From NCBI GenBank assembly GCA_016744135.1, contig JADGEX010000001.1, positions 817,029-881,028 of the forward strand: a stretch of 64,000 nucleotides of DNA, in the 5' to 3' direction. Below, piece by piece: positions 1 to 64,000 of the stretch. A program made the translations under genes and the position numbers. This stretch comes from Pseudodesulfovibrio sp. (GTDB lineage: Bacteria; Desulfobacterota; Desulfovibrionia; Desulfovibrionales; Desulfovibrionaceae). Under the pieces are notes generated by a model. It made no database searches. It was given only the letters and a program-made list of their open reading frames with translations, and was not told where the DNA came from. Position 1 is the stretch's first letter. Each line of letters opens with the position of its first letter.

Positions 1-2
1 AA

Positions 3-41
3 GCATACAAACTGCTGACAGGTGAAGACCTCGAAGTATAG
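3..41 (+). CDS. C-terminal end of an upstream gene (partial)
   Basis: The only frame that is open from the left edge and stops just before a strong ribosome binding site encodes AYKLLTGEDLEV and ends in TAG. Its stop codon abuts the AGGAGG of the next small gene, the spacing expected of a translated upstream partner. Twelve residues are too few to name a family. The frame choice is an inference from position and from the Shine-Dalgarno that follows directly. Confidence 0.4.
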   Translation, partial: AYKLLTGEDLEV

Positions 42-50
42 GAGGCTCCC

Positions 51-140
51 ATGCCTGAATGGTTGCAACTCGTAGGCCTTGTTATTCTTGGCCTTGTTGT
101 CGGACGAATGGTCCGTGGCAAGTTCGGCGGTGGCGGTTGA
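51..140 (+). CDS. 29-residue single-pass membrane mini-protein
   Basis: An AGGAGG four bases upstream of ATG introduces a 29-codon frame. The protein starts MPEW, has one hydrophobic helix (about residues 5-18, rich in Leu, Val, Ile and Gly), then a basic stretch (GRMVRGKFGGGG) and a TGA stop. This is the layout of a small inner-membrane protein with a positively charged cytoplasmic tail. It sits directly behind the end of an upstream gene, before the promoter of the rpsF operon, so it is probably the last gene of the previous transcript. No family is recognised. The ribosome binding site and the coherent hydrophobic-then-basic pattern are the support. Confidence 0.5.
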   Translation: MPEWLQLVGLVILGLVVGRMVRGKFGGGG

Positions 141-226
141 GGCCCCTCAAGTGATAAATGCGGCTGGACGCCGCCTGAAAAAGATGATCAAGATAAATAG
201 ATAACCGGAAGGGATGCCGTCCCGAC

Positions 227-255
227 TTGACAGGTACGGCAAATACAACTATTAA
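227..255 (+). promoter_or_regulatory. Sigma70-type promoter of the rpsF-rpsR-rplI-dnaB operon
   Basis: A perfect TTGACA (227-232) is followed by a 17-base spacer and TATTAA (250-255). Transcription would start near 262, leaving a leader of about 60 bases before rpsF. It is the only good promoter match between the mini-protein and rpsF. Confidence 0.65.
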
Positions 256-269
256 TCCTCTCTTGCCTT

Positions 270-296
270 GCCCTCCTCCAATTTGTGGAGCAGGGC
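270..296 (+). promoter_or_regulatory. Leader hairpin upstream of rpsF
   Basis: GCCCTCCTCC (270-279) can pair with GGAGCAGGGC (287-296) around a seven-base loop, with one mismatch. It falls wholly inside the predicted 5' leader, between the promoter and the rpsF ribosome binding site. In other bacteria the S6:S18 complex is known to bind its own operon leader. Whether this hairpin is such a site is only an inference, and I do not see the CCG bulge described for that motif in it. Confidence 0.35.
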
Positions 297-320
297 CAAT
301 GACCAAAAGGAGTAATAATA

Positions 321-611
321 ATGGCTAACAACTACGAGACGCTCGTGCTTCTCTCCCCGGAGTTGGCTGAGGAAAACAGGAAAGAAATCCTGGAAAACCT
401 CACCACCATCGTGGACCGTGAAGGCGGCAAAATGGTTGAGACCGATGATTGGGGCATGCGCCAGCTGGCCTACCCCGTCGAAAAGCAGACCCGTGGATAC
501 TACGTTCGCCTTGTGTACGCCGCTCCCGGCGCACTGGTTGCCGAACTGGAACGCAACATCCGCATCACCGACGGCGTCTTCAAGTTCATGACCGTCAAAC
601 TGGCTGCCTAG
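321..611 (+). CDS. rpsF: 30S ribosomal protein S6
   Basis: S6 is a primary component of the 30S platform and binds 16S rRNA as a heterodimer with S18. The 96-residue length is normal for non-enterobacterial S6. The family's central signature is visible at about residues 45-60 ([17 protein letters not shown]), after an N-terminal strand of the form [10 protein letters not shown] clear AAAGGAG lies ahead of the ATG. It is first in an operon with rpsR and rplI, the standard bacterial order, and is probably driven by the promoter at 227-255. Confidence 0.97.
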
Positions 612-622
612 GAGGTTTCACC

Positions 623-886
623 ATGGCATTTCGCAAAAAATTCACACCGAGGAAGAAGTTCTGCCGCTTTTGCGCGGACAAGGAACTGCCTCTGGATTAC
701 AAGCGCCCTGATATCCTTCGTGACTTCGTGACTGAGCGTGGCAAGATCATTGCCCGCCGCATCACTGGCACCTGTGCAAAGCACCAGCGTCGCCTGACCA
801 ACGAAATCAAGCGCGCCCGTCAGATGGCTCTCCTGTTCTACACCACCGTTCACAGCACTGATGTGAAAAAGCGTAGCTCCATGTAG
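623..886 (+). CDS. rpsR: 30S ribosomal protein S18
   Basis: S18 binds 16S rRNA together with S6 on the 30S platform. The start is the ATG preceded by GGAGG only 11 bases after the rpsF stop. A longer in-frame opening from 449 lies inside rpsF and is not credible. The 87-residue protein has the basic C-terminal core ending in [16 protein letters not shown]. It retains C14, C17, C51 and H54, the zinc-ribbon-type pattern seen in the cysteine-containing version of S18. Whether it binds zinc is inferred from this pattern. Confidence 0.96.
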
Positions 887-898
887 GAGGGAGGACTT

Positions 899-1429
899 AT
901 GAAACTTATTTTACGCGCTGACGTCGACTCTTTGGGTCGACTCGGAGACATCGTTACCGTCAAGAATGGCTATGGCCGCAACTACCTGATTCCTCAGGGC
1001 CTTGCAAAGCCTGCCACCAAAGCAAACCTCAAAGCTTTCGAACTCGAACGTCGTAAGCTGCAGGAAAATGCTGATTCCCTTCGTGCACAGGCTCAAGGTC
1101 TGGCCGATAAAATCGCCGCCACTCCGGTTTCTATCGCAGTGCGTGTTGGCGATGGCGACAAGCTGTACGGCTCTGTCACCACCTCCAACATCGGCGAAGC
1201 CATGGAAGAAGCCGGCATCGACATTGATCGCCGTAAAATCCTGCTTCCCGAGCCCATCCGTGCTCTGGGTGAGTACGACATCGAAATCCGGCTGCACCCC
1301 GATGTGCGCGGCGAGCTGAAGCTCACCGTCGCTCGTCACGGTCGCCCCATCGAAGACATCGAAGAAGTGGCTGAGGCCGTCGAGGAATCCATAGAGAATG
1401 CCGAAGACGCCGAAACCACAGAGGCCTAA
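899..1429 (+). CDS. rplI: 50S ribosomal protein L9
   Basis: L9 binds 23S rRNA through its N-terminal domain and projects a second domain on a long helix. The N-terminal signature (VKNGYGRNYLIPQGLA, about residues 21-36) and the lysine/arginine-rich connecting helix are both present. At 176 residues it is about 25 longer than typical L9, owing to a very acidic tail rich in Glu, Ala and Asp. GGAGGGAGG precedes the ATG. Its last 32 bases overlap the start of dnaB in another frame, so translation of the two is probably coupled. Confidence 0.96.
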   Translation: MKLILRADVDSLGRLGDIVTVKNGYGRNYLIPQGLAKPATKANLKAFELERRKLQENADSLRAQAQGLADKIAATPVSIAVRVGDGDKLYGSVTTSNIGEAMEEAGIDIDRRKILLPEPIRALGEYDIEIRLHPDVRGELKLTVARHGRPIEDIEEVAEAVEESIENAEDAETTEA

Positions 1430-2852
1430 ATCAGGCCGATACGAGGTTAATCCGGAAGAGGCCTTAGATAGGGCCTCTTCCGATCTCGTACGCAAAGTCC
1501 CCCCGAACTCCCTTGATGCAGAGCAAGCCGTTCTCGGCGGCGTATTTCAATCTGAGCACATGTTCCATCAACTGGTGGATGTGATCACTGCCGACGACTT
1601 CTATTCACCGGCTCACAGGGATATTTTCAAAGCATTTACGCAGCTATATGACAGCCACAAGCCCATTGATGTGGTCACTGTTGCCAACCAGCTTGAACAG
1701 GACGGCACCCTCGATACCGTCGGCGGTCCTGTCTACCTTGCTGAGCTTTCCGATTCTGTCATCAGTGCGAGCAACGCGCTCTACCATGGCCAAATCGTAC
1801 GCGACAAATGTATTCTGCGTCGCCTTATCGACATTTCAAGCGGTATTATTTCCAACTGCTTTTCTTCCCGCGATGTTAACGAAGTCCTTGACGAATCCGA
1901 AAAGGAAATCTTCAAGATCGCACAGAGCAAGGAAATGCGTGGCATGATGCCAAGCAACCAGCTCATCACTAAAGTTTTTGAAGAGTTGGAAGCAAAGTTC
2001 AACAACAAATCTGCCGTCACGGGCATCCAAACCCACTACACCGAATTCGATAGCATGACAGCCGGGTTGCAAAACTCGGACTTGATCATCATAGCGGGTC
2101 GCCCATCCATGGGTAAGACGGCCTTTGCACTGAACGTGGCACTGCGATCTGCAGCCCGTTCTGAATGCCCTACTGCCATCTTCTCTCTTGAAATGAGCAT
2201 GGAACAGCTCATGACTCGTCTATTGGCCGTGCAAAGTAAGGTACATTTAAGCAACCTGCGTACTGGTTTTCTGCAAGATGAAGACTGGCTTGCCTTGCAA
2301 GAAGCAGCGGATGTCATTACAAACGCCCCGATTTTCATCGACGACACACCAGCCCTTTCTACCTTAGAACTTCAGGCCCGTTGCCGTCGTCTCAAGGCAG
2401 AGCACAACCTCGGACTGGTCGTGGTCGACTATCTCCAGCTTATGCGTTCCAGCGCACGCCCAGATTCTCGTGAGCAGGAAATCTCTGATATTTCACGCCA
2501 CTTGAAGGCTCTGGCCAAAGAGTTGAACGTCCCGGTTATTGCCCTCTCTCAGCTCAACCGTAAAGTTGAAGAACGGACAGACAAACGTCCCATGATGTCT
2601 GACCTCCGTGAATCTGGGGCTATTGAACAGGACGCTGATATCATTATTTTTCTCTACCGTGATGCCGCATACAACAAGAGCGAGGATAACCCGCTCAAGA
2701 ACCACTGCGAAATCATCATCGGCAAACAACGTAACGGCCCCACCGGCCGCTGCGAGCTCTTTTTCCAAAAAGAGTTCACCGCTTTCGAGAACATGGACGC
2801 TACAGTATATCCGTCCGAACTTCCCGAAGGATTTCACGAAGATAACAACTAA
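1398..2852 (+). CDS. dnaB: Replicative DNA helicase DnaB
   Basis: Hexameric 5'-3' helicase of the replication fork. The N-terminal DnaB domain lies at about residues 36-140, and a RecA-type ATPase domain follows. Walker A is GRPSMGKT (234-241), Walker B is VVVDYLQL (341-348), and the downstream SQLNRKVEER and DLRESGAIEQDAD motifs are typical. The length of 484 is normal, with about 30 extra N-terminal residues. The ATG chosen lies within rplI (32-base overlap) with a GAGGAA upstream. A later start could trim the basic N-terminal extension. It is the fourth gene of the rpsF operon, a common arrangement. Confidence 0.95.
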   Translation: MPKTPKPQRPKSGRYEVNPEEALDRASSDLVRKVPPNSLDAEQAVLGGVFQSEHMFHQLVDVITADDFYSPAHRDIFKAFTQLYDSHKPIDVVTVANQLEQDGTLDTVGGPVYLAELSDSVISASNALYHGQIVRDKCILRRLIDISSGIISNCFSSRDVNEVLDESEKEIFKIAQSKEMRGMMPSNQLITKVFEELEAKFNNKSAVTGIQTHYTEFDSMTAGLQNSDLIIIAGRPSMGKTAFALNVALRSAARSECPTAIFSLEMSMEQLMTRLLAVQSKVHLSNLRTGFLQDEDWLALQEAADVITNAPIFIDDTPALSTLELQARCRRLKAEHNLGLVVVDYLQLMRSSARPDSREQEISDISRHLKALAKELNVPVIALSQLNRKVEERTDKRPMMSDLRESGAIEQDADIIIFLYRDAAYNKSEDNPLKNHCEIIIGKQRNGPTGRCELFFQKEFTAFENMDATVYPSELPEGFHEDNN

Positions 2853-2873
2853 TCTCAAACACAAGCGAACGCC

Positions 2874-4163
2874 ATGTATTTCGACTCAGTAGAGGCAATG
2901 GACCGCGCCGAACTGGAACAACTCCAGGTCGAACGCCTCAAAAAGACCATTGAGAATGCTAAAAAGTCACCGTTTTATTCGGAACGTCTGGCCGACTTCA
3001 ATGTCAATGACATTCGCACAGCAGATGATATCACCAAGCTGCCCTTCACCACCAAGAATGATCTTCGCAGCCAATATCCGCACGGTCTGCTGACCAAACC
3101 GTTAGAAGACTTTGTACGCATGCATGCGTCTTCCGGTACCACTGGTACACCTACCGCAATTTTCTATACTCAAAAGGATCTGGATACATGGGCCGAGCTC
3201 ATGGCTCGTTCCATGTACGCTTGTGGTTGCCGCAAATCCGACACGCTCCAAAACATGTCCGGGTACGGTCTGTTCACGGGCGGACTCGGTATCCACTACG
3301 GTTCCGAACGACTGGGCATGATTACAATCCCATCTGGTGCAGGTAACACCAAGCGCCAAATCAAGCTCATTCGTGATCACAATGTTTCCGTACTACACAT
3401 CATCCCGTCCTTTGCCCTATACTTTGCTCAACAAGTTCAGGAAGCAGGCTTCAAGACGGAAGATATGCCGTGGCGCATCGCCCTTATCGGTGCTGAACCG
3501 CATACGGAAGAAGCCCGCGCCAAAATTGAAGAAATGATGAACATCAAGGCATACAATTCCTACGGCCTTTCCGAAATGAACGGCCCCGGCGTTGCCTTTG
3601 AATGTATTCACCAGACCGGCATGCACCTTTGGGAAGACGCCTACATTGCCGAAATCATCGATCCCAAAACCGGCGAACATGTTGCCGAAGGTGAAATCGG
3701 TGAATTGGTCATGACCACCATCAGACGCGAAGGTATGCCTATCATTCGCTACCGGACTCGCGACCTGACCCGCTTCATTCCGGGCCAATGCGAGTGCGGC
3801 CGCACGCATCGTCGAATCGACCGTATTACAGGTCGTGCCGATGACATGATGATTTTGAAAGGCGTCAATATTTATCCCATGCAGATTGAGCAATGCCTCA
3901 TGTCCATGCCCGAGGTTGGTCAGAACTACCTTATCGAACTAGTTCGCGAAGGCGTGTCCGATCACATGACGGTCAAGGTTGAAATCAAGGAAGAATTCTT
4001 TGTAGAAGATATGCGCGTCTTGCAAGGATTGCAGAAAAAAATCGCCAAAACTTTATGCAGCGAAATCCTGCTCACCCCACGCGTTGAATTATGCCAGCAC
4101 GACTCCATTCCAAAAACGGAAGGCAAGGCTGTGCGAGTCATCGATACACGCGACGAGGACTAA
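2874..4163 (+). CDS. Phenylacetate-CoA ligase-like enzyme (PaaK type)
   Basis: A member of the ANL adenylate-forming superfamily, which activates an aryl acid with ATP and joins it to CoA. The phosphate-binding loop SSGTTGTPT is at 86-94. SYGLSEMNGPG and the IRYRTRDLTRF segment that follow are typical of the PaaK branch. The C-terminal domain contains GRADDMMILKGVNIYP. The length of 429 is normal. In anaerobes such ligases often handle aryl acids from aromatic amino-acid breakdown, but the substrate cannot be read here. It begins 21 bases after dnaB and is followed by a DUF456 protein after 6 bases, so it is probably in the same transcript. The ribosome binding site is weak. Confidence 0.88.
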   Translation: MYFDSVEAMDRAELEQLQVERLKKTIENAKKSPFYSERLADFNVNDIRTADDITKLPFTTKNDLRSQYPHGLLTKPLEDFVRMHASSGTTGTPTAIFYTQKDLDTWAELMARSMYACGCRKSDTLQNMSGYGLFTGGLGIHYGSERLGMITIPSGAGNTKRQIKLIRDHNVSVLHIIPSFALYFAQQVQEAGFKTEDMPWRIALIGAEPHTEEARAKIEEMMNIKAYNSYGLSEMNGPGVAFECIHQTGMHLWEDAYIAEIIDPKTGEHVAEGEIGELVMTTIRREGMPIIRYRTRDLTRFIPGQCECGRTHRRIDRITGRADDMMILKGVNIYPMQIEQCLMSMPEVGQNYLIELVREGVSDHMTVKVEIKEEFFVEDMRVLQGLQKKIAKTLCSEILLTPRVELCQHDSIPKTEGKAVRVIDTRDED

Positions 4164-4169
4164 TCCATT

Positions 4170-4667
4170 ATGGAATATGTCTGGGCTATTTTCCTCATAC
4201 TCGGTCTAATCTTTTCGCAGGTGCTGCAACTGTTCAGCCTGCCTGCCAATTGGATCGCCATCGCTCTGGTGTCACTGTGGAAATATATCTACCCGGATTC
4301 CATGACATGGGATTTCGTCATCATCATTTCAGTAGTGGCAGCCGTAGCCGAAGCATTGGAATTTTTCCTCCAGGCCCGATACGCCGGTAAATACGGTGCA
4401 TCAACCCGAGGCAATATAGGCGGCATTGTCGGTGCCGTTGCCGGTGCAATATTTGGCGCACCATTCTTTCTCGGACTAGGTGCTCTCATTGGCGCACTGA
4501 GTGGAGCCTACCTGGGCTGTCTGATCGCCGAAATGCCCGGCCGCTCTCGTCCGGAAGCACTCATGGCCGCCAAAGGCGCCTTTGTTGGCAAAGCACTGGG
4601 ATTTACGGTCAAAACGGCCATAGGAGCTACGATAGTTGTCATCTCCATTCCCAGGATTTGGCCATAA
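4170..4667 (+). CDS. DUF456 family membrane protein
   Basis: A 165-residue, mostly hydrophobic protein with about four membrane segments. Its glycine-rich core (GGIVGAVAGAIFGAPFF, then GALIGALSGAYLG) is typical of the DUF456 family, whose function is unknown. The start lies 6 bases after the ligase stop, so the two are probably translated together. The glycine zipper pattern suggests tightly packed helices. A strong terminator follows directly. Confidence 0.8.
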   Translation: MEYVWAIFLILGLIFSQVLQLFSLPANWIAIALVSLWKYIYPDSMTWDFVIIISVVAAVAEALEFFLQARYAGKYGASTRGNIGGIVGAVAGAIFGAPFFLGLGALIGALSGAYLGCLIAEMPGRSRPEALMAAKGAFVGKALGFTVKTAIGATIVVISIPRIWP

Positions 4668-4690
4668 GCCATACTCAATTACATGAAAAA

Positions 4691-4723
4691 GGGCTGGCTC
4701 TCATATGAGGGCCAGCCCTTTTT
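4691..4723. terminator. Bidirectional rho-independent terminator
   Basis: GGGCTGGC (4691-4698) pairs with GCCAGCCC (4711-4718), extended inside by CTCAT/ATGAG, with A5 on the left and T5 on the right. It lies between the converging DUF456 and patatin genes and can serve both. Confidence 0.9.
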
Positions 4724-5601
4724 CATGACTCATCAAGCACACCGGACAAACGCTCTGCGGCGAGGTCATACCCATATCTGATCAACGGTGCCGCTTTATC
4801 AAAATCGAGAATCATGCATAAATTTCTCGGAACTTCTAGGACATGATCAGGAGGATACGCGGCAATCTTTTGTCGAGCGATAGTCCCTTGCATGGCATCA
4901 AAGGATTGCAAAACAATATTACGCGTCTTCATACCATTTTTTAGATGCGGTAACGAAGATTTGATCTTGCCCGTAAAATCGGAAATGGCATTGCCCAACA
5001 TGGAGCTTTCGCCCTCTTCCTTACCAGACAAAGAAAGCCCTTCCTTGGGTTTTCCACACAGATTCACGGCAATGGTAATATCTGTATGATCACTAAAAGT
5101 AGGGGCAATGGGGACTGGATTGAGAATACCCCCATCGATAAGATCAACACCATGGAACTTAAACGGCGTGAAGAACAGGGGTAAAGAAATAGATGCACGA
5201 ATGGCGTCAAAAAGAGGGCCTTCATCTATCCACACTTCTTTCGCCGAATCGATATCCGTGGCCACAGCTGTGAACGGAATATCCATTTCCTCAATCAACT
5301 TCTCACCAACCAACGCCTTAAGTGTGTCTATAATTTTGTTACCCTTGAAAAGCCCGTTGCTATCAAGTGCAAGATCAAGCAATCCAATCATATTGGTCAT
5401 GGTAATAGCTCGCACCCACTCTTCAAACTCGTCAAGTTTGCCAATGGCATGAATGCCACCAACCAACGCCCCCATGGAGCAACCGGTTATGGACTTAATT
5501 ACGTAACCATTTTCTTCAAGCCAATGAATAATTCCAATATGAGCAATTCCACGAGCACCACCACTGCCAAGGACGAGAGAAACTGTTTTTTTTCGTACCA
5601 T
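4723..5601 (-). CDS. Patatin-like phospholipase (RssA/YchK type)
   Basis: A serine hydrolase of the patatin fold, acting on acyl esters with a Ser-Asp dyad. The oxyanion glycine loop GSGGARG (12-18), the nucleophile elbow GCSMG with Ser42, and the catalytic DGG (156-158) are all intact. The 292-residue length and lack of a signal peptide or membrane segment fit the cytoplasmic single-domain RssA-like group. The substrate is unknown. It stands alone on the minus strand and shares the terminator with the gene on its left. Its upstream region (5602-5786) also has to hold signals for thrC. Confidence 0.85.
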   Translation of the reverse strand: MVRKKTVSLVLGSGGARGIAHIGIIHWLEENGYVIKSITGCSMGALVGGIHAIGKLDEFEEWVRAITMTNMIGLLDLALDSNGLFKGNKIIDTLKALVGEKLIEEMDIPFTAVATDIDSAKEVWIDEGPLFDAIRASISLPLFFTPFKFHGVDLIDGGILNPVPIAPTFSDHTDITIAVNLCGKPKEGLSLSGKEEGESSMLGNAISDFTGKIKSSLPHLKNGMKTRNIVLQSFDAMQGTIARQKIAAYPPDHVLEVPRNLCMILDFDKAAPLIRYGYDLAAERLSGVLDES

Positions 5602-5786
5602 GTCACACTATTTCCTTGATAGAACTCAACAAGAACCTTTATCTACCGTCACCGCTTTGAAAAGATCAATAACAGACAGGTCTTCATGTAACAATTTGAC
5701 TTGCACAGCGAGGACTTTTAAGCGAACGTGGTGGCCGTTGAAGCGGCCCAGATTAATCAACCAAAAACAGTATACCGGATGGACCA

Positions 5787-7235
5787 ATGACTGCCGACCT
5801 TTTTCCTACTTATCGTGGACACATGGAATACTTCTGCCTTGGCTGCGGCAAGCGATTCCCCACCGATGAACTGCATTACACATGCCCCGAATGCGGCGGC
5901 GTGTTCCTGCTCGACAACCTGCTTTTCGATGATCTGAAAAAAACATCAGGCAAGCAGTGGAGAGGAATTTTCGACAGTCGTGCCGCTTCCAAGAAAACTG
6001 CCTTGCGCGGAATTTTCCGTTTCTATGAGCTCATGGCCCCGGTACTTGAAGAGGAAGACATCGTCTATCTAGGCGAAGGCAACACCCCTGTTATCGAATC
6101 CAGCCCGGGCCTGAATCAAACAACCGGAATGACTACCGCATACAAGAACGACGGCCAGAACCCATCTGCATCCTTCAAGGATCGCGGCATGGCATGCGGC
6201 TTTTCCTATCTCCGTTCACTCATCCGGCAGAATGCTTGGGACCAGATTCTCACGGTCTGTGCGTCCACAGGTGACACTTCGGCAGCGGCGGCTCTATATG
6301 CCTCCTATGTCGGCGGAGCCATCAAATCCGTGGTTATCCTGCCGCACGGCAAAGTGACCCCGGCACAGCTTGCCCAACCGCTCGGTTCCGGCGCAGTGGT
6401 ATTAGAGGTCCCCGGCGTTTTTGACGACTGCATGAAAGTAGTCGAACATCTGGCCGACAATTACCGTGTGGCCCTGCTCAACTCCAAAAACGCATGGCGC
6501 ATCCTGGGCCAGGAATCCTATGCTTTCGAATGCGCCCAGTGGTTCGATTGGGACATGAAAAACAAATGCATTTTCGTCCCCATCGGCAATGCAGGCAATA
6601 TAACCGCCATCATGGCCGGCTTCCTCAAGCTATATGAATTGGAAATCATCGCCGACCTGCCACGAATTTTCGGTGTCCAGTCCCATCACGCAGATCCGGT
6701 CTACCGTTACTACGCAGTGGATGATCCCAAAGAAAGACAGTACGAGCCAGTGACCGTAGCCGCATCCGTGGCCCAAGCTGCCATGATCGGCAACCCGGTT
6801 TCCTTCCCCCGTGTAAAATATTTCGCCGAAAAATTCGAAGCCATTGGTGGCGAAGACTCCTTCCAAGTTCTTCAGGTCACGGAACAACAAATCATGGATT
6901 CCATGATCCAGGCCAACATGCATGGACACATCGCATGCACACAAGGCGGCGAATCATTTGCCGGAGCAAAGCGCGCCTTGGAATTGGGCCTGGTTACGCC
7001 TGAAGAGCTCTGTATTCTCGATTCTACAGCCCACCAACTCAAGTTCGTGGACTTCCAAAATATGTACTTCGACAACAGTTTCCCCCCCGAATTTGAAATT
7101 ACCCCCGACATGACTCTGGCAAACACGCCAGAACTGGTCATTTCCCCAGAGGAAAAAGACGCTCTTTCTCCCGAGGAATACACCCGCACCACTGCGAACA
7201 AAGTGGTAGCAAAACTCGATCTGGAAAAGAAATAG
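5787..7235 (+). CDS. thrC: Threonine synthase with N-terminal zinc ribbon
   Basis: A PLP enzyme converting O-phosphohomoserine to threonine, the last step of threonine synthesis. The PLP lysine is K131 in NPSASFKDRG. The N-terminus holds a rubredoxin-like zinc ribbon with C17, C20, C33 and C36, as in one branch of ThrC. The 482-residue length suits that branch. The ATG at 5787 is kept because the preceding FPTYRG segment seems coherent with the ribbon. An ATG at 5823 just before the first CxxC is possible, and neither has a strong ribosome binding site. The tlyA gene follows directly. Confidence 0.92.
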   Translation: MTADLFPTYRGHMEYFCLGCGKRFPTDELHYTCPECGGVFLLDNLLFDDLKKTSGKQWRGIFDSRAASKKTALRGIFRFYELMAPVLEEEDIVYLGEGNTPVIESSPGLNQTTGMTTAYKNDGQNPSASFKDRGMACGFSYLRSLIRQNAWDQILTVCASTGDTSAAAALYASYVGGAIKSVVILPHGKVTPAQLAQPLGSGAVVLEVPGVFDDCMKVVEHLADNYRVALLNSKNAWRILGQESYAFECAQWFDWDMKNKCIFVPIGNAGNITAIMAGFLKLYELEIIADLPRIFGVQSHHADPVYRYYAVDDPKERQYEPVTVAASVAQAAMIGNPVSFPRVKYFAEKFEAIGGEDSFQVLQVTEQQIMDSMIQANMHGHIACTQGGESFAGAKRALELGLVTPEELCILDSTAHQLKFVDFQNMYFDNSFPPEFEITPDMTLANTPELVISPEEKDALSPEEYTRTTANKVVAKLDLEKK

Positions 7236-7247
7236 TTGGGGACGGTG

Positions 7248-7994
7248 GTGGCGAAAAAACAACGGGCTGACCAACTGCTCGCCGTATCTGGTGCGGTAGA
7301 AAGCAGAGAAAGAGCCAAACGACTTATCATGGCCGGGAAAATCCATTATATGGACCGAGGGCAAAAGATTCCCGTAAACAAACCCGGACAACAGTTCTTC
7401 CCTGATACGGAATTCGTTGTCCCGGACGACTCTCGTTTTGTCTCACGTGGTGCCTATAAGCTACTGACTGCTATTGAAGAATTTTCCATCGATTTCACAG
7501 ATAAAATTGCTTTAGATGCAGGAGCGTCAACTGGCGGTTTTACCGACTGCATGCTTCAGCACGGCGCGATACGGGTCTACGCTGTCGATGTCGGCTATGG
7601 TCAGTTGCACGAAAAACTTAGGCAGGATGATCGGGTCATCAACATGGAACGGACTAACGTCCGCCATGCCGAGCCAGACCTTATCTCCGAGTCTGTGGAT
7701 GTCATTGTAGCCGATGTATCTTTCATTTCACTGACAAAAATTCTTCCGGCCTGCTGCCAATTCCTCAAGAATGACGGAGAACTTGTCGTACTCATCAAGC
7801 CTCAGTTCGAAGTCGGCCCCGGCCAGACTGATAAAGGCGTGGTCCGAGATGAAAGTTTACGTCAAGAGACAGTAGATATGGTCACCGGATTCTGCGAAAA
7901 CGAACTGGGCCTGACAATCAAGGGCGTCGTCCCCTCAAAAATCCTCGGCCCCAAAGGCAACCAAGAATATATGGCCTACATGGCCAAAGCATAA
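7248..7994 (+). CDS. tlyA: TlyA family rRNA (cytidine-2'-O)-methyltransferase
   Basis: An S4 RNA-binding domain (about residues 3-62) precedes an FtsJ-like Rossmann methylase with the SAM loop LDAGASTGGFTDC. Known TlyA enzymes 2'-O-methylate cytidines in 16S and/or 23S rRNA, and some have been reported as hemolysins. The start is uncertain: GTG at 7248 gives MAKKQRADQLL, which resembles the family N-terminus, with GGGGA five bases upstream. GTG at 7245 and TTG at 7236 are in frame. The gene begins right after the thrC stop. Confidence 0.88.
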   Translation: MAKKQRADQLLAVSGAVESRERAKRLIMAGKIHYMDRGQKIPVNKPGQQFFPDTEFVVPDDSRFVSRGAYKLLTAIEEFSIDFTDKIALDAGASTGGFTDCMLQHGAIRVYAVDVGYGQLHEKLRQDDRVINMERTNVRHAEPDLISESVDVIVADVSFISLTKILPACCQFLKNDGELVVLIKPQFEVGPGQTDKGVVRDESLRQETVDMVTGFCENELGLTIKGVVPSKILGPKGNQEYMAYMAKA

Positions 7995-7998
7995 ATTC

Positions 7999-8871
7999 AT
8001 GATCCAAGGGCTTATTTACTCGTTGATTTCTGCAACGGCGTTTGCAGCCTTGCCGATTTTGGTCAAACTCGGCTACGCGGCGGGCATGACTGGAACGGTT
8101 ATGATGCAATATCGCTTTTCATACGCAGTTCTCTTCCTGCTTGTGTTCATGCTGATCAAAGACCGGTCTCTCTTCAGAATCTCCAGAAAAAGTTTGGCCA
8201 AATGTGCTTTTATAGGCATCATTATTTATTGGACTCAGACAACCTGTTTTGTTCGAGCGCTGGCTACCATTCCGGCTTCAACAACTTCTCTAATCCTGTA
8301 CGGCTATCCCGTAGTAGTTACCCTGGCCTCTGTCATATTCCTGAAATTACGACTGAACAAACTTATCGTCTTTTCACTTTGCTTGGTTATGGCTGGATGC
8401 TGTCTCGTCTTTTTCGATGCATTTCTACGCGAAGTTGACCTTATCGGGCTTGCTTACGCATTTGGCGCAATGGCCATTTTCTCCGCATATCTTGTCCTAA
8501 GCCAAGTGCTTCTCAAAGGTCTCAAGCCGTTGACTGCCACTTTTTATGTTATGCTCTTTGCCGCCATAGTCTTCACCTTGTCCGGCGATTTTATGGCATG
8601 GTTCCACACCTCTGGCGAACAAATGCTCATCGGTCTTGCTCTTGGATTATTTCCGGGCGTGTTGGCTGTCACTCTTCTGTATCAAGCCATTGAAAGAATC
8701 GGCTGTGCTTATGCCAGTATTTTTTCTTCCGTTGAACCAGTGATCACATTGGCGGGAGCTGCCGTTCTCCTCGGCGAACATGTCGTCGTGTTGCAATTAG
8801 CCGGCATGGCCATGATCCTTATAGGCATCATCGTCCCCAATCTCCGATTCGGCCAACCAACTCAAAAATAA
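7999..8871 (+). CDS. EamA/DMT family transporter
   Basis: A 290-residue, very hydrophobic protein with about ten membrane helices in two EamA repeats, ending in a short polar tail. Members of this drug/metabolite family export amino acids or other small metabolites; the substrate cannot be told from sequence. It starts 4 bases after tlyA and is probably cotranscribed with thrC and tlyA. A link to threonine export is a guess from that context only. It converges on the PilZ gene with 6 bases between the stops and no visible terminator. Confidence 0.85.
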   Translation: MIQGLIYSLISATAFAALPILVKLGYAAGMTGTVMMQYRFSYAVLFLLVFMLIKDRSLFRISRKSLAKCAFIGIIIYWTQTTCFVRALATIPASTTSLILYGYPVVVTLASVIFLKLRLNKLIVFSLCLVMAGCCLVFFDAFLREVDLIGLAYAFGAMAIFSAYLVLSQVLLKGLKPLTATFYVMLFAAIVFTLSGDFMAWFHTSGEQMLIGLALGLFPGVLAVTLLYQAIERIGCAYASIFSSVEPVITLAGAAVLLGEHVVVLQLAGMAMILIGIIVPNLRFGQPTQK

Positions 8872-8877
8872 TTCCTA

Positions 8878-9501
8878 TCACAAACTCTTTTCCGTTTTTT
8901 CTTCCGCATCTGCCATTTCACTAAAAAAAGCTAACACCCCGGCAGGAAGCGTCACGTCTCCCTGAAATCGAACACCTAGCCCTTGAAGAGGACCAGCCTC
9001 GCAACGGGTCATAAATTCGCCCGTAAACGAATACGGCTTCTGACCGTCCATTGTCTGAAAGGTTCCGGCAACGGGGGCCTTATCATTCAACTCCAATATG
9101 GAGGCATCAGCCAGAACGATACAACACCCACCCGGACTAATGTCCGAGATATGCCCACCATACACATCTTCATCAATGGACACCGTGGCAGGAAAATGGC
9201 ACGCCATCCGGTCCTCTTGCCGAAGATTATGTTCAACGAACTCAGTGGGATACGATAAAAAGACCAAAGACACAGGTGCTGCCTGATAGAAAATAACATC
9301 CACACTGAATCCAACAATTCTACCAGCTCCCAAATATCTCACCTGCAAATGAGTCCCTTTGGCAAGACGCTCTCTTATACCAGGCATCATTGGCACTTTC
9401 AGAAGAATAAATTCCCCTTTGGACTGCCCTACATACCGACAATTCATACGTTCCTTGTCCGCATATTCAACGATAATCCGGGAACCGGATTCAATATGCA
9501 T
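8878..9501 (-). CDS. PilZ domain c-di-GMP receptor, YcgR-like
   Basis: An N-terminal YcgR-type beta domain (about 1-85) is followed by a PilZ domain with both c-di-GMP motifs: RQEDR (94-98) and DISPGG (120-125). Such proteins bind cyclic di-GMP and often slow the flagellar motor or adjust surface behaviour. The start is the ATG with GGGAGGA upstream. An in-frame TTG 12 bases earlier overlaps that ribosome binding site and is unlikely. It lies 12 bases downstream of the rhodanese-ferritin gene, so the two probably share a transcript. Confidence 0.87.
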   Translation of the reverse strand: MHIESGSRIIVEYADKERMNCRYVGQSKGEFILLKVPMMPGIRERLAKGTHLQVRYLGAGRIVGFSVDVIFYQAAPVSLVFLSYPTEFVEHNLRQEDRMACHFPATVSIDEDVYGGHISDISPGGCCIVLADASILELNDKAPVAGTFQTMDGQKPYSFTGEFMTRCEAGPLQGLGVRFQGDVTLPAGVLAFFSEMADAEEKTEKSL

Positions 9502-9513
9502 AAATCCTCCCAA

Positions 9514-10341
9514 TTAGGCTTCTCGCTTATCCATATATCGTCCCAATAACTTCAAATGAGCTTTTTCTTCCCGAGCTAAAGTTTGCAATACGGCTTCAGT
9601 TTGCGACTCGGCAGCCCTCCGTGCACATCGCAAATAGTAATCCAGAGCCTGCGCTTCAATCATGGTCGCCAATTGCAGGATTCCTTCTTCGTCGTCAAAG
9701 GCGGCAGGATGATGAGCCAGGAACTCGCTGATCTCCACACCTCCCTCCGCAGCCAGACCGATTGATGTAAAAGCCGTTTTCTCAAACATGTCACGGTCCA
9801 TCTCACGGCCGACAATCTTGCAGTAGAGAGTAAATAATGTATCTTTATGTCGATCTTCGAACCCAGCCAATTCCATGAACAATTCAATTCGTTCAAGGGT
9901 TTCCGCCATATCTGCTCGCTCCACATAGAAACGTTGCAGATTACTCTCCATGGCGTACGCCTTGAGCACGACCTCGGCTGGAGTTTCTGTCCCAGTAAAC
10001 TCAATCAGCCCAAGTTCCATTGGGCCAAAAGCGATCTCTCCATTCCAACCGGCCATGCCGCCCACGAGATTATTCACATCGGAAAAGCCCTGTCCTTCCA
10101 ATAATGCCGAAGCGGCCATACTCCGGCCGCCCGATCGGCAGTAGGCTAAGACAGGTTTCTCTTTGTCAATTTCATCTATATGATCAATGAGTTCTACCAA
10201 AGGGACAAGGCGAGCTCCAGGAATATGCTCATCGGCATATTCCCACTCCTGACGAACATCCAGCAATGTATAGGAGTCAGGCTTACGGCTTCCCATAAAA
10301 ACTCGAGCGGCGTCTACGGTCATCATATTGATCTGTGCCAT
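9514..10341 (-). CDS. Rhodanese-ferritin-like (rubrerythrin-type) fusion protein
   Basis: The N-terminal rhodanese domain (about 5-105) has the active loop YCRSGGRS with Cys68, and would transfer sulfane sulfur. The C-terminal half (about 120-275) is all helical and carries Glu/His elements typical of ferritin-like di-iron bundles (AMESNLQRFY, EAQALDYYLR, AREEKAHLKLL). The protein therefore pairs a persulfide carrier with a possible di-iron centre, plausible in an oxygen- or sulfide-exposed anaerobe. There is no signal peptide, so it is cytoplasmic. Whether all di-iron ligands are present cannot be settled by eye. A PilZ gene follows, and the ECF T gene precedes it by about 100 bases. Confidence 0.82.
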   Translation of the reverse strand: MAQINMMTVDAARVFMGSRKPDSYTLLDVRQEWEYADEHIPGARLVPLVELIDHIDEIDKEKPVLAYCRSGGRSMAASALLEGQGFSDVNNLVGGMAGWNGEIAFGPMELGLIEFTGTETPAEVVLKAYAMESNLQRFYVERADMAETLERIELFMELAGFEDRHKDTLFTLYCKIVGREMDRDMFEKTAFTSIGLAAEGGVEISEFLAHHPAAFDDEEGILQLATMIEAQALDYYLRCARRAAESQTEAVLQTLAREEKAHLKLLGRYMDKREA

Positions 10342-10443
10342 ATGAATTTTCTCCGATCAAAGCGGTATAAAGTCGAAACTTTTCCAATTGAACAGACAAT
10401 ACGGCAGGAAGACGCATGGCGTCAATATGAGTGGATTTAACGA

Positions 10444-11175
10444 TCAGATCTGGAACATAACGACAATTGCTGTCAGAGAAAGGACAGCAATTATACCATC
10501 TCGAACACACCAAGAAAAATCAGATTCCCATGCTCTAGGGGAATCCAACCGACGACAGGCCACAGCCAGCGTTTGATTCCAAGTTTTCTGACCAAGATTA
10601 CGGACCAAAGCCAATGGAATAATACGCATCCGCACACTCAGGCCGGACCCAAGACATCGCCGCGACGCCACTTCCTTGACGTTGGCGAGGGTCTCCAAAC
10701 AAATAGGCAGAAAATGAATCATTAATGCAAGGGATAAGGCTGAGCGCCAAGCTCGTTCCTGACCAATCACCGGCCGCAAAGCCCAAGACACAGCCAATCC
10801 AAGAGAACGCGCAGATGTGGATAACGCTAGTCCTAACCCGAGCAGAAGCAATGCAACCAAACGTGCCCCTAACTGGAGGCCGTCTATCACTATGAACTCC
10901 ACAGGCACACCGGACACAGCATCCAATGTCATCTTGATTCCCACCCAAAACAGGACAAAAACCAAAAGGCTCCGAATCATCTTGAATCCGACAGACTGCC
11001 CTGCCGCCAAAGGCCAGACAATGAAAAATAAAAACAAAATACATACAACCACCGCAATGGCATGGACCTTCCACAGGCATGGACCAAGTACAAGGGCAAT
11101 AGCCAGCTTCAAGCGCGGATCAAGTTCCCGAATATATGCAGACACACCGGGCATCAATTGTTCCCCGTGTCCCAT
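10444..11175 (-). CDS. ECF transporter transmembrane component (CbiQ/EcfT family)
   Basis: A 243-residue protein with several membrane helices and an amphipathic C-terminal half, as in EcfT/CbiQ. It couples an ATPase to a substrate-binding membrane subunit in vitamin or Ni/Co uptake. The family's Ala-Arg-Gly coupling motifs appear modified here (VASRRC and VACRRL). It overlaps the ATPase gene upstream by 22 bases, which implies translational coupling. No S component or CbiM lies next to it, so either the module is shared or the partner is elsewhere. Confidence 0.8.
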   Translation of the reverse strand: MGHGEQLMPGVSAYIRELDPRLKLAIALVLGPCLWKVHAIAVVVCILFLFFIVWPLAAGQSVGFKMIRSLLVFVLFWVGIKMTLDAVSGVPVEFIVIDGLQLGARLVALLLLGLGLALSTSARSLGLAVSWALRPVIGQERAWRSALSLALMIHFLPICLETLANVKEVASRRCLGSGLSVRMRIIPLALVRNLGQKTWNQTLAVACRRLDSPRAWESDFSWCVRDGIIAVLSLTAIVVMFQI

Positions 11176-11894
11176 GATCCAATAACTCGATCAACAGCCC
11201 AGGAGTGCGGAGGTCGAACGCCATGCTCCCGAACAGAATCCAGTACGGATTCAGGCGGACCGATCACAACGAGCTTTCCACTATCAAGAACAGCCAAACC
11301 ATCCACAAGATCAATAAAACTTTCCAGATCATGGGATGATACAACTTGCGTCAACCCTGCTTGTCGGTTTTCACCAATAAGAGAACGCATCTCGCGTACT
11401 CCTGGATAATCCAGCCCGCTGAAGGGTTCATCCAGCAGTAAAACATTCGGATCATCCAACAATGCCGCAGCCAAACAAAGCTTGCGCTTCATACCCCAGG
11501 AAAGAGTCTGCACAGGGCACTCCCATGCCGAAAGCAAATTGAACCTGTTGGCCATATCCTTGGCCTGAGCAATGGCTTTTTCATCGCGCCTAGCTCCCAT
11601 GAGCAGATCTTCTTCCACAGTCCCGCCAAGAATTTGCAGATCGGCATCCTGCATGACCAAACGACATATGGCGCGAATGGATTTCTCCGAACCGGGGCTG
11701 ACACGATCGGCAACGATCAATGAACCTCCAGTCGGGGCATATAATCCGGCCATAAGTGATAGAAGCGTTGACTTCCCGCTTCCATTCGCACCAACCACCC
11801 CCAAAAGAGTACCTTTGGGAATATTCATGGAAAGACCGGACAGGACATTCCCACCGGATGGATAGGCAAAAGAGAGTGCGTTCAATGTAATCAT
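11154..11894 (-). CDS. ECF transporter ATP-binding component (CbiO/EcfA family)
   Basis: An ABC ATPase of 246 residues with Walker A GANGSGKS (35-42), signature LSWGMKRK, Walker B NVLLLDEPFSGLD and the H-loop SSHDLE. The signature departs from LSGGQ at two positions, which is common in this subfamily. GAGGAA precedes the ATG. It is the first gene of a minus-strand unit with EcfT. A DUF4198 gene of the Ni/Co-uptake type about 2 kb away makes metal import a reasonable guess, but vitamin uptake is equally possible from sequence alone. Confidence 0.88.
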   Translation of the reverse strand: MITLNALSFAYPSGGNVLSGLSMNIPKGTLLGVVGANGSGKSTLLSLMAGLYAPTGGSLIVADRVSPGSEKSIRAICRLVMQDADLQILGGTVEEDLLMGARRDEKAIAQAKDMANRFNLLSAWECPVQTLSWGMKRKLCLAAALLDDPNVLLLDEPFSGLDYPGVREMRSLIGENRQAGLTQVVSSHDLESFIDLVDGLAVLDSGKLVVIGPPESVLDSVREHGVRPPHSWAVDRVIGSWDTGNN

Positions 11895-11913
11895 GCGGTT
11901 CCTCGAACGGTAG

Positions 11914-11941
11914 ATTCAACCATTGCACCAGAAAGTGTCAA
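11914..11941 (-). promoter_or_regulatory. Promoter of the ECF T/A operon
   Basis: Read on the minus strand: TTGACA (11941-11936), a 16-base spacer, then TTGAAT (11919-11914), about 20 bases before the ATPase start codon. It lies just downstream of the porin gene's terminator. Confidence 0.5.
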
Positions 11942-11947
11942 CGAAAT

Positions 11948-11975
11948 AAAAAAGGCCCCCGCCGAAGCAGGGGCC
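11948..11975 (-). terminator. Rho-independent terminator of the FadL-like gene
   Basis: GGCCCCCGC and GCAGGGGCC pair around CGAA with one mismatch. On the minus strand the stem is followed by a T6 run. It lies 25 bases past the stop codon of the FadL-like gene. Confidence 0.85.
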
Positions 11976-11999
11976 TGAATATCGTCAAAAAGGATAACT

Positions 12000-13214
12000 T
12001 TAGAAGGCATACCCGACTGAGAGACCGGCTCCCCAAGTACGACCATTCTTGAAATCCACATCATATGAAGCACCAACAGCATCAGTCATCTTCATACCAT
12101 GGCGTTCCTTGGTCACGATATACATACCGGACAGATCGAACGTCAGGTTATTAATTGCGTATCCAGCACCAAGAGTGAACATCTGCCGATCATTCGCAGG
12201 CAACAAAGGAGAGGTGTACTCATGTCGAATAGGACTCTGGTCATAGACATAACCAGCTCGCAGAGCCAACGCGTTGGTAACCAAATATTCTGCACCAAGT
12301 TGGAAGCGCCACGTACTCTTATAGTTAAAATCTTCTTCAGTATCAGGCAGGGCAAAACCGTCAAAATCAAATTCGATACGGTCAAACTGTTCCCACTGAG
12401 TGTAGACAATATCAAATTCAAACGTCAAATTTTCAATGGGAGAATATCCCAATCCAGCAGTATAACTGGCAGGAAAGTCTGCGGTAAGCGTTGCATTTCC
12501 AGAAGAGATAAGAGCCCCTGCAGCAGTATGTAAGGAGGCTTTACCTTTACCAACAAAGTGAACCGGAGACCGGTAGATAAAACCAAAATTCAAATCATCA
12601 GTGATATCGTAGAGCATGGACAAATTGAATGCGAGAGCGGCTGAATCTACATCTACTTTAAATTTTTGACCAACCGGAGAAAGCATTTTCTTAATCATAA
12701 AGCCACCCTTAATGAACTCAACGCCACCTGAAAGCGCCAAATCATCAGTCACTTTGTAAGCGACTGTGGGTGTTAATGAATATGTTTCCAGCAGAGCTTC
12801 CTGAAGTAAAGTGGCACCGGCCCAATCATCGTCATACTTAGTACCAAGACCAAAACGGGTATATTCACCCAAACCTATATACAGATCATCATTGACCTGG
12901 TGGGTAATATAAGCATGCGGAACAACATGGTTCACGGAACTAGTGGTTGACTTGTCGCCGTCGATGTAAACATCCGACATCGGATTAATGACCGCTGTCC
13001 CGGCATAAACATTGGTGCCTTCCAGCTTGGTCATCTGAGACGGGTTATAAGCGATGACTGAAGCGTCATTACCTGTCGCATAGTTGGCGGTCCCCATACC
13101 CAGTGCACGGTTACCCCACTCATAAAGAGCAAAACCGCCCGCATGAACAGTCACTGCGGACGCTAAAATACAGAGTACGAAACTACAGAAAAAAATGGCG
13201 GATGCACGTTTCAT
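12000..13214 (-). CDS. FadL/OmpP1/TodX family outer-membrane channel
   Basis: A 404-residue beta-barrel protein of the FadL type, which carries hydrophobic compounds such as fatty acids or aromatics across the outer membrane. The start is the ATG of MKRASAIFF with an AAGGGGGAAGG upstream. A signal peptide ends in VHA before GGFALYEWGNRALGMG, which has the glycine-rich N-terminal hatch pattern of the family (ALGMGTANYATG). The protein ends in aromatic Phe (VGYAF), the usual barrel insertion signal. It is a single gene with its own terminator. The ligand cannot be deduced. Confidence 0.88.
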   Translation of the reverse strand: MKRASAIFFCSFVLCILASAVTVHAGGFALYEWGNRALGMGTANYATGNDASVIAYNPSQMTKLEGTNVYAGTAVINPMSDVYIDGDKSTTSSVNHVVPHAYITHQVNDDLYIGLGEYTRFGLGTKYDDDWAGATLLQEALLETYSLTPTVAYKVTDDLALSGGVEFIKGGFMIKKMLSPVGQKFKVDVDSAALAFNLSMLYDITDDLNFGFIYRSPVHFVGKGKASLHTAAGALISSGNATLTADFPASYTAGLGYSPIENLTFEFDIVYTQWEQFDRIEFDFDGFALPDTEEDFNYKSTWRFQLGAEYLVTNALALRAGYVYDQSPIRHEYTSPLLPANDRQMFTLGAGYAINNLTFDLSGMYIVTKERHGMKMTDAVGASYDVDFKNGRTWGAGLSVGYAF

Positions 13215-13503
13215 CCTTCCCCCTTGAATCCTGCCGATTCGCATCGACAGCGGTCTTGTTCAATGAGTCCGGCACCCTCCCAGATATGGCAACATGAAAA
13301 GCCGCCCCGAATACATTGAAATAGTTATTTTGCACAAACTCCCACGTCTTAACCGACGCAAAAAAAAATGTAAAACATTAAAACTATTTCAAACACTTGT
13401 TTGATATGTAATTTGAATATGATGGGACATTTTTGCACGGCATGATTCTGGCATTTCTCCATGATGAAAACTTATTCGGGAAATTTATTCCCACGGAGAT
13501 ATC

Positions 13504-13968
13504 ATGCACAATCTGATTCCCACATTGGATATCAAAGAAAAGAGCTTTCACGGCACTCTGGCCGTCGGCGGTCTGGCTGGCATTGTCGAAGGATCCATTC
13601 AATACGGACAACTCACCCTCCACACTGTGTTTCCAGGGATGATGTTGACCCTCATCGGGGCCTTTCTAGGCGGATTTACCGGATTCTTCCTCAAAGACCT
13701 GTTCAGGACCCTTCGGGGTAGAAAGCCTTATCGAGGTGTCAATAATGACGGATGGACAATGGGGGCATTTCTGGGAACGATGGTGGGAACATTACTTCAA
13801 GTGGCAGCCAGCACAGATGGAGCCAATCTAGTGATCGGCTCCATCGTAGGTGCTTATTTCGGAGCTGCGTGTGGAGCCTTTCCTGATGAATTCATCACGC
13901 CTATCCTGCTCAGGATGCGCGCAACAAAACACGAACACACGCCCACAAAACGAAGGCAGCTTCTATAG
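13504..13968 (+). CDS. Glycine-rich four-helix membrane protein of unknown function
   Basis: A 154-residue protein with about four hydrophobic segments rich in Gly (GGLAGIVEG, GAFLGGFTGFFL, GAFLGTMVG, GSIVGAYFGAACGAF) and a short basic tail. A GGAG lies upstream of the ATG. I do not recognise a family. The glycine zipper spacing resembles that of small membrane proteins whose helices pack closely, and the DUF456 protein at 4170-4667 shows similar composition without clear homology. It is flanked by a gene-free stretch of about 290 bases on the left, in which I see nothing convincing, and by a hairpin at its stop codon. Confidence 0.7.
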   Translation: MHNLIPTLDIKEKSFHGTLAVGGLAGIVEGSIQYGQLTLHTVFPGMMLTLIGAFLGGFTGFFLKDLFRTLRGRKPYRGVNNDGWTMGAFLGTMVGTLLQVAASTDGANLVIGSIVGAYFGAACGAFPDEFITPILLRMRATKHEHTPTKRRQLL

Positions 13969-13973
13969 CTGCC
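13955..13973. terminator. Hairpin between convergent genes, possible terminator
   Basis: GGCAGCT (13955-13961) and AGCTGCC (13967-13973) form a perfect 7-bp stem overlapping the stop codon of the plus-strand gene. There is no clean T run on the plus strand. The minus side has TTCGTTTT, so it may mainly end the DUF4198 transcript. Confidence 0.5.
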
Positions 13974-13981
13974 CTCTTCAA

Positions 13982-14725
13982 TTACTTCATTTCGACCCAG
14001 ATCACTGCGCCGAGTTCAAGCTCACGACCTTTGTACGGTTCGTCAGCAGTCGTCAAACCAGCAAAACCCCACCAGCCTTGCCACGGACAGGCAAAAGTAA
14101 AAACGCCATTGGAATCAGCAAGGACTTCCTGCGTCACCATACGCTCGTTCGGTGCGGTACGTTTGCCATCTTTATTATAAAATTCAACTTCGACACGAGT
14201 AAACGGTGCAGGTTTACCCTTATACATAATAATGCCTTGGAAAACATTTCCGGCATAGTTGCCAAAAGGACGCGTCAAAGGAACGATTTCAGTCTCCAAA
14301 CCTAAAGGCTTGTTCCATTCCTCTCCTTCACCAAAACCATCGACCACAACCTTGGTGATATGACGAATATAGTTGTTCTCAGCGTCTTCCTTGTACGGAA
14401 CTGGATCAAAAACGAATGAGTACATTCCAGGGCGCTTGGGTGTGTAGGAGGTTTTCCAACCCGTATGGTCCATAACGCGGGTTTCCTTCAGCGTAGACAA
14501 AAGATCCATACGCTTACCGTCATCTATGACCACAAAAAATTCAGCTGGCTTCTCCAGCTCCATACCCTGCAGTTCAAATGGATGGGAAAAAGACAAGGTC
14601 AACTCCACATCACGTTTTTGCTGAGTTGTCTCATCCGTATCAGGAATCAACATACCAAAATGAGCGGAAGCGGTTGTCGCCCAAAAAACGCAGACCAATG
14701 CCAATACGATTCTCTGTAGACTCAT
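13982..14725 (-). CDS. DUF4198 periplasmic protein, NikM-like
   Basis: A secreted protein of about 247 residues. A signal peptide ends in ASA, so the mature protein would begin with His (HFGMLIP), as in many DUF4198 proteins found beside nickel/cobalt ECF transporters. The C-terminal part reads as a beta-sandwich (KGKPAPFTRVEVEF, then PWQGWWGFAG). Three ATG codons lie in tandem. The third (14725) is preferred because AAGGA is then six bases upstream. Ni/Co binding is inferred from family context. It has its own promoter with an adjacent palindrome, which suggests regulation. Confidence 0.8.
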   Translation of the reverse strand: MSLQRIVLALVCVFWATTASAHFGMLIPDTDETTQQKRDVELTLSFSHPFELQGMELEKPAEFFVVIDDGKRMDLLSTLKETRVMDHTGWKTSYTPKRPGMYSFVFDPVPYKEDAENNYIRHITKVVVDGFGEGEEWNKPLGLETEIVPLTRPFGNYAGNVFQGIIMYKGKPAPFTRVEVEFYNKDGKRTAPNERMVTQEVLADSNGVFTFACPWQGWWGFAGLTTADEPYKGRELELGAVIWVEMK

Positions 14726-14783
14726 CATCATTCCTTACCTGTTTATTGGATACCAGTTTCATTTCTGTGATCGATCGATGTTA

Positions 14784-14811
14784 CTAATACTGAATTTGTA
14801 ACACGTGTCAA
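14784..14811 (-). promoter_or_regulatory. Promoter of the DUF4198 gene
   Basis: Minus strand: TTGACA (14811-14806), a 16-base spacer and TATTAG (14789-14784). The predicted start falls in an ATCGATCGAT palindrome (14770-14779). Confidence 0.6.
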
Positions 14812-14820
14812 GAACCAAAC

Positions 14821-14833
14821 GTCACAAAGTGAC
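14821..14833. promoter_or_regulatory. Palindrome upstream of the DUF4198 promoter, possible operator
   Basis: GTCACAAAGTGAC is a perfect inverted repeat of five bases around AAA, centred about 16 bases upstream of the -35 box. The position suits an activator site. The regulator is not identifiable; it does not match the NikR or Fur consensus as I know them. Confidence 0.4.
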
Positions 14834-14849
14834 ATTTAATGAAACATAT

Positions 14850-15779
14850 CTACTCCGAATCTTGAGCGTTCTTCCAACGACGAGCAAGGGCCACCCCTGA
14901 CAAATTATGCCACAAACTGAACAACGCTCCAGGCAAAGCGCTGACAGCTCCAAAATGCTTCACCGCCAAAGCAACACCAAGGCCGGAGTTCTGCATACCC
15001 ACCTCAATTGCCAGAGTTCGAGCATCCCGTTTTGAACACCGAGCCAACCGGGCCAGACCATATCCAGCAACAAGCCCTATGCCATTATGTAGAATAACAG
15101 CCAAAAGAACGAGAGCCGGGAAAGCGAGTAATGTTTTCTGGTTCAAACCAATAATACAGGCGATAAGCAGTGCGATAACCATGATAGACAAGGAGGGAAA
15201 AAACCGCAAAAGCGGCTCCAACCGTTTACGAAAAATACGACGCAGGATAAGGCCGTCCAGCATGGGAAAAACGACAATCCAGAAAACGGATTGCACCATT
15301 GACCAAAAATCAATGTGTACCTGTTTATCAAGAAGCAGGTAGATAATAACGGGGGTGAACAATGGAGCCAGACAGGTGGAAGCCAGAGTCAAAGTGACCG
15401 ACAAAGGAACATTGGCACGGGCCAAATAAGCAATCACGTTTGAAGCGGTTCCACCAGGACATGCTCCTACAACGACCATACCAATGACCGCCTCAGCAGG
15501 CAGTCCAAGAATAAAAGAAATACCGACAGCTAGCACAGGCATGAGCACATACTGCATGAACACTCCAAGACCAACCAGATGCCACTTGTGCAGGATCTCG
15601 CGAAAGTCTCCAAAATCAAGCGTCAACCCCATGCCAAACATAATCACGCCTAAACCAAGAGGGATATGCGGCTTGATCCAAATAAAAGACGGAGGATAAA
15701 TCAGGGCTATTCCTGACAACAAAACTGTGATGATAATAAAATATTTTTCTATGAATCTAGGAACGACTTCCAACATCAT
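14850..15779 (-). CDS. Bile acid:sodium symporter family (BASS) transporter
   Basis: A 309-residue protein with about nine to ten membrane helices and the BASS-type core: FGMGLTLDFGDF early on, GACPGGTASNVIAYLARANVPLS in the middle, and EVGMQNSGLGVALAVKHFG near the C-terminus. These sodium-coupled carriers move organic anions such as pantoate, pyruvate or keto acids; the substrate is unknown here. It is a single gene. Its upstream region abuts the SRP RNA gene transcribed in the other direction. Confidence 0.87.
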   Translation of the reverse strand: MMLEVVPRFIEKYFIIITVLLSGIALIYPPSFIWIKPHIPLGLGVIMFGMGLTLDFGDFREILHKWHLVGLGVFMQYVLMPVLAVGISFILGLPAEAVIGMVVVGACPGGTASNVIAYLARANVPLSVTLTLASTCLAPLFTPVIIYLLLDKQVHIDFWSMVQSVFWIVVFPMLDGLILRRIFRKRLEPLLRFFPSLSIMVIALLIACIIGLNQKTLLAFPALVLLAVILHNGIGLVAGYGLARLARCSKRDARTLAIEVGMQNSGLGVALAVKHFGAVSALPGALFSLWHNLSGVALARRWKNAQDSE

Positions 15780-15881
15780 GGACTGACACCATATCCTTTA
15801 CAGAGAAGTAAAGCGGGTTGCGACAAAAAGCCAATCGAGCTGGAAGATGTAACTATATGATGAGAAGATGGCTGTGAAGAG

Positions 15882-15910
15882 TTGACGAACCAGCAGGAAC
15901 GCTGTAAGTA
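15882..15910 (+). promoter_or_regulatory. Candidate promoter of the SRP RNA gene
   Basis: TTGACG (15882-15887), a 17-base spacer and TAAGTA (15905-15910). The predicted start falls a few bases before the closing stem of the RNA. The -10 box is a weak match. Confidence 0.4.
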
Positions 15911-15923
15911 TCCGTTTCCCGAA

Positions 15924-16017
15924 TGAGGGAAGCCGGATGGCGGTTGCGCTGAGAACTCCGTCAGATCCGAAAGGAAGCAGCGGTATTGGTTGCTGCCGGG
16001 TGTCCGGTTTCCACTCA
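15924..16017 (+). ncRNA. ffs: Bacterial small signal recognition particle RNA (4.5S type)
   Basis: The conserved apical domain that binds Ffh is present at 15959-15983: CGTCAGATCC, a GAAA loop, then GGAAGCAGCG. The terminal stem forms from TGAGGGAAGCCGGA (15924-15937) and TCCGGTTTCCACTCA (16003-16017), with one bulged A and one G-U pair. At about 94 nt it is the size of the small SRP RNA without an Alu domain. A promoter-like element lies upstream and a strong terminator begins three bases later. The RNA guides membrane-protein-synthesising ribosomes to FtsY. Confidence 0.9.
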
Positions 16018-16019
16018 AA

Positions 16020-16049
16020 GGCGCGTTCGATCATGAACGCGCCTTTTTT
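16020..16049 (+). terminator. Rho-independent terminator of the SRP RNA
   Basis: GGCGCGTTC (16020-16028) and GAACGCGCC (16035-16043) form a perfect 9-bp stem with a six-base loop, followed by T6. Confidence 0.93.
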
Positions 16050-16072
16050 CATGCGCGATCAACGGCATCCGA

Positions 16073-19000
16073 TCAAACCATGCGCTTTTCCAAGTCCTTA
16101 ACCAGGACCAAAGCTTTCTTAAAATCATATTCTGCGATGAGTTTCAACATCCGTGCGACATCATCATGCAATTCTCCGGGCCATACAAGCACTTGAACGT
16201 CTTTTGCCTTCTTCCGACATACGACAGGGGCCCCTTCGGACAATGGCACCTTGAGAGCCTCCAGCGACGCCAGTAAATCAGCAGCATCAGCGACCTCGCC
16301 CACCTGTTTGAGGACAGTCTTGGTGCCTTCTATTTCCTTAATCACTGCAATGCTCTGCATTACCACTGACATATCGTACGAAAACCGCTCCAGCTTTTCT
16401 TGCACATCATCAGAGGACTCGTCCAACGCGTGCTCCAAGTCGCTGGACGACTCAAACAACTCCATGGCACCAAGCATCCCAGATGTGCCTTTTACCGAGT
16501 GAGCAAGCCCTACAGCCTCCTCTAGTCGACCTTCAGCTCTCGCCTGCTCGATTTCCTGAGCAGCATCAGAATACTTTTCATCCAATAACAAAAGAAGATT
16601 TTTGTATAACTCCTTGTTGCCCCTCGCTCGTCGCAGCCCAAGTTGAACATCAATACCGTCCATGGAGGCCGGAAGTGAATCGCCAAGTACAGGCTCTTCG
16701 GTCAGAGGTAACGGTCGTGACTGATGAACAGATGTCGGCTCAATCCACTGCGCAAGGACCTTAAAAAGATCCTCAGGATCAAAAGGTTTGGCCACATGTC
16801 CGTTCATGCCCACGGACTGACTCCGTTCAATGTCCTCAACCATGGCGTGGGCCGTCATGGCAATAATCGGCAAATCATTGAACCGATCCTGTTCACGCAG
16901 TCGACGAGTCGCCTCGTACCCATCCATAATAGGCATCTGCACATCCATGAGGACAAGATCTACAGGAGTCTTGTCGAGAAAATCCAAAGCAGCCTGTCCA
17001 TTGACGGCTTCAAAAACTTTGATTTTTGCAGACGCCAAAATCTCCAAAGCCACCTGACGATTGATTTCATTATCTTCAACAAGCAACACTCTGGCCCCGC
17101 CCAAATTGTCCGTAACGCCTTCACGGACCACGGAGTCACTGGTTGTCACCATACCTTTACCGAGGGTTTCAACAACGAGATTAAAGAGAAATGATTGGTT
17201 CACAGGCTTAAACAACAACCCCTTAAAACCCATTTCATTGGATTTTTTCACCAACGAAGCATTGCCATACGCTGAAACCATGAACATGGGGGGCTTGGGA
17301 GATATGGATTCATCCGACAAAATGGCCCCAGCAGTCTGGATACCGTTCCTCCCAGGCATACGCCAATCAATAACCAAAAGGTTGAACGCCTCTTCTTTGG
17401 GGACATTACGCAATATCTCAAGCGCCTCTTCTCCCGAACCGGCAAGAGCGACACGCAGCCCCATGTGCTCCAACATCCCTTTAAGAATAATCTGAGAGGT
17501 ATCGTTGTCATCCACCACAAGCGCACGCTGTCCTTGCAACTCGCCCGGGAGCAAAGCAGGCTCCTTGTCCCTATGGTAAATCGGAAATGGAATTTCAAAC
17601 CAGAAAAGGCTGCCCTTGCCGGGCTCACTTTCAACACCAATCTCTCCGCCCATCAAACTGACGAGCTGATTGCACAGATTAAGACCCAATCCAGTCCCGC
17701 CATATTTGCGGGTGGTCGAAGCGTCTGCCTGCGTGAATGGTTGAAAAAGTTCATCAATCTGATCTAACTTAATCCCTATGCCATCATCCTTGACGGTAAA
17801 ACGCAATTTTGCCTGTTCCTGTTTCAACTCCAACGGAACAATAGAAACGACCACAGCCCCTTCGTCCGTAAATTTGACGGCGTTGTTACACAGATTGATA
17901 AGAATCTGTGCCAAACGCATGGAGTCACCAACGACAGAATTTGGAACTTTCTTGTCCACGTTAATGAGAAACTCGAGTTTCTTTTCGTTGGCTCTTGGAG
18001 AAACAATGGTTGTCAACTGCTCCAACACCTGATCGATCGTAAAACCGACCGACTCCACACTGAGCATGCCGGCTTCAATTTTGGACATATCCAACACATC
18101 ATTAATAATCCCAAGCAAAGACTTGGCCGAAATATCTATCTTGTTGAGGTAGTCCTTCTGGGTGGCCGACAGATTGGTCATCTTCGTCAGATGCGTCATA
18201 CCTATAATCGCATTCATGGGAGTACGAATTTCATGACTCATGTTGGCAAGAAATTCACTCTTGGCTCTAGTTGCATCCTCAGCCGCTTCCTTGGCGTCGA
18301 TAATCGCTTTTTCAGTCTGTTTACGAATATGGATTTCAGACGTCAGAAGCCTATTCGTCTTATTCAACTCATCAGTCCGCAGAATGACACGTTGCTCCAT
18401 TTCATCATACGCAATTTTGAGTTCAGCCTGAGCTCTCCGTAAATCAGAGATATCCGTAATCATCCCAAACGATCCGTCAAAGGCTCCCTTCATCCCAATC
18501 ATGGGGCTTGATGAAACAATTGTCCAAACGATATGCCCGTCTTTGTGCATAAGCCGGCGCTCATACTGCGAGGAAAGACCTTGAACCCGCTTTTCCATCT
18601 CTTGGTCATGGTGTTCCAGATCATCAGGATGCAACAAATCTGCTATCGGCATACCGTACATTTCCATCTCGATATAACCAAGCATGTCGGCCAAGACCTT
18701 ATTGACCATGATCAAACGTCTGTCCTTATCGATAACGATTATACCTTCAGTCGTTGTCTCGAAAAGACGCCTGTACTTCTCTTCACTCAATCGCAACAGG
18801 TCTTCGCGCGACCGAACCTTTCCAGCCATTTCATTGAACTTGGAAAGAATTGTTCGCATTTCCAGAAGATTTCCTTCTTCCTCGTGTTCCGCATATTCAC
18901 CAGCAGATATGCTTTCGATTCGGGCAATAAGCAAATCCAATGGTGTTCGTAAATTTTTGTTAAGAATCAATTTGGTAAAAACACCGAGAACAATGGCAAC

Positions 19001-19471
19001 AAATAACAGGGACAAAAGGCTGATCCAAGTGGTTTCATATACCTTATCTTCAAAAATAAGCGGCGTCAGGCCAAGCTGAATATATCCAACTTCGACATCC
19101 TCGTAGCTTACGCTTTTCCCCTTGACGATAGTCACCCCTTCCTCAACCTCTCCAAAGGAATAAACCTCGTTCCCACGGTGGTCGACAACGTTGATGAAAA
19201 CGACAATATCTATTTTGGAAAAGGCGTCACACAAACTGACAACAGACTCTTCTTCCATATGCCAAAGATAGGATTCAAGACTATTGGATAAGTGGGTGAG
19301 GGATTCACTGGCCCTTTGCTCAAATTGGGCCTCGGATTTTTCATATAGGACAAAGAAAACAATGGAAGAAATAGCGATGGCAGAGGCTGCAAGGACACAA
19401 AAAAGACTCGCAGTCAGATGCTGAACAAGGGATCTGTTCCCTCTATGTCTCGGCCTGGTCAAAAATTTCAA
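16073..19471 (-). CDS. Hybrid sensor histidine kinase (PAS-HisKA-HATPase-REC-REC-HPt)
   Basis: An 1132-residue membrane phosphorelay kinase. Two membrane helices (about 20-44 and 148-170) enclose a short periplasmic sensor. A HAMP-like linker, a PAS domain (about 230-350) and a coiled coil follow. The phosphorylated histidine is H413 in ANMSHEIRTPMN. The ATPase domain has NLCNNAVKFT, DDGIGI and GGTGLGL. Two receiver domains follow, with D702 (IDWRMPG) and D843 (LMDVQMPIMDG), then an HPt domain with H991 (AHSVKGTSG). All relay residues are intact, so it could run a full internal His-Asp-His relay. The input signal is unknown, and no dedicated output regulator lies beside it. Confidence 0.92.
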   Translation of the reverse strand: MKFLTRPRHRGNRSLVQHLTASLFCVLAASAIAISSIVFFVLYEKSEAQFEQRASESLTHLSNSLESYLWHMEEESVVSLCDAFSKIDIVVFINVVDHRGNEVYSFGEVEEGVTIVKGKSVSYEDVEVGYIQLGLTPLIFEDKVYETTWISLLSLLFVAIVLGVFTKLILNKNLRTPLDLLIARIESISAGEYAEHEEEGNLLEMRTILSKFNEMAGKVRSREDLLRLSEEKYRRLFETTTEGIIVIDKDRRLIMVNKVLADMLGYIEMEMYGMPIADLLHPDDLEHHDQEMEKRVQGLSSQYERRLMHKDGHIVWTIVSSSPMIGMKGAFDGSFGMITDISDLRRAQAELKIAYDEMEQRVILRTDELNKTNRLLTSEIHIRKQTEKAIIDAKEAAEDATRAKSEFLANMSHEIRTPMNAIIGMTHLTKMTNLSATQKDYLNKIDISAKSLLGIINDVLDMSKIEAGMLSVESVGFTIDQVLEQLTTIVSPRANEKKLEFLINVDKKVPNSVVGDSMRLAQILINLCNNAVKFTDEGAVVVSIVPLELKQEQAKLRFTVKDDGIGIKLDQIDELFQPFTQADASTTRKYGGTGLGLNLCNQLVSLMGGEIGVESEPGKGSLFWFEIPFPIYHRDKEPALLPGELQGQRALVVDDNDTSQIILKGMLEHMGLRVALAGSGEEALEILRNVPKEEAFNLLVIDWRMPGRNGIQTAGAILSDESISPKPPMFMVSAYGNASLVKKSNEMGFKGLLFKPVNQSFLFNLVVETLGKGMVTTSDSVVREGVTDNLGGARVLLVEDNEINRQVALEILASAKIKVFEAVNGQAALDFLDKTPVDLVLMDVQMPIMDGYEATRRLREQDRFNDLPIIAMTAHAMVEDIERSQSVGMNGHVAKPFDPEDLFKVLAQWIEPTSVHQSRPLPLTEEPVLGDSLPASMDGIDVQLGLRRARGNKELYKNLLLLLDEKYSDAAQEIEQARAEGRLEEAVGLAHSVKGTSGMLGAMELFESSSDLEHALDESSDDVQEKLERFSYDMSVVMQSIAVIKEIEGTKTVLKQVGEVADAADLLASLEALKVPLSEGAPVVCRKKAKDVQVLVWPGELHDDVARMLKLIAEYDFKKALVLVKDLEKRMV

Positions 19472-19710
19472 TGAGATTTCCTCTATCCTGCCGGACCGCT
19501 AAACCAAACAGAAATTATAATAGCTCCATTGTCCCCGGTCTTTTCCACCGAGCAAAACGCCAAAAAAAGAATACCCCTCTGACGCCTCCATCTTTACACT
19601 TTCTATAACACTGGCATATTTCAGTCGATTATATTTTCGCCTGTCTGCACAGAGATTTCTCCGAATAGTATAATGGAGTTACGCCATCAGTCCAACGGCG
19701 TCAAAGCAAA

Positions 19711-19740
19711 AAGGCCTACCGAAAATTTCGGTAGGCCTTT
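19711..19740 (-). terminator. Rho-independent terminator after tRNA-Ser
   Basis: AAGGCCTACCGAAA and its complement TTTCGGTAGGCCTT form a near-perfect long stem, with A/T runs on both sides. It lies 10 bases beyond the CCA end of the tRNA. Confidence 0.88.
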
Positions 19741-19749
19741 ATGTTTGCG

Positions 19750-19841
19750 TGGCGGAGAGGAGAGGATTCGAACCTCCGGTGGACGTTAGCCCACACACGC
19801 TTTCCAGGCGTGCTCCTTAAGCCGGACTCGGACACCTCTCC
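19750..19841 (-). tRNA. tRNA-Ser (anticodon GGA)
   Basis: A 92-nt class II tRNA on the minus strand. The acceptor stem is GGAGAGG/CCTCTCC with G discriminator and encoded CCA. The anticodon loop is CTGGAAA with GGA (complement of 19803-19805). It has a long variable arm and the T loop GGTTCGAATCC. It reads UCC and UCU codons. It lies between the pyrD 3' end and a terminator. Confidence 0.95.
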
Positions 19842-19855
19842 GCGCTGAGAGGCAG

Positions 19856-19884
19856 TAACTAACCAATATGATGTGCCTTGGCAA
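19856..19884 (-). promoter_or_regulatory. Candidate promoter of tRNA-Ser
   Basis: Minus strand: TTGCCA (19884-19879), a 17-base spacer and TAGTTA (19861-19856), 14 bases before the tRNA 5' end. Cotranscription from pyrD is the alternative. Confidence 0.4.
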
Positions 19885-19911
19885 GCAAAAAAACGTTCTA
19901 ATTTTACTTTT

Positions 19912-20829
19912 TTACAAAGGGAGTTGCAGACTGCCCCGGAATTCATCCAGGCTCACTGCTCCCAACTCTTCCAAAAGCGATTCCATCTCGTCCGCAAGGG
20001 TAAAAGCAAAATCCGGACGAAGGAAATTCGCCGTCCCCACCTGTACAGCATGAGCACCAACAAGAATGAATTCCAACGCATCTTCTGCGGAAGCAATGCC
20101 GCCGATACCAACCACCGGAATATCCACAGCTTGAACCACCTGATGGACACACCTCAGGGCCACGGGCTTGATAGCAGGGCCGGAAAGACCGGCTATAACG
20201 TTGGCTATGCGCGGTTTGCGATTTCTGATGTCCACAGCCATGCCAGAAAGCGTATTGATCAGCGACAGGGAATCTGCACCGCCATCGGCAGCAGCTCGTG
20301 CGCACACGGCAATATCCGTCACATTGGGTGACAGTTTGACCATGACATGTTTATTACCCGCTTGCTTCTTCACCGCTTCTGTCACCCGGCCGATCTGGGC
20401 CGGATCCTGACCAAAGGCAATACCGCCTTCCTTAACGTTGGGACAGGAAACATTGACTTCCAAAGCAGCCACACTGTCTTCACCCGCAAGGACTCCCGCC
20501 AGTTCGCCGAATTCTTCGGCATCACAGGCATAAAGATTGGCAACCACGGCCACATCTTTCCCTGCCAATACAGGAAGCGCCTTAGTAACAAATTCTTCAA
20601 CCCCGGGATTCTGAATACCAATAGCGTTGAGCATACCGCATGGAGTCTCCGCTATACGGGGCATAGGATTGCCCTCACGCGGCTTGAGCGACAATCCCTT
20701 AGCGACTATACCTCCGAGCTTCTCAAGATCGCCATAGGGCGCAAATTCCACTCCAAAACCAAAGGTACCGGAAGCGGTCATGACGGGATTCTTGAGATCA
20801 AGCCCGCCGAAAGAAACGTTCATATCCAT
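19912..20829 (-). CDS. pyrD: Dihydroorotate dehydrogenase B, catalytic subunit
   Basis: An FMN enzyme oxidising dihydroorotate to orotate in pyrimidine synthesis. It is the class 1B form, which passes electrons to NAD through PyrK. The N-terminal TASGTFGFG and GLSLKPREGNP segments, the LNAIGIQNPG motif and catalytic Cys129 (NVSCPN) are present. The FMN phosphate site VGIGGI is near the C-terminus. The 305-residue length is normal. pyrK lies 12 bases upstream on the same strand, giving a pyrK-pyrD operon. Confidence 0.95.
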   Translation of the reverse strand: MDMNVSFGGLDLKNPVMTASGTFGFGVEFAPYGDLEKLGGIVAKGLSLKPREGNPMPRIAETPCGMLNAIGIQNPGVEEFVTKALPVLAGKDVAVVANLYACDAEEFGELAGVLAGEDSVAALEVNVSCPNVKEGGIAFGQDPAQIGRVTEAVKKQAGNKHVMVKLSPNVTDIAVCARAAADGGADSLSLINTLSGMAVDIRNRKPRIANVIAGLSGPAIKPVALRCVHQVVQAVDIPVVGIGGIASAEDALEFILVGAHAVQVGTANFLRPDFAFTLADEMESLLEELGAVSLDEFRGSLQLPL

Positions 20830-20841
20830 TTGACCAACTCC

Positions 20842-21627
20842 CTAGAGTTCCACTTTATCGGCCCAGAACACGGGCCCCTTTGTGCAGACCTGCACATGAT
20901 GCCCTTCGCCATCCTTGGTCACACAACCGAGACAGGCCCCTACGCCACAGGCCATACGGTTTTCCAACGATACCTGAGCGCGTGCATCAAACTCGTTCGC
21001 AAAACGTTGAACGGTTTTCATGAATGGGGTCGGTCCGCACGAAAGGATCAAACCGCCTTTCTCGGCGTATTCCTGAATAAACCCCTTCATCGTATTGATG
21101 ATAGCATCCAAATCTTCGGGTTTTTCTTCAATGATACATTGCCCTTCCACTTTGTCGGACAGTGTTTCAAAAGGATAGCACTCAAGAGGCATCCGGTGCG
21201 CCAGAAAAAGTTGCAAATTTTCCGGATGCGGATGAGACTCGACATAACCGCGAAAAGGTGCGATGCCGATGCCCCCGGCAAGGAGCAGAGTCGGTGTTTC
21301 CGGCTCCATGGCAAAGGAATTGCCAAGTGGTCCCCACATGGCGACCATATCGCCGGGCTGAAGTTGGGCGATGCGACTGGTGCCGCGCCCCACGTTCTGA
21401 ATGAACAGGGTCACGGATTCACCGTCTGCGGAACAGATGGAAAACGGTCTGCCCCAGAGCAGGTCCAATTCCCAGTCCACCGGACGAATCATAACAAACT
21501 GGCCGGGCTTCCACCCGTCCCAATCCGGATATTCAAGCTTCAACTCGAAGAATTCACCCGCAGCTTTTGATTGACCGACCGGGGAAACTTCCAATACCTT
21601 TACATTGCGGCAATTCCTCAATGACAT
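20842..21627 (-). CDS. pyrK: Dihydroorotate dehydrogenase B, electron-transfer subunit
   Basis: Carries electrons from the PyrD flavin to NAD. The FAD site is RPFSIC (60-65). The nucleotide-binding loop is LLLAGGIGIAPF (115-126). Four cysteines, C227, C232, C235 and C248, form the C-terminal 2Fe-2S site (ACGVGACLGC). The length of 261 is typical. Its start codon is only 11 bases from that of the divergent U32 gene, so its promoter must lie within the beginning of that gene. AAGG serves as ribosome binding site. Confidence 0.94.
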   Translation of the reverse strand: MSLRNCRNVKVLEVSPVGQSKAAGEFFELKLEYPDWDGWKPGQFVMIRPVDWELDLLWGRPFSICSADGESVTLFIQNVGRGTSRIAQLQPGDMVAMWGPLGNSFAMEPETPTLLLAGGIGIAPFRGYVESHPHPENLQLFLAHRMPLECYPFETLSDKVEGQCIIEEKPEDLDAIINTMKGFIQEYAEKGGLILSCGPTPFMKTVQRFANEFDARAQVSLENRMACGVGACLGCVTKDGEGHHVQVCTKGPVFWADKVEL

Positions 21628-21638
21628 AGAGATACCTT

Positions 21639-23627
21639 ATGAGTAAAAAACATTTACCTGAAATTATGGCCCCCGCAGGGGACAAATACTCCTACCTCGC
21701 TGGCGTCGCCGCCGGGGCGGACGCTATCTACGTAGGTCTGAAACACTTTTCGGCCCGCATGCAGGCCAAGAACTTCTCTATCAGTGAGCTTGCACAACTG
21801 GCAAGCCTCGGCAGAGACAGGGGCACCAAGACCTATGTAGCCATGAACACGCTGGTCAAACCCGGCGATCCCGAATCCGCAGGGCGGCTTATCGACCGTT
21901 TGCAGCGAACCGTCAAGCCCTATGCTCTCATTGTACAGGATCTTGCGATGCTGACTCTGGCTAAACAAGCTGGATTCACCGGAGAACTTCATCTCTCCAC
22001 TTTGGCGAACATCAGTCATCCGACAGGACTCGCTATTGCCAAAAAACTTGGGGCATCCCGCGTGGTCATACCTCGCGAACTCAATCTTGACGAAGTCAAA
22101 CTCATGGCCGACGCATGCCCGAAAGACCTCGATCTGGAAATTTTTGTTCACGGCGCACTCTGCCACTGTGTGTCGGGTCGTTGCTACTGGTCCAGTTATC
22201 TGGGCGGTAAATCCGGCCTTCGCGGTCGCTGCGTCCAGCCGTGCAGACGTCTTTACACTCAAAACAAACAATACCCGGAACGTCTTTTTTCCTGTTCCGA
22301 CCTCTCTCTTGATGTATTGACTAAGCCTCTGCTCTCCATGCCCAAGGTTGCGGCCTGGAAAATCGAAGGCCGTAAAAAAGGCCCCCATTACGTCTTTTAC
22401 ACCGTCAAGGCATACCAAATGCTTCGCGATAATCCCAACGACGCAAAAATCAAGAAAGCAGCTCAAGACCTCCTTGATCAGGCACTCGGCCGACCAACGA
22501 GTCATTCCACTTTCTTGCCGCAACGTCCCTTCCAACCGGTTCAACCCAAGGAACAGACCAGTTCCGGCAGGCTCATCGGTGAAATTAAACGCGACCAGAA
22601 AAAACCTTTTTTCCAACCCCGTGAAGTACTCAATCCCGGCGATCTTATTCGAATTGGATATGAAGACCAACCAGGCCATCGTACCATCCCCATTCGTCGT
22701 CGTGTACCAAAACGCGGCCGCATGGATATTCCCTTTTCCAAACAGCAGAAAGGACCAGCCCTGCCCACCGGCACCAAGGTCTTTCTAGTTGATAGACGTG
22801 AGCCTGAACTGACAAAACTCATCAAGGGACTGAGCAACGAACTCGACCTGTTCCCGGCCCCCGAGTCCAAGGAATCCCGTTTCACGCCCACATGGCCCAA
22901 AGCCGCAGCACGCAGCAAAACACGGAACCGGGCTGAATCCATCAACCTGTTCCGTCAACCACCGCGTGGTCGTATTTATGACAAGACTGCATTTTGGTTG
23001 GAAAAAGCCACCATCAGCAAAGTGCCACAGTCATCTGTAATTCGTGCACAGTGGTGGCTGCCTCCTGTCATCTGGCCGGACGAAGACAAGAAATACCGCT
23101 CCCTGATTAAAGAAGCGGTCAAAAAAGGCGCACGTGAATTCGTGTTAAACGCCCCCTGGCAGGCTGGATATTTCGAAGACCGTAAAAACACCAAACTGGT
23201 GGCTGGTCCATTCTGTAATATATCCAACAGACTTGCTCTCGGCGTGCTCAAGGATCTCGGTTTTTCCTCGGCCATAATCAGCCCGGAACTTTCGTTCGAA
23301 GACATAGAAGCGCTGTCGCAGAACTCGCCTATTTCACTAGGGTTCGTCATCAAGGGCTTATGGCCCTTTGGACTCGCTCGTTTCGAGGCAGAATCCGTCA
23401 AGATGAATGAGACCATCAAGAGTCCCATGCACGAAGTCTCTTTCGTACGTAAGCACGGGCAGAATAATTGGATTTACCCTGGTTGGGAATTGGATATGAC
23501 CAAAGAATTCCGCAAGCTGGAACGACTCGGATTCAAGTCTTTCGTTACCATTAAGGAAGAATGGCCCAAAGATGTCCCTCGTCCCAAGCGGACCAGTGAA
23601 TTCAACCTACGACTCAACTTACTGTAA
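21639..23627 (+). CDS. U32 family peptidase-like protein (RlhA/TrhP type)
   Basis: A 662-residue protein of the U32 family. Its better-known members are RNA hydroxylation factors (RlhA for 23S rRNA, TrhP for tRNA) rather than proteases. The N-terminal barrel has APAGDKYSYLAGVAAGADAI. Four cysteines, C175, C182, C198 and C202, in ALCHCVSGRC and RGRCVQPCR match the 4Fe-4S site of the family. The C-terminal 350 residues are less conserved and partly basic. Which RNA it acts on cannot be told. It diverges from pyrK with 11 bases between start codons, and a terminator follows. Confidence 0.85.
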   Translation: MSKKHLPEIMAPAGDKYSYLAGVAAGADAIYVGLKHFSARMQAKNFSISELAQLASLGRDRGTKTYVAMNTLVKPGDPESAGRLIDRLQRTVKPYALIVQDLAMLTLAKQAGFTGELHLSTLANISHPTGLAIAKKLGASRVVIPRELNLDEVKLMADACPKDLDLEIFVHGALCHCVSGRCYWSSYLGGKSGLRGRCVQPCRRLYTQNKQYPERLFSCSDLSLDVLTKPLLSMPKVAAWKIEGRKKGPHYVFYTVKAYQMLRDNPNDAKIKKAAQDLLDQALGRPTSHSTFLPQRPFQPVQPKEQTSSGRLIGEIKRDQKKPFFQPREVLNPGDLIRIGYEDQPGHRTIPIRRRVPKRGRMDIPFSKQQKGPALPTGTKVFLVDRREPELTKLIKGLSNELDLFPAPESKESRFTPTWPKAAARSKTRNRAESINLFRQPPRGRIYDKTAFWLEKATISKVPQSSVIRAQWWLPPVIWPDEDKKYRSLIKEAVKKGAREFVLNAPWQAGYFEDRKNTKLVAGPFCNISNRLALGVLKDLGFSSAIISPELSFEDIEALSQNSPISLGFVIKGLWPFGLARFEAESVKMNETIKSPMHEVSFVRKHGQNNWIYPGWELDMTKEFRKLERLGFKSFVTIKEEWPKDVPRPKRTSEFNLRLNLL

Positions 23628-23642
23628 TCTCTGAATGCAAAC

Positions 23643-23683
23643 AAAAAAGCCTCCAAACCGAAATCGGTATGGAGGCTTTTTTG
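23643..23683. terminator. Bidirectional rho-independent terminator
   Basis: AGCCTCCA pairs with TGGAGGCT, with inner ACCG/CGGT around AAAT, A6 on the left and T6 on the right. It lies between the convergent U32 and phzF genes. Confidence 0.92.
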
Positions 23684-23700
23684 TTATCAATCTCAAATTA

Positions 23701-24483
23701 TTATAAAACAATCATTCCCTTCATATACGTAACAGCCTGACCAGATAATTTGACCCGATCACCCAAATCTTCGCACTTCAGTACACCTCCACGAGCCGAC
23801 GCCTGAAATGCGGTAAGCTGAGATTTACCCAAACGCTTTGCCCAATATGGCACCAACATGCAGTGCGCAGAGCCTGTAACAGGATCCTCAGGGATACTCA
23901 CATCCGGTGTAAAAAAACGGGATACAAAGTCATAGTCCAAACCAGGAGCCGTACAGATAATACAAAGTCCGTCCACCTTGGCTACCAATCTAAAATCTGG
24001 CTTCAATTCGCGAACCTGCGCTTCATTCTCAAACACGGCCATCATATCACGATGTCCCATGTAAAGTTTATCAGGACGCGCTCCGAGGGCTGCGGCCACA
24101 CGTTCAGTCACCTGAATCTCATGGAATGGCCATGCCGGAAAATCCATGGAATAAAAACCGTTTTCACGGTCCACAAACAATCGCCCGCTCTTGGTCTCGA
24201 AAACCACGACGGGATCATCATAATCCAGATGTTCATAAAGGACATGCGCGCTTGCCAATGTTGCATGGCCGCACAGATCAACTTCACTTTCGGGAGTAAA
24301 CCATCGTAACTCGAAATACTCGCCTTTGCGCACGAAAAACGCTGTCTCAGACAAATTATTTTCCATGGCAATATTTTGCATCAAATCATCGGAAAGCCAT
24401 TCGTATAAAGGAATGACCGCCGCTGGATTGCCACTGAACACAGTGTCAGCAAATGCATCTACCTGATAGAGTTCGAGATCCAT
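23701..24483 (-). CDS. PhzF family isomerase-like protein
   Basis: A 260-residue protein of the PhzF/diaminopimelate-epimerase fold. The N-terminal DAFADTVFSGNPAAV, catalytic Glu46 (NNLSETAFF), DLCGHATLA and the C-terminal DPVTGSAHC are all present. Despite the name, most such proteins lie outside phenazine clusters and their substrates are unknown; no phenazine genes are visible here. It is the last gene of the carB-to-phzF block, 14 bases after mrcA. Confidence 0.88.
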   Translation of the reverse strand: MDLELYQVDAFADTVFSGNPAAVIPLYEWLSDDLMQNIAMENNLSETAFFVRKGEYFELRWFTPESEVDLCGHATLASAHVLYEHLDYDDPVVVFETKSGRLFVDRENGFYSMDFPAWPFHEIQVTERVAAALGARPDKLYMGHRDMMAVFENEAQVRELKPDFRLVAKVDGLCIICTAPGLDYDFVSRFFTPDVSIPEDPVTGSAHCMLVPYWAKRLGKSQLTAFQASARGGVLKCEDLGDRVKLSGQAVTYMKGMIVL

Positions 24484-24497
24484 GGGTTCCCCCTATG

Positions 24498-26849
24498 CTA
24501 GAAGGTCTGCTTAAACAGATCATCATCGGAGACAGGACCGTCACCGCTGCTGCCACTCCCTCCGGACCGAGACATTTCTGTTGGCTCCGAACCGACCTTG
24601 AACGGCAGGAAAAATTCCTTAGTCGAAGACGGCGATGCGAGCTTGCCCGTCGTGCCATCTACCCGGACCATAACAATTCCCGGCGGCTCGGTGAAGTCCT
24701 CATACGGATAATCTTTTTCAACGGCCTTACGGTAGCTAACCCAAATAGGACTGGCCGCACGCGAACCGGTTTCCCACTTGCCCATGGGCGTCAATTCGTC
24801 AAAACCAACATACACACCAGTCAACAAATACGGAGAGAACCCCATATACCAGGCGTCCTGCTCATTGTTGGAGGTTCCAGTTTTGCCTGCCACAGGGCGC
24901 TTAAGCACCCGGGCACGCCAACCTGTCCCGTTTTGAACAACCTGCTTCATCAATGTAGACATAATAAAAGCGGTCTGAGGACTGATGGCATCCGATACTT
25001 CAGGAGCCGACGTAAACAGATCTTCTCCCCATGCGGATTTCACCGACAAAACGGTGCGCGGTTTCACATAGGAACCACCACGAGGAAAGGCTGTATATGC
25101 TTCACACAAGTTTATCAGTGACACCACAGCTGAACCGAGAGAGACTGACAGATCATGCGGAAATTCCGTTTTAAGGCCCATGGCCTTGGCCCGTTCGATA
25201 ATCTTACGAATACCGATTTTCTGGGCCACACGAATAGTGCACAGGTTCTTGGATTTAACCAGAGCCGTCCTCAACAGAACCGGGCCATCAAATGTCCCTT
25301 CAAAGTTCTGGGGACGCCACAGCTTACCTTCTTCGTCATTGGCGTAAACTATCGGAGCATCCAATACCAATGTAGATGGCGTAAAACCGTTGTCGATGGC
25401 CGTTGAATATACGATCGGCTTGAACGCGGAACCAGGCTGACGTTTGGCCTGCGTGGCACGATTAAACTGACTTTTCTCAAAAGCATATCCACCGACAAGG
25501 GCTACGACTTCACCAGTGTCAGGCTGAATGGACACCATAGCACCTTCAACCTTTGGCTTACGCTCAAGATCAAGGGTCCAGATGCCGCCCTCTTCCTTGG
25601 GAGCCTTGGCAACAGTCACCCAAACCACATCGCCCTTCTTAAGAACCTTGCGGGCATCTTTCGGATTGGGAACATCTTCGTGAGATTTCTTGATATTCGG
25701 TTCGCGCACCCACCACATAGCTTTGATCGGGATTTCTCCCTTGAAAACACCAAAACTCACCGAAGCCTTCTCGGCAACAACCTTGGTGACAAAAGCCTTC
25801 ATCAGTCGGGTCTTGTCCATGATCTCTTCGGAGTCCTGCGGGCCTTCTTCAAGAATGCCTGGCATGTCTGCAGGCGTAAAATTCCCGATAGGCCCGGTCC
25901 AACCACGTCGTTTGGCCGAATTAATCAGCCCACGTTTAACCGCATTTTCCGCAGCTTTCTGATGTTTCATGTTGCAAGGCGTTGTCACAGTCAGGCCACC
26001 ATTATATGTCGCATCCTCACCGTATTCGGAAATCAGCCAACGCCGAACTTCTTCGAGATAATAAGCACCAGTCTTCCAAGACGGATCCGGCATGGATTTA
26101 AGTTCGATCTCTTCATCCATGGCTTCTTGATACTGCTCGGGAGTGATCCAGCCGAGATGACGCATCTGGCCAAGCACATATTCCTGGCGTTTCCGGGCAT
26201 GCCGCATATTTCGATACGGATTATATCGGGTCGGAGCCTGAGGCAATCCAGCCAACATAGCCGCCTGCGCAATACTCAGTTCATTGGAATGTTTTGCAAA
26301 ATATGTTCTGGATGCAGCCTCAACACCATACGAATGTGCACCAAGAAAAATATGGTTGAGATAGATAGTCAGAATCTCTTCCTTGGTCAGATAATTCTCC
26401 AACCTAAAGGCGAGAATCGCTTCCTTGAGTTTACGTTTGTAGCTCTTCTCCGAAGTCAGCAACAGCCGTTTGATAATCTGCTGCGTAATAGTAGAACCAC
26501 CCTGACGAGTATGCCCTGCCCTGAGGTTCGCCACAAAAGCTCGTGCAATGGCGGTTAAATCCACACCATCATGTTCATAAAAACTCGCATCCTCAGAAGC
26601 AAGAAAAGCCTTGGGAAGCCAAGGACTCATCTGATCCAAAGTCACAAGAAATCGTTTTTCCTTATAGAAATACCCAAGGACTTCATTGTCCTGAGCATAC
26701 ACAGTAGTCACCAATGGTGGATTGTAGTCCGTAATATTCTTGAAACCGGGCAGATCGTTGGCCGCCCAGTTATACACCCACACAGCACCACCAACTCCAG
26801 CGAACATGCACAAAAGGAATATTATCAGTAAAACTTTCAGTACTTTCAT
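24498..26849 (-). CDS. mrcA: Penicillin-binding protein 1A (bifunctional transglycosylase/transpeptidase)
   Basis: A class A PBP of 783 residues that polymerises and crosslinks peptidoglycan in the periplasm. An N-terminal anchor (5-28) is followed by a GT51 domain with catalytic E86 (ASEDASFYEHDG) and STITQQIIKRLL. An OB-like insert (about 320-435) follows. The transpeptidase has the nucleophile Ser474 in SAFK, then SKN (533-535) and KTGT (656-659). All catalytic motifs are intact. It sits inside a tight minus-strand operon, 12 bases after ykgJ. Confidence 0.94.
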   Translation of the reverse strand: MKVLKVLLIIFLLCMFAGVGGAVWVYNWAANDLPGFKNITDYNPPLVTTVYAQDNEVLGYFYKEKRFLVTLDQMSPWLPKAFLASEDASFYEHDGVDLTAIARAFVANLRAGHTRQGGSTITQQIIKRLLLTSEKSYKRKLKEAILAFRLENYLTKEEILTIYLNHIFLGAHSYGVEAASRTYFAKHSNELSIAQAAMLAGLPQAPTRYNPYRNMRHARKRQEYVLGQMRHLGWITPEQYQEAMDEEIELKSMPDPSWKTGAYYLEEVRRWLISEYGEDATYNGGLTVTTPCNMKHQKAAENAVKRGLINSAKRRGWTGPIGNFTPADMPGILEEGPQDSEEIMDKTRLMKAFVTKVVAEKASVSFGVFKGEIPIKAMWWVREPNIKKSHEDVPNPKDARKVLKKGDVVWVTVAKAPKEEGGIWTLDLERKPKVEGAMVSIQPDTGEVVALVGGYAFEKSQFNRATQAKRQPGSAFKPIVYSTAIDNGFTPSTLVLDAPIVYANDEEGKLWRPQNFEGTFDGPVLLRTALVKSKNLCTIRVAQKIGIRKIIERAKAMGLKTEFPHDLSVSLGSAVVSLINLCEAYTAFPRGGSYVKPRTVLSVKSAWGEDLFTSAPEVSDAISPQTAFIMSTLMKQVVQNGTGWRARVLKRPVAGKTGTSNNEQDAWYMGFSPYLLTGVYVGFDELTPMGKWETGSRAASPIWVSYRKAVEKDYPYEDFTEPPGIVMVRVDGTTGKLASPSSTKEFFLPFKVGSEPTEMSRSGGSGSSGDGPVSDDDLFKQTF

Positions 26850-26861
26850 GAAACCTATCCG

Positions 26862-27434
26862 TCAGAACTTTTTATTGACCCGGCATGCGCCCTTTCTTGG
26901 CGCGAGCCCCCATACAAGCCGCAATCGCCCATACAGGTCCTTAATCGTCGCCCTGTTAGTATCAAGCCGATCAAGTATTCGTATAAGTGTTCTCCCTTCC
27001 CGCCGAGCCAGACAAGTAGGGGAATCAAAAAATGTCACGCCACTTCCCGCCATCCAAAACGGGAACAAACGACAATAATAAGGCCGTGCTTCCTTGGGAA
27101 TTTCGCACCCTTCCGGGCCAAGAAACCGACAGGCTCCCATGGAATCCACAGCCAATCGAAAATGTTCCTTGCCCTCAGGAAACAATTCCCGCGCCGCGTC
27201 TTCTTCTCCCGGAAACAACCGGCAGACGTGGTCAACAAACGCTTTGGAATTGGGGGACAGCACAAAACCGCCAGTAAAAGGAACATGCTCTTGAATACGC
27301 TCTTTCTCAACCTGTGAAAGAGGAAAACAAAATTCTTCCTGACCAGTCGCGATACGGCAGCACGTCGGTCCTTGAAGGGAACACCGTCTACAAACATCCG
27401 AATCGTCAATCTGATTTTTGGACACGGTCAGCAC
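26862..27434 (-). CDS. YkgJ family cysteine-cluster protein
   Basis: A 190-residue protein with C15, C18, C25 and C26 near the N-terminus and a second set (GACRFL, GPEGCEIP, YYCRLFPFW), the metal- or Fe-S-binding pattern of the YkgJ/UPF0153 family. Function unknown. The start is GTG at 27434; GTG at 27425 is also in frame and may have better ribosome binding site spacing. It lies 8 bases after kpsF and 12 before mrcA, so it is cotranscribed with both. Confidence 0.8.
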   Translation of the reverse strand: MLTVSKNQIDDSDVCRRCSLQGPTCCRIATGQEEFCFPLSQVEKERIQEHVPFTGGFVLSPNSKAFVDHVCRLFPGEEDAARELFPEGKEHFRLAVDSMGACRFLGPEGCEIPKEARPYYCRLFPFWMAGSGVTFFDSPTCLARREGRTLIRILDRLDTNRATIKDLYGRLRLVWGLAPRKGACRVNKKF

Positions 27435-27442
27435 CCGCCGGA

Positions 27443-28456
27443 TTATCCGGCTTCTCCGTTATGACCGTTTGAAAACCGCAGTTCACCCTTGCCCAACAGG
27501 TCATGCATATGAACCATACCTGCCAAGGTACCATCTTCGCTCACAACAGGCAGCACGGTAATTTCGTTGCGTTCCATCACGTCGAGTACATGGGCCGAAC
27601 TATCACCAGTAACCGCACGTCGAGGCGATGCGGTCATGACTTCACTGATGGTCTGATTCCCGTCCAATAAATCATCACACACAAGACGACGCACATCGCC
27701 GTCCGAAAAGACACCTTTGAGAAGATTTGCGGCATCCACAATGGCCACAAGACCAAGGCCTCCACCATTAAGAATTTTGAGAGCAGCGGTCAGAGAAATA
27801 TGCTCCCGGACCGTGGGAAGATCTTCCGTATGCATGAGTTGATCCACACAAATAGCCAGACGCTGTCCAAGCGACCCACCGGGATGATATTTCTTAAAAT
27901 CATCCTTGCCAAAGGACTTCCACTCCATGAGACACACGGCGAGAGCATCACCCACTGCCAATTGTGCGGTGGTGGAAGACGTCGGGGCCAAGCCAAGGGC
28001 ACACGCTTCACGCGGTACACTGACCTTAATGGCGATATCAGAAAGCTGAGCCATGGCTGACGCGGTATTGGATGTCATGGCGATAACCGTGGCTCCAAGG
28101 GACCGGAGCACCGGAATAATGGTGTTCACTTCATCCGTACCGCCGGAGTTGGACATGGCTATCACCACGTCTTCCTTGCGGATCATCCCCATATCTCCAT
28201 GCGCTCCCTCAACAGGATGCAGGAAAAAAGACGGGGTTCCGGTGCTGGACAATGTGGCAGCAATTTTGCGACCGACCAACCCAGATTTACCAACACCGGT
28301 AATAACTACACGACCTTCACATTCAGCCAAAGCAGTCAGAGCTTCCACAAAGGATTCACCCAGCTGTTCCTTGACCGCCGCCAAACCCTGAATTTCTATA
28401 TCCAGGACTTCACGAGCCAGATTCAACCAATCAGTTCTTTTGGAATTGCATGTCAT
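27443..28456 (-). CDS. kdsD: Arabinose-5-phosphate isomerase (KdsD/KpsF)
   Basis: Interconverts ribulose-5-phosphate and arabinose-5-phosphate, the first step towards KDO in lipopolysaccharide. An SIS domain (about 45-180: TGVGKSGLVGRKIAATL and MSNSGGTDE) precedes two CBS domains (from about 205). ATG at 28456 is chosen over GTG at 28462 because GGAG lies nine bases upstream of the ATG and too close to the GTG. It follows purF after 14 bases. The mix of nucleotide and envelope genes suggests a growth-linked operon. Confidence 0.92.
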   Translation of the reverse strand: MTCNSKRTDWLNLAREVLDIEIQGLAAVKEQLGESFVEALTALAECEGRVVITGVGKSGLVGRKIAATLSSTGTPSFFLHPVEGAHGDMGMIRKEDVVIAMSNSGGTDEVNTIIPVLRSLGATVIAMTSNTASAMAQLSDIAIKVSVPREACALGLAPTSSTTAQLAVGDALAVCLMEWKSFGKDDFKKYHPGGSLGQRLAICVDQLMHTEDLPTVREHISLTAALKILNGGGLGLVAIVDAANLLKGVFSDGDVRRLVCDDLLDGNQTISEVMTASPRRAVTGDSSAHVLDVMERNEITVLPVVSEDGTLAGMVHMHDLLGKGELRFSNGHNGEAG

Positions 28457-28470
28457 ATACACACGCTCCG

Positions 28471-29883
28471 CTAGCAGAACTCTTTGATAATACCAGGTTC
28501 TGCTTCAAGACAATCCTTGCCCATATGATCCGACAGAGGCACAGGATACTTTCCATCAAAACAGGCCAGACACCAATCATGCTGAGTCACGGAATCAAGC
28601 AGACCGGGAATGGTCAGATAATGCAAAGAATCGATACCCATGAAACGAGCGATATCTTCCGGCGTATGGTTGGCTGCAATCAGCTCGCCCTTGCTGGAGA
28701 AATCAATGCCGTAAAAACACGGATTCATAATCGGCGGACAACTGACGCGCAGATGAATTTCCTTTGCGCCCAACTCACGCAACTTCTTGACACGAGCACG
28801 AATGGTGGTTCCGCGGACAATGGAGTCTTCCACGATAACAATGCGCTTACCCTTGATCATGGATTTGACCGGATTCAACTTCACCCGAACGGAAAAATCA
28901 CGCATATCCTGTGAAGGCTGAATAAAGGTACGGCCCACGTAGTGATTACGGATCATGGCAAGTTCCAGCGGCAGGCCGGATTCCTGAGAATAACCGACAG
29001 CCGCGTAGTTACCCGAATCCGGGAACGGCATGACAAAATCGGCATCCACAGGTGCTTCCTTGGCAAGCATGGCCCCCATGGCCTTACGACGTTCGTAAAC
29101 CACATCGCCGAAAACATAGGAGTCGGGACGAGCAAAATAAATCAACTCAAAAATACACTTGCTGGTCTTCTTCTTTTCGGCAAAACGGTGAGAAGTAAGT
29201 TTACCTTTGTGGATGGTCACCATCTCACCAGCTTCCAAAGGACGCAGATACTCGGCTTCGATCAGATCGAAAGCACAAGTCTCGGATGCGAACACGTAGG
29301 AATCACCCACTCGCCCAAGGGCCAGAGGACGAAAACTGTTGGGATCCTTAATCGCGATCATCTTGTCATTGGCGAGAATAAGCATGGAATATGCGCCACG
29401 CACACGACCACACGCCTTGCTGATAGCCTCCTCAAGAGACTCGGACTCATGCAAATATTTAATGATCAGATGGGCAAAAACCTCGGTATCCATGGTGGTC
29501 TGAAAAATAGAGCCACTGGCTTCGAGTTCTGAACGCAGTTCATAGGTATTCACGAGGTTACCGTTATGAGCCACGGACAATTGCAGGTCACCATGGCGAA
29601 CCCGAAACGGTTGGGCATTACGAATAAGTGACGCGCCGGTCGTGGAATAACGGATATGCCCCATCCCGATGGAACCTTTAAGTTCCTTGCTCAGATGGCG
29701 CTCATTAAAGACATCGGCCACAAGGCCCATACCTTTCTGTTCGCGAATCTTCTCACCATCCCAGGTGACAATACCTGCAGACTCCTGCCCACGATGCTGA
29801 AGGGCATAGAGACCGAAGTAGGTCATTCTGGCGGCCTCTTTGTTGCCGTAGATTCCGAAAAGACCGCAATACTCTTTTTTCAT
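28471..29883 (-). CDS. purF: Amidophosphoribosyltransferase
   Basis: Catalyses the committed step of purine synthesis, PRPP plus glutamine to phosphoribosylamine. The N-terminal glutamine hydrolase nucleophile is Cys6, after a five-residue propeptide (MKKEY). The PRPP loop is VIVEDSIVRGTT (349-360). C243, C389, C438 and C441 match the 4Fe-4S ligands of the Bacillus-type enzyme, so this is the oxygen-sensitive Fe-S form. The length of 470 is normal. It starts 27 bases after carB. Confidence 0.96.
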   Translation of the reverse strand: MKKEYCGLFGIYGNKEAARMTYFGLYALQHRGQESAGIVTWDGEKIREQKGMGLVADVFNERHLSKELKGSIGMGHIRYSTTGASLIRNAQPFRVRHGDLQLSVAHNGNLVNTYELRSELEASGSIFQTTMDTEVFAHLIIKYLHESESLEEAISKACGRVRGAYSMLILANDKMIAIKDPNSFRPLALGRVGDSYVFASETCAFDLIEAEYLRPLEAGEMVTIHKGKLTSHRFAEKKKTSKCIFELIYFARPDSYVFGDVVYERRKAMGAMLAKEAPVDADFVMPFPDSGNYAAVGYSQESGLPLELAMIRNHYVGRTFIQPSQDMRDFSVRVKLNPVKSMIKGKRIVIVEDSIVRGTTIRARVKKLRELGAKEIHLRVSCPPIMNPCFYGIDFSSKGELIAANHTPEDIARFMGIDSLHYLTIPGLLDSVTQHDWCLACFDGKYPVPLSDHMGKDCLEAEPGIIKEFC

Positions 29884-29910
29884 GGAAGACTCTCTCGTCC
29901 TATCCGGCGG

Positions 29911-32900
29911 TTAGCCGTAATATTTTTGCAGGCTTTGAACTTTCAGCCCGGTTTCTCTTACTTCAAGAATGGCCTGAGCAATGGCCTTGGCCCCGGATAC
30001 CGTAGTGGTATACGGGATATCGTACAACAATGTATTCTGACGAATCATCTTGGCATCGCTCACGGTCTTTTTGCCAGACGGAGTATTGATAACCAAGTCA
30101 AATTCGCCGTTCTTGATATGGTCGACAACGTGGGGACGCTGGCCCTCGTGGACCTTGTATACCTTCTCGACGTTGACTCCCTTTTCAGCCAGAAAATCGG
30201 CAGTACCACCAGTGGCGCACACCCGGAAGCCCATGGCCTCAAAGTCGCGGGCAACCAGAACTATCTTGGACTTGTCCCAATCGTTGACGGACATAAAGAC
30301 CGTCCCTTCCAAAGGCAGTTTCTGTCCTGCCGCCAACTGCGCTTTCATATAGGCCAAACCGAAACTTGGATCGATACCCATAACTTCGCCGGTGGAACGC
30401 ATCTCAGGTCCAAGTAGCACGTCCACGTTGGGGAAACGGCTAAAGGGGAACACGGATTCCTTGACAGACACATGGCCCTTTTTGCGCATTGCCTTGGGCT
30501 TCAAATCTTTCAGCTTCTCACCAAGCATGACGCGGGTAGCGAGCTTGGCAAGCGGAACACCCGTGGCCTTGGACACAAACGGCACGGTACGGGAAGCGCG
30601 CGGGTTAACCTCAATGATATAAACTTCGTTGTCCTTGATAGCGAACTGAACATTCATCAAACCGACAACGCCAAGCTCTTTGGCCATGACTGTAGTCTGT
30701 CGTTCGATTTCACGAATCAATTCTCCGCTCAGGGAGTACGGGGGCAGCACCGACGCAGAGTCACCGGAATGAATACCAGCTTCTTCGATGTGCTCCATGA
30801 CACCGCCGATATAGACGTCCTCGCCATCGGCCAATGCATCGACATCCACCTCGATAGCGTATTCCAAAAACTTGTCGATGAGGGTCGGATGTTCTGGCGA
30901 AATACGTGCTGAATGACGGAAATAATGATCGAATTCATCCATGGTGTAGACTATGTCCATACCACGGCCACCCAACACATATGAAGGGCGAAGTACCAAC
31001 GGGAAATCGAGACTTTCAGCTATTTCACGAGCCTCGACCATGGACATGGCCGTGCCGTTCGAAGGCTGCTTCAAATGCAGTTTGTTCAAGAACTGCTTGA
31101 ACCGCTCGCGATCTTCAGCGCGGTCAATGGCGTCAGGGGTGGTACCGATAAGCGGCACGCCCGCATCCATAAGACGCAAAGCCAAATTGAGAGGAGTCTG
31201 CCCACCAAATTGAACAATAACACCGTCCGGCTTTTCAAACTCGATAATGTTCATGACATCCTCGAAAGTCAGCGGCTCAAAATAAAGCTTGTCCGAGGTA
31301 TCATAGTCAGTGGAGACCGTTTCCGGATTGGAGTTGACCATAATGGACTGTACGCCAAGCTCCTTCAAAGTGAAGGAAGAGTGGCAGCAGCAGTAGTCGA
31401 ACTCAATGCCCTGACCGATACGGTTGGGACCGCCGCCCAGAATGACGACTTTCTTTTTCTCGTCACGGACATTTTCCTGCCCGGTCTCGTAGGTAGAATA
31501 ATAATACGGCGTGTATGCTTCAAATTCTGCGGCGCAGGTATCAACAAGATAGTAGGTCGGAATTATATCCAATTCCTTGCGCAAAGTGCGGATTGCATCC
31601 TCACTGGTCCGCCACATGGCGGCAAGCTGCGCATCGGCATACCCATATTCCTTGGCTCGACGGAGCATTTCATCCATGCCATCAGCATCTTTGGAAACGC
31701 CCTCACGCTTGCCATATTCAATGAGCTTTTTCTCCATCTCAAAAATGTCTACGAACTGACGGATGAACCATGGGTCGATTTTGGTGGCTTCGAAAACTTC
31801 ATCTTCAGTCATTCCGCAGCGTAACGCATTACGCAGAGCAAACAGACGTTCAGAGTTGGGACGACGGAGCAGACGCAAAATTTCATTTTTGTCGATGTCG
31901 CAAGTTTCAAAACGCTTACCTAAACCGATGTGTCCGGTTTCCAAAGAACGCAAACCTTTCTGCAATGCTTCCTTGAAAGTTCGACCGATAGCCATGGTCT
32001 CACCCACGGACTTCATGGCCGTGGTCAAATAATCCTCGGTGCCGGGGAACTTCTCAAAAGTGAATCTTGGAATCTTGATGACACAGTAATCAATGGCCGG
32101 CTCAAAGGAAGCCATGGTCTCGCGAGTAATATCGTTGGGAATCTCGTCGAGCGTATAGCCGACTGCCAACTTGGCCGCAATCTTGGCAATGGGAAATCCG
32201 GTTGCCTTGGAAGCGAGAGCCGAAGAACGGGACACACGGGGATTCATCTCGATGATGATTACCTCGCCATCCTCGGGATTGATAGCAAACTGAACGTTTG
32301 ACCCACCCGTTTCAACACCAATCTCACGCATGACAGCCAAAGAGGCATCACGCAATTTCTGATATTCGTCATCAGTGAGCGTCTGGGCCGGAGCCACGGT
32401 CACGGAATCACCAGTGTGTACACCCATAGGGTCCAAGTTTTCGATGGAACAAATGATCACGCAATTATCGTTTTTGTCACGCATGACCTCAAGCTCGTAT
32501 TCCTTCCAACCAAGGATGGAACGTTCAAGCATGATCTCGCTCTTCATGGACAGGGCCAAGCCATTGGAACAAATTTCCTCAAGCTCTTCCATGTTGTAGG
32601 CAACGCCACCACCGGCACCGCCCAACGTATAGGCGGGACGAACGATAATCGGAAACGGGATCTTCTCACCCCATTCTCGCACGTCATCCATAGTACGACA
32701 AATACCACTCTCGGGCATACCGAGACCGATATTATTCATGGCCGTACGAAATTCTTCTCGGGATTCCGCCTTGTTGATAACCGGAATATCCGCACCGATA
32801 AGTTCAACGTTGTACTTGTCCAACACTCCCATTTCGGCCACGGCCAAAGCGGTGTTCAAACCAGTTTGTCCCCCCAAAGTCGGCAAAAGAGCGTCGGGAC

Positions 32901-33144
32901 GCTCTTTTTCGATGATTCGGGCTACTGTTTCGGGCTCAAGGGGTTCGATGTAAGTGGCATCGGCCAACTCCGGGTCGGTCATAATCGACGCAGGGTTGGA
33001 ATTGACCAGAACGACTTCGTATCCTTCTTCCTTGAGCGCTTTAAGCGCTTGGGTTCCAGAATAATCGAATTCGCAAGCCTGGCCGATAACAATCGGGCCG
33101 GACCCGATCAACATAATCTTTTTGATGTCTGTACGTCTGGGCAT
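29911..33144 (-). CDS. carB: Carbamoyl-phosphate synthase large subunit
   Basis: Makes carbamoyl phosphate for pyrimidines and arginine from bicarbonate, ammonia (from CarA) and two ATP. Two homologous ATP-grasp halves are present ([19 protein letters not shown] near the N-terminus, [19 protein letters not shown] at mid-protein), plus a C-terminal MGS-like regulatory domain (about 940-1077). Start at ATG 33144 gives MPRRTDIKK and 1077 residues, the family length. An upstream in-frame opening would add 32 unrelated residues. It is the first gene of the carB-purF-kpsF-ykgJ-mrcA-phzF block. carA is not adjacent. Confidence 0.96.
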
Positions 33145-33496
33145 TCTCGTCCAAAGAGTTGAAGTTACGGCATTTTTCGCAAGCCGGGGAATCATGTGCC
33201 TACCCCGTCCGATCAGGCAATACCGCCACCCACCGGACAAGCAAACTTTATTACAGGCTTACCCCCCGAATGGCAATGGTTTTATGCCTCCTACAGTCGT
33301 GTGAAAAACGGAAAAAACACCCCCAGAAATGTCCACGCCACCTTCATCAAGGGTACATTCTTCACGTTCTCCACTTTTTTTATTATTAAAAATCTTAAAT
33401 AGCGAACCAAATAACACACTTTTATTTCAAAAACATCCTGAAATCGTATGATTAATTTTCCCTTTAATCTCGGCAGCAAAAAACAAAACTCTCCCA
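33145..33496. other. Intergenic stretch between divergent carB and feoA
   Basis: About 350 bases without a convincing gene, strongly AT-rich from 33370 to 33490. It must contain the carB promoter, but I see no clean match. A 72-codon minus-strand opening (33291-33509) has a start only in AT-rich sequence and no family resemblance. Confidence 0.5.
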
Positions 33497-33535
33497 TTGA
33501 CACGAGCATAGTTGAGACTTAATTTCACTCTCAAC
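33497..33535 (+). promoter_or_regulatory. feoA promoter with overlapping inverted repeat (possible Fur site)
   Basis: TTGACA (33497-33502), a 17-base spacer and TAATTT (33520-33525). A perfect 7-bp inverted repeat, GTTGAGA (33511-33517) and TCTCAAC (33529-33535), straddles the -10 box, an ideal repressor position. The outer TTGAGA/TCTCAA halves resemble Fur half-sites reported in some proteobacteria. Fur control is an inference from this and from the feoA gene that follows. Confidence 0.5.
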
Positions 33536-33558
33536 CATTTTTTGAGGGATTATTTGAA

Positions 33559-33840
33559 ATGCAAAAGCCTTTGACACAATACCCTACCGGGGCTGTTGTT
33601 CGTATAACCGGAATCGACGGAGGCCGACAGGCCCGTGCCCGCATGCTCGCTATGGGCATGACGCCTGGATGTCCGGTCGAGATTCTGACCGGTGGACCAA
33701 CAGGTTGCCGAGTCCGTGTCCGCGGTTCCGAAGTTGTCCTATGTTGCGGCCTGGCCGGAAAGATAATGGCCGTAGACAATGACTCTAACGAAGGTCCGCA
33801 CTGCAGTTGCTGCCCCGGGCCACGGGCCAAAGCTTCATAA
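33559..33840 (+). CDS. feoA: FeoA-like protein with cysteine-rich tail
   Basis: A 93-residue SH3-like FeoA domain (TGAVVRITGIDGG, ARMLAMGMTPG, GCRVRVRGSEVVLCCGLAGKI). FeoA proteins assist the FeoB ferrous iron transporter, but no feoB follows. The C-terminus ends in a short tail with HCSCCPG, giving three extra cysteines and a histidine that could bind metal. GAGGG precedes the ATG. A terminator follows directly, so it is a single-gene unit, possibly iron-regulated. Confidence 0.85.
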   Translation: MQKPLTQYPTGAVVRITGIDGGRQARARMLAMGMTPGCPVEILTGGPTGCRVRVRGSEVVLCCGLAGKIMAVDNDSNEGPHCSCCPGPRAKAS

Positions 33841-33865
33841 TGGACGAGATAGACCCGAACGTATC

Positions 33866-33889
33866 AAGCCGCCTCATGGCGGCTTTTTT
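33866..33889 (+). terminator. Rho-independent terminator after feoA
   Basis: AAGCCGCC (33866-33873) and GGCGGCTT (33878-33885) pair around TCAT, followed by further T residues. Confidence 0.92.
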
Positions 33890-33969
33890 CATGCCCATCT
33901 TTTTTTTCAAATTCTTCTTGTTTCAAGTAAGTTACGGGAGATATCCTGAGCCAATACTCAATGGAGACC

Positions 33970-34461
33970 ATGTCCGAAGGTATCAAAATCGGTGTCAGTG
34001 CCTGGATCATCGGCGAAAAAGTCCGGTGGGACGGCATGCATAGACGAGACCGTTATCTATCTGAAATTCTGGCCAAGCATGTCGAATTCATCCCGTTGTG
34101 TCCTAAAATAGCTTGCGGGATGGGCATCCCAAGAGAGGAACTACGCCAAGCAGACTGCGCGGGAAATATCCGTCTCATAGGATCTAAATCTGGCTATGAT
34201 CTAACCCAAAAAATGACAGAGTGGGCGGAACGCGTGCTGCATGGTCTGGGAGAAGAAGAACTCAACGGCTTTGTCCTAAAACAAAGCTCTCCATCCTGTG
34301 GCATGCATCACGCCAAGATATTCTCCACCACAGGCAAACCGCCCCGGCTCGAGTCAGGATTCTTTGCCCGCAAACTGATAAAATACGCCACCCTGCTCTT
34401 CAAAACTCTGTCGTTCAAGACAACACCAAAAAAAATACAGATGTACTATCTCATGCCATAG
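33970..34461 (+). CDS. DUF523 domain protein, frame-broken before its DUF1722 end
   Basis: Residues 1 to about 135 are a DUF523 domain: GVSAWIIGEKVRWDG, CPKIACGMGIPREE and QSSPSCGMHHAKIF. The usual Cys in the first motif (SAC) is Trp here. The start is ATG 33970, with GGAG just upstream; ATG 33961 is in frame. After KLIKYA the frame passes into LLFKTLSFKTTPKK, which aligns with the middle of DUF1722, then leaves it at a run of eight A and stops at 34461. The N-terminal half of DUF1722 is missing. The protein as read has 163 residues. Function of the family is unknown. Confidence 0.75.
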   Translation: MSEGIKIGVSAWIIGEKVRWDGMHRRDRYLSEILAKHVEFIPLCPKIACGMGIPREELRQADCAGNIRLIGSKSGYDLTQKMTEWAERVLHGLGEEELNGFVLKQSSPSCGMHHAKIFSTTGKPPRLESGFFARKLIKYATLLFKTLSFKTTPKKIQMYYLMP

Positions 34462-34664
34462 GCTTTTTCAAAAAACAGTTGAACTCGGGGGATAAACAAG
34501 AATTTCAGGGTATGATGCTCGCTTATAAAAATGGAAAAATACAGCTACTGATACCGATGACGCTTCTGAATCATTATGCCAGAAAGTATCAGAAACCATA
34601 CCTGACGCAGCAGTATTATTTGAATCCATCACCAACTGAACTTGAGCTGCTTAACCACGTCTAA
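34434..34664 (+). pseudogene. Out-of-frame C-terminal part of DUF1722
   Basis: In the -1 frame relative to the DUF523 gene, the sequence reads NTDVLSHAIGFFKKQL, then IPMTLLNHYARKY and PYLTQQYYLNPSP, which matches the C-terminal end of DUF1722 (YbgA family). Reading -1 at the A8 run (34428-34435) joins PKK directly to NTDV. One extra A, or -1 slippage on A-AAA-AAA, would restore one 231-residue protein. It ends in TAA at 34662-34664, overlapping the stop of the convergent gene. Confidence 0.7.
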
Positions 34665-35446
34665 ATGATTGAAGTACTACCGGCTGCTTCCAGTTCCAAA
34701 CGTATACCCTTGATATCGCCACCGCTTTCGAGCCACGACTTAAGCAACGCCCGATTGCGAAAGACCACAGGATGTGGACACCCATATCCGGCCTGAACTA
34801 ACAATCCTGCGGCCTGATCCGGGTAATGCTTTGCTGCTGATAAACAAGCCAACAAATTAAGACAAAGTTCATTCACGGGGAAACCAAGGGTCATGGCCTT
34901 ACCCAAAGGCAACATCACATCAGAATATCGACGTGCACCGTAATAGGCCACGGCAAGATCAAACTGTGCCGCGTGCAATCCGGACAATCGCTCGGCAATC
35001 GCCTCTCGCTCGCCCACAGTGTAGGAAATTTTTTCAGCGATATACGGAGTGCCGTTCACATTTCGGACACGTACATCAAACCCATATCGACGAGCCCAAA
35101 ACAATCCTTCCACGGCATCATCGGAATCGAGCATCATATCGACTTGTTGACACCCGGCCAACCTCATGGCTTTGAGCAATCCGTCGGTAGGAACTCTGTC
35201 GAGATTTGCACTCCACAGAATTTTCATTTCACGAATACGCATATCCTCGCACATGGCAACGACTTTTGCGTAATCCCTGAACATCTCAAAATCATTGAAC
35301 GTCAAAGTAGCAAGACCGCGGTCACTCACGGCCTGCTCCAATTCATCCAAATTCCAATCCCCGTCGAAACGAACAAAACTCTGCGAGAATATACCGGAAT
35401 TATTATCGATACAATTCGGCCTGACAGTCTTCATTTCCACACGCAT
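34661..35446 (-). CDS. Conserved hypothetical protein, degenerate radical-SAM-like barrel
   Basis: A protein of about 261 residues. The middle (WSANLDRVPTDGLLKAMRLAG, continuing CQQVDMMLDS) resembles the second half of a B12-type radical SAM barrel, where an arginine-type strand is followed by an L-x-x-M-x-x-A-G-C helix. There is no CxxxCxxC cluster motif. The C-terminal third (FDLAVAYYGARRYSDV and LNLLACLSAAKHYPDQA) looks like TPR helices. Start at ATG 35446 has GGGGTGG upstream; a TTG at 35482 is in frame. Function unknown. The radical-SAM relationship is a visual judgement. Confidence 0.6.
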   Translation of the reverse strand: MRVEMKTVRPNCIDNNSGIFSQSFVRFDGDWNLDELEQAVSDRGLATLTFNDFEMFRDYAKVVAMCEDMRIREMKILWSANLDRVPTDGLLKAMRLAGCQQVDMMLDSDDAVEGLFWARRYGFDVRVRNVNGTPYIAEKISYTVGEREAIAERLSGLHAAQFDLAVAYYGARRYSDVMLPLGKAMTLGFPVNELCLNLLACLSAAKHYPDQAAGLLVQAGYGCPHPVVFRNRALLKSWLESGGDIKGIRLELEAAGSTSII

Positions 35447-35555
35447 ATTCCACCCCACGCCGCCTGTTTTTTGACGATTCAACGGCTCTGTATCGGGAAA
35501 TGCAAGGAATTTGCCAAAAAAGAAAAATGACTATTGCTTATAGCAATGATCCAAC

Positions 35556-35594
35556 AAAAAAAATCGCCCCACAAGCTCATGGCTTGCGGGGCGA
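35556..35594 (-). terminator. Rho-independent terminator of metG
   Basis: ATCGCCCC...CAAGC and GCTTG...GGGGCGAT pair with one mismatch around TCAT, and the minus-strand side ends in T8. It lies about 20 bases past the metG stop. Confidence 0.88.
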
Positions 35595-35616
35595 TTGACT
35601 CATTTCAATAAAGACT

Positions 35617-37560
35617 CTAGCTAATCTTGCTCCCTGAAGGGACGTCACCCGAAGGGGTGAGCAACTGCATACCGTCTTCGGTCTTCACAGCCAAAATCAT
35701 ACCTTGAGACAACTGTTTTCTCAGCTTGCGCGGCTTGAGGTTGGCAACCACGACCACTTGCTTACCAACAAGATCGTCAGGACTGAAGAAATCGGCAATA
35801 CCCGCAACGACTTGGCGCAGTTCTGCATCACCAGTGTCCACGCGAACCAACAGAAGGCGGTCTGCATCAGGATGCTTTTCCACTTCCTTGACCGTGCCGA
35901 CACGCAGGTCCAGCTTCTGGAAATCCTCGAATTCTATATTCGAAATTTCTTCATCTACCTTTTCCTGCTTCTTGGCCTTCTTGCCATTCTTGGACTTCTT
36001 GGCAGCCTTTTCTTCCTTGGCTTCGGGCATCTCTACACGAGGGAAGAGGTTAGATGTCTTGGCAACGGTTTCGCCGGATTCCAACAAACCCCAAACATCC
36101 AGTTCCTTGGACAAATTAACCTTTTCCGGGTCAAACGCTATACCGAGCTGTTCCAGCATCTTTTCGGATGCTTCGGGCATCACCGGCCACAGATGGACGG
36201 CGATCTTGCGCATATTCTCCAACAGCACATAAATGACTGTTGAGAGCCGCTCCATGTCCTTTTCTTTGTACAGAGTCCAGGGAGCGGTGGCGTCGATGTA
36301 TTTATTCAGGCCGCGCACCAATTCCCACAAACCTTCAAGGGCGCGGGAAAATTTGAATTCTGAATAGAAATTCTGGAAGGATTTCATGGCATCCTGACCA
36401 ATTTTCTTGATCTCCGCATCCACGATATCTTCCACATCGGGACGAGGAATGCTTCCACCAAAATACTTGTGGGTCATGGCCAAAGTACGGCTAAACAGGT
36501 TGCCAAGGTCATTGGCTAAATCTGCGTTAAGGCGTCCCACCAAAGCTTTTTCAGAAAAACTGGAATCCTGACCGAATGACATTTCCCGAAGCAGGAAATA
36601 ACGGAAAGCATCCAGACCGTAGGCGTCCTTCATGGCTAAAGGTTCCACGACATTGCCAATAGACTTTGACATCTTGGTGTCTTCCACCAGCCAGTACCCG
36701 TGTACATTAAGATGCTGATACGGCTCAATGCCAGCGGCTTTGAGCATGGTCGGCCAGAAGATGGCATGCGGCTTGAGAATATCTTTTGCCACCAGATGAT
36801 TGGCTGCCGGCCAGAACTTCTTGAATTTGTCGCCTTCGGGATAACCAAGTGCGGCCAGATAGTTGATCAAAGCGTCAAACCAAACATAGGTGACGTACTG
36901 ATCGTCAAAGGGCAACTCAATCCCCCAGGTCAAACGAGACTTGGGACGGGAGATGCACAGATCTTCAAGCTCGCCGGATTCCAGCAAGCTCATAACCTCA
37001 TTCTTGTACCGCTCTGGACGGATAAAATCAGGATGTGTGTTGATATGTTCGATCAACCAATCCTTGTATTTGGACATCTTGAAGAAATAATTTTTCTCCG
37101 CAATGTATTCAGGCACGGTCTGATGGTCAGGACATTTGCCGTCGACAAGTTCCTTCTCAGTGTAGAACCGCTCACAACCAAAGCAGTAATGACCACCATA
37201 TTCGCCGAAATAAATATCTCCTGCATCATAGACCTTTTGCAGGATGCTCTTCACCACCTCGATATGCCGAGGCTGCGTGGTACGGATGAAATCATCATTT
37301 GAAATATTCATGTCCGGCCACAGGTCTTCAAAGAGCTTGCTGATGATATCAACATATTCCTTGGGAGTCTGGCCGTTGGCTTCCGCGGCTTGAACGATCT
37401 TGTCGCCATGTTCGTCAGTACCGGTCAGGAAGTAAGTCTCCTCACCCATCAGTCTGTGAAAACGATTCAATGAATCGGCCACAGTTGTGGTATACGCATG
37501 CCCCAAATGAGGTTTGGCGTTTACATAGTAAATGGGCGTGGTGATATAAAAACTTTGCAA
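35617..37560 (-). CDS. metG: Methionyl-tRNA synthetase
   Basis: Charges tRNA-Met. HIGH appears as HLGH (18-21) and KMSKS lies at 296-300. A zinc knuckle has C126, C129 and C143. After a lysine/alanine-rich linker (about 510-535) comes a C-terminal EMAPII-type tRNA-binding domain (FQKLDLRVGTV). TTG at 37560 is taken as the start because AGGAG lies seven bases upstream and the protein then begins QSFYITTPIYY, the expected N-terminus. It follows ricT after 45 bases. The length is 647. Confidence 0.95.
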   Translation of the reverse strand: MQSFYITTPIYYVNAKPHLGHAYTTTVADSLNRFHRLMGEETYFLTGTDEHGDKIVQAAEANGQTPKEYVDIISKLFEDLWPDMNISNDDFIRTTQPRHIEVVKSILQKVYDAGDIYFGEYGGHYCFGCERFYTEKELVDGKCPDHQTVPEYIAEKNYFFKMSKYKDWLIEHINTHPDFIRPERYKNEVMSLLESGELEDLCISRPKSRLTWGIELPFDDQYVTYVWFDALINYLAALGYPEGDKFKKFWPAANHLVAKDILKPHAIFWPTMLKAAGIEPYQHLNVHGYWLVEDTKMSKSIGNVVEPLAMKDAYGLDAFRYFLLREMSFGQDSSFSEKALVGRLNADLANDLGNLFSRTLAMTHKYFGGSIPRPDVEDIVDAEIKKIGQDAMKSFQNFYSEFKFSRALEGLWELVRGLNKYIDATAPWTLYKEKDMERLSTVIYVLLENMRKIAVHLWPVMPEASEKMLEQLGIAFDPEKVNLSKELDVWGLLESGETVAKTSNLFPRVEMPEAKEEKAAKKSKNGKKAKKQEKVDEEISNIEFEDFQKLDLRVGTVKEVEKHPDADRLLLVRVDTGDAELRQVVAGIADFFSPDDLVGKQVVVVANLKPRKLRKQLSQGMILAVKTEDGMQLLTPSGDVPSGSKIS

Positions 37561-37605
37561 ATCAATTCTCCTTGTCGTGACGAACACAGTCCGCCTGCCA
37601 CGCAG

Positions 37606-38766
37606 TTATTTTTTGGAAGGCCTGCGCCTACGCCTTCTGGGCCTGCGCCCTCTTTTTGATTTTTCATCGCCGGAACGGGATTCGCTCTTTCCCTCAGGGG
37701 TTGAACGATCCGGCGTGCCATCCCGCTCTTTCCTCTCGGGACGCTCCTGACGGGGACGCCGCTGGCTATCCCTCTTGTCACTGCCACTCTTATCGCTACG
37801 CTTCGGCTTCCCACGGCCTTGAGGACCACCAGCTTTTTCTTCAGATTTTTCCTTGCCCCGTTTGGTATCACGACGCGAATCATCTGGCTTGGACGGTCTA
37901 CCGCCACGCTTGCTGCGCGGGGGCCGAGGCTTGGCTTCAGCCAAGGCTTCTTCACTCGGCGGCTTGTTAACTATTTCATTCCATTCGTCAATGGAAACTT
38001 CCCGCTCCTCAAATTTCTCGGTGAGCAGAGACAGAGTCTTTTTGAAAAAATTGGAACGAAGAACTTTCACCTGACCGAGGGACGTCGTATACTTCTTGCC
38101 CACACGCGGACACATGCGATGGAATTCTTCATAGCCTTCTTGCTCAAAACTGAGACAACAAAGCAGACGGCCACAAATGCCCGAAATTTTTGTAGGATTC
38201 AAAAAAAGATTTTGTTCCTTAGCCATTTTAATGGTCACAGGGACAAATTTCCGCATAAATCGACGGCAACAACATATCTGCCCGCAGTTACCTATAGCGC
38301 CAAGCATCTGGGTCTCATGACGCACACCAATCTGTCGCAATTCAATACGAGTCCTATATTCCCGGACAAGGTCCTTGATAAGCTCTCGAAAATCGATACG
38401 GCCAGGTGCTGTAAAATAAAAAACCATCTTGGACCGGTCAAAAAAGACTTCCACATCCACAAGCTTCATACCCAATTTATGGGTAACTATGCACTTGCGA
38501 GAAAATTTGAAGGCATCCTTAGCCAGCGCCTCGTTCTCGGCAGTGGACTCCATGTCCTTTTCGTTAGCCAAACGATAAATAGGCTTATGGCCTTCATTAT
38601 CGTCCTCTTCCTTAGGAGCCTGACGAATAAGAATGACCTTGCCCAACCCCATGCCCTGATCGGTCTTGACGATAACGTGTTGTCCTTCACGCACCACGAA
38701 AGGACCGGAGGTAAAATAATATACCTGTCCGTAATCGTTGAATTTAACACCAAGTATTTGGCTCAT
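37606..38766 (-). CDS. ricT: RicT/YaaT-like PSP1 domain protein with basic tail
   Basis: A PSP1 C-terminal-domain protein of the RicT (YaaT) type. In Bacillus it forms a complex that binds Fe-S clusters and influences mRNA processing. Cysteine groups C161, C165-C167, C198, C203-C204 and C219 lie in CGQICCCRRF and SGICGRLLCCLSFE, consistent with cluster binding. From about residue 275 a low-complexity tail of some 110 residues is very rich in Arg, Lys, Ser and Pro and ends in a run of arginines, suggesting RNA binding. Start at ATG 38766 (MSQILGVKFN) is chosen over upstream in-frame codons. Confidence 0.87.
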   Translation of the reverse strand: MSQILGVKFNDYGQVYYFTSGPFVVREGQHVIVKTDQGMGLGKVILIRQAPKEEDDNEGHKPIYRLANEKDMESTAENEALAKDAFKFSRKCIVTHKLGMKLVDVEVFFDRSKMVFYFTAPGRIDFRELIKDLVREYRTRIELRQIGVRHETQMLGAIGNCGQICCCRRFMRKFVPVTIKMAKEQNLFLNPTKISGICGRLLCCLSFEQEGYEEFHRMCPRVGKKYTTSLGQVKVLRSNFFKKTLSLLTEKFEEREVSIDEWNEIVNKPPSEEALAEAKPRPPRSKRGGRPSKPDDSRRDTKRGKEKSEEKAGGPQGRGKPKRSDKSGSDKRDSQRRPRQERPERKERDGTPDRSTPEGKSESRSGDEKSKRGRRPRRRRRRPSKK

Positions 38767-38881
38767 TGTTTTATATCCTATATATAAGCACCCCGTATGA
38801 TCGGGGAAGAAAGTATCATGCAAAGAGAATCAATATATTAGAAAACGGCTTGGACTTCAAATGATGCCGTCAAAAGAAAAA

Positions 38882-38917
38882 CGGGTGCCGTTTCAGTCGC
38901 ACGGCACCCGGCTTTTT
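38882..38917. terminator. Bidirectional rho-independent terminator
   Basis: CGGGTGCCGT (38882-38891) and ACGGCACCCG (38901-38910) form a perfect 10-bp stem. T6 follows on the plus strand and a T-rich run on the minus strand. It mainly ends the response regulator transcript. Confidence 0.88.
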
Positions 38918-38935
38918 TACTTGATAAACAAATGC

Positions 38936-39331
38936 TTAGAGCAGCCCCAAGCTCTTTATCTCATTGAGGAGTTTTTCCTCATCAATGGGCTTGACCAAAT
39001 AGGAAGTGGCCCCACCGAGGAAAAAAGCGTCGTGGGTTTCTTTCTCATCCGCGAGCATGGTGGTAACAATAACCTTGGACTCGTCCTGGGGAGCCACATC
39101 GTGCTCCTTTTCCAGTGCACGAATCTCACGAAGGGCCTGCTGCCCATCCATTTCCGGCATGAGTAAATCAAGACAAATCAAATTATACGGTTCGCCATGA
39201 GCCAGCCCTCGGCCAAAGGCTTCAATAGCCTCTTCTCCGTTGACGGCAATATCGCACTGGGCAACTTGGCGTAAGATCTCATGAATCATATTCCGGCTGT
39301 AAAAATCGTCATCCACGATAAGCGCTTTCAT
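38936..39331 (-). CDS. Single-domain response regulator (CheY-like)
   Basis: A 131-residue stand-alone receiver domain. Acidic residues DDD (7-9), phosphoacceptor D55 (CLDLLMPEMDG), the TTM switch threonine and K in VKPID are all present. There is no output domain, so it acts by protein contact. AGGAGGG stands seven bases before the ATG; an in-frame codon 24 bases upstream adds nothing family-like. It lies about 100 bases downstream of the MBL gene, and could serve the HDOD/MBL pair or the hybrid kinase at 16-19 kb. Confidence 0.9.
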   Translation of the reverse strand: MKALIVDDDFYSRNMIHEILRQVAQCDIAVNGEEAIEAFGRGLAHGEPYNLICLDLLMPEMDGQQALREIRALEKEHDVAPQDESKVIVTTMLADEKETHDAFFLGGATSYLVKPIDEEKLLNEIKSLGLL

Positions 39332-39429
39332 GCACACCCTCCTGAGCAAACTCACAGCTTACAGCAACCTGAAAATTAATGTCACTTTACACGACAAAAT
39401 GCAACTCCTGCCATCCCGCCGAATTCAAC

Positions 39430-40311
39430 CTAAATCTGTATGACCTCTCCTTCACGCGCCAATTCAAACCTCACACCAGAGTCACGCCACTTCTCCTTGA
39501 GCCTATCCTGAATGACATCCAACTGTTTATCAGTCCGGGTCGTATCGTGATGCGTCAAATATGTCTTCCCCGCACCCGTGTCCCGAGCCAACTCAAGAGC
39601 ACTTTCATAGGTTGAATGCCCCCATCCCCGCTTCGTTTCGTACTCTTCTTCCGTATATTGCGAGTCCGCTATCAACACGTCAACGCCACTAATAAAATCG
39701 ACAATGACTTGACTGCGCTCCTGCACGACTTGTTCATATTCTTCAAACTCTTCATCTTCAGGCTGATATATATTCTGCAAATGTTCATGATCACCCGTAA
39801 AGAAAAGACTCTTGCCGTCGCATTCCACTTTGAACCCAAAATTCATGGCAGGATGGTTCATGAGAATCGTTGAAACCTTTGCAAATCCAAGATCAACGAC
39901 CTGCCCGTCTGACAATGTGTTATAAGAAATATTCGCTTGCAATTCGGCTACACGCACCGGAAAATGTGGATATTCCATCTGCTTGGCAAGCACAGCCTCA
40001 ATGCCTGTCATGGTCACGGGATCGGGAGGACCGTAAATAGTCAGTTCATTCCCCGGCACAAACATGGGGATAAAAAAGGGAACACCTTGAATATGGTCCC
40101 AATGCGTATGGGAAACAAACAAATGACACTTGACCGGCATGCTCGCCGACAACTCAACACCCAACTCCCTAATGCCGGTTCCTGCATCGAGAATAACAAG
40201 ATCATCGGTATCGGATCGCACCTCGATACAAGTGGTGTTGCCACCATATTTAATAGTATCCGCTCCGGGTGAGGGCAAAGAGCCCCGTGTCCCCCGAAAT
40301 TGAAAATACAT
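39430..40311 (-). CDS. Metallo-beta-lactamase fold hydrolase
   Basis: A 293-residue MBL protein with the metal motif SHTHWDHIQG (H68, H70, D72, H73), a further GDHEHL motif and a C-terminal YLTHHD histidine, so the dinuclear site looks intact. The N-terminus (RGTRGSLPSPG) resembles the group that includes phosphodiesterases acting on cyclic nucleotides or phosphonates. An acidic insert (PEDEEFEEYEQ) is unusual. It is translated 2 bases after the HDOD gene, so a role in the same signalling step is likely. The substrate is unknown. Confidence 0.82.
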   Translation of the reverse strand: MYFQFRGTRGSLPSPGADTIKYGGNTTCIEVRSDTDDLVILDAGTGIRELGVELSASMPVKCHLFVSHTHWDHIQGVPFFIPMFVPGNELTIYGPPDPVTMTGIEAVLAKQMEYPHFPVRVAELQANISYNTLSDGQVVDLGFAKVSTILMNHPAMNFGFKVECDGKSLFFTGDHEHLQNIYQPEDEEFEEYEQVVQERSQVIVDFISGVDVLIADSQYTEEEYETKRGWGHSTYESALELARDTGAGKTYLTHHDTTRTDKQLDVIQDRLKEKWRDSGVRFELAREGEVIQI

Positions 40312-40313
40312 GA

Positions 40314-41171
40314 TCAGGCCTCCCCAAGCTTGATAAATATCCGGGCACGCTCCACCTCCTCATCAAGAGTTGGAAGCTCTTCGATGAGTTCCTCCATATC
40401 CATGAAGAATCGTTCCCTGACGGAATCAGGCAAAGGCTCTATTTCAAAATCTCCAGCCGCACCGAAAGAAAGTTTTTTGGTAATCTGATTGGCCGCAAAC
40501 AAACAATCAAGAAGCTGGGAAGACTCTCCCGAACCTACTGAATGATGCCGAGCTATGGCATCATGCAATTCCACGGGAAGATTCCACTTCTTGGCAAGCA
40601 TGGCACCAATGTCGGCATGATTCGCCCCAATTACATCCTGTTCACACTGGTAAAACGCCGCACCGGGTTCAGCGGCTCTTCCCGAGACGTCCTCGAACTC
40701 CTCCGGCATATACAGAGCAAAAACCGCCTTCCCAACGTCATGCAGCAATCCGGCTGCGAAATAATCAGCGGCATCGTCACGCGAAACACCAAGCTTCAAC
40801 CCGAGCATGCGCGTAGCCGTAGCCACGGCCAACGAGTGCAACCAAAATCCCCCCATATCCAAATGCTTTCCGGCGGACTTGGGTATGGCTCCGACAGCCG
40901 CCAAACCTAATGCAACATTCTTCAACGTATTCAGGCCGAGATACACGCTGGCCTGATTAATGGAAGTTATTTCGCGAGACAATCCGAAATAGGCAGAGTT
41001 AACCAACCGCAATATTTTGAGCGTAAAGACAGGGTCCCGTTTGATGACCTCGACCAGATCTCTCTGCGAACAATTAATGTCCCCAGTCAGCTTCAAAACC
41101 TGATTTACACTCTGAGGAAATGCAGGCATTTTCTCAACGGCAGTCAATAATTTATTTTTAAGTTCCGTCAT
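40314..41171 (-). CDS. HDOD domain signalling protein
   Basis: A 285-residue protein with an N-terminal HDOD domain (MPAFPQSVNQVLKL, VIKRDPVFTLKILRLVNSA) and an HD-like element (AAGLLHDVGKAVFA). HDOD proteins are usually non-enzymatic partners in c-di-GMP and stress signalling. Start at ATG 41171 (MTELKNK) has GGA upstream; TTG at 41180 is in frame. It forms a tight pair with the MBL gene. Confidence 0.87.
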   Translation of the reverse strand: MTELKNKLLTAVEKMPAFPQSVNQVLKLTGDINCSQRDLVEVIKRDPVFTLKILRLVNSAYFGLSREITSINQASVYLGLNTLKNVALGLAAVGAIPKSAGKHLDMGGFWLHSLAVATATRMLGLKLGVSRDDAADYFAAGLLHDVGKAVFALYMPEEFEDVSGRAAEPGAAFYQCEQDVIGANHADIGAMLAKKWNLPVELHDAIARHHSVGSGESSQLLDCLFAANQITKKLSFGAAGDFEIEPLPDSVRERFFMDMEELIEELPTLDEEVERARIFIKLGEA

Positions 41172-41294
41172 TGATTCCAATCATTTGAATGTAACATGTT
41201 TCATCAAATTATCTGTATCCAAGGACAGTGGATCAAACCACCTAATATACACGAATGAACGGTAGCTCAGGAAAAACTCCGTGGCAAGCGACAT

Positions 41295-43700
41295 CTATGG
41301 ATAAAACGACTGCACAGTGTATCCATTGCCATCCCAACGACACTTGACCTGCCCATATCGAGAAGTTGTCAGCACCCCGCCTCCGGCCGCACGCGCTACC
41401 TCCGGGTGCGGGAACCCATACCGATTGAGATATCCATTGGAACACAGGACAGTCTGTGAAGACACGGCTTCGTAGAGCCGGGGATCAAGACTGCTTCGGC
41501 TCCCGTGATGCGGCAAGACAAGGGCCTCGGCCCTTATATCACTTCCCTCCTGCAAAATGGTATCAATCCCGGCCTTCTCAACATCCCCCGGTAACAAGGC
41601 CAATGGGCTACCTTTCCACACCATTCGCATGACCAGTGACCGTTCATTGGCTTTCCCGCTCTTAAATTGAGGATTAGGATGCACCACTTCAAAAACGGCA
41701 TTATCGGTCAATTTCACCACAGCCTTGGCGACCAGGGGCTGAGGGGAAAGATGCTTCCGAGCCAGGGCTTTCCGCATCCTTTCACCTGTACGCCCTCGCG
41801 GCATCATGCCGTTAGTATAAAATTCCCCTACCTGAAATCGATCAAAAATAAACGGCAGGCCATGACTGTGGTCCACGTCTGGGTGCGTCATAAACACTCC
41901 ATCCAAACGCGGAGGCCGCCCATACGTCAAAGCCGGTGCCACCACAGCCTCACCCAAATCAAACGTTCGCGAGCCACCCCCGCCATCAACGAGCCATCGA
42001 TGACCGCCGGGCAAAGAGACAACCAAAGCCTGTCCCAACCCGACATCCAGCATGGTTAACTGCACTTGATCACGGGTGTCAGCCACCATGACTGAAATAT
42101 GTGGAAAAACGAACAAAAGGAATCCAATAGCAGCCAATTCAACCGGTACCCGTCGTGAACTTCGAACAATGGACACCGCCACAATCAGCAACACGGCGCA
42201 CCCAAGCATTTCCGGCCATAACGGTCTCAGCACGGCAAATACAGGCATCAATCCAGCATTACCGGCTGTATGCAGCAGAACCAATAACCCATCCGCGCCT
42301 TGTACTGCCCACCCAAGAAAAATACCGCCGATAAATTGTGTCCACGGAAAGGCCGTCAAAAACATACCCGCCAACCCCAGCGGCATAACCACAAAACCAA
42401 GCACAGGCAGCCACACCAGATTAAGCAAAATATTAGGACTCATCGTCCCGAAATACCAGGAAACGAGAGGCAGTAGCGCAATATTCGCGCAGACACTCAT
42501 ACACATGATGCCGATAGCCCATCGAACAAGTTGTCGCGGCCATGAATCACCGGCAAGAAACAAAGAACGGAAATGCGGATACATGAGGCCAATCCCGGCC
42601 ACAGCCACAACAGACATTTGCAGACTGAGATCAAAAACCGACATGGGTGAAACAAACACAATGGTCAACAGGGCAAAGAAAAGCCCGTCCATAAGCACTC
42701 GGCCCCGCCCTTGAAGCAACAGGAATCCCCAAAATCCAAACATCGTTGCTGCCCGAATCAATGATGCAGATGGTTGACCGAGCCATGCATACCCAAGCAC
42801 CAACGGAGCAGCCATCAGCACCGCCAACTTTGGGCGGGGAATAGACAAAAGCAACGGCGGATATATCCAACCCACAAGCAACGCCAGCCCGAACCCCATG
42901 GCCGCCACAAACCCCACGTGCAACCCGGACAGGGCCAAAGTATGCGCCAGCCCCGCACTCCGTGTTGCGTTCATGGTGTCGCTGGACAACAGTGATTTGT
43001 CACCCGTGGTCAAAGCCAGAACCATGGCTCCGCCCTGCGTCTCAGGGACAGACTCTGCCACGGCATGCTGCAGTCGGGCTTTCAACTGCCACAGGATATC
43101 ATCGGGAGACTCTCCCCATTGCAAGGACGCTTTCCCCACAGGCCATGCCCGCCAAAAAACACCTTGGCGCTGCCAGTACCATCCATAATCCCAACCACCG
43201 GGATTACCAAAACCACGCGCCGGAACAACTCGCAGCAAAGCCTCAAGGTCCTGCCCCGGCGAGGGCCTGTAACGAGGGTGACGAATAGATAATACCATTC
43301 TGCCCGGCAAAATCTCTTCGACACCGTCTACCTCGCACCTGATATTACCAAGCACGACACGAAGCCGGTTGCTTGAACGCGATTCCACCCGTTCTGCCAC
43401 TGCCCGTACCATGATCGGCTTTCGACTCTCCGCCCATTCGGGTGTCTCATAGGGTAATTCAGGCGTGCGCTGAGAAGCATAACCAAAACCAAAGACCGCG
43501 CAGCAGATAAAAACCAACAACGGCAACCGACACATTCGATCTCGCAACAAATAATCAGCCAGATACACTACACCGAGTGCCGCCATGGCCGGAATAGGAT
43601 GCTTAAAGGACACAATCCCGAGAACAAACGCCAACCCATAGGATTGCCATGGCAGCAATCCAGGAACGATTGATCGTGATGTCCAACAAGCTTTATCCAT
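41295..43700 (-). CDS. comEC: ComEC/Rec2 family DNA uptake protein
   Basis: An inner-membrane channel protein for single-stranded DNA in natural transformation, about 801 residues. An N-terminal DUF4131-like domain is followed by the Competence membrane domain (ALSGLHVGFVAA and PSASLIRAATMFGFWG). The C-terminal metallo-beta-lactamase domain (DVGLGQALVVSLPGG, MTHPDVDHSHG) keeps its metal residues. It is complete, so DNA uptake is possible, though no other competence genes lie in this window. ATG at 43700 is preferred over GTG at 43706. Confidence 0.92.
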   Translation of the reverse strand: MDKACWTSRSIVPGLLPWQSYGLAFVLGIVSFKHPIPAMAALGVVYLADYLLRDRMCRLPLLVFICCAVFGFGYASQRTPELPYETPEWAESRKPIMVRAVAERVESRSSNRLRVVLGNIRCEVDGVEEILPGRMVLSIRHPRYRPSPGQDLEALLRVVPARGFGNPGGWDYGWYWQRQGVFWRAWPVGKASLQWGESPDDILWQLKARLQHAVAESVPETQGGAMVLALTTGDKSLLSSDTMNATRSAGLAHTLALSGLHVGFVAAMGFGLALLVGWIYPPLLLSIPRPKLAVLMAAPLVLGYAWLGQPSASLIRAATMFGFWGFLLLQGRGRVLMDGLFFALLTIVFVSPMSVFDLSLQMSVVAVAGIGLMYPHFRSLFLAGDSWPRQLVRWAIGIMCMSVCANIALLPLVSWYFGTMSPNILLNLVWLPVLGFVVMPLGLAGMFLTAFPWTQFIGGIFLGWAVQGADGLLVLLHTAGNAGLMPVFAVLRPLWPEMLGCAVLLIVAVSIVRSSRRVPVELAAIGFLLFVFPHISVMVADTRDQVQLTMLDVGLGQALVVSLPGGHRWLVDGGGGSRTFDLGEAVVAPALTYGRPPRLDGVFMTHPDVDHSHGLPFIFDRFQVGEFYTNGMMPRGRTGERMRKALARKHLSPQPLVAKAVVKLTDNAVFEVVHPNPQFKSGKANERSLVMRMVWKGSPLALLPGDVEKAGIDTILQEGSDIRAEALVLPHHGSRSSLDPRLYEAVSSQTVLCSNGYLNRYGFPHPEVARAAGGGVLTTSRYGQVKCRWDGNGYTVQSFYP

Positions 43701-43840
43701 GGCCACTCAACTTTCATCATATCGGTTACAAAAAATTCCCCCAACAACCATGGAATTAACAGGAAGCTTTCACGTTATCCAGCATCCTTTCAAAAAGCAT
43801 ATCCCATCCGTCTGTCAGACAAGAAGGAAATAACGACAAC

Positions 43841-43873
43841 AAAAAACGACCAACATCACACGGATGTCGGTCG
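43841..43873 (-). terminator. Rho-independent terminator of murA
   Basis: CGACCAACATC (43847-43857) and GATGTCGGTCG (43863-43873) pair with one mismatch. The minus side ends in T6. It lies 27 bases beyond the murA stop. Confidence 0.88.
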
Positions 43874-43899
43874 CTAAAATGATAAGTATATTTTAAGAA

Positions 43900-45156
43900 C
43901 TATCCGCTGACACGCTTAACACGTGCGCCCACACCGGAAAGCTTGGCTTCGATGTTTTCGTAACCGCGATCCAAGTGATAGATACGTTCAATAGTGGTCG
44001 TACCCTCGGCTGCTAGGCCAGCCAGCACGAGAGATGCACTCGCCCGCAGATCAGAGGCCATGACCGGTGCTCCCCTGAACTGATTCACCCCATGAACCAT
44101 GGCAGTGCGCCCCTTGAGCCGAATGTCGGCACCAAGACGAACCAGTTCGAGAACATGCATGAATCGATTCTCGAAGATTTTTTCCTCGATAATCCCCGTC
44201 CCCTTACCAAGGCACATGAGAGCCATGAGCTGAGCCTGCATATCAGTAGGAAACCCGGGATGAGGCAATGTGGTCACATCCACATTTTCCAACAAACCAT
44301 TGGCTCGGCGGACCAAAACATAGTCTTCTTCCTCCTGCAGCCACACACCCATTTCACGCAATTTGTAGCTGACAGCATCCAAGGCGTTGAAGGGACAATC
44401 CAGCACTTCCAATTCTCCACCAGTAATGGCCGCAGCCACCATATAGGTTCCGGCTTCAATGCGATCCGGCATGACGCGATAGTCGCATCCAGAAAGAGAA
44501 GACACTCCTTGGACCTTAATCACACTAGTCCCCTGCCCGGTAATTTTCGCACCGCAGGCATTGAGAAAATTCGCAAGATCCGCGACTTCGGGTTCACGAG
44601 CCGCATTCTCGATAATACTTTCACCCTCAGCCAAACAAGCAGCCATGAGAATATTCTCGGTGCCACCTACGGTTGGAAAGTCCAAAGTAATTTGGGCACC
44701 TTTAAGGCCACCCTTACAGTGTCCCTTGATGTAGCCTTCAGTAATTTCGAACTCGGCTCCCATGCGTTCAAAACCACGAAGATGAAGATCGACCGGACGC
44801 GCACCAATGGCACAACCGCCGGGGAGTGCGACTTTAGCTTCTCCCAATCTGGCCAGAAGCGGGCCAAGACACAATACAGATGCACGCATGGTCTTAACCA
44901 GATCATACGGAGCTTCAGGTTTGAGTCCTGTACACAGACTCGTAGCCTTGTTGTCTTCAAAGGATGTTTCGCATCCAAGAATATTCAAAAGTTTCAAAGA
45001 AGTTCTGATATCAGCCAATTTGGGAACATTGCTCAGATTGACCTGCCCCTCTGCCAAGAGACATGCCATAAGTATAGGCAGAGCCGCATTTTTAGCTCCG
45101 CTGACCTGAATACTTCCCTGAAGCGGAACGCCACCTTCAATAATTAGTTTATCCAT
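43900..45156 (-). CDS. murA: UDP-N-acetylglucosamine 1-carboxyvinyltransferase
   Basis: First committed step of peptidoglycan synthesis, transferring enolpyruvate from PEP to UDP-GlcNAc. The N-terminus ([20 protein letters not shown]) and the active-site loop with Cys115 ([14 protein letters not shown]) are present. With Cys rather than Asp in the loop it would be fosfomycin-sensitive type, by family knowledge. The length of 418 is normal. It is a single-gene unit divergent from tRNA-His. Confidence 0.96.
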
Positions 45157-45181
45157 CTGTTACCTTTTTTTATTCTTTTGC

Positions 45182-45210
45182 TTGACCGTAGTAAAAAGCT
45201 TAGTTAAATA
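45182..45210 (+). promoter_or_regulatory. Promoter of tRNA-His
   Basis: TTGACC (45182-45187), a 17-base spacer and TAAATA (45205-45210), 13 bases before the tRNA 5' end. Confidence 0.6.
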
Positions 45211-45223
45211 CTGCCCCTCACAC

Positions 45224-45300
45224 GGTGGGTGTAGCTCAGTTGGTAGAGCACCTGGTTGTGGCCCAGGTGGCCGTGGGTTCAAGTCCCATCACTCACCCCA
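45224..45300 (+). tRNA. tRNA-His (anticodon GTG)
   Basis: A 77-nt tRNA with the extra 5' G opposite a C discriminator (the histidine identity pair), acceptor GTGGGTG/CACTCAC, anticodon GTG at 45258-45260 in the loop TTGTGGC, and encoded CCA. Confidence 0.96.
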
Positions 45301-45313
45301 AGTGACCATAATT

Positions 45314-45339
45314 GGACGGAACATCAGTTCCGTCCTTTT
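45314..45339 (+). terminator. Rho-independent terminator after tRNA-His
   Basis: GGACGGAAC and GTTCCGTCC form a perfect 9-bp stem around ATCA, followed by TTTTATTTT. It lies against the end of the convergent SYLF gene. Confidence 0.9.
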
Positions 45340-46084
45340 ATTTTGCCTGAGTAAAAGCATTCTCATTCAGTGCTTTGATTTCGTTCCCTGCCTGAGACAA
45401 CAGTTCACGCAAACGTTTCGCAGCTTCGGGCTGAATCTTCTGTTCCAGAAGAATGGCTCGTGGCCCGCCGCCTTTCACGCCGGTATACGCTTCGTTCAAA
45501 ACTGTCCGATCTGTAAAGCCGCCACTATTGACCGCCAACCCCGCATACAATCCGCTCCGCTCACCCACAAAATACACGTTACCAGATTCATAAAATTCAT
45601 CAGTCTCATGGATTTCATAATCGATATTAAGAACAATCAGACGAGCATGGGCCTGCAAAATGACACCGGTCAGCAACATGTAACGGACATCATCCTCATG
45701 CATAAACAAGACGACACCAGACTGTTTTGAAACTCCAGCCTGAAATCCGAATCCAACCGACCCTTTGGTCATAAAGACCGGACCGGTCCAGCCTTCATCC
45801 GTCGAGGCCATCAAAACAGCGTTGCCACCACCAATGGACACAAGCAGGCTCGCCTCGCCAATGGCGGGAATGATCAACACGCCCTTGGCCTTGTCGATCA
45901 TCTTGCCGATAACACCTTCGTGATCATTTTGAATCGTCGTTTCAAGGACGTTCACGGCCTCGTCCACCAGTGCATTTGCAGCGGCAATATCACCGTCTGC
46001 ACCACGGGTAGTTTTTCCGGCGCATCCAGCCATAAGGACGAATCCCAGTATCAGGGGCCAAATAAAACAGTGACGTGTATCCAT
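45338..46084 (-). CDS. SYLF/YSC84 domain lipoprotein
   Basis: A 248-residue lipoprotein: the signal peptide ends in the lipobox LMAGC with Cys21. The rest is a SYLF (DUF500/YSC84) lipid-binding domain: KAKGVLIIPAIGEASLLVSIGGG, GSVGFGFQAGVSKQSGVVLF and the C-terminal AYTGVKGGG. The domain binds phosphoinositides in eukaryotes; the bacterial role is unclear but is likely at the outer membrane's inner face. It follows selB after 31 bases and may be cotranscribed. Confidence 0.87.
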   Translation of the reverse strand: MDTRHCFIWPLILGFVLMAGCAGKTTRGADGDIAAANALVDEAVNVLETTIQNDHEGVIGKMIDKAKGVLIIPAIGEASLLVSIGGGNAVLMASTDEGWTGPVFMTKGSVGFGFQAGVSKQSGVVLFMHEDDVRYMLLTGVILQAHARLIVLNIDYEIHETDEFYESGNVYFVGERSGLYAGLAVNSGGFTDRTVLNEAYTGVKGGGPRAILLEQKIQPEAAKRLRELLSQAGNEIKALNENAFTQAK

Positions 46085-46115
46085 GAGAATGGCCTAAAGG
46101 GAGTGTGTCCCTGTG

Positions 46116-48023
46116 TCAAGAACGTTTGCGGAGATGACGTACGTCTCCAACGCGGACTGTCAATTTCTCTTTATCAAAATACTCCAATATCGGAATAAGA
46201 TACTTACGCGAGAGCCCTGTTATTTCCTTGCAGTCAGGGGCGGACATTTCTTGATTATCCGCAAAAAAAGCAACTATCCGGCCTTGAAGGTCATCCAAGG
46301 CCGTCTTATGATAATACATGTCACCTTTGATGCGTACCAACGCTCCTTGCTCCTGCAACAACTTCAAGACACCAGAAGCCTGCTTAAAGTCCATGCCAAG
46401 CGGTTCAAGTACATCCTTGAGATTGGGCGGGGTACCGCCTCCTTTAGTATAAGCATCAAGGATGGTTTCACGGACTTTTGCCTGATCTGAAGCCAACGAA
46501 ACTTTATGCCCTTTCAACTTGAGCAATTCCTGCTCGGCAACGATTTCACCAGTCTTAAGCATCCGTTCCACCACGAAATGAAATAGCTTGGGAGGCAAAT
46601 CCTTGCCCCATGAGGAAGCCAGTTCACCTCGTTGCACACCGGGTTTCATAGAATCCCTGGCATGAAAATCTTTCAAAAAGACAAGCAGACTCTCACCAAG
46701 AGACGCCGCCAGTTGCCCACCGGCATACCGACGCGTTTCCTTGTCAAACAACACAGACTTCTGCTGACCACCAAGTAGTCCCAAAGTCTTCTCCAACCCC
46801 TTTGTTTCAAGATTGGTCATGGTCAGCAATTGTGCGAAAGTCAATCCGACAGGACCTGCCAATTCCAATTGGGCTGCTGCCACCTCTTCGGGCGTCTCGG
46901 CAGCAAGCTGCTGCATAAGCTCCACCTTATCCGAGAATCGTTTTATAGTATGCCCGACTGGTCCTATAACCCGACCACCTGCAAAAGCGCGGAGCGGAGA
47001 AAATGCGCGCAACACGATACGATCACCATATACTGCGGCCAACGGTTCCGAAAATCGGACCTGACAGACGCAGGTTTCACCGGGTTTCAGATCTTCTCGA
47101 TCCAACAGATAAACACGAGCCAGCACTTCACGCGCACCGTGATGAAAATGTATTTCCCGCCGATGCTTGAGCGGCAGATGTGAAGATTCCAAAACGGTTA
47201 ATTCGATGTCCCACACCGTTGAAGGGAACAATGACCCCGGACGAGCCAACACATCTCCCCGCCTGATATCGTCCACTTCCAGGCCATGCAAATTGATGGC
47301 CGTCCGTCGTCCGGCCTGAGCTGTCTCCACAGCCTCGCCATGCGATTGCAAACTACGCACTTTGGTCTCTACCCCGGCTGGATAAAGAATAATATCGTCA
47401 CCAACAGAAATGGAACCGGAAACCATAGTCCCGGTGACCACGGTACCGTGTCCTTTCATGGTGAACACACGATCCACGGGCAGACGAAATAGATCGGAAC
47501 GACGACGGGGCTTGAATTCTGCCATCAAGGTCCGCAACTGATCCTTGAGCGCATCCAATCCGTCACCGGTATGCGCGGATACCGGTATAATCGGTGCGCC
47601 AGCAAGAAATGTTGGTTCAAGATAAGACGCAACTTCTTCTTCCACCATCTCCAACCATTCCGCATCCACCATGTCAGTCTTGGTCAAAGCAACAACGCCA
47701 GTTGTCACACCAAGCAATTGACAAATCTCCAAATGCTCACGGGTCTGGGGCATGATGCCTTCATCCGCTGCAATGGCCAAAACCACAAAATCAATACCTG
47801 CAGCACCGGCCACCATGTTCTTAACGAATTTTTCATGGCCAGGGACATCGACGATACCCAGTCTGTTCCCCTCTCCCAGATCAAGAAAGGCAAAACCGAG
47901 TTCTATGGTGATACCGCGTTTTTTCTCTTCGGATAATCGATCACAATCAATACCGGTAAGCGCTTTAATGAGTGTTGTCTTTCCATGGTCGATATGACCG
48001 GCTGTTCCCATGATAACGGGCAT
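46116..48023 (-). CDS. selB: Selenocysteine-specific elongation factor SelB
   Basis: A GTPase that delivers Sec-tRNA to UGA codons with a SECIS hairpin. The N-terminus starts [13 protein letters not shown] with the P-loop, then [20 protein letters not shown] and TKTD, the EF-Tu-like G motifs. Domains II and III follow, then winged-helix repeats in the C-terminal 260 residues that bind SECIS RNA. The length of 635 is normal. selA lies 3.4 kb away on the same strand, not adjacent. No tRNA-Sec is visible in the window. Confidence 0.95.
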
Positions 48024-48408
48024 ATATGGTAATCCTTGACTATCTGTTTTTAATTACAACGAGAACTTAGATGATAGGGAAAAACAGGCTTCGCCACAAG
48101 AGCACAAAACAAGCTCTCAACTTTAAAGTCAAAACACAATTCAACACTGGATGCAATTTCTCAAAAAAACACTCAATCAATATACAAATACGTTTATTGT
48201 CTCACCATTCAAAGGCAAGTGGAAAACCCAAAAAAACGCACTATTCCTGTTTATGATTACCATCTTTTCAAAACTCTCATGGGGTGTAGACAATAATGTT
48301 TGCACCCTTTTTTCATCATATCGTGACAATTATAATAGTTTCATATAGGCCCAGTATGATATTTTTTCTTAATCAATATACACACTCAATCTGTGGAGTT
48401 ATTATTTC
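48024..48408. other. AT-rich gene-free stretch between selB and the FecR gene
   Basis: About 385 bases. Open frames here are short, lysine/asparagine-rich and lack ribosome binding sites. I see no tRNA or riboswitch. The right part holds the candidate promoter for the FecR gene. Confidence 0.5.
48331..48336 (+). promoter_or_regulatory. -10 box of the FecR-domain gene promoter
   Basis: A perfect TATAAT, 72 bases before the start codon, with T-rich sequence (CCTTTTTTCATC) about 17 bases upstream and no clear TTGACA, so an extended or AT-element type promoter is possible. Confidence 0.45.
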
Positions 48409-49368
48409 ATGATATCCATGAGAATTACACAGTGCGTTATGGCTCTCCTCATAACGGCTGTCTGCATAAGTCCCTCTTTGTCGATGGCAGCCGCACCTTC
48501 TCAAGCCCCCGACCCAATAGGTGAAGTGATCCACATCATGGGGTTTGTCTCGGCCCAAATACCGGGCATGGACGCCAGAAAACTTGAATTGAAAAGCCCA
48601 GTTTTCATCCATGAAGTTATTGTCACAGGAAGAACCGGCAACGTGGAAATCCGCTTCAAGGATGACACCATTTATTCTCAGGGAACCGAGTCGACTCTCT
48701 CCATGGACGACTATGTCTTTTCCGAAGACGCTTCCTCTTCGAAACTCCTTTTCAAAATGGGCGAAGGAACATTCCGTTTTGTCACAGGCCAAATCGTCAA
48801 ACAAAATCCTGACGCCTTTGCTTTGACAACCCCCATGACCTCCATCGGTATTCGAGGCACTGAACCTTTCGCTATTGTCGAACCCAAACGGGAACGCATA
48901 GGGGTTCTCGAGATAACTTCTGGACACACGGTAGTTGTCACTTCAGAAATAAACGCCATGTCAATGTCTGAAGCAAATCTCATGACCGATATTGAACTTG
49001 GCCGTCCTCTTTCACCACCAGCCCCTATCCCTGCTGCGGTCCGCGAAAAAGTCATCAAGGCAGCCCCCATGACTAGTCAGGGAGAGTTCGGGTTGTATGG
49101 CTCAAAAAAAGAACTTCAACTCAAAGCTGATGGTTTCAAGAATCTTCTGAATTTTGAAAAAAAACAAATTGGTGGGTTGAACGTCCATCCAGACTACCAA
49201 CAACTGCGCAAAATTGCTGTGCAGGAGCGAGCCTTCAATAACGCCACGAATGAACGAGATGGAAAGACAAAGGCGGAAGCAGGCTTGGGTGGCGGTGAAA
49301 ACACAGATACCGCTAGCAGCGAGAGCGAAGGCGGCGGAGCAAGTAGTCCTGCAGGGTCTACCCCATAA
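48409..49368 (+). CDS. Secreted FecR-domain protein
   Basis: A 319-residue exported protein: the signal peptide ends at SMAAAP (about 28). A FecR-type beta domain follows (about 35-190; VTGRTGNVEIRFKDDT, LALTTPMTSIGIRGTE-like strand). The C-terminal 60 residues are low-complexity Gly/Ser/Glu. There is no membrane helix and no sigma factor or TonB receptor nearby, so it is not a classical FecR anti-sigma factor. Related secreted FecR proteins are thought to be structural or surface proteins. A Sel1 lipoprotein gene follows after 57 bases. Confidence 0.8.
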   Translation: MISMRITQCVMALLITAVCISPSLSMAAAPSQAPDPIGEVIHIMGFVSAQIPGMDARKLELKSPVFIHEVIVTGRTGNVEIRFKDDTIYSQGTESTLSMDDYVFSEDASSSKLLFKMGEGTFRFVTGQIVKQNPDAFALTTPMTSIGIRGTEPFAIVEPKRERIGVLEITSGHTVVVTSEINAMSMSEANLMTDIELGRPLSPPAPIPAAVREKVIKAAPMTSQGEFGLYGSKKELQLKADGFKNLLNFEKKQIGGLNVHPDYQQLRKIAVQERAFNNATNERDGKTKAEAGLGGGENTDTASSESEGGGASSPAGSTP

Positions 49369-49425
49369 CGAAAGACTCAAATGGCTGAAGGCATGAACCG
49401 TTGACGCCGATGAAGGAATAAAACG

Positions 49426-49983
49426 ATGAATCGATTTCTCAAATATAGTGTTTTTTTTATACTTATTACCCTCCTGCCTGCCGGTTGTGTCGTCGAGAAA
49501 GTGACGAATCAAATACCGGAACGACAAGGAACAAAGGCGTATCTGAAAAAAGACTACGACACCGCTATCACCAAATATGAGTATGCTGCGGAAAACGACA
49601 ATGCCAACGCAAAGTACGCATTGGCCACAATGTATATGGAAGGTGAAGGGGTTGAAAAAGACATGAACAAGGCCCTGCAACTTCTTGAGCAGGCATGCGA
49701 TCAGGAACAAAAGGACGCACTGCTCATGCTCGGCCTGTTTTACGTCTATGGGGACAATGTCCCGACCGACGAAATCAAAGGCGCCGAACTCATATACAGA
49801 GCTGGCGTCGCTGAAAATGATGTAGCTATGTACTACATGGGCCATCTCTACGCAGCAGGTGTCGGCGTGAAAAAGGATCTTCGCCGAGCACAAATGTGGA
49901 TGAACAACGCCAAAAAATTCGGTTTTCCTGTCAAGGAAGAACTCCTGACGCTCAAAGGATTAGAAGCTTTGTACGACAACTAA
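49426..49983 (+). CDS. Sel1-repeat lipoprotein
   Basis: A 185-residue lipoprotein with lipobox LPAGC (Cys21). Sel1/TPR-type helical repeats follow (ALATMYMEGEGVEKDMNKAL, LMLGLFYVYGDNVPTD, YYMGHLYAAGVGVKKDLRRA), each with the A-x-x-x-Y-x-x-G pattern. Such repeats make protein contacts. A natural reading is that it works with the FecR protein encoded just upstream, at the envelope. A terminator follows. Confidence 0.85.
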   Translation: MNRFLKYSVFFILITLLPAGCVVEKVTNQIPERQGTKAYLKKDYDTAITKYEYAAENDNANAKYALATMYMEGEGVEKDMNKALQLLEQACDQEQKDALLMLGLFYVYGDNVPTDEIKGAELIYRAGVAENDVAMYYMGHLYAAGVGVKKDLRRAQMWMNNAKKFGFPVKEELLTLKGLEALYDN

Positions 49984-50003
49984 CCCACTGTATAAAACAA
50001 AAT

Positions 50004-50036
50004 AAGGGGTGCCAACAGACTGTCGGCACCCCTTTT
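50004..50036. terminator. Bidirectional rho-independent terminator
   Basis: AAGGGGTGCC and GGCACCCCTT pair, with inner ACA/TGT, A-rich left flank and TTTT on the right. It lies between convergent genes. Confidence 0.9.
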
Positions 50037-50051
50037 CTATCCAATTCGCAG

Positions 50052-51437
50052 CTACCGTTTCAGGAATTCCCTGAAAGCCAGTGTGCAGGCGTAAATATCA
50101 GCCTTGGAGGACAACTCGAAAGGTGAGTGCATGGACAATACAGGCACACCGACATCAATGACATCCATACCGTATACAGCCAAAAATTTAGCCACAGTTC
50201 CACCACCACCGACATCGACTTTGCCAAGCTCGGCCATATGCCACGGGATACCAGCGTCATCAAAGATACGCCTAAGCCAACCGATGTAATCAGGATGGGC
50301 GTCATTGGCTCCCACCTTGCCACGATGGCCAGTAAATTTATTGAAGCACGGCCCATATCCAATACGAGCAGCGTTCAGGGGCTCGTATACATCCTTATGA
50401 TCAGGGTCCATAGCGGCAGATACATCCGCAGACAGCACTGAGCCATTCATGAAAATTGAGGACAAGCGTGCGCCCGGTTCCCATGCCTCGGCCAATTCTT
50501 CCATACAATATTCAAAAAAGTACGACTTGGCACCAGTTGAACCTTCGGAACCAATCTCTTCCTTGTCCCAAAACAAAACAATCTGCGCATACTCAGGCTC
50601 TTCTTCAGCAAGCAATGCTTCCAGAGCACAAAACACACTGGACCGATCATCCTGACCATATCCGCCAATAGTGGCCTCATCCAAACCGACAAATCGAGCC
50701 GGACCAGCCGGAACAGCCTGCATCTCCGCACTGAAGAAATCGGACTCGTCAATGCCATACCGCTTATTCAACAGCTCAAGCACCATGCGCTTGACTGGTT
50801 CTTTGGGACCATCATCGTCCTTTTTGTCTTTGGATACCGGAGAATGTCCAAAAAACAGATTCAACTTTTCTGCCTCAAAGGCATCAGAAACCTTTTTACC
50901 CATTTCACTGGCTGCCAAATGTGGCAACAAATCGGTAATAGTAAAGACCGGATCCTTGGGGTCCTCACCGATGCACACGGTAACTTCCTCGCCGGACTTC
51001 TTGATCACGGTACCATGTAGAGCCAATGGGATGGTCAACCATTGATACTTGCGGATACCTCCATAATAATGGGTCTTGGCAAGACAAATATCCGTATCTT
51101 CATAAAGTGGACGCTGCTTCAAATCCAGACGCGGGCAATCTGCATGCGCACCAACCAACCGGAAGCCTTCGGATAACGGACGTTTGCCCTTCCGTGCCAG
51201 AAAACATGTCTTGTTCCGATTAAACCGATAAGCCAACGAAGCCTTAAGATCATCCTTGAACCCGGCCTTATCCACTCGTTTGCGCACATAGTCCATAACC
51301 AGGCGTTCGGTCTTGCATTCACTGAGAAATTTCACATAATCTTTTGCCATGGCATCCATGGCTTTGCGATCTTTCTTGGAAGAATACACTTCCCACGCAG
51401 TCTTTGGTTCATATTCAAGTACTTTTTTCTTGCTCAT
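50052..51437 (-). CDS. M18 family zinc aminopeptidase
   Basis: A 461-residue M18 metallopeptidase that trims N-terminal, often acidic, residues. Metal and catalytic residues are visible: H in GAHADCP, D in GQDDRSSVFC, E-E in WDKEEIGSEG, D in AAMDPDH, and H in SMHSPFEL near the C-terminus. It has the longer form used by many anaerobes. It starts 9 bases after selA, so it belongs to the folC-selA operon, with no obvious functional tie. Confidence 0.92.
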   Translation of the reverse strand: MSKKKVLEYEPKTAWEVYSSKKDRKAMDAMAKDYVKFLSECKTERLVMDYVRKRVDKAGFKDDLKASLAYRFNRNKTCFLARKGKRPLSEGFRLVGAHADCPRLDLKQRPLYEDTDICLAKTHYYGGIRKYQWLTIPLALHGTVIKKSGEEVTVCIGEDPKDPVFTITDLLPHLAASEMGKKVSDAFEAEKLNLFFGHSPVSKDKKDDDGPKEPVKRMVLELLNKRYGIDESDFFSAEMQAVPAGPARFVGLDEATIGGYGQDDRSSVFCALEALLAEEEPEYAQIVLFWDKEEIGSEGSTGAKSYFFEYCMEELAEAWEPGARLSSIFMNGSVLSADVSAAMDPDHKDVYEPLNAARIGYGPCFNKFTGHRGKVGANDAHPDYIGWLRRIFDDAGIPWHMAELGKVDVGGGGTVAKFLAVYGMDVIDVGVPVLSMHSPFELSSKADIYACTLAFREFLKR

Positions 51438-51446
51438 GACGAATCC

Positions 51447-52856
51447 TTATTTTTCGGTCAGGGAAACCATAGCCTGCTCCAACGCGGAGGCGGCCATTTT
51501 AAGTTCTGTCGAAGCCAATGTACGTGGATCAATAAGAAACTCATCATCCTCAATACGCGCCACCAACGGAGGGTCGGTCTGAAGAAGCGCGTCCTTCAAA
51601 TCTCCCACAGAAATATTCTTTACGGCAATAGAAACCATGGTACCGGGCAGATCATACTCGGGGAAGGCCCCGCCTCCCACTCTGGATACTCCCTTTTTCA
51701 TGGAAACCACAGCTCGCTCGCCGAGAGAATGACGAATGGCGTCAGCCAAACGACGCGCCTTGCTCTTGAGCGCTTCTTGTGATGCGGTAATCATTTTCAA
51801 CGTAGGAACCTTGCGTCGGGCTTCATCCATGTCGAGGTAAAGTCGCAAAGTCGCCTCAAGAGCAGCCAACGTCATTTTGTCGATGCGCATAGCCCGATTA
51901 ACCGGATTATTCTTGATGCGATCAATATATTCCTTACGTCCAACAATGATACCCGCCTGCGGACCACCGAGCACTTTATCACCGGAAAAAGACACTACAT
52001 CCGCACCTTGTGCAACGGTCTGTTGCACCGTGGGTTCACCGAGCAGACCGTCACCCTGCAGTGAATACAGAGAACCGCTCCCAAGATCTTCGATTACCGG
52101 CAGATTATACTTGTCACCCAGTTCTCGCATTTCCGGCAGCGTCACTTCCTTGGTGAATCCGACCACCCTAAAATTGGACGTATGAACCCGCATGAGTGCA
52201 CCGGTTTCATCATTGATAGCATTCTCGTAATCATGGACATGGCTTCGATTTGTAGCACCGACTTCATGCAAAATGGCCCCGGACTTGGTCATGACATCCG
52301 GGATGCGGAATGAACCGCCGATCTCAACGAGCTGCCCGCGAGACACGATAACCTCTCGTCCCTTGGCCAAGGTTTCCAACATGATAAAAACTGCGGCGGC
52401 GTTGTTGTTGACCACAAGTGCAGCCTCAGCTCCGGTAATATCGCACAGAATTTTCTCCACATGAGAATACCGGCTACCCCGATGTCCGGTGGACAAATCA
52501 AATTCACAATTGGAATAATGGCCGCACGCCTCCGCCACAGCCTTGATGGCGGACTTGGCAAGAAGTGACCGGCCCAAATTCGTATGAATGACAACGCCCG
52601 TACCATTAAGTACCCGCCTGAAATGTGGACGGGACTGCGCACGAACAAATGCGACCAGCCGAGGCAACAATGCCGTAAGGTCCAATTGCTCCGATGTCGT
52701 GATGGCGCCGGAACGAATCTCCTCTCGACAAACATTCAAAAAATCATTGACCAAATCCTTGATCAAAGCACGCGGCAGATCTCGAAAATCTTCAATGGCC
52801 TCAAGGGAAGAAAGGACCTGATCCACGGACGGAAGATATCTAAAAATTTGGCTCAT
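51447..52856 (-). CDS. selA: L-seryl-tRNA(Sec) selenium transferase
   Basis: A PLP enzyme converting Ser-tRNA(Sec) to Sec-tRNA(Sec) with selenophosphate. The N-terminal RNA-binding part (VDQVL onwards) and LNGTGVVIHTNLGRSLL are diagnostic. The PLP lysine is K294 in SFSGDKVLGGPQAG, at the same place as the E. coli enzyme. The length of 469 is normal. With selB at 46-48 kb it shows that this organism makes selenoproteins. It lies 12 bases after folC. Confidence 0.96.
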   Translation of the reverse strand: MSQIFRYLPSVDQVLSSLEAIEDFRDLPRALIKDLVNDFLNVCREEIRSGAITTSEQLDLTALLPRLVAFVRAQSRPHFRRVLNGTGVVIHTNLGRSLLAKSAIKAVAEACGHYSNCEFDLSTGHRGSRYSHVEKILCDITGAEAALVVNNNAAAVFIMLETLAKGREVIVSRGQLVEIGGSFRIPDVMTKSGAILHEVGATNRSHVHDYENAINDETGALMRVHTSNFRVVGFTKEVTLPEMRELGDKYNLPVIEDLGSGSLYSLQGDGLLGEPTVQQTVAQGADVVSFSGDKVLGGPQAGIIVGRKEYIDRIKNNPVNRAMRIDKMTLAALEATLRLYLDMDEARRKVPTLKMITASQEALKSKARRLADAIRHSLGERAVVSMKKGVSRVGGGAFPEYDLPGTMVSIAVKNISVGDLKDALLQTDPPLVARIEDDEFLIDPRTLASTELKMAASALEQAMVSLTEK

Positions 52857-52868
52857 ATATTTCTCAGG

Positions 52869-54125
52869 TTAGACTGTAAGACATTCGGGATACAATCTAT
52901 AGAACTCCGCCAACAAGTACAAGGACCCACAAACGAGTGTCGGACCGGGAACATTCGCCCCCATTTCAAGAGCCTCTCCCATAGACAGAGCAGGGCGCGC
53001 CCTACCTCCCAAGGCTTCGGCCAACACATCGGCACCCATCGCTCTTTCGTTTTCCATTGCAGGAACAAAGATCGGCCCATCGGTCAACGCCTGTACCAAC
53101 GGCACCATGGAGGCCAAATCCTTATCTTTCAAACAGGCAAAAACAACGCACTCCGGCCGGATATTTTGCGCATTCAATGCTGCGGAAAGCGCGGTCAAGG
53201 CATGGCTGTTATGCGCCCCGTCAAGCATGATACTCCGCCCGTCGATATCCACTGTCTGCAACCGGCCCGGCACAAAAACGGTCTCCATACCAAAATTTTC
53301 GAGACGAGGCTCACTCCGAATATCTCGACCAGCAGCGAACCATCGCCACCCGGCCAAAGCAAGCTGAGCATTCATGGTCTGATGAATACCATTGAGGCCC
53401 AACTTCACACCACGAACAGGTTCAGCCAAGTCCACGGAGTACATCAACCGTGCACCGACAGATTGAGCACGATCTTGCAACTGAATCATGGCATCGGCTT
53501 CCTGCGGACCTGTCAGGGCCACACTTTCATGATGCATGGCACCAGCCTTATCCTTGGCAATTTCTGCCAGCGTCGAACCAAGGAGCTTCTCATGATCCAT
53601 ACCGATAGGTGTGAACAACGTCAGCCCGGGAGCCAGAACATTGGTGGCATCGAATTTCCCACCCAATCCGGCTTCCATGACTGCCACGTCAACACCTTCA
53701 CATTCGAAAGCAAGCAGAGCCAGACAAGTCTGAAATTCAAAATAGGTCAGATCTTCACCGCCGGACGTGGACAAGACTGCGCTGGCAAGCTCAACCCATA
53801 CCTCACGAGAAAGCATGGCCCGATTCACCTGAATCCGTTCTCGTGGAGAAATAAAATGTGGTGAAGAGAAAAGCCCTACCTTGAGGCCATGAGCGCGGGC
53901 AATGGAACCAAAAAAGGCAGAAGTAGACCCTTTGCCGTTGGTTCCGACCACATGCACCACGGGTATATTCGGCATACCGTGTGCAGCCATAAACGTTTCC
54001 ATGCGGTCCAAACTCAAATCCATATGGAAAAGTCCGAGCCTGTCCATGTATTCAGCCAATTGAGAATAATCTTTTATATATGTCACGGAAGCTCTTTTAT
54101 CAGGATTTGGTCCGGCATGAAACAT
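52869..54125 (-). CDS. folC: Bifunctional folylpolyglutamate/dihydrofolate synthase
   Basis: Adds glutamate to folates, and in many bacteria to dihydropteroate. The P-loop is GTNGKGSTS (61-69), followed by [13 protein letters not shown] and the Mur-ligase-type second domain ([23 protein letters not shown]). The 418-residue start at ATG 54125 has little ribosome binding site. GTG at 54086 (VTYIKDYSQ) with AAGAG upstream gives the usual N-terminus and may be the true start. It is the first gene of the folC-selA-M18 operon. Confidence 0.93.
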
Positions 54126-54168
54126 CTATGATCATCTTCTGAAATCTCGGTATCATGTCGGGACTTCT

Positions 54169-54174
54169 TATAAT
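54169..54174 (+). promoter_or_regulatory. Possible -10 box of the chemoreceptor gene
   Basis: A perfect TATAAT 72 bases before the start codon; no convincing -35 element is visible upstream. Confidence 0.3.
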
Positions 54175-54246
54175 CTGGCTCTACTAGTGGATTTCCTGAC
54201 AAAATACGTGCTATCGTATGTTGGAATTTATCCATTGGAGGGATAT

Positions 54247-55956
54247 ATGCTCAGAAAAGTCACAATCAAGACTCGTATCCTGGTACTCATTACCAGCATC
54301 GTCATTTTCATTCTTGGATTCTCGCTTGCCTTTCTCAGTGGAGTTGGAAAAGTTAAAGACATCGGCGTCGAACGCTCAGACCAGGCCATGTTTCAAGGTG
54401 AAGAACGAAAACTGCAAGTCGCCACCCACTCCATGGCCGTCAGTATTGGCGCAGCCATAGCCGAAGCCCCTATCCTGGAAGAAAAAATAGATATCATTCG
54501 AAAACTAGTGGATAAAATTCGCTTTGAGGAAGACAAATCCGGTTACTTCTTTGTCTACAACAACACAACATGTGTAGCTCTACCGACTAAGCCTTCCTTA
54601 CACGGCAAAGATCTCAAGGACCTCAAAGACAAAAACGGGGTAGCTCTGGTCGCCGAATTAAATAAAAAAGCACATAATGGAGGCGGTTTCGTCGAATATA
54701 TCTGGCCCAAGCCAGAAAAAGGAGATCAACCGAAGCTTTCCTATGCAGAACTCATCCCCGGCACAGACATGTGGATCGGCACCGGCGTATATCTGGACAA
54801 TGTAGCTCATGCAAAAGAAGTCATCGCCAATGACATCGACTCATTGGTTTCGACATATGTATGGGCCACTGGCAGCGTCATCATTGCCGTCCTTGTCTTG
54901 ATTATTCTTCCATTCTGTTTGCTCATTGTTCGTTCCATTGTCCAACCGCTCAATGAAGCCGTTGTCTTGGCCAACCATGTGGCATCCGGCGACCTGACTA
55001 CAGACATTCAATCCGACTACAAGGACGAACCAGGACTGCTGACGGCGGCCCTCGGCCAGATGGTCGAAAGACTGCGTTCCATTGTCGGCCAATCAAAGTA
55101 TGGTGCGGACCAAGTGGCGTCCGGCAGCACTGAAGTCACGGAATCAGCCCAATCGCTGGCAGAAGGCGCAAGCCGTCAAGCCGCAGCCGTAGAAGAAGTC
55201 TCAGCGGCTATGGAAGAAATGATCGGCCAAATCGGTCGGAACACGGAAAACGCCACCCAAACAGAACAGATGGCAAACCAAACGGCTCAAGATGCTCAAC
55301 AAGGTGGCGATACGGTCATGGAAGCCGTCGATTCCATCAAGAACATTGCTGAAAAAATTTCCATCATTGAAGAAATTGCCCGTCAAACCAACCTGTTAGC
55401 ATTAAATGCAGCCATTGAAGCAGCCCGCGCAGGCGAAGCCGGCAAAGGCTTTGCGGTTGTCGCAGCAGAAGTTCGCAAACTGGCCGAACGAAGCGGCGAA
55501 GCGGCCTCCGAAATCGGTGAACTTTCTTCCAGCACTCTAAAAAAAGCAGATCAGGCTGGAGCCATGTTGACCAAGATGGTCCCGGATATCCGCAAGACCG
55601 CTGATCTGGTGCAGGAGATTTCCGCAGCCAGTATTGAGCAAAATACGGGCGCCCAAGAAATCAACAGGGCTATTCAGGATCTGGACAATGTCATCCAACA
55701 GAATGCGAGCGCGTCTGAAGAATTAGCGGCCACGGCCAACGAATTCACCAACCACGCGACCGGCCTGCAACAAGGTATGCAGTTCTTCAACATCGGGCAC
55801 CAAACTGATCAAAACTTTACGCCGACACATTCAGTTCGACCAACAACACCCACAACACAGTTGCCGCCATCCAAACCAACACCGACAACAGCCCCTGACA
55901 ATGGTTTCTCCCTCGACATGGAGGGAAGTTCCGACGAAGGATTTGAACGGTTTTAA
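54247..55956 (+). CDS. Methyl-accepting chemotaxis protein with single Cache domain
   Basis: A 569-residue chemoreceptor. TM1 (11-32), a periplasmic sCache domain (about 45-195; [22 protein letters not shown]), TM2 (205-228), HAMP (228-282) and a signalling coiled coil with its tip at 374-415 ([20 protein letters not shown]) appear in order. ATG 54247 with GGAGGG is the start; an upstream in-frame opening adds 20 unrelated residues. sCache receptors often sense small carboxylates. The C-terminus is proline/threonine-rich with no CheR-binding pentapeptide. A terminator follows. Confidence 0.94.
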
Positions 55957-55969
55957 CCCCAAAAAAGAC

Positions 55970-56008
55970 AAGGCCGGGTACATTCAAACGAATGTGCCCG
56001 GCCTTTCT
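55970..56008. terminator. Bidirectional rho-independent terminator
   Basis: AAGGCCGGGTACATTC (55970-55985) and GAATGTGCCCGGCCTT (55990-56005) form a long stem around AAAC, with A- and T-rich flanks. Confidence 0.92.
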
Positions 56009-56013
56009 TATTT

Positions 56014-57168
56014 TCAGGAAAGAGAAATCAAAAGTTCGGCGAGCTTTGTCCCATCAATGTACGGAGCACTCATCTCGGTTACCAAGGGGTGATCAATGAC
56101 AACCAGTCCCATGTCCCGCACAGCTTGTTCGTCAATGCCATCGGGGTACTCGCCGTTTGCGACATCCACCACCACAGCCTCAACCGGTCGACACCCTTCA
56201 GGCGCCCCGCTCACAGCAAGATAATGCAATAACAATCGGACCTGATCAGCCACAGACAAGCCAACAGCTTCCGGGTCGTGCCCCATACTCGGGACAAATA
56301 CCTTGGGACATGGATTCTCGCATATTGCCGCTCCCACGCCCTGAGGCAACAGATTAGCTATCACGCTGGAATACAGACTGCCGGGCGGATAACAAATAAG
56401 ATCAGCATGACTGATACGCTTTTTGATGCCTTTGCCTAAAATAGGATAAACAGGAGATGTTCGCTCAAGAGAATCCGTCAACCACATGGACCGAATGGGG
56501 GCCTCAAGCGGCGAAACCTCCTTGCCGGTCATCAAATGCTGACCGATAACAACGGTATCATCCTCCAACTCTACGACCAGATGCAGATCCATATCCACTA
56601 CAGGCCGAACCTCTCCACGCACTGTCGCCAACTCGGAAAACATCTCAATAACCGGTCCCATTTTCCGATCTTTGGAGAGGTATCCGGCGGTCAGGATCAA
56701 ATTGCCAACACTCGCCCCGCACAAGTCGAAATCAGCTGGCATAATCGCCAAAAATCGTTGCAGGTAATCCATAATAATCACGCCCACAGGACCGGGGATG
56801 CAGTGCATCAAAAAATGTTCGCCCGATGCCAGTCTATCGAGGTCATTACGCAACTCGGCCTGATCCGCCTGCTGACTCAAACGGTGGGTAAACAGCGCGT
56901 ACACACCGTTATTTCCCTGCACGGACTGATCAGCCAATGCCATGAGTCGATTACGAATATCACCAACTGCTGGCATACCAAACGCATTGCGAAGCACGGC
57001 AGAACTACCGCCAGAATCAAAGGGAGTAATACAATGAATTGAATTATGCGTCAGTCCGACAAGCGCACGTGATGTATCACGCAACGCAGTGCCGCCACTG
57101 AAAAACAGGATGGATGGTCCCAATTCAGGGCTCTGTCTGTGCCGCTGCACCTTGATGGAATCAATCAT
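56014..57168 (-). CDS. CofD-like protein of the deltaproteobacterial GAK type
   Basis: A 384-residue protein with the CofD/YvcK fold. Near the N-terminus are FSGGTALR (23-30), DSGGSSAVLR (51-60) and GDIRNRL (69-75); later come LCGASVGNLILTAGYL, ADLICYPPGSLYSSVIANL and VFVPSMGHDPE. CofD transfers phospholactate in F420 synthesis, and YvcK is a regulator, but this branch is distinct. I recall it as a 'GAK system CofD-like protein' of unknown function. ATG 57168 has GGAGG upstream. It follows the XXXCH protein gene after 35 bases. No F420 synthesis genes are nearby. Confidence 0.75.
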   Translation of the reverse strand: MIDSIKVQRHRQSPELGPSILFFSGGTALRDTSRALVGLTHNSIHCITPFDSGGSSAVLRNAFGMPAVGDIRNRLMALADQSVQGNNGVYALFTHRLSQQADQAELRNDLDRLASGEHFLMHCIPGPVGVIIMDYLQRFLAIMPADFDLCGASVGNLILTAGYLSKDRKMGPVIEMFSELATVRGEVRPVVDMDLHLVVELEDDTVVIGQHLMTGKEVSPLEAPIRSMWLTDSLERTSPVYPILGKGIKKRISHADLICYPPGSLYSSVIANLLPQGVGAAICENPCPKVFVPSMGHDPEAVGLSVADQVRLLLHYLAVSGAPEGCRPVEAVVVDVANGEYPDGIDEQAVRDMGLVVIDHPLVTEMSAPYIDGTKLAELLISLS

Positions 57169-57203
57169 GTGCACCTCCTGCGCAGAATCCCCACTCTTTT
57201 ACA

Positions 57204-57734
57204 TTACGCATACTTTGCGTGACACCGTCCCTTTTCGTGAACGAGCGCATCAATAGCCGTATGCATCCGACTGATGTCGCCAGACTCATACGCATCTTTG
57301 AACGCCGCACACGCCTCGGTGTATATGTCATAATATTCATCACCGTAACCAGGATAACTGACCATGAGCGCAGAATCCGTCAAAAATGATTCCACTGCCT
57401 CACGCGGTGGCTCTTCGCCATCATGAATCATCTTGACCAGCATCCTGAAGCTGGGCTTCATACGTTTCTTGAGGTCCTTGTATTCCGGTTTGATTTCGCC
57501 ACAGGTCTCACATTCCACATCAAATGGCGCAGAGCATTCCTGCTCACTCTGAAATTTCATTTTAAGAACGACCTGACCAAAATCGGCCCGCCCTTTAATC
57601 TTGAACTTCTTGAAATCATCGACACAGGCAAATTCATCCGTTCCGCCATTCTCCAACGCGTCGGCCAATTCCCGAAAAAAAGTGGGAAGATCTTTTTGTT
57701 CCACTTGTCTGAATATCTTAGTTCCGCTGCTCAT
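57204..57734 (-). CDS. XXXCH-type protein, GAK-system partner
   Basis: A 176-residue acidic protein with no signal peptide. The first half (about 7-65) resembles an amphi-Trp-type beta/alpha module (LADALENGG, FKIKGRADFGQVVLKMKFQS). A CETC pair lies at 75-78. The C-terminal part is helical and ends KGRCHAKYA (C171-H172), like the heme site of cytochrome c' with the first Cys of CxxCH missing. I recall the family as 'GAK system XXXCH protein'. Together with the CofD-like gene downstream it forms an uncharacterised two-gene unit. Confidence 0.65.
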   Translation of the reverse strand: MSSGTKIFRQVEQKDLPTFFRELADALENGGTDEFACVDDFKKFKIKGRADFGQVVLKMKFQSEQECSAPFDVECETCGEIKPEYKDLKKRMKPSFRMLVKMIHDGEEPPREAVESFLTDSALMVSYPGYGDEYYDIYTEACAAFKDAYESGDISRMHTAIDALVHEKGRCHAKYA

Positions 57735-57807
57735 GAGTTCTCCGTAAAGGGTTTTGACTCAATAATGAGAACAATTTTCCACGAAGGATGCAAGGAGAGT
57801 TTTTCCT

Positions 57808-58713
57808 CTATACAGCCTGTATGACCGCATACCAAACAGGCAACGTAACGAAAGCCAACAGCGTCCCGACTCCGACCAAAGCCACGGCAAGCGATGGCCT
57901 CAACCCATGGCTCATACAGATGATTCCACCAGTGACCATTGGTCCCATGGCAGCTTCGAACACCGTGACTTGCGAGATCACATCAGTCTTACCCAAAATC
58001 ACCATATATAGAATAAGGATGATCAATGGAGCAAAAACAAGCTTATACCCTAATCCAATGAATAGCTCTCTGACATTGCCATGAATGGCACTGAAACACA
58101 GCGTCATCCCCACGGACAACAAAGCCAAGGGACTAAGCGTCGAACCAAGACGGGAAAGCACCCCTGTAAGCCACTCAGGATATGCAATCGGCTGAAGCGC
58201 GATGCCAAGCAAAATAGCAATAAATGGAGGAAACAGGAAAACTTTTTTCGCAACCATCAACCCACTGACTTTCTCACCAGAGACCTTGGCCGCAAGAATG
58301 ATTCCGGGAATAGCGAGAGCCAAAAAGGTACCGCCCGTGTCACAGAGCATGCCCACACCGATATACTCTGGCCCGAAAAAAGTCTCGATCATGGGCAGTC
58401 CCACAAACGAAGTATTACCAAGCCCGACGCACAGGGTCAGGCAGACCACAGTCTTTTCATCCCATCCGAATCGACGCCCCAAAAGAACAAAGAGCGCATA
58501 CCCGACACCAAAAACAATCCAAGCCATGGCAGCAGGCAACAAAAGATCCACCCCCAACGGCAGGGAGTGGGCATAAAGCAAAGCCAATGCGGGCATGGAC
58601 ATATAAATAATAACAGCATTCAGAGCCGCTGGCCCTTTGTCATCGATGACTCCGGCCACACGCATGACAAGGCCGAGCACAAAACATATGCCCAACAACA
58701 AAAAATTTTCCAT
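57808..58713 (-). CDS. AEC family auxin-efflux-type transporter
   Basis: A 301-residue protein with about ten helices and the AEC layout (AALNAVIIYMSMPALALLY, VGLGNTSFVGLPM, LSPLALLSVGMTL). Bacterial members carry malonate, malate or other organic acids; the substrate here is unknown. ATG 58713 has GGAGAG upstream; an in-frame TTG 12 bases earlier overlaps that site. It lies 73 bases upstream of the XXXCH gene on the same strand, so a shared transcript is possible. Confidence 0.87.
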   Translation of the reverse strand: MENFLLLGICFVLGLVMRVAGVIDDKGPAALNAVIIYMSMPALALLYAHSLPLGVDLLLPAAMAWIVFGVGYALFVLLGRRFGWDEKTVVCLTLCVGLGNTSFVGLPMIETFFGPEYIGVGMLCDTGGTFLALAIPGIILAAKVSGEKVSGLMVAKKVFLFPPFIAILLGIALQPIAYPEWLTGVLSRLGSTLSPLALLSVGMTLCFSAIHGNVRELFIGLGYKLVFAPLIILILYMVILGKTDVISQVTVFEAAMGPMVTGGIICMSHGLRPSLAVALVGVGTLLAFVTLPVWYAVIQAV

Positions 58714-58820
58714 CCGTCTCTCCAATTTCTGCGCGGACGGTAGGTGTTTTCCATACCGAATTCAAGCGATTATCTTTTGCAAACAGCACTCCCGACAGAA
58801 CAAAATACGAAAGAAAAGGC

Positions 58821-58849
58821 TTGCAAACCACTCGGAGGACATATATAAG
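58821..58849 (+). promoter_or_regulatory. Promoter of tRNA-Leu
   Basis: TTGCAA (58821-58826), a 17-base spacer and TATAAG (58844-58849), 17 bases before the tRNA 5' end. A good match. Confidence 0.75.
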
Positions 58850-58866
58850 CCATTTCTCCTGAACGT

Positions 58867-58953
58867 GCCGAAGTGGTGGAATTGGTAGACACGCATGGTT
58901 CAGGACCATGTGGGGGTTTCTCCGTGGAAGTTCGAATCTTCTCTTCGGCACCA
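58867..58953 (+). tRNA. tRNA-Leu (anticodon CAG)
   Basis: An 87-nt class II tRNA with acceptor GCCGAAG/CTTCGGC, A discriminator, encoded CCA, anticodon CAG at 58901-58903 in the loop TTCAGGA and a long variable arm. It reads CUG. Its 3' flank is partly duplicated 1.3 kb downstream. Confidence 0.96.
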
Positions 58954-58964
58954 GTAAAGAACAA

Positions 58965-58993
58965 GGGCTGTGACATACGTCGCAGCCCTTTTT
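58965..58993 (+). terminator. Rho-independent terminator of tRNA-Leu
   Basis: GGGCTGTGAC (58965-58974) and GTCGCAGCCC (58979-58988) pair with one G-U around ATAC, followed by T5. Confidence 0.9.
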
Positions 58994-59017
58994 CTTTGTA
59001 CTTCAGACGTCATACTT
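58972..59017 (+). repeat. Direct repeat, copy A (tRNA-Leu 3' flank)
   Basis: Begins inside the tRNA-Leu terminator. About 30 of its first 34 bases match the copy at 60308-60352; after that the match weakens but CATACTT/AATACTT is shared. The two copies lie in the same orientation about 1.3 kb apart. Confidence 0.7.
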
Positions 59018-59138
59018 TCCGCAGCATGGTAAGGTTATGCCATTCTAGCAAACGCCATAGCCGTTCAACCTTACCACAATATTGCCCGTGCGGACTTTAT
59101 ACGCAAAAATTATTCGCTCTTCACTTCAGCATTCGCAC

Positions 59139-59297
59139 TTACTTTTGCCAATACCGATACAAATGACTCAGAGTCGAACCCTTTAAATAAGCTGTGGTCC
59201 AATTTCTTAGCTCCACTTCTCTTAATTTCAAATCTTTCAACTCTGGGTTGTATAAAAAGACAATAGCTTGCTCCTGACAATCACAAGACGCAACCAT
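59139..59297 (-). CDS. Possible small protein after the formyltransferase gene
   Basis: A 52-codon frame starting ATG at 59297, 6 bases after the formyltransferase stop, and ending TAA. The protein has CDC near the N-terminus (residues 5-7), then LYNPELKDLKLREVELRNW and HLYRYW. The composition looks protein-like rather than random, but the ribosome binding site is weak and no family is recognised. It could be the end of a gene cut by rearrangement. Confidence 0.35.
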   Translation of the reverse strand: MVASCDCQEQAIVFLYNPELKDLKLREVELRNWTTAYLKGSTLSHLYRYWQK

Positions 59298-59303
59298 ATA
59301 AAG

Positions 59304-59972
59304 TTAGTCATCTTTCACTTTATGATACAGATATACTTTTTTCCCATTCAGTTCGAAAAAAGCAGGAAAATTTTCATTATCACAGCATCTTATGTGATCC
59401 CATAAATCGATCAACTTCATATTAGGGTCTATTTGGGAATCACTAGGGCTTCTCTTGGGTGTAAAACTCGAGACTCCCGTCTGCTCTCGAAAAACCAATA
59501 CTCCTTGAGAGATGTCGTCTAATGCTGCTTCCAGACAATCAAGAACACCCTGCCATTGTTTTTTATAAAGGATGGGATAGTTATCCGTTTCCTCAATAGC
59601 AACATTTGATTGGCAAGCAATTGGCCCTGCATCAATACTATTGTTTGGCCTAAAACAACTCACTGTAATATTGGGTCTCTTATTGCTTACAGTCCAGAAT
59701 ATCGGCGCATTTCCTTTGCCTTCTGGAAGTGGCGTTGCGTGAAAAAAAAGCATTCCAAATTTTGGGACATTGAGAATGTCTTCAGGAATAATTTCATATA
59801 ATCCTGCACCAAAAATCAAATCATACGTTTCATTTACACAGTCAAAGCTTTCAATAACAATCGGGTCAGAAATATCGCTTACTTTCATTGAATGTTTGGC
59901 TAATTCTTGAGCAAAAGAGCCAATAAATCCTATCTTCAGGTCACTCATCTTACGATCAAATTGAACAATCAT
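59304..59972 (-). CDS. Formyltransferase-family protein, atypical active site
   Basis: A 222-residue protein with a formyl_trans_N-like core: FFHATPLPEGKGNAPIFW (H78) and NNSIDAGPI (D114), then a C-terminal segment (RSPSDSQIDPN, ELNGKKVYLY) like those of methionyl-tRNA and sugar N-formyltransferases. The catalytic Asn usually two residues before the His is Phe here, and the N-terminal part is shorter than usual (family 300 or more). GAGAGGTGG precedes ATG 59972. The gene is visibly more AT-rich than its neighbours and lies between two repeat copies near a tRNA, which suggests transfer. A nucleotide-sugar formyl transfer role is possible but unproven. Confidence 0.7.
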   Translation of the reverse strand: MIVQFDRKMSDLKIGFIGSFAQELAKHSMKVSDISDPIVIESFDCVNETYDLIFGAGLYEIIPEDILNVPKFGMLFFHATPLPEGKGNAPIFWTVSNKRPNITVSCFRPNNSIDAGPIACQSNVAIEETDNYPILYKKQWQGVLDCLEAALDDISQGVLVFREQTGVSSFTPKRSPSDSQIDPNMKLIDLWDHIRCCDNENFPAFFELNGKKVYLYHKVKDD

Positions 59973-60082
59973 TCAACCACCTCTCTCCAAAACAGATACT
60001 TTAAACAGGTACTTAAAAAATAAACCATTAAGAGAAATCTGTCTAGGACTTGATAGAGCCACACGTGTTTTACGTAATCATT

Positions 60083-60241
60083 TTACTGGGGCTGTACCCC
60101 AAAAATCACCCCATCAGGATCCCAATAAAAAAAGGACTGCTTCTCCACAAAGGCCGGTAGAAAATCCCTAGTCGGCATATTTAGCTCATAAATATTTGAC
60201 CGTGTTTGTTCTGGCTCAGACAATGGTTGCTGCCAATTAAA
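60083..60241 (-). pseudogene. Remnant of a VOC/glyoxalase-like gene (C-terminal fragment)
   Basis: A 52-codon frame with no start codon at its beginning. It follows an in-frame TGA and ends in TAA. The end reads AFVEKQSFFYWDPDGVIFGV, in which FYWDPDG resembles the conserved last strand of vicinal-oxygen-chelate proteins (DPDGN). It is most easily explained as the tail of a lost gene. The match is short. Confidence 0.4.
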
Positions 60242-60296
60242 TCAGCGATACTTTTCAAAAAAAAACATCAATACGACACAATTGATTCAAGCTTAA

Positions 60297-60306
60297 GGGG
60301 GGGGGG
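60297..60306 (+). repeat. G10 homopolymer tract
   Basis: Ten consecutive G residues directly before repeat copy B, in an otherwise AT-rich area. Such tracts are prone to slippage in replication. No gene is seen to span it. Confidence 0.8.
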
Positions 60307-60307
60307 T

Positions 60308-60352
60308 AACACACGTCGCAGCCCTTTTCCTTTGTGCTTCAAAACAATACTT
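60308..60352 (+). repeat. Direct repeat, copy B
   Basis: Diverged second copy of the tRNA-Leu 3' flank (copy A at 58972-59017). It retains the right half of the terminator stem (CACGTCGCAGCCC with T run) but not the left half, which is replaced by the G10 tract. No tRNA remnant is recognisable upstream of it. Confidence 0.7.
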
Positions 60353-60519
60353 CATTAAGCAACACCCTGTAGGACCAACCCCATACAGCTTATCTAATGC
60401 TTGAATGGGACCAGTTTTCCCGACTACAACAAATGAAGCTATTCTTTATTTGATACACAGTGGCACATGTCGTCATTATTCCATGAAAAATTGATCTGCC
60501 ATTTTAAATAAAGAACTCT

Positions 60520-60858
60520 ATGTCTCAATTCCGTTCTTTCCGACTGTCCATTGTAGCCAGCTCATTCTTGCTCCTGTTGCTCTCGCCTCCTACTCAAGCC
60601 CAAGACGGCTTGTGGTCGCTATCATCAGGAATCCACTTTCCGCTCAAAGGCTTGTAACCATTGAAGAACGAAGGTCTCCCCCCGTTAAAGGCATACGAAG
60701 AAACATTCGGCCATATTCCATTATTTCACTGCGTAAGGACGGTTACAACAAACACAAACGCTCTATTAAACATGAAGAAAAAGGCTAAGACAGTTAACGG
60801 GTTCCATCTCCCATTGGATTCAAAACGGATGCCCTCTTGTATACATTTTGAAGCCTAG
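60520..60858 (+). pseudogene. Broken exported-protein gene
   Basis: ATG at 60520 opens a signal peptide (RLSIVASSFLLLLLSPP, cut near TQAQD), continues 18 residues, and meets TAA at 60655-60657. The same frame is then open to TAG at 60858 for 66 more codons without a good start. The clear leader and the abrupt stop suggest a decayed gene. The remainder matches no family I know. A 45-residue secreted peptide is the alternative reading. Confidence 0.4.
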
Positions 60859-60965
60859 AAAAGGCCTTTGCGATAGAATCTACCACATTCTTTATAGATG
60901 GGTTATGGTAATCAGAGAATCGGCACCTTTATCGACGTTGATTCAAAAAACAATAAGAGCCACCA

Positions 60966-63122
60966 ATGAGAAAGCACATCCCTTTGCATGTCAACATCCT
61001 CACGATCTTTACGGTTCTAGTTACAACAATCGTTTTAATTGTGATTGGTTACGGGCACAAAAGCAATTCTGACTCTGCTGTTATTGCCGCACACCAGCTT
61101 TTGCGCCGAGTTGAGATGTCCATGGTTGAAAAAACACAGGCCCTTTTCGACACGGCATTCAGGACCGTGGACACTTTCATCAATTTTAAAGACATCGGAC
61201 AAAAAGCATCAATTCATTCTCACCCTTTGGAATCTGTTTTTTTTAAATTTCTCGAGCAGAACAAGGATTTTACTTCCATTTTTATTGGATTTGAAGATGG
61301 AGATTTCTTTCTCGTATCTTCACTGCACGGACGTAATGAATTAAAAAAGAGTCTGGGCATTCCAGAAAATGCAGTCTGGTATACACAAACAATTGCTCAT
61401 CAGGCCGACAAGCAACGGTACGAACTCAGAAAATATCTGGATACAGGTTTTGTTACAGTTGGTTCTTCCGCTGAATTACACGTACAATATGACCCCAGAC
61501 GTCGTCCCTGGTTCAGATCAGCCAGCGAAACAGATATTGCAACATTGAGTGATATTTATATTTTTTCTTTATCAGACGAACCGGGGATAACGGTTTCCCG
61601 TCGTTTTGACGCCACGGTTAAAGGCGTTGTCGGCGTGGACTTATCTCTCGCCAATGTGTCGCATTTTTTAAAATCACAGCTCATAGGCCCTGGCAATGAA
61701 ATCATGATTTTTGACACTATCGGGAATGTCTATGCCTACCCTGATTTAAACAAACTGATCACCAGCATAGGCATTACTGAAAGCGACTCGACAAAAAATG
61801 CAAAAATTGCTGCACTCGGCTCTCCGGCTCTGACAGCTCTTGTACAATTACTTCAAACCAAAGACACAGACGTCATTCACGATCAATCACTTCTTGTGGA
61901 TGGCACCACTCATCTCGTTGGCATTGAACCACTTCCCAAAGAATATGGAAAAGAATTATTCATAGCTCTCACAGTCCCGGAGTCAACTTTTACCGGCCCG
62001 ATAGCTGAAGTTGGCAAACGAACATTCTTTGTCTCATTAGGGATGCTTTTCCTGTTTTTGCCAATACTATATTTCGTTTCCAAACGTATCAGTCGCCCAC
62101 TCAAAATTCTCACTCAAAAAGTAGAAAATATTAAAGCTTTCAAACTGGATTCACCAATAAATGTTCAATCGAATATTCTTGAAATCCGAGAATTGAGCAA
62201 GGCGACTGAAACCATGCGTGAAGCCCTCAACGCTTTTGGGAGTTATATTCCCAAACCTCTCGTTAAAGCGATGATCGTCAACGACATTGTTCCAACGCTG
62301 GGCGGCGATCGCAGGGAAATGACCTTTCTATTCAGCGATATAAAAGATTTCACCACTATTTCAGAGACCCTCACTCCTGAGCAGGTGACAAGCAGTATTA
62401 CAAGCTACTTAGAAAAAATGAGTTGGACCATCCTCCAGAACAAAGGGACCATAGATAAATATATCGGCGACTCAATCATGGCTTTCTGGAATGCTCCAGT
62501 AATCAACACCGAACATGCATTTCACGCATGCCTCACAGCCTTGCAATGCAGAAATGTACTTTCGGTATTTAATCAACATCGTCGAGACAATAATGAACCG
62601 GAATTCCTGACCAGAATGGGGGTGCACACAGGAGAAGCCGTTGTTGGAAACATAGGCTCTTCGGACCGCATGGACTATACGGCCATGGGAGCATCTGTAA
62701 ATCTCGCTTCACGCCTTGAAGGGCTCAATAAGTACATGGGAACTGATATCCTTATCAGTCGACCGACAATGCTCGCAGCCGGAGATGAATTCCTCTTCCG
62801 CTTTGCAGGCAAAGTTGTCCCCAAAGGAACGACTGACGGGCTGTGCGTTTATGAACTGCTTGGGACAAAAATCAATGCAACAGGTATGTATGCCCCATTC
62901 TCTGTATCTGAAGAAATCATGCAAAAAACAGAAAAATGGGAAGCTGCTATCCGTCTTTTCCTTTCACGGGATTTTGCGGGAGCAAAAGCCGCTTTCACTC
63001 CCCTTCTTGAAGAATATGGAGCTGATCCTCTCATTGAAAAATATCTGAAACTCACTCAGGAATTTTCAATACAATCACCGGATGATTCCTGGAACGGTGA
63101 ACAAAGTTTCGACGTGAAATAA
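60966..63122 (+). CDS. Membrane class III adenylate cyclase with Cache sensor and HAMP
   Basis: 718 residues: TM1 (9-29), a large periplasmic Cache-type sensor (about 40-345), TM2 (353-372), HAMP (372-425) and a class III cyclase domain (about 445-640). Metal aspartates D458 (FSDIKDF) and D502 (YIGDSIMAFW), purine-site K498 and T572 (DYTAMGASVN), and the transition-state pattern NLASR (R583) fit an adenylate-specific class IIIb catalytic centre. It would make cAMP in response to an external ligand. A solute-binding protein gene follows after 9 bases. Confidence 0.92.
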   Translation: MRKHIPLHVNILTIFTVLVTTIVLIVIGYGHKSNSDSAVIAAHQLLRRVEMSMVEKTQALFDTAFRTVDTFINFKDIGQKASIHSHPLESVFFKFLEQNKDFTSIFIGFEDGDFFLVSSLHGRNELKKSLGIPENAVWYTQTIAHQADKQRYELRKYLDTGFVTVGSSAELHVQYDPRRRPWFRSASETDIATLSDIYIFSLSDEPGITVSRRFDATVKGVVGVDLSLANVSHFLKSQLIGPGNEIMIFDTIGNVYAYPDLNKLITSIGITESDSTKNAKIAALGSPALTALVQLLQTKDTDVIHDQSLLVDGTTHLVGIEPLPKEYGKELFIALTVPESTFTGPIAEVGKRTFFVSLGMLFLFLPILYFVSKRISRPLKILTQKVENIKAFKLDSPINVQSNILEIRELSKATETMREALNAFGSYIPKPLVKAMIVNDIVPTLGGDRREMTFLFSDIKDFTTISETLTPEQVTSSITSYLEKMSWTILQNKGTIDKYIGDSIMAFWNAPVINTEHAFHACLTALQCRNVLSVFNQHRRDNNEPEFLTRMGVHTGEAVVGNIGSSDRMDYTAMGASVNLASRLEGLNKYMGTDILISRPTMLAAGDEFLFRFAGKVVPKGTTDGLCVYELLGTKINATGMYAPFSVSEEIMQKTEKWEAAIRLFLSRDFAGAKAAFTPLLEEYGADPLIEKYLKLTQEFSIQSPDDSWNGEQSFDVK

Positions 63123-63131
63123 GGAGAGGTC

Positions 63132-64000
63132 ATGATACGGTTCAAGACTTTGCTACAATGGTACATACTCGTTTCATTTTTAATGGTATGCATGCCTGTT
63201 TTCGCAACAGCGGCCACCCCCATCACCTTCTGGACAACGGACCTGGGTACAGACCGACAAGCGGTTATCAAATATCTCGCAGATGCTTTCATGATCTTTA
63301 ACCCGGACATTAAGATACAGATTGAGGGAATTGAAGAAAACGCCATGGTAGATGCATTGACCCAGGCCCATAAAGAAGGGACTGGACCAAACATTATCAG
63401 TTGCGCTTCGGATCTGCTTGTCTCCTTTAGCAAACTCGGGTGGATGAACAATGCGGGGACTGAAGCCTGTATTGTCAGCATAGGAAAAGACAGATTTTAT
63501 TCTGGAACGCTCAGCAAATTGCAACATACAGACAGAACGTATAGCGGTATTCCTTTCAATGGATGGATTCAGGGTATTTGGTATAGAAAAGACTGGTTTA
63601 AGGAATACGGTCTGAATCCGCCCGATAGTTGGGAAAACATCCTGAAAGCGGCCAAGACCTTCCACGCCCCGGAAAAAGAACAGTACGGTCTCCTCATCGG
63701 TACGCAGGATGATGTTTACGCCGAACAGGTCTTTACGCATCTGGCTCTCTCTGCTGGAGTGAAAGAATTCACCCCCGAAGGAAAGGTCGTGTTTGATTCC
63801 ACTGCGACCGTCGAAACCCTCAAATTTTATACGGAATTGGCACGATATACACCTCCCGGTCCTCAGACATGGCGAGGAAGAGATTTTTATTTCCAAGGGC
63901 AATTGGCAATGATGTTCTATTCAACATTCATCATGGATGACATGGCGGTTCCTTCCATTGCCGCAAATTCTTTGACTGGAGACAATTTTGAAGAACTCTG
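63132..64000 (+). CDS. Periplasmic solute-binding protein of ABC type, family 1 (partial, runs off the end)
   Basis: Starts at ATG 63132 with AAGGAGAGG upstream and stays open for 289 codons to the window edge. The signal peptide (WYILVSFLMVCMPVFA) ends near ATA. The mature part reads ITFWTTDLGTDRQAVIKYLA, then FNPDIKIQIEGI, PFNGWIQGIWYRKDWFKEYG and QYGLLIGTQDD, the layout of sugar-type SBP_bac_1 proteins. It lies 9 bases after the cyclase gene and is surely cotranscribed, so it could deliver a ligand to the cyclase sensor or feed a transporter beyond the window. Confidence 0.88.
   Translation, partial: MIRFKTLLQWYILVSFLMVCMPVFATAATPITFWTTDLGTDRQAVIKYLADAFMIFNPDIKIQIEGIEENAMVDALTQAHKEGTGPNIISCASDLLVSFSKLGWMNNAGTEACIVSIGKDRFYSGTLSKLQHTDRTYSGIPFNGWIQGIWYRKDWFKEYGLNPPDSWENILKAAKTFHAPEKEQYGLLIGTQDDVYAEQVFTHLALSAGVKEFTPEGKVVFDSTATVETLKFYTELARYTPPGPQTWRGRDFYFQGQLAMMFYSTFIMDDMAVPSIAANSLTGDNFEEL

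Follow-up and report, generated by a model that had tools for sequence, protein, structure and literature searches.

A CofD-like/XXXCH gene pair of Pseudodesulfovibrio sp. as a candidate minimal form of the GAK system

The closest described counterparts of the gene pair considered here are the GlmR/YvcK and F420 CofD/FbiA proteins for its CofD-like member and, more faintly, cytochromes c' and b562 for its XXXCH member. In GlmR, joint mutation of D40, D41 and N198 lowers uridyltransferase activity about 100-fold (PMC10128056); in Bacillus subtilis YvcK, Y265 and R301 are named as the residues most important for UDP-GlcNAc binding (PMC5482804); and in FbiA the metal is held by D45 and D57 (PMC7253369). 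The heme ligands of cytochrome b562 are Met7 and His102 (PMC8082397), and the label 'XXXCH' is also used for single-cysteine mitochondrial cytochromes c of euglenozoans, in which a single thioether bond holds the heme (PMC8262978). For the GAK families themselves, a search by name and accession, with subscription papers mostly outside its coverage, found no paper, in line with the earlier note's statement that this system has no known function.

The composition of the GAK cluster could be read from 48 parsed loci: the window (the whole 64,000-nucleotide stretch of DNA analysed here), 8 named loci and 39 of 40 further stretches from relatives. With gene families named from locus L096, the full order runs XXXCH, a 390-aa protein, amphi-Trp, a PhoU plus EcKL/APH-like protein, ATP-grasp, HprK-related kinase B, CofD-like and amphi-Trp. 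This order is complete in L096, L103, L105 and L110; in L070, L095, L104, L106 and L109 some of its genes are lacking or escaped parsing. Judged by eye, the conserved HWH, PHPEQ and GDDCH motifs of the 390-aa protein give it a PHP-like appearance, and profile searches of Pfam, NCBIfam and the PDB returned no match for it; the ATP-grasp enzyme gives sub-cut-off matches to the MptN and RimK models. In 11 of the 41 parsed CofD-bearing loci, the gene immediately downstream of CofD is of the amphi-Trp family. Under genus label g3, the genes after a lone CofD are an RluA-like one and a Pit phosphate transporter (L111, L112 and L114), to which L111 and L112 add a DUF47/PhoU gene.

Compared with this cluster, the Pseudodesulfovibrio sp. 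genome that carries the window (3.97 Mb, 99.94% complete) differs in having only the XXXCH and CofD-like genes, side by side, in the following setting:

55970..56005, + strand: terminator-like hairpin of 16 pairs, between the convergent chemoreceptor gene and the CofD-like gene
56014..57168, - strand: GAK-type CofD-like gene, 384 aa from the ATG at 57168
57204..57734, - strand: XXXCH-domain gene, 176 aa, matching TIGR04358
57207..57482, - strand: predicted four-helix C-domain, XXXCH residues 85-176, ending in ...RCHAKYA (from the predicted model and conservation)
57507..57734, - strand: amphi-Trp-like N-terminal domain by remote similarity, XXXCH residues about 1-76 (hhalign, sub-threshold PF20068)
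57808..58725, - strand: AEC-type transporter gene (TIGR00946, 83.4 bits, under the cut-off of 246)

The CofD-like open reading frame had been listed from a GTG at 57174 (386 aa), a codon that overlaps the Shine-Dalgarno sequence; the ATG at 57168 has an upstream AGGAGG, a 6/6 Shine-Dalgarno match. With the start set at this ATG, 35 nt separate the XXXCH stop from the CofD-like gene, exactly the gap given in the earlier note. The SGGTALR, GDIRNRL and ASVGN motifs ascribed there to a CofD/YvcK-fold protein are present in this minus-strand frame, and the second protein ends in KGRCHAKYA as described; it is small, as claimed, but only mildly acidic (33 D/E vs 25 K/R). The terminator-like hairpin is listed by the scan on the plus strand only, the chemoreceptor side, and from an A-run on its other flank we guess that it also serves the CofD-like gene. 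Upstream of the XXXCH gene by 73 nt, the AEC-type transporter gene holds the same place in 6/6 loci of the window's pair clade, where it is possibly the first gene of the transcription unit.

Both proteins belong to GAK families, as the earlier note had stated. In an NCBIfam scan the CofD-like protein scored 500.6 bits against TIGR04357 (cut-off 340; positions 1-368 of 368) and the XXXCH protein 103.4 bits against TIGR04358 (cut-off 40), both far above the curated cut-offs. Against the YvcK model TIGR01826 the CofD-like protein reached 110 bits, under the cut-off of 196, and it had no match to any F420 CofD model, the scan at E 1 yielding TIGR04357 and TIGR01826 only; the curated models thus rule out an identity as ordinary YvcK or F420 CofD. 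The label 'CofD-like' holds at the level of the broad Pfam family (PF01933, 133 bits) and of the fold, both shared with F420 CofD and FbiA, but the nearest solved relatives are GlmR/YvcK proteins rather than F420 CofD. An AF2 model built from 8 input sequences (pLDDT 89.1) is closest in the PDB to GlmR/YvcK 2o2z (E 3.7e-20, TM by target 0.84), whereas F420 CofD 3c3d and FbiA 6uvx are matched at E 1e-7 and 2.4e-8, with 12-13% identity in the structural alignments. A profile of 34 CofD-like relatives matched five PDB sequences at E 0.01, all of which we take to be of the UPF0052/YvcK type. A PHROGs search, which bears on phage origin, gave no match for the CofD-like protein.

The putative active site is conserved. 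Across 68 compared CofD-like proteins, 30 of them from the best-scoring loci of the genome profile search, D53, S54, G71-D72, R74, R76, N158, N274, K291, D300, E302 and D337 are invariant (68/68). Besides the fold, the protein shares with GlmR/YvcK the D-x-GGSS and GDxR motifs at an identical 19-residue spacing, and it keeps the equivalents of D40 and N198; unlike them, it carries its own invariant GQH and P-x4-D-x-E motifs. By alignment, with positions counted by hand, GlmR D40, D41 and N198 correspond to D53, S54 and N274, so the D41 equivalent in GAK proteins is an invariant Ser, and GlmR-like uridyltransfer may for this reason not carry over to them. The positions aligned with B. subtilis YvcK Y265 and R301, in a region where the alignment is weak, are not conserved, which suggests that the ligand is probably not UDP-GlcNAc. 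By analogy with D45 and D57 of FbiA, D53 and D72 would be the metal holders. Both genes are under purifying selection: dN/dS for CofD is 0.08-0.14 in the four computable of five comparisons, one with saturated dS, and for XXXCH 0.04-0.12 in three comparisons, with a value of 0.49 between the two closest genomes, where there are almost no changes (dS 0.010).

The earlier note had expected an ATP-grasp partner and placed it outside the window. The gene is indeed missing from the window, and the whole-genome search did not recover it either: no ATP-grasp (TIGR04356) was found at E 1e-50, the best match reaching 88.3 bits against a cut-off of 300. The same genome yielded no HprK-related kinase B (TIGR04355) at E 1e-30, no amphi-Trp (TIGR04354) at E 0.001 and, in a homologue search, no 390-aa cluster protein, while the PhoU-kinase cluster protein was matched in its PhoU region only, at 22% identity. 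An incomplete assembly is an unlikely cause, given the 99.94% completeness and the lack of the same genes in the one-contig genome of the same species (G129). The pair's expected GAK partners are absent from the genome, not merely outside the window, so that what is found is a two-gene unit rather than a full GAK system.

We surveyed the four families in a class sample of 247 genomes. CofD was present in 207 and XXXCH in 137 at E 0.001 (204 and 136 over cut-off, respectively), ATP-grasp in 118 at E 1e-50 and HprK-related kinase B in 110 at E 1e-30. These sets are nearly nested: every genome with HprK-related kinase B has ATP-grasp, 115 of the 118 with ATP-grasp have XXXCH, and 133 of the 137 with XXXCH have CofD, the four remaining ones (G001, G054, G185 and G227) all bearing genus label g2. 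Among the 129 genomes without ATP-grasp, XXXCH occurs in 22, all with CofD, vs 71 CofD carriers in the other 107 (Fisher p 4.6e-4, uncorrected for relatedness). In 71 of the 247 genomes none of the other three families accompanies CofD, and since CofD can occur without XXXCH, not every function of CofD can require it. A search of six CofD-bearing gammaproteobacterial genomes, of unstated completeness, found XXXCH in none and ATP-grasp over cut-off in two. The window's genus, represented by 31 genomes of the sample, has CofD in 31, XXXCH in 28 and ATP-grasp in 14.

An adjacent XXXCH-CofD pair without the middle genes recurs in 15 loci, on one strand in each, with gaps of -8 to 266 nt; eleven belong to the window's genus (candidate gaps -8 to 66 nt) and four lie elsewhere (136-266 nt). 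Both genes sit in open frames in all 15, the XXXCH gene of L023 being short (a 133-aa frame). Of the loci with CofD, L097 and L113 were read by six-frame search instead of the gene caller. The conserved neighbourhood anticipated for the pair is therefore real in related genomes, but adjacency is not universal: among the 22 genomes with XXXCH and without ATP-grasp, the two genes are adjacent in 12 and apart in 7 (G060, G066, G083, G109, G122, G193 and G221), with G139, G177 and G182 unplaced because a gene position was not listed. A CofD tree was built from 68 proteins, excluding repeat copies, partial genes and L076, whose frame is broken. Mapped on it, the pair label has to change 9 times, with starred branches forcing at least 6 of these changes; the weaker XXXCH tree requires 8, with 3 forced. 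The CofD of a Pseudodesulfovibrio MAG, 57% identical to the window's, groups with the window's genus on the CofD tree. In three genomes (G036, G053 and G214) a pair exists in addition to a full cluster. Together with the recurrence on the trees, these three genomes indicate repeated origin or retention of the pair arrangement, which is therefore not simply a product of decay.

The XXXCH proteins seem to combine an amphi-Trp-like domain with a four-helix bundle faintly like cytochromes c' and b562, an architecture that is new here and that, as predicted, suggests an adaptor or sensor. In an AF2 model from 2 input sequences (pLDDT 71.8), a strand-helix-strand-strand N-terminal part is followed by four helices at 85-175. 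When 35 XXXCH N-parts were compared with 19 amphi-Trp family proteins by hhalign, the match reached E 3.2e-5 and 8e-6 (probability 73 and 84%), vs E 0.073 or weaker for nine control pairs; PF20068 (amphi-Trp) appears below threshold in 8 of 31 XXXCH members (best E 0.0079). In a Pfam scan at E 10, the window's own XXXCH protein gave no match to amphi-Trp or to the cytochromes, which tells against the reading favoured below. Within the C-domain, K89, M92, P109, F117, G131, Y135, C171 and H172 are invariant in 31 sequences, and exactly four residues follow Cys-His in 37/37 rows (34 distinct genes). Inspection by eye reveals no signal sequence, which makes covalent heme attachment by a periplasmic route unlikely. 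Ahead of the cytochromes, the best single match of the XXXCH profile among PDB sequences is 4pac, a histidine phosphotransfer protein (E 0.0072). Its alignment falls on the N-terminal half, which contains strands in the model, and we take the match as chance. A role in defence or a phage origin was likewise set aside, PADLOC being blank for 6 of 7 proteins with one weak match for XXXCH (E 0.0072), and PHROGs giving two weak XXXCH matches only (E 0.052 and 0.056).

The resemblance of the C-domain to cytochromes recurs across several searches at low significance. Foldseek places the XXXCH model nearest to cytochrome c' (1cgn, E 0.014, TM by target 0.59), and the best 50 of 813 matches comprise 31 cytochromes c', 2 engineered cb562 proteins, 2 entries of a Kuenenia complex and 15 others, among them insulin-degrading enzyme, which counts against a cytochrome reading; none of the 813 reaches E 0.001. 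In a PDB sequence search with the XXXCH profile, 24 of 34 weak matches are cytochromes c', mostly versions of one protein, and align their Cys-His in register with that of XXXCH (E 0.12-0.62). Among 31 members scanned against Pfam, the families matched by most are amphi-Trp (8), cytochrome c' PF01322 (6, best E 0.0059) and b562 PF07361 (5, best E 0.0035), the next family being matched by 3; single members match other families at similar E (DUF7020 0.004, WapI 0.0047). Ten members scanned singly include 4 with a cytochrome or amphi-Trp match and 6 without, the best cytochrome c' and b562 scores being 17 and 18.4 bits vs gathering scores of 26.5 and 30. Where the matched stretches are given, they sit at the XXXCH C-terminus and stop at or near the profile end. 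Profile-profile comparison with the cytochromes, run with six sequences, gives E 6.3e-5 (2.8e-4 in the reverse direction), better than all 300 column shuffles; removing the last 8 columns abolishes the match (E 0.14), and in a control amphi-Trp reaches E 0.0058 against the cytochromes.

XXXCH proteins thus resemble cytochromes c' and b562 in a terminal helix with Cys-His in register, and differ in lacking the first Cys of CXXCH (x-x-x-C-H), in their added N-terminal domain and absence of an evident signal peptide, and in profile matches that all fall under gathering scores. M92 and H172, invariant in 31/31, lie in the first and last bundle helix of the predicted model; b562 uses Met7 and His102 as its heme ligands. 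Like the euglenozoan single-cysteine cytochromes c, XXXCH proteins go by this motif name and have a Cys-His but lack the first Cys; the euglenozoan proteins, however, have another fold and sit in another compartment. From these resemblances we advance heme binding by the XXXCH protein as a hypothesis.

The reading that we favour, with a probability of roughly 0.43, is that the pair is a minimal GAK core, kept or assembled as an independent unit, in which a GlmR-like transferase works with an XXXCH protein as cytosolic adaptor or sensor. The CofD-like protein would be a GlmR/YvcK/CofD-fold enzyme with its putative metal- and nucleotide-binding core intact, probably transferring a nucleotidyl or phosphoryl-linked group, with a ligand that is probably other than UDP-GlcNAc. 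The XXXCH protein would be its cytosolic partner, with the amphi-Trp-like domain docking on the CofD-like protein, a role proposed because an amphi-Trp-family gene stands directly after CofD in the 11 loci mentioned; its cytochrome c'/b562-like bundle, with the invariant C-terminal Cys-His, may regulate in response to a ligand or to redox state. Full clusters would then carry further outer layers, the ATP-grasp ligase and the kinases, dispensable in pair-only genomes. Against this reading speak the genomes that have CofD without XXXCH, the seven in which the two genes lie apart, the four with XXXCH but no CofD, and the Ser at the D41 position.

Other arrangements of the same parts can be imagined. 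The XXXCH protein might be a substrate, its invariant C-terminal tail modified in RimK style by the CofD-like enzyme and, in full clusters, also by the ATP-grasp ligase and kinases. RimK-type ligases are enzymes that lengthen protein C-termini, and the fixed register of the XXXCH end would suit such a target, as would a full cluster that pairs an ATP-grasp enzyme having MptN/RimK matches with an HprK-related kinase. Yet cytochrome c' and b562 profiles likewise end just past the His, which would make the fixed end a feature of the fold; pair-only genomes retain no ligase of the GAK ATP-grasp family; and CofD-fold enzymes of known activity use small molecules (PMC10128056, PMC7253369). We regard this possibility as unlikely. 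It is similarly doubtful that the CofD-like protein works by itself, either regulating metabolism as GlmR does or serving as a uridyltransferase for envelope precursors, with XXXCH a loosely linked neighbour: its kinship to GlmR/YvcK and the 71 genomes in which CofD is the sole family speak for this, but XXXCH nearly always comes with CofD, adjacent pairs recur, and the residues by which YvcK binds UDP-GlcNAc are not conserved.

The idea that a GAK cluster was lost and left the pair behind as a decaying remainder, functionless by itself, would be in keeping with the absence of the remaining cluster genes from the genome and with the placement of pairs in clades that also hold full clusters. 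We consider it very improbable, since the putative CofD active-site residues are invariant and the low CofD dN/dS is that of a maintained gene, the frames are open across the pair loci apart from the short XXXCH of L023, and the arrangement occurs in several lineages, including genomes that have both pair and full cluster.

A more specific proposal, which we hold to be improbable as it stands, would make the XXXCH protein an amphi-Trp-docked cytosolic sensor of heme, or of a related porphyrin or metal, through which heme, redox or NO/CO state would switch the GlmR-like CofD transferase. Its bundle would be a degenerate cytochrome c'/b562 fold with M92 and H172 as the axial pair, and C171 would provide a single thioether or a redox-active thiol. 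If this were true, GAK would correspond to the HprK and GlmR carbon-flux controls of Firmicutes, with heme or gas as its gate, and the pair of the window would be its minimal form. The faint amphi-Trp and cytochrome c'/b562 similarity offers a first structural idea for the XXXCH protein, and the occurrence of CofD and XXXCH together without the remaining cluster reduces an eight-gene puzzle to two testable genes.

Near the GAK-type CofD-like/XXXCH pair, SelA-like and SelB-like genes, both assigned by inspecting the sequence alone, are grouped with FolC-like and aminopeptidase-like genes:

46116-48023, minus strand, SelB-like gene
50052-51437, aminopeptidase-like gene
51447-52856, minus strand, SelA-like gene
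52869-54125, FolC-like gene

The SelA-like, FolC-like and aminopeptidase-like genes are syntenic with the pair in six loci, and a tRNA scan of the 64,000-nt window recovered tRNA-Ser, tRNA-His and tRNA-Leu only, with no tRNA-Sec. The window also encodes a 718-aa protein (60966-63122, plus strand); judged by eye alone, one end of it resembles a class III cyclase and another part appears to be a sensor.

Two Marinomonas genomes (G254 and G256, carrying loci L073 and L075) encode a CofD-like gene and a GAK ATP-grasp scoring above the curated TIGR04356 cut-off, and searches of both found XXXCH absent; judging from contig numbering, the ATP-grasp and CofD-like genes apparently occupy separate contigs.

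Two further proteins belong to the full GAK cluster, complete in locus L096, to which these coordinates refer:

10529-12178, minus strand, 550-aa protein with a PhoU domain and an EcKL/APH-like kinase region
12472-13641, minus strand, 390-aa protein, also present in eight relatives

The 390-aa protein matched none of the families searched; its HWH, PHPEQ and GDDCH motifs, conserved across L096 and these relatives, resemble by eye those of PHP-type metallo-phosphoesterases. In the 550-aa protein, the PhoU domain is fused to the kinase region. Lone CofD-like genes of one genus (L111, L112 and L114) neighbor RluA-like and Pit phosphate-transporter genes, joined in L111 and L112 by a DUF47/PhoU gene; besides the PhoU fusion, this neighborhood is a second link to phosphate.
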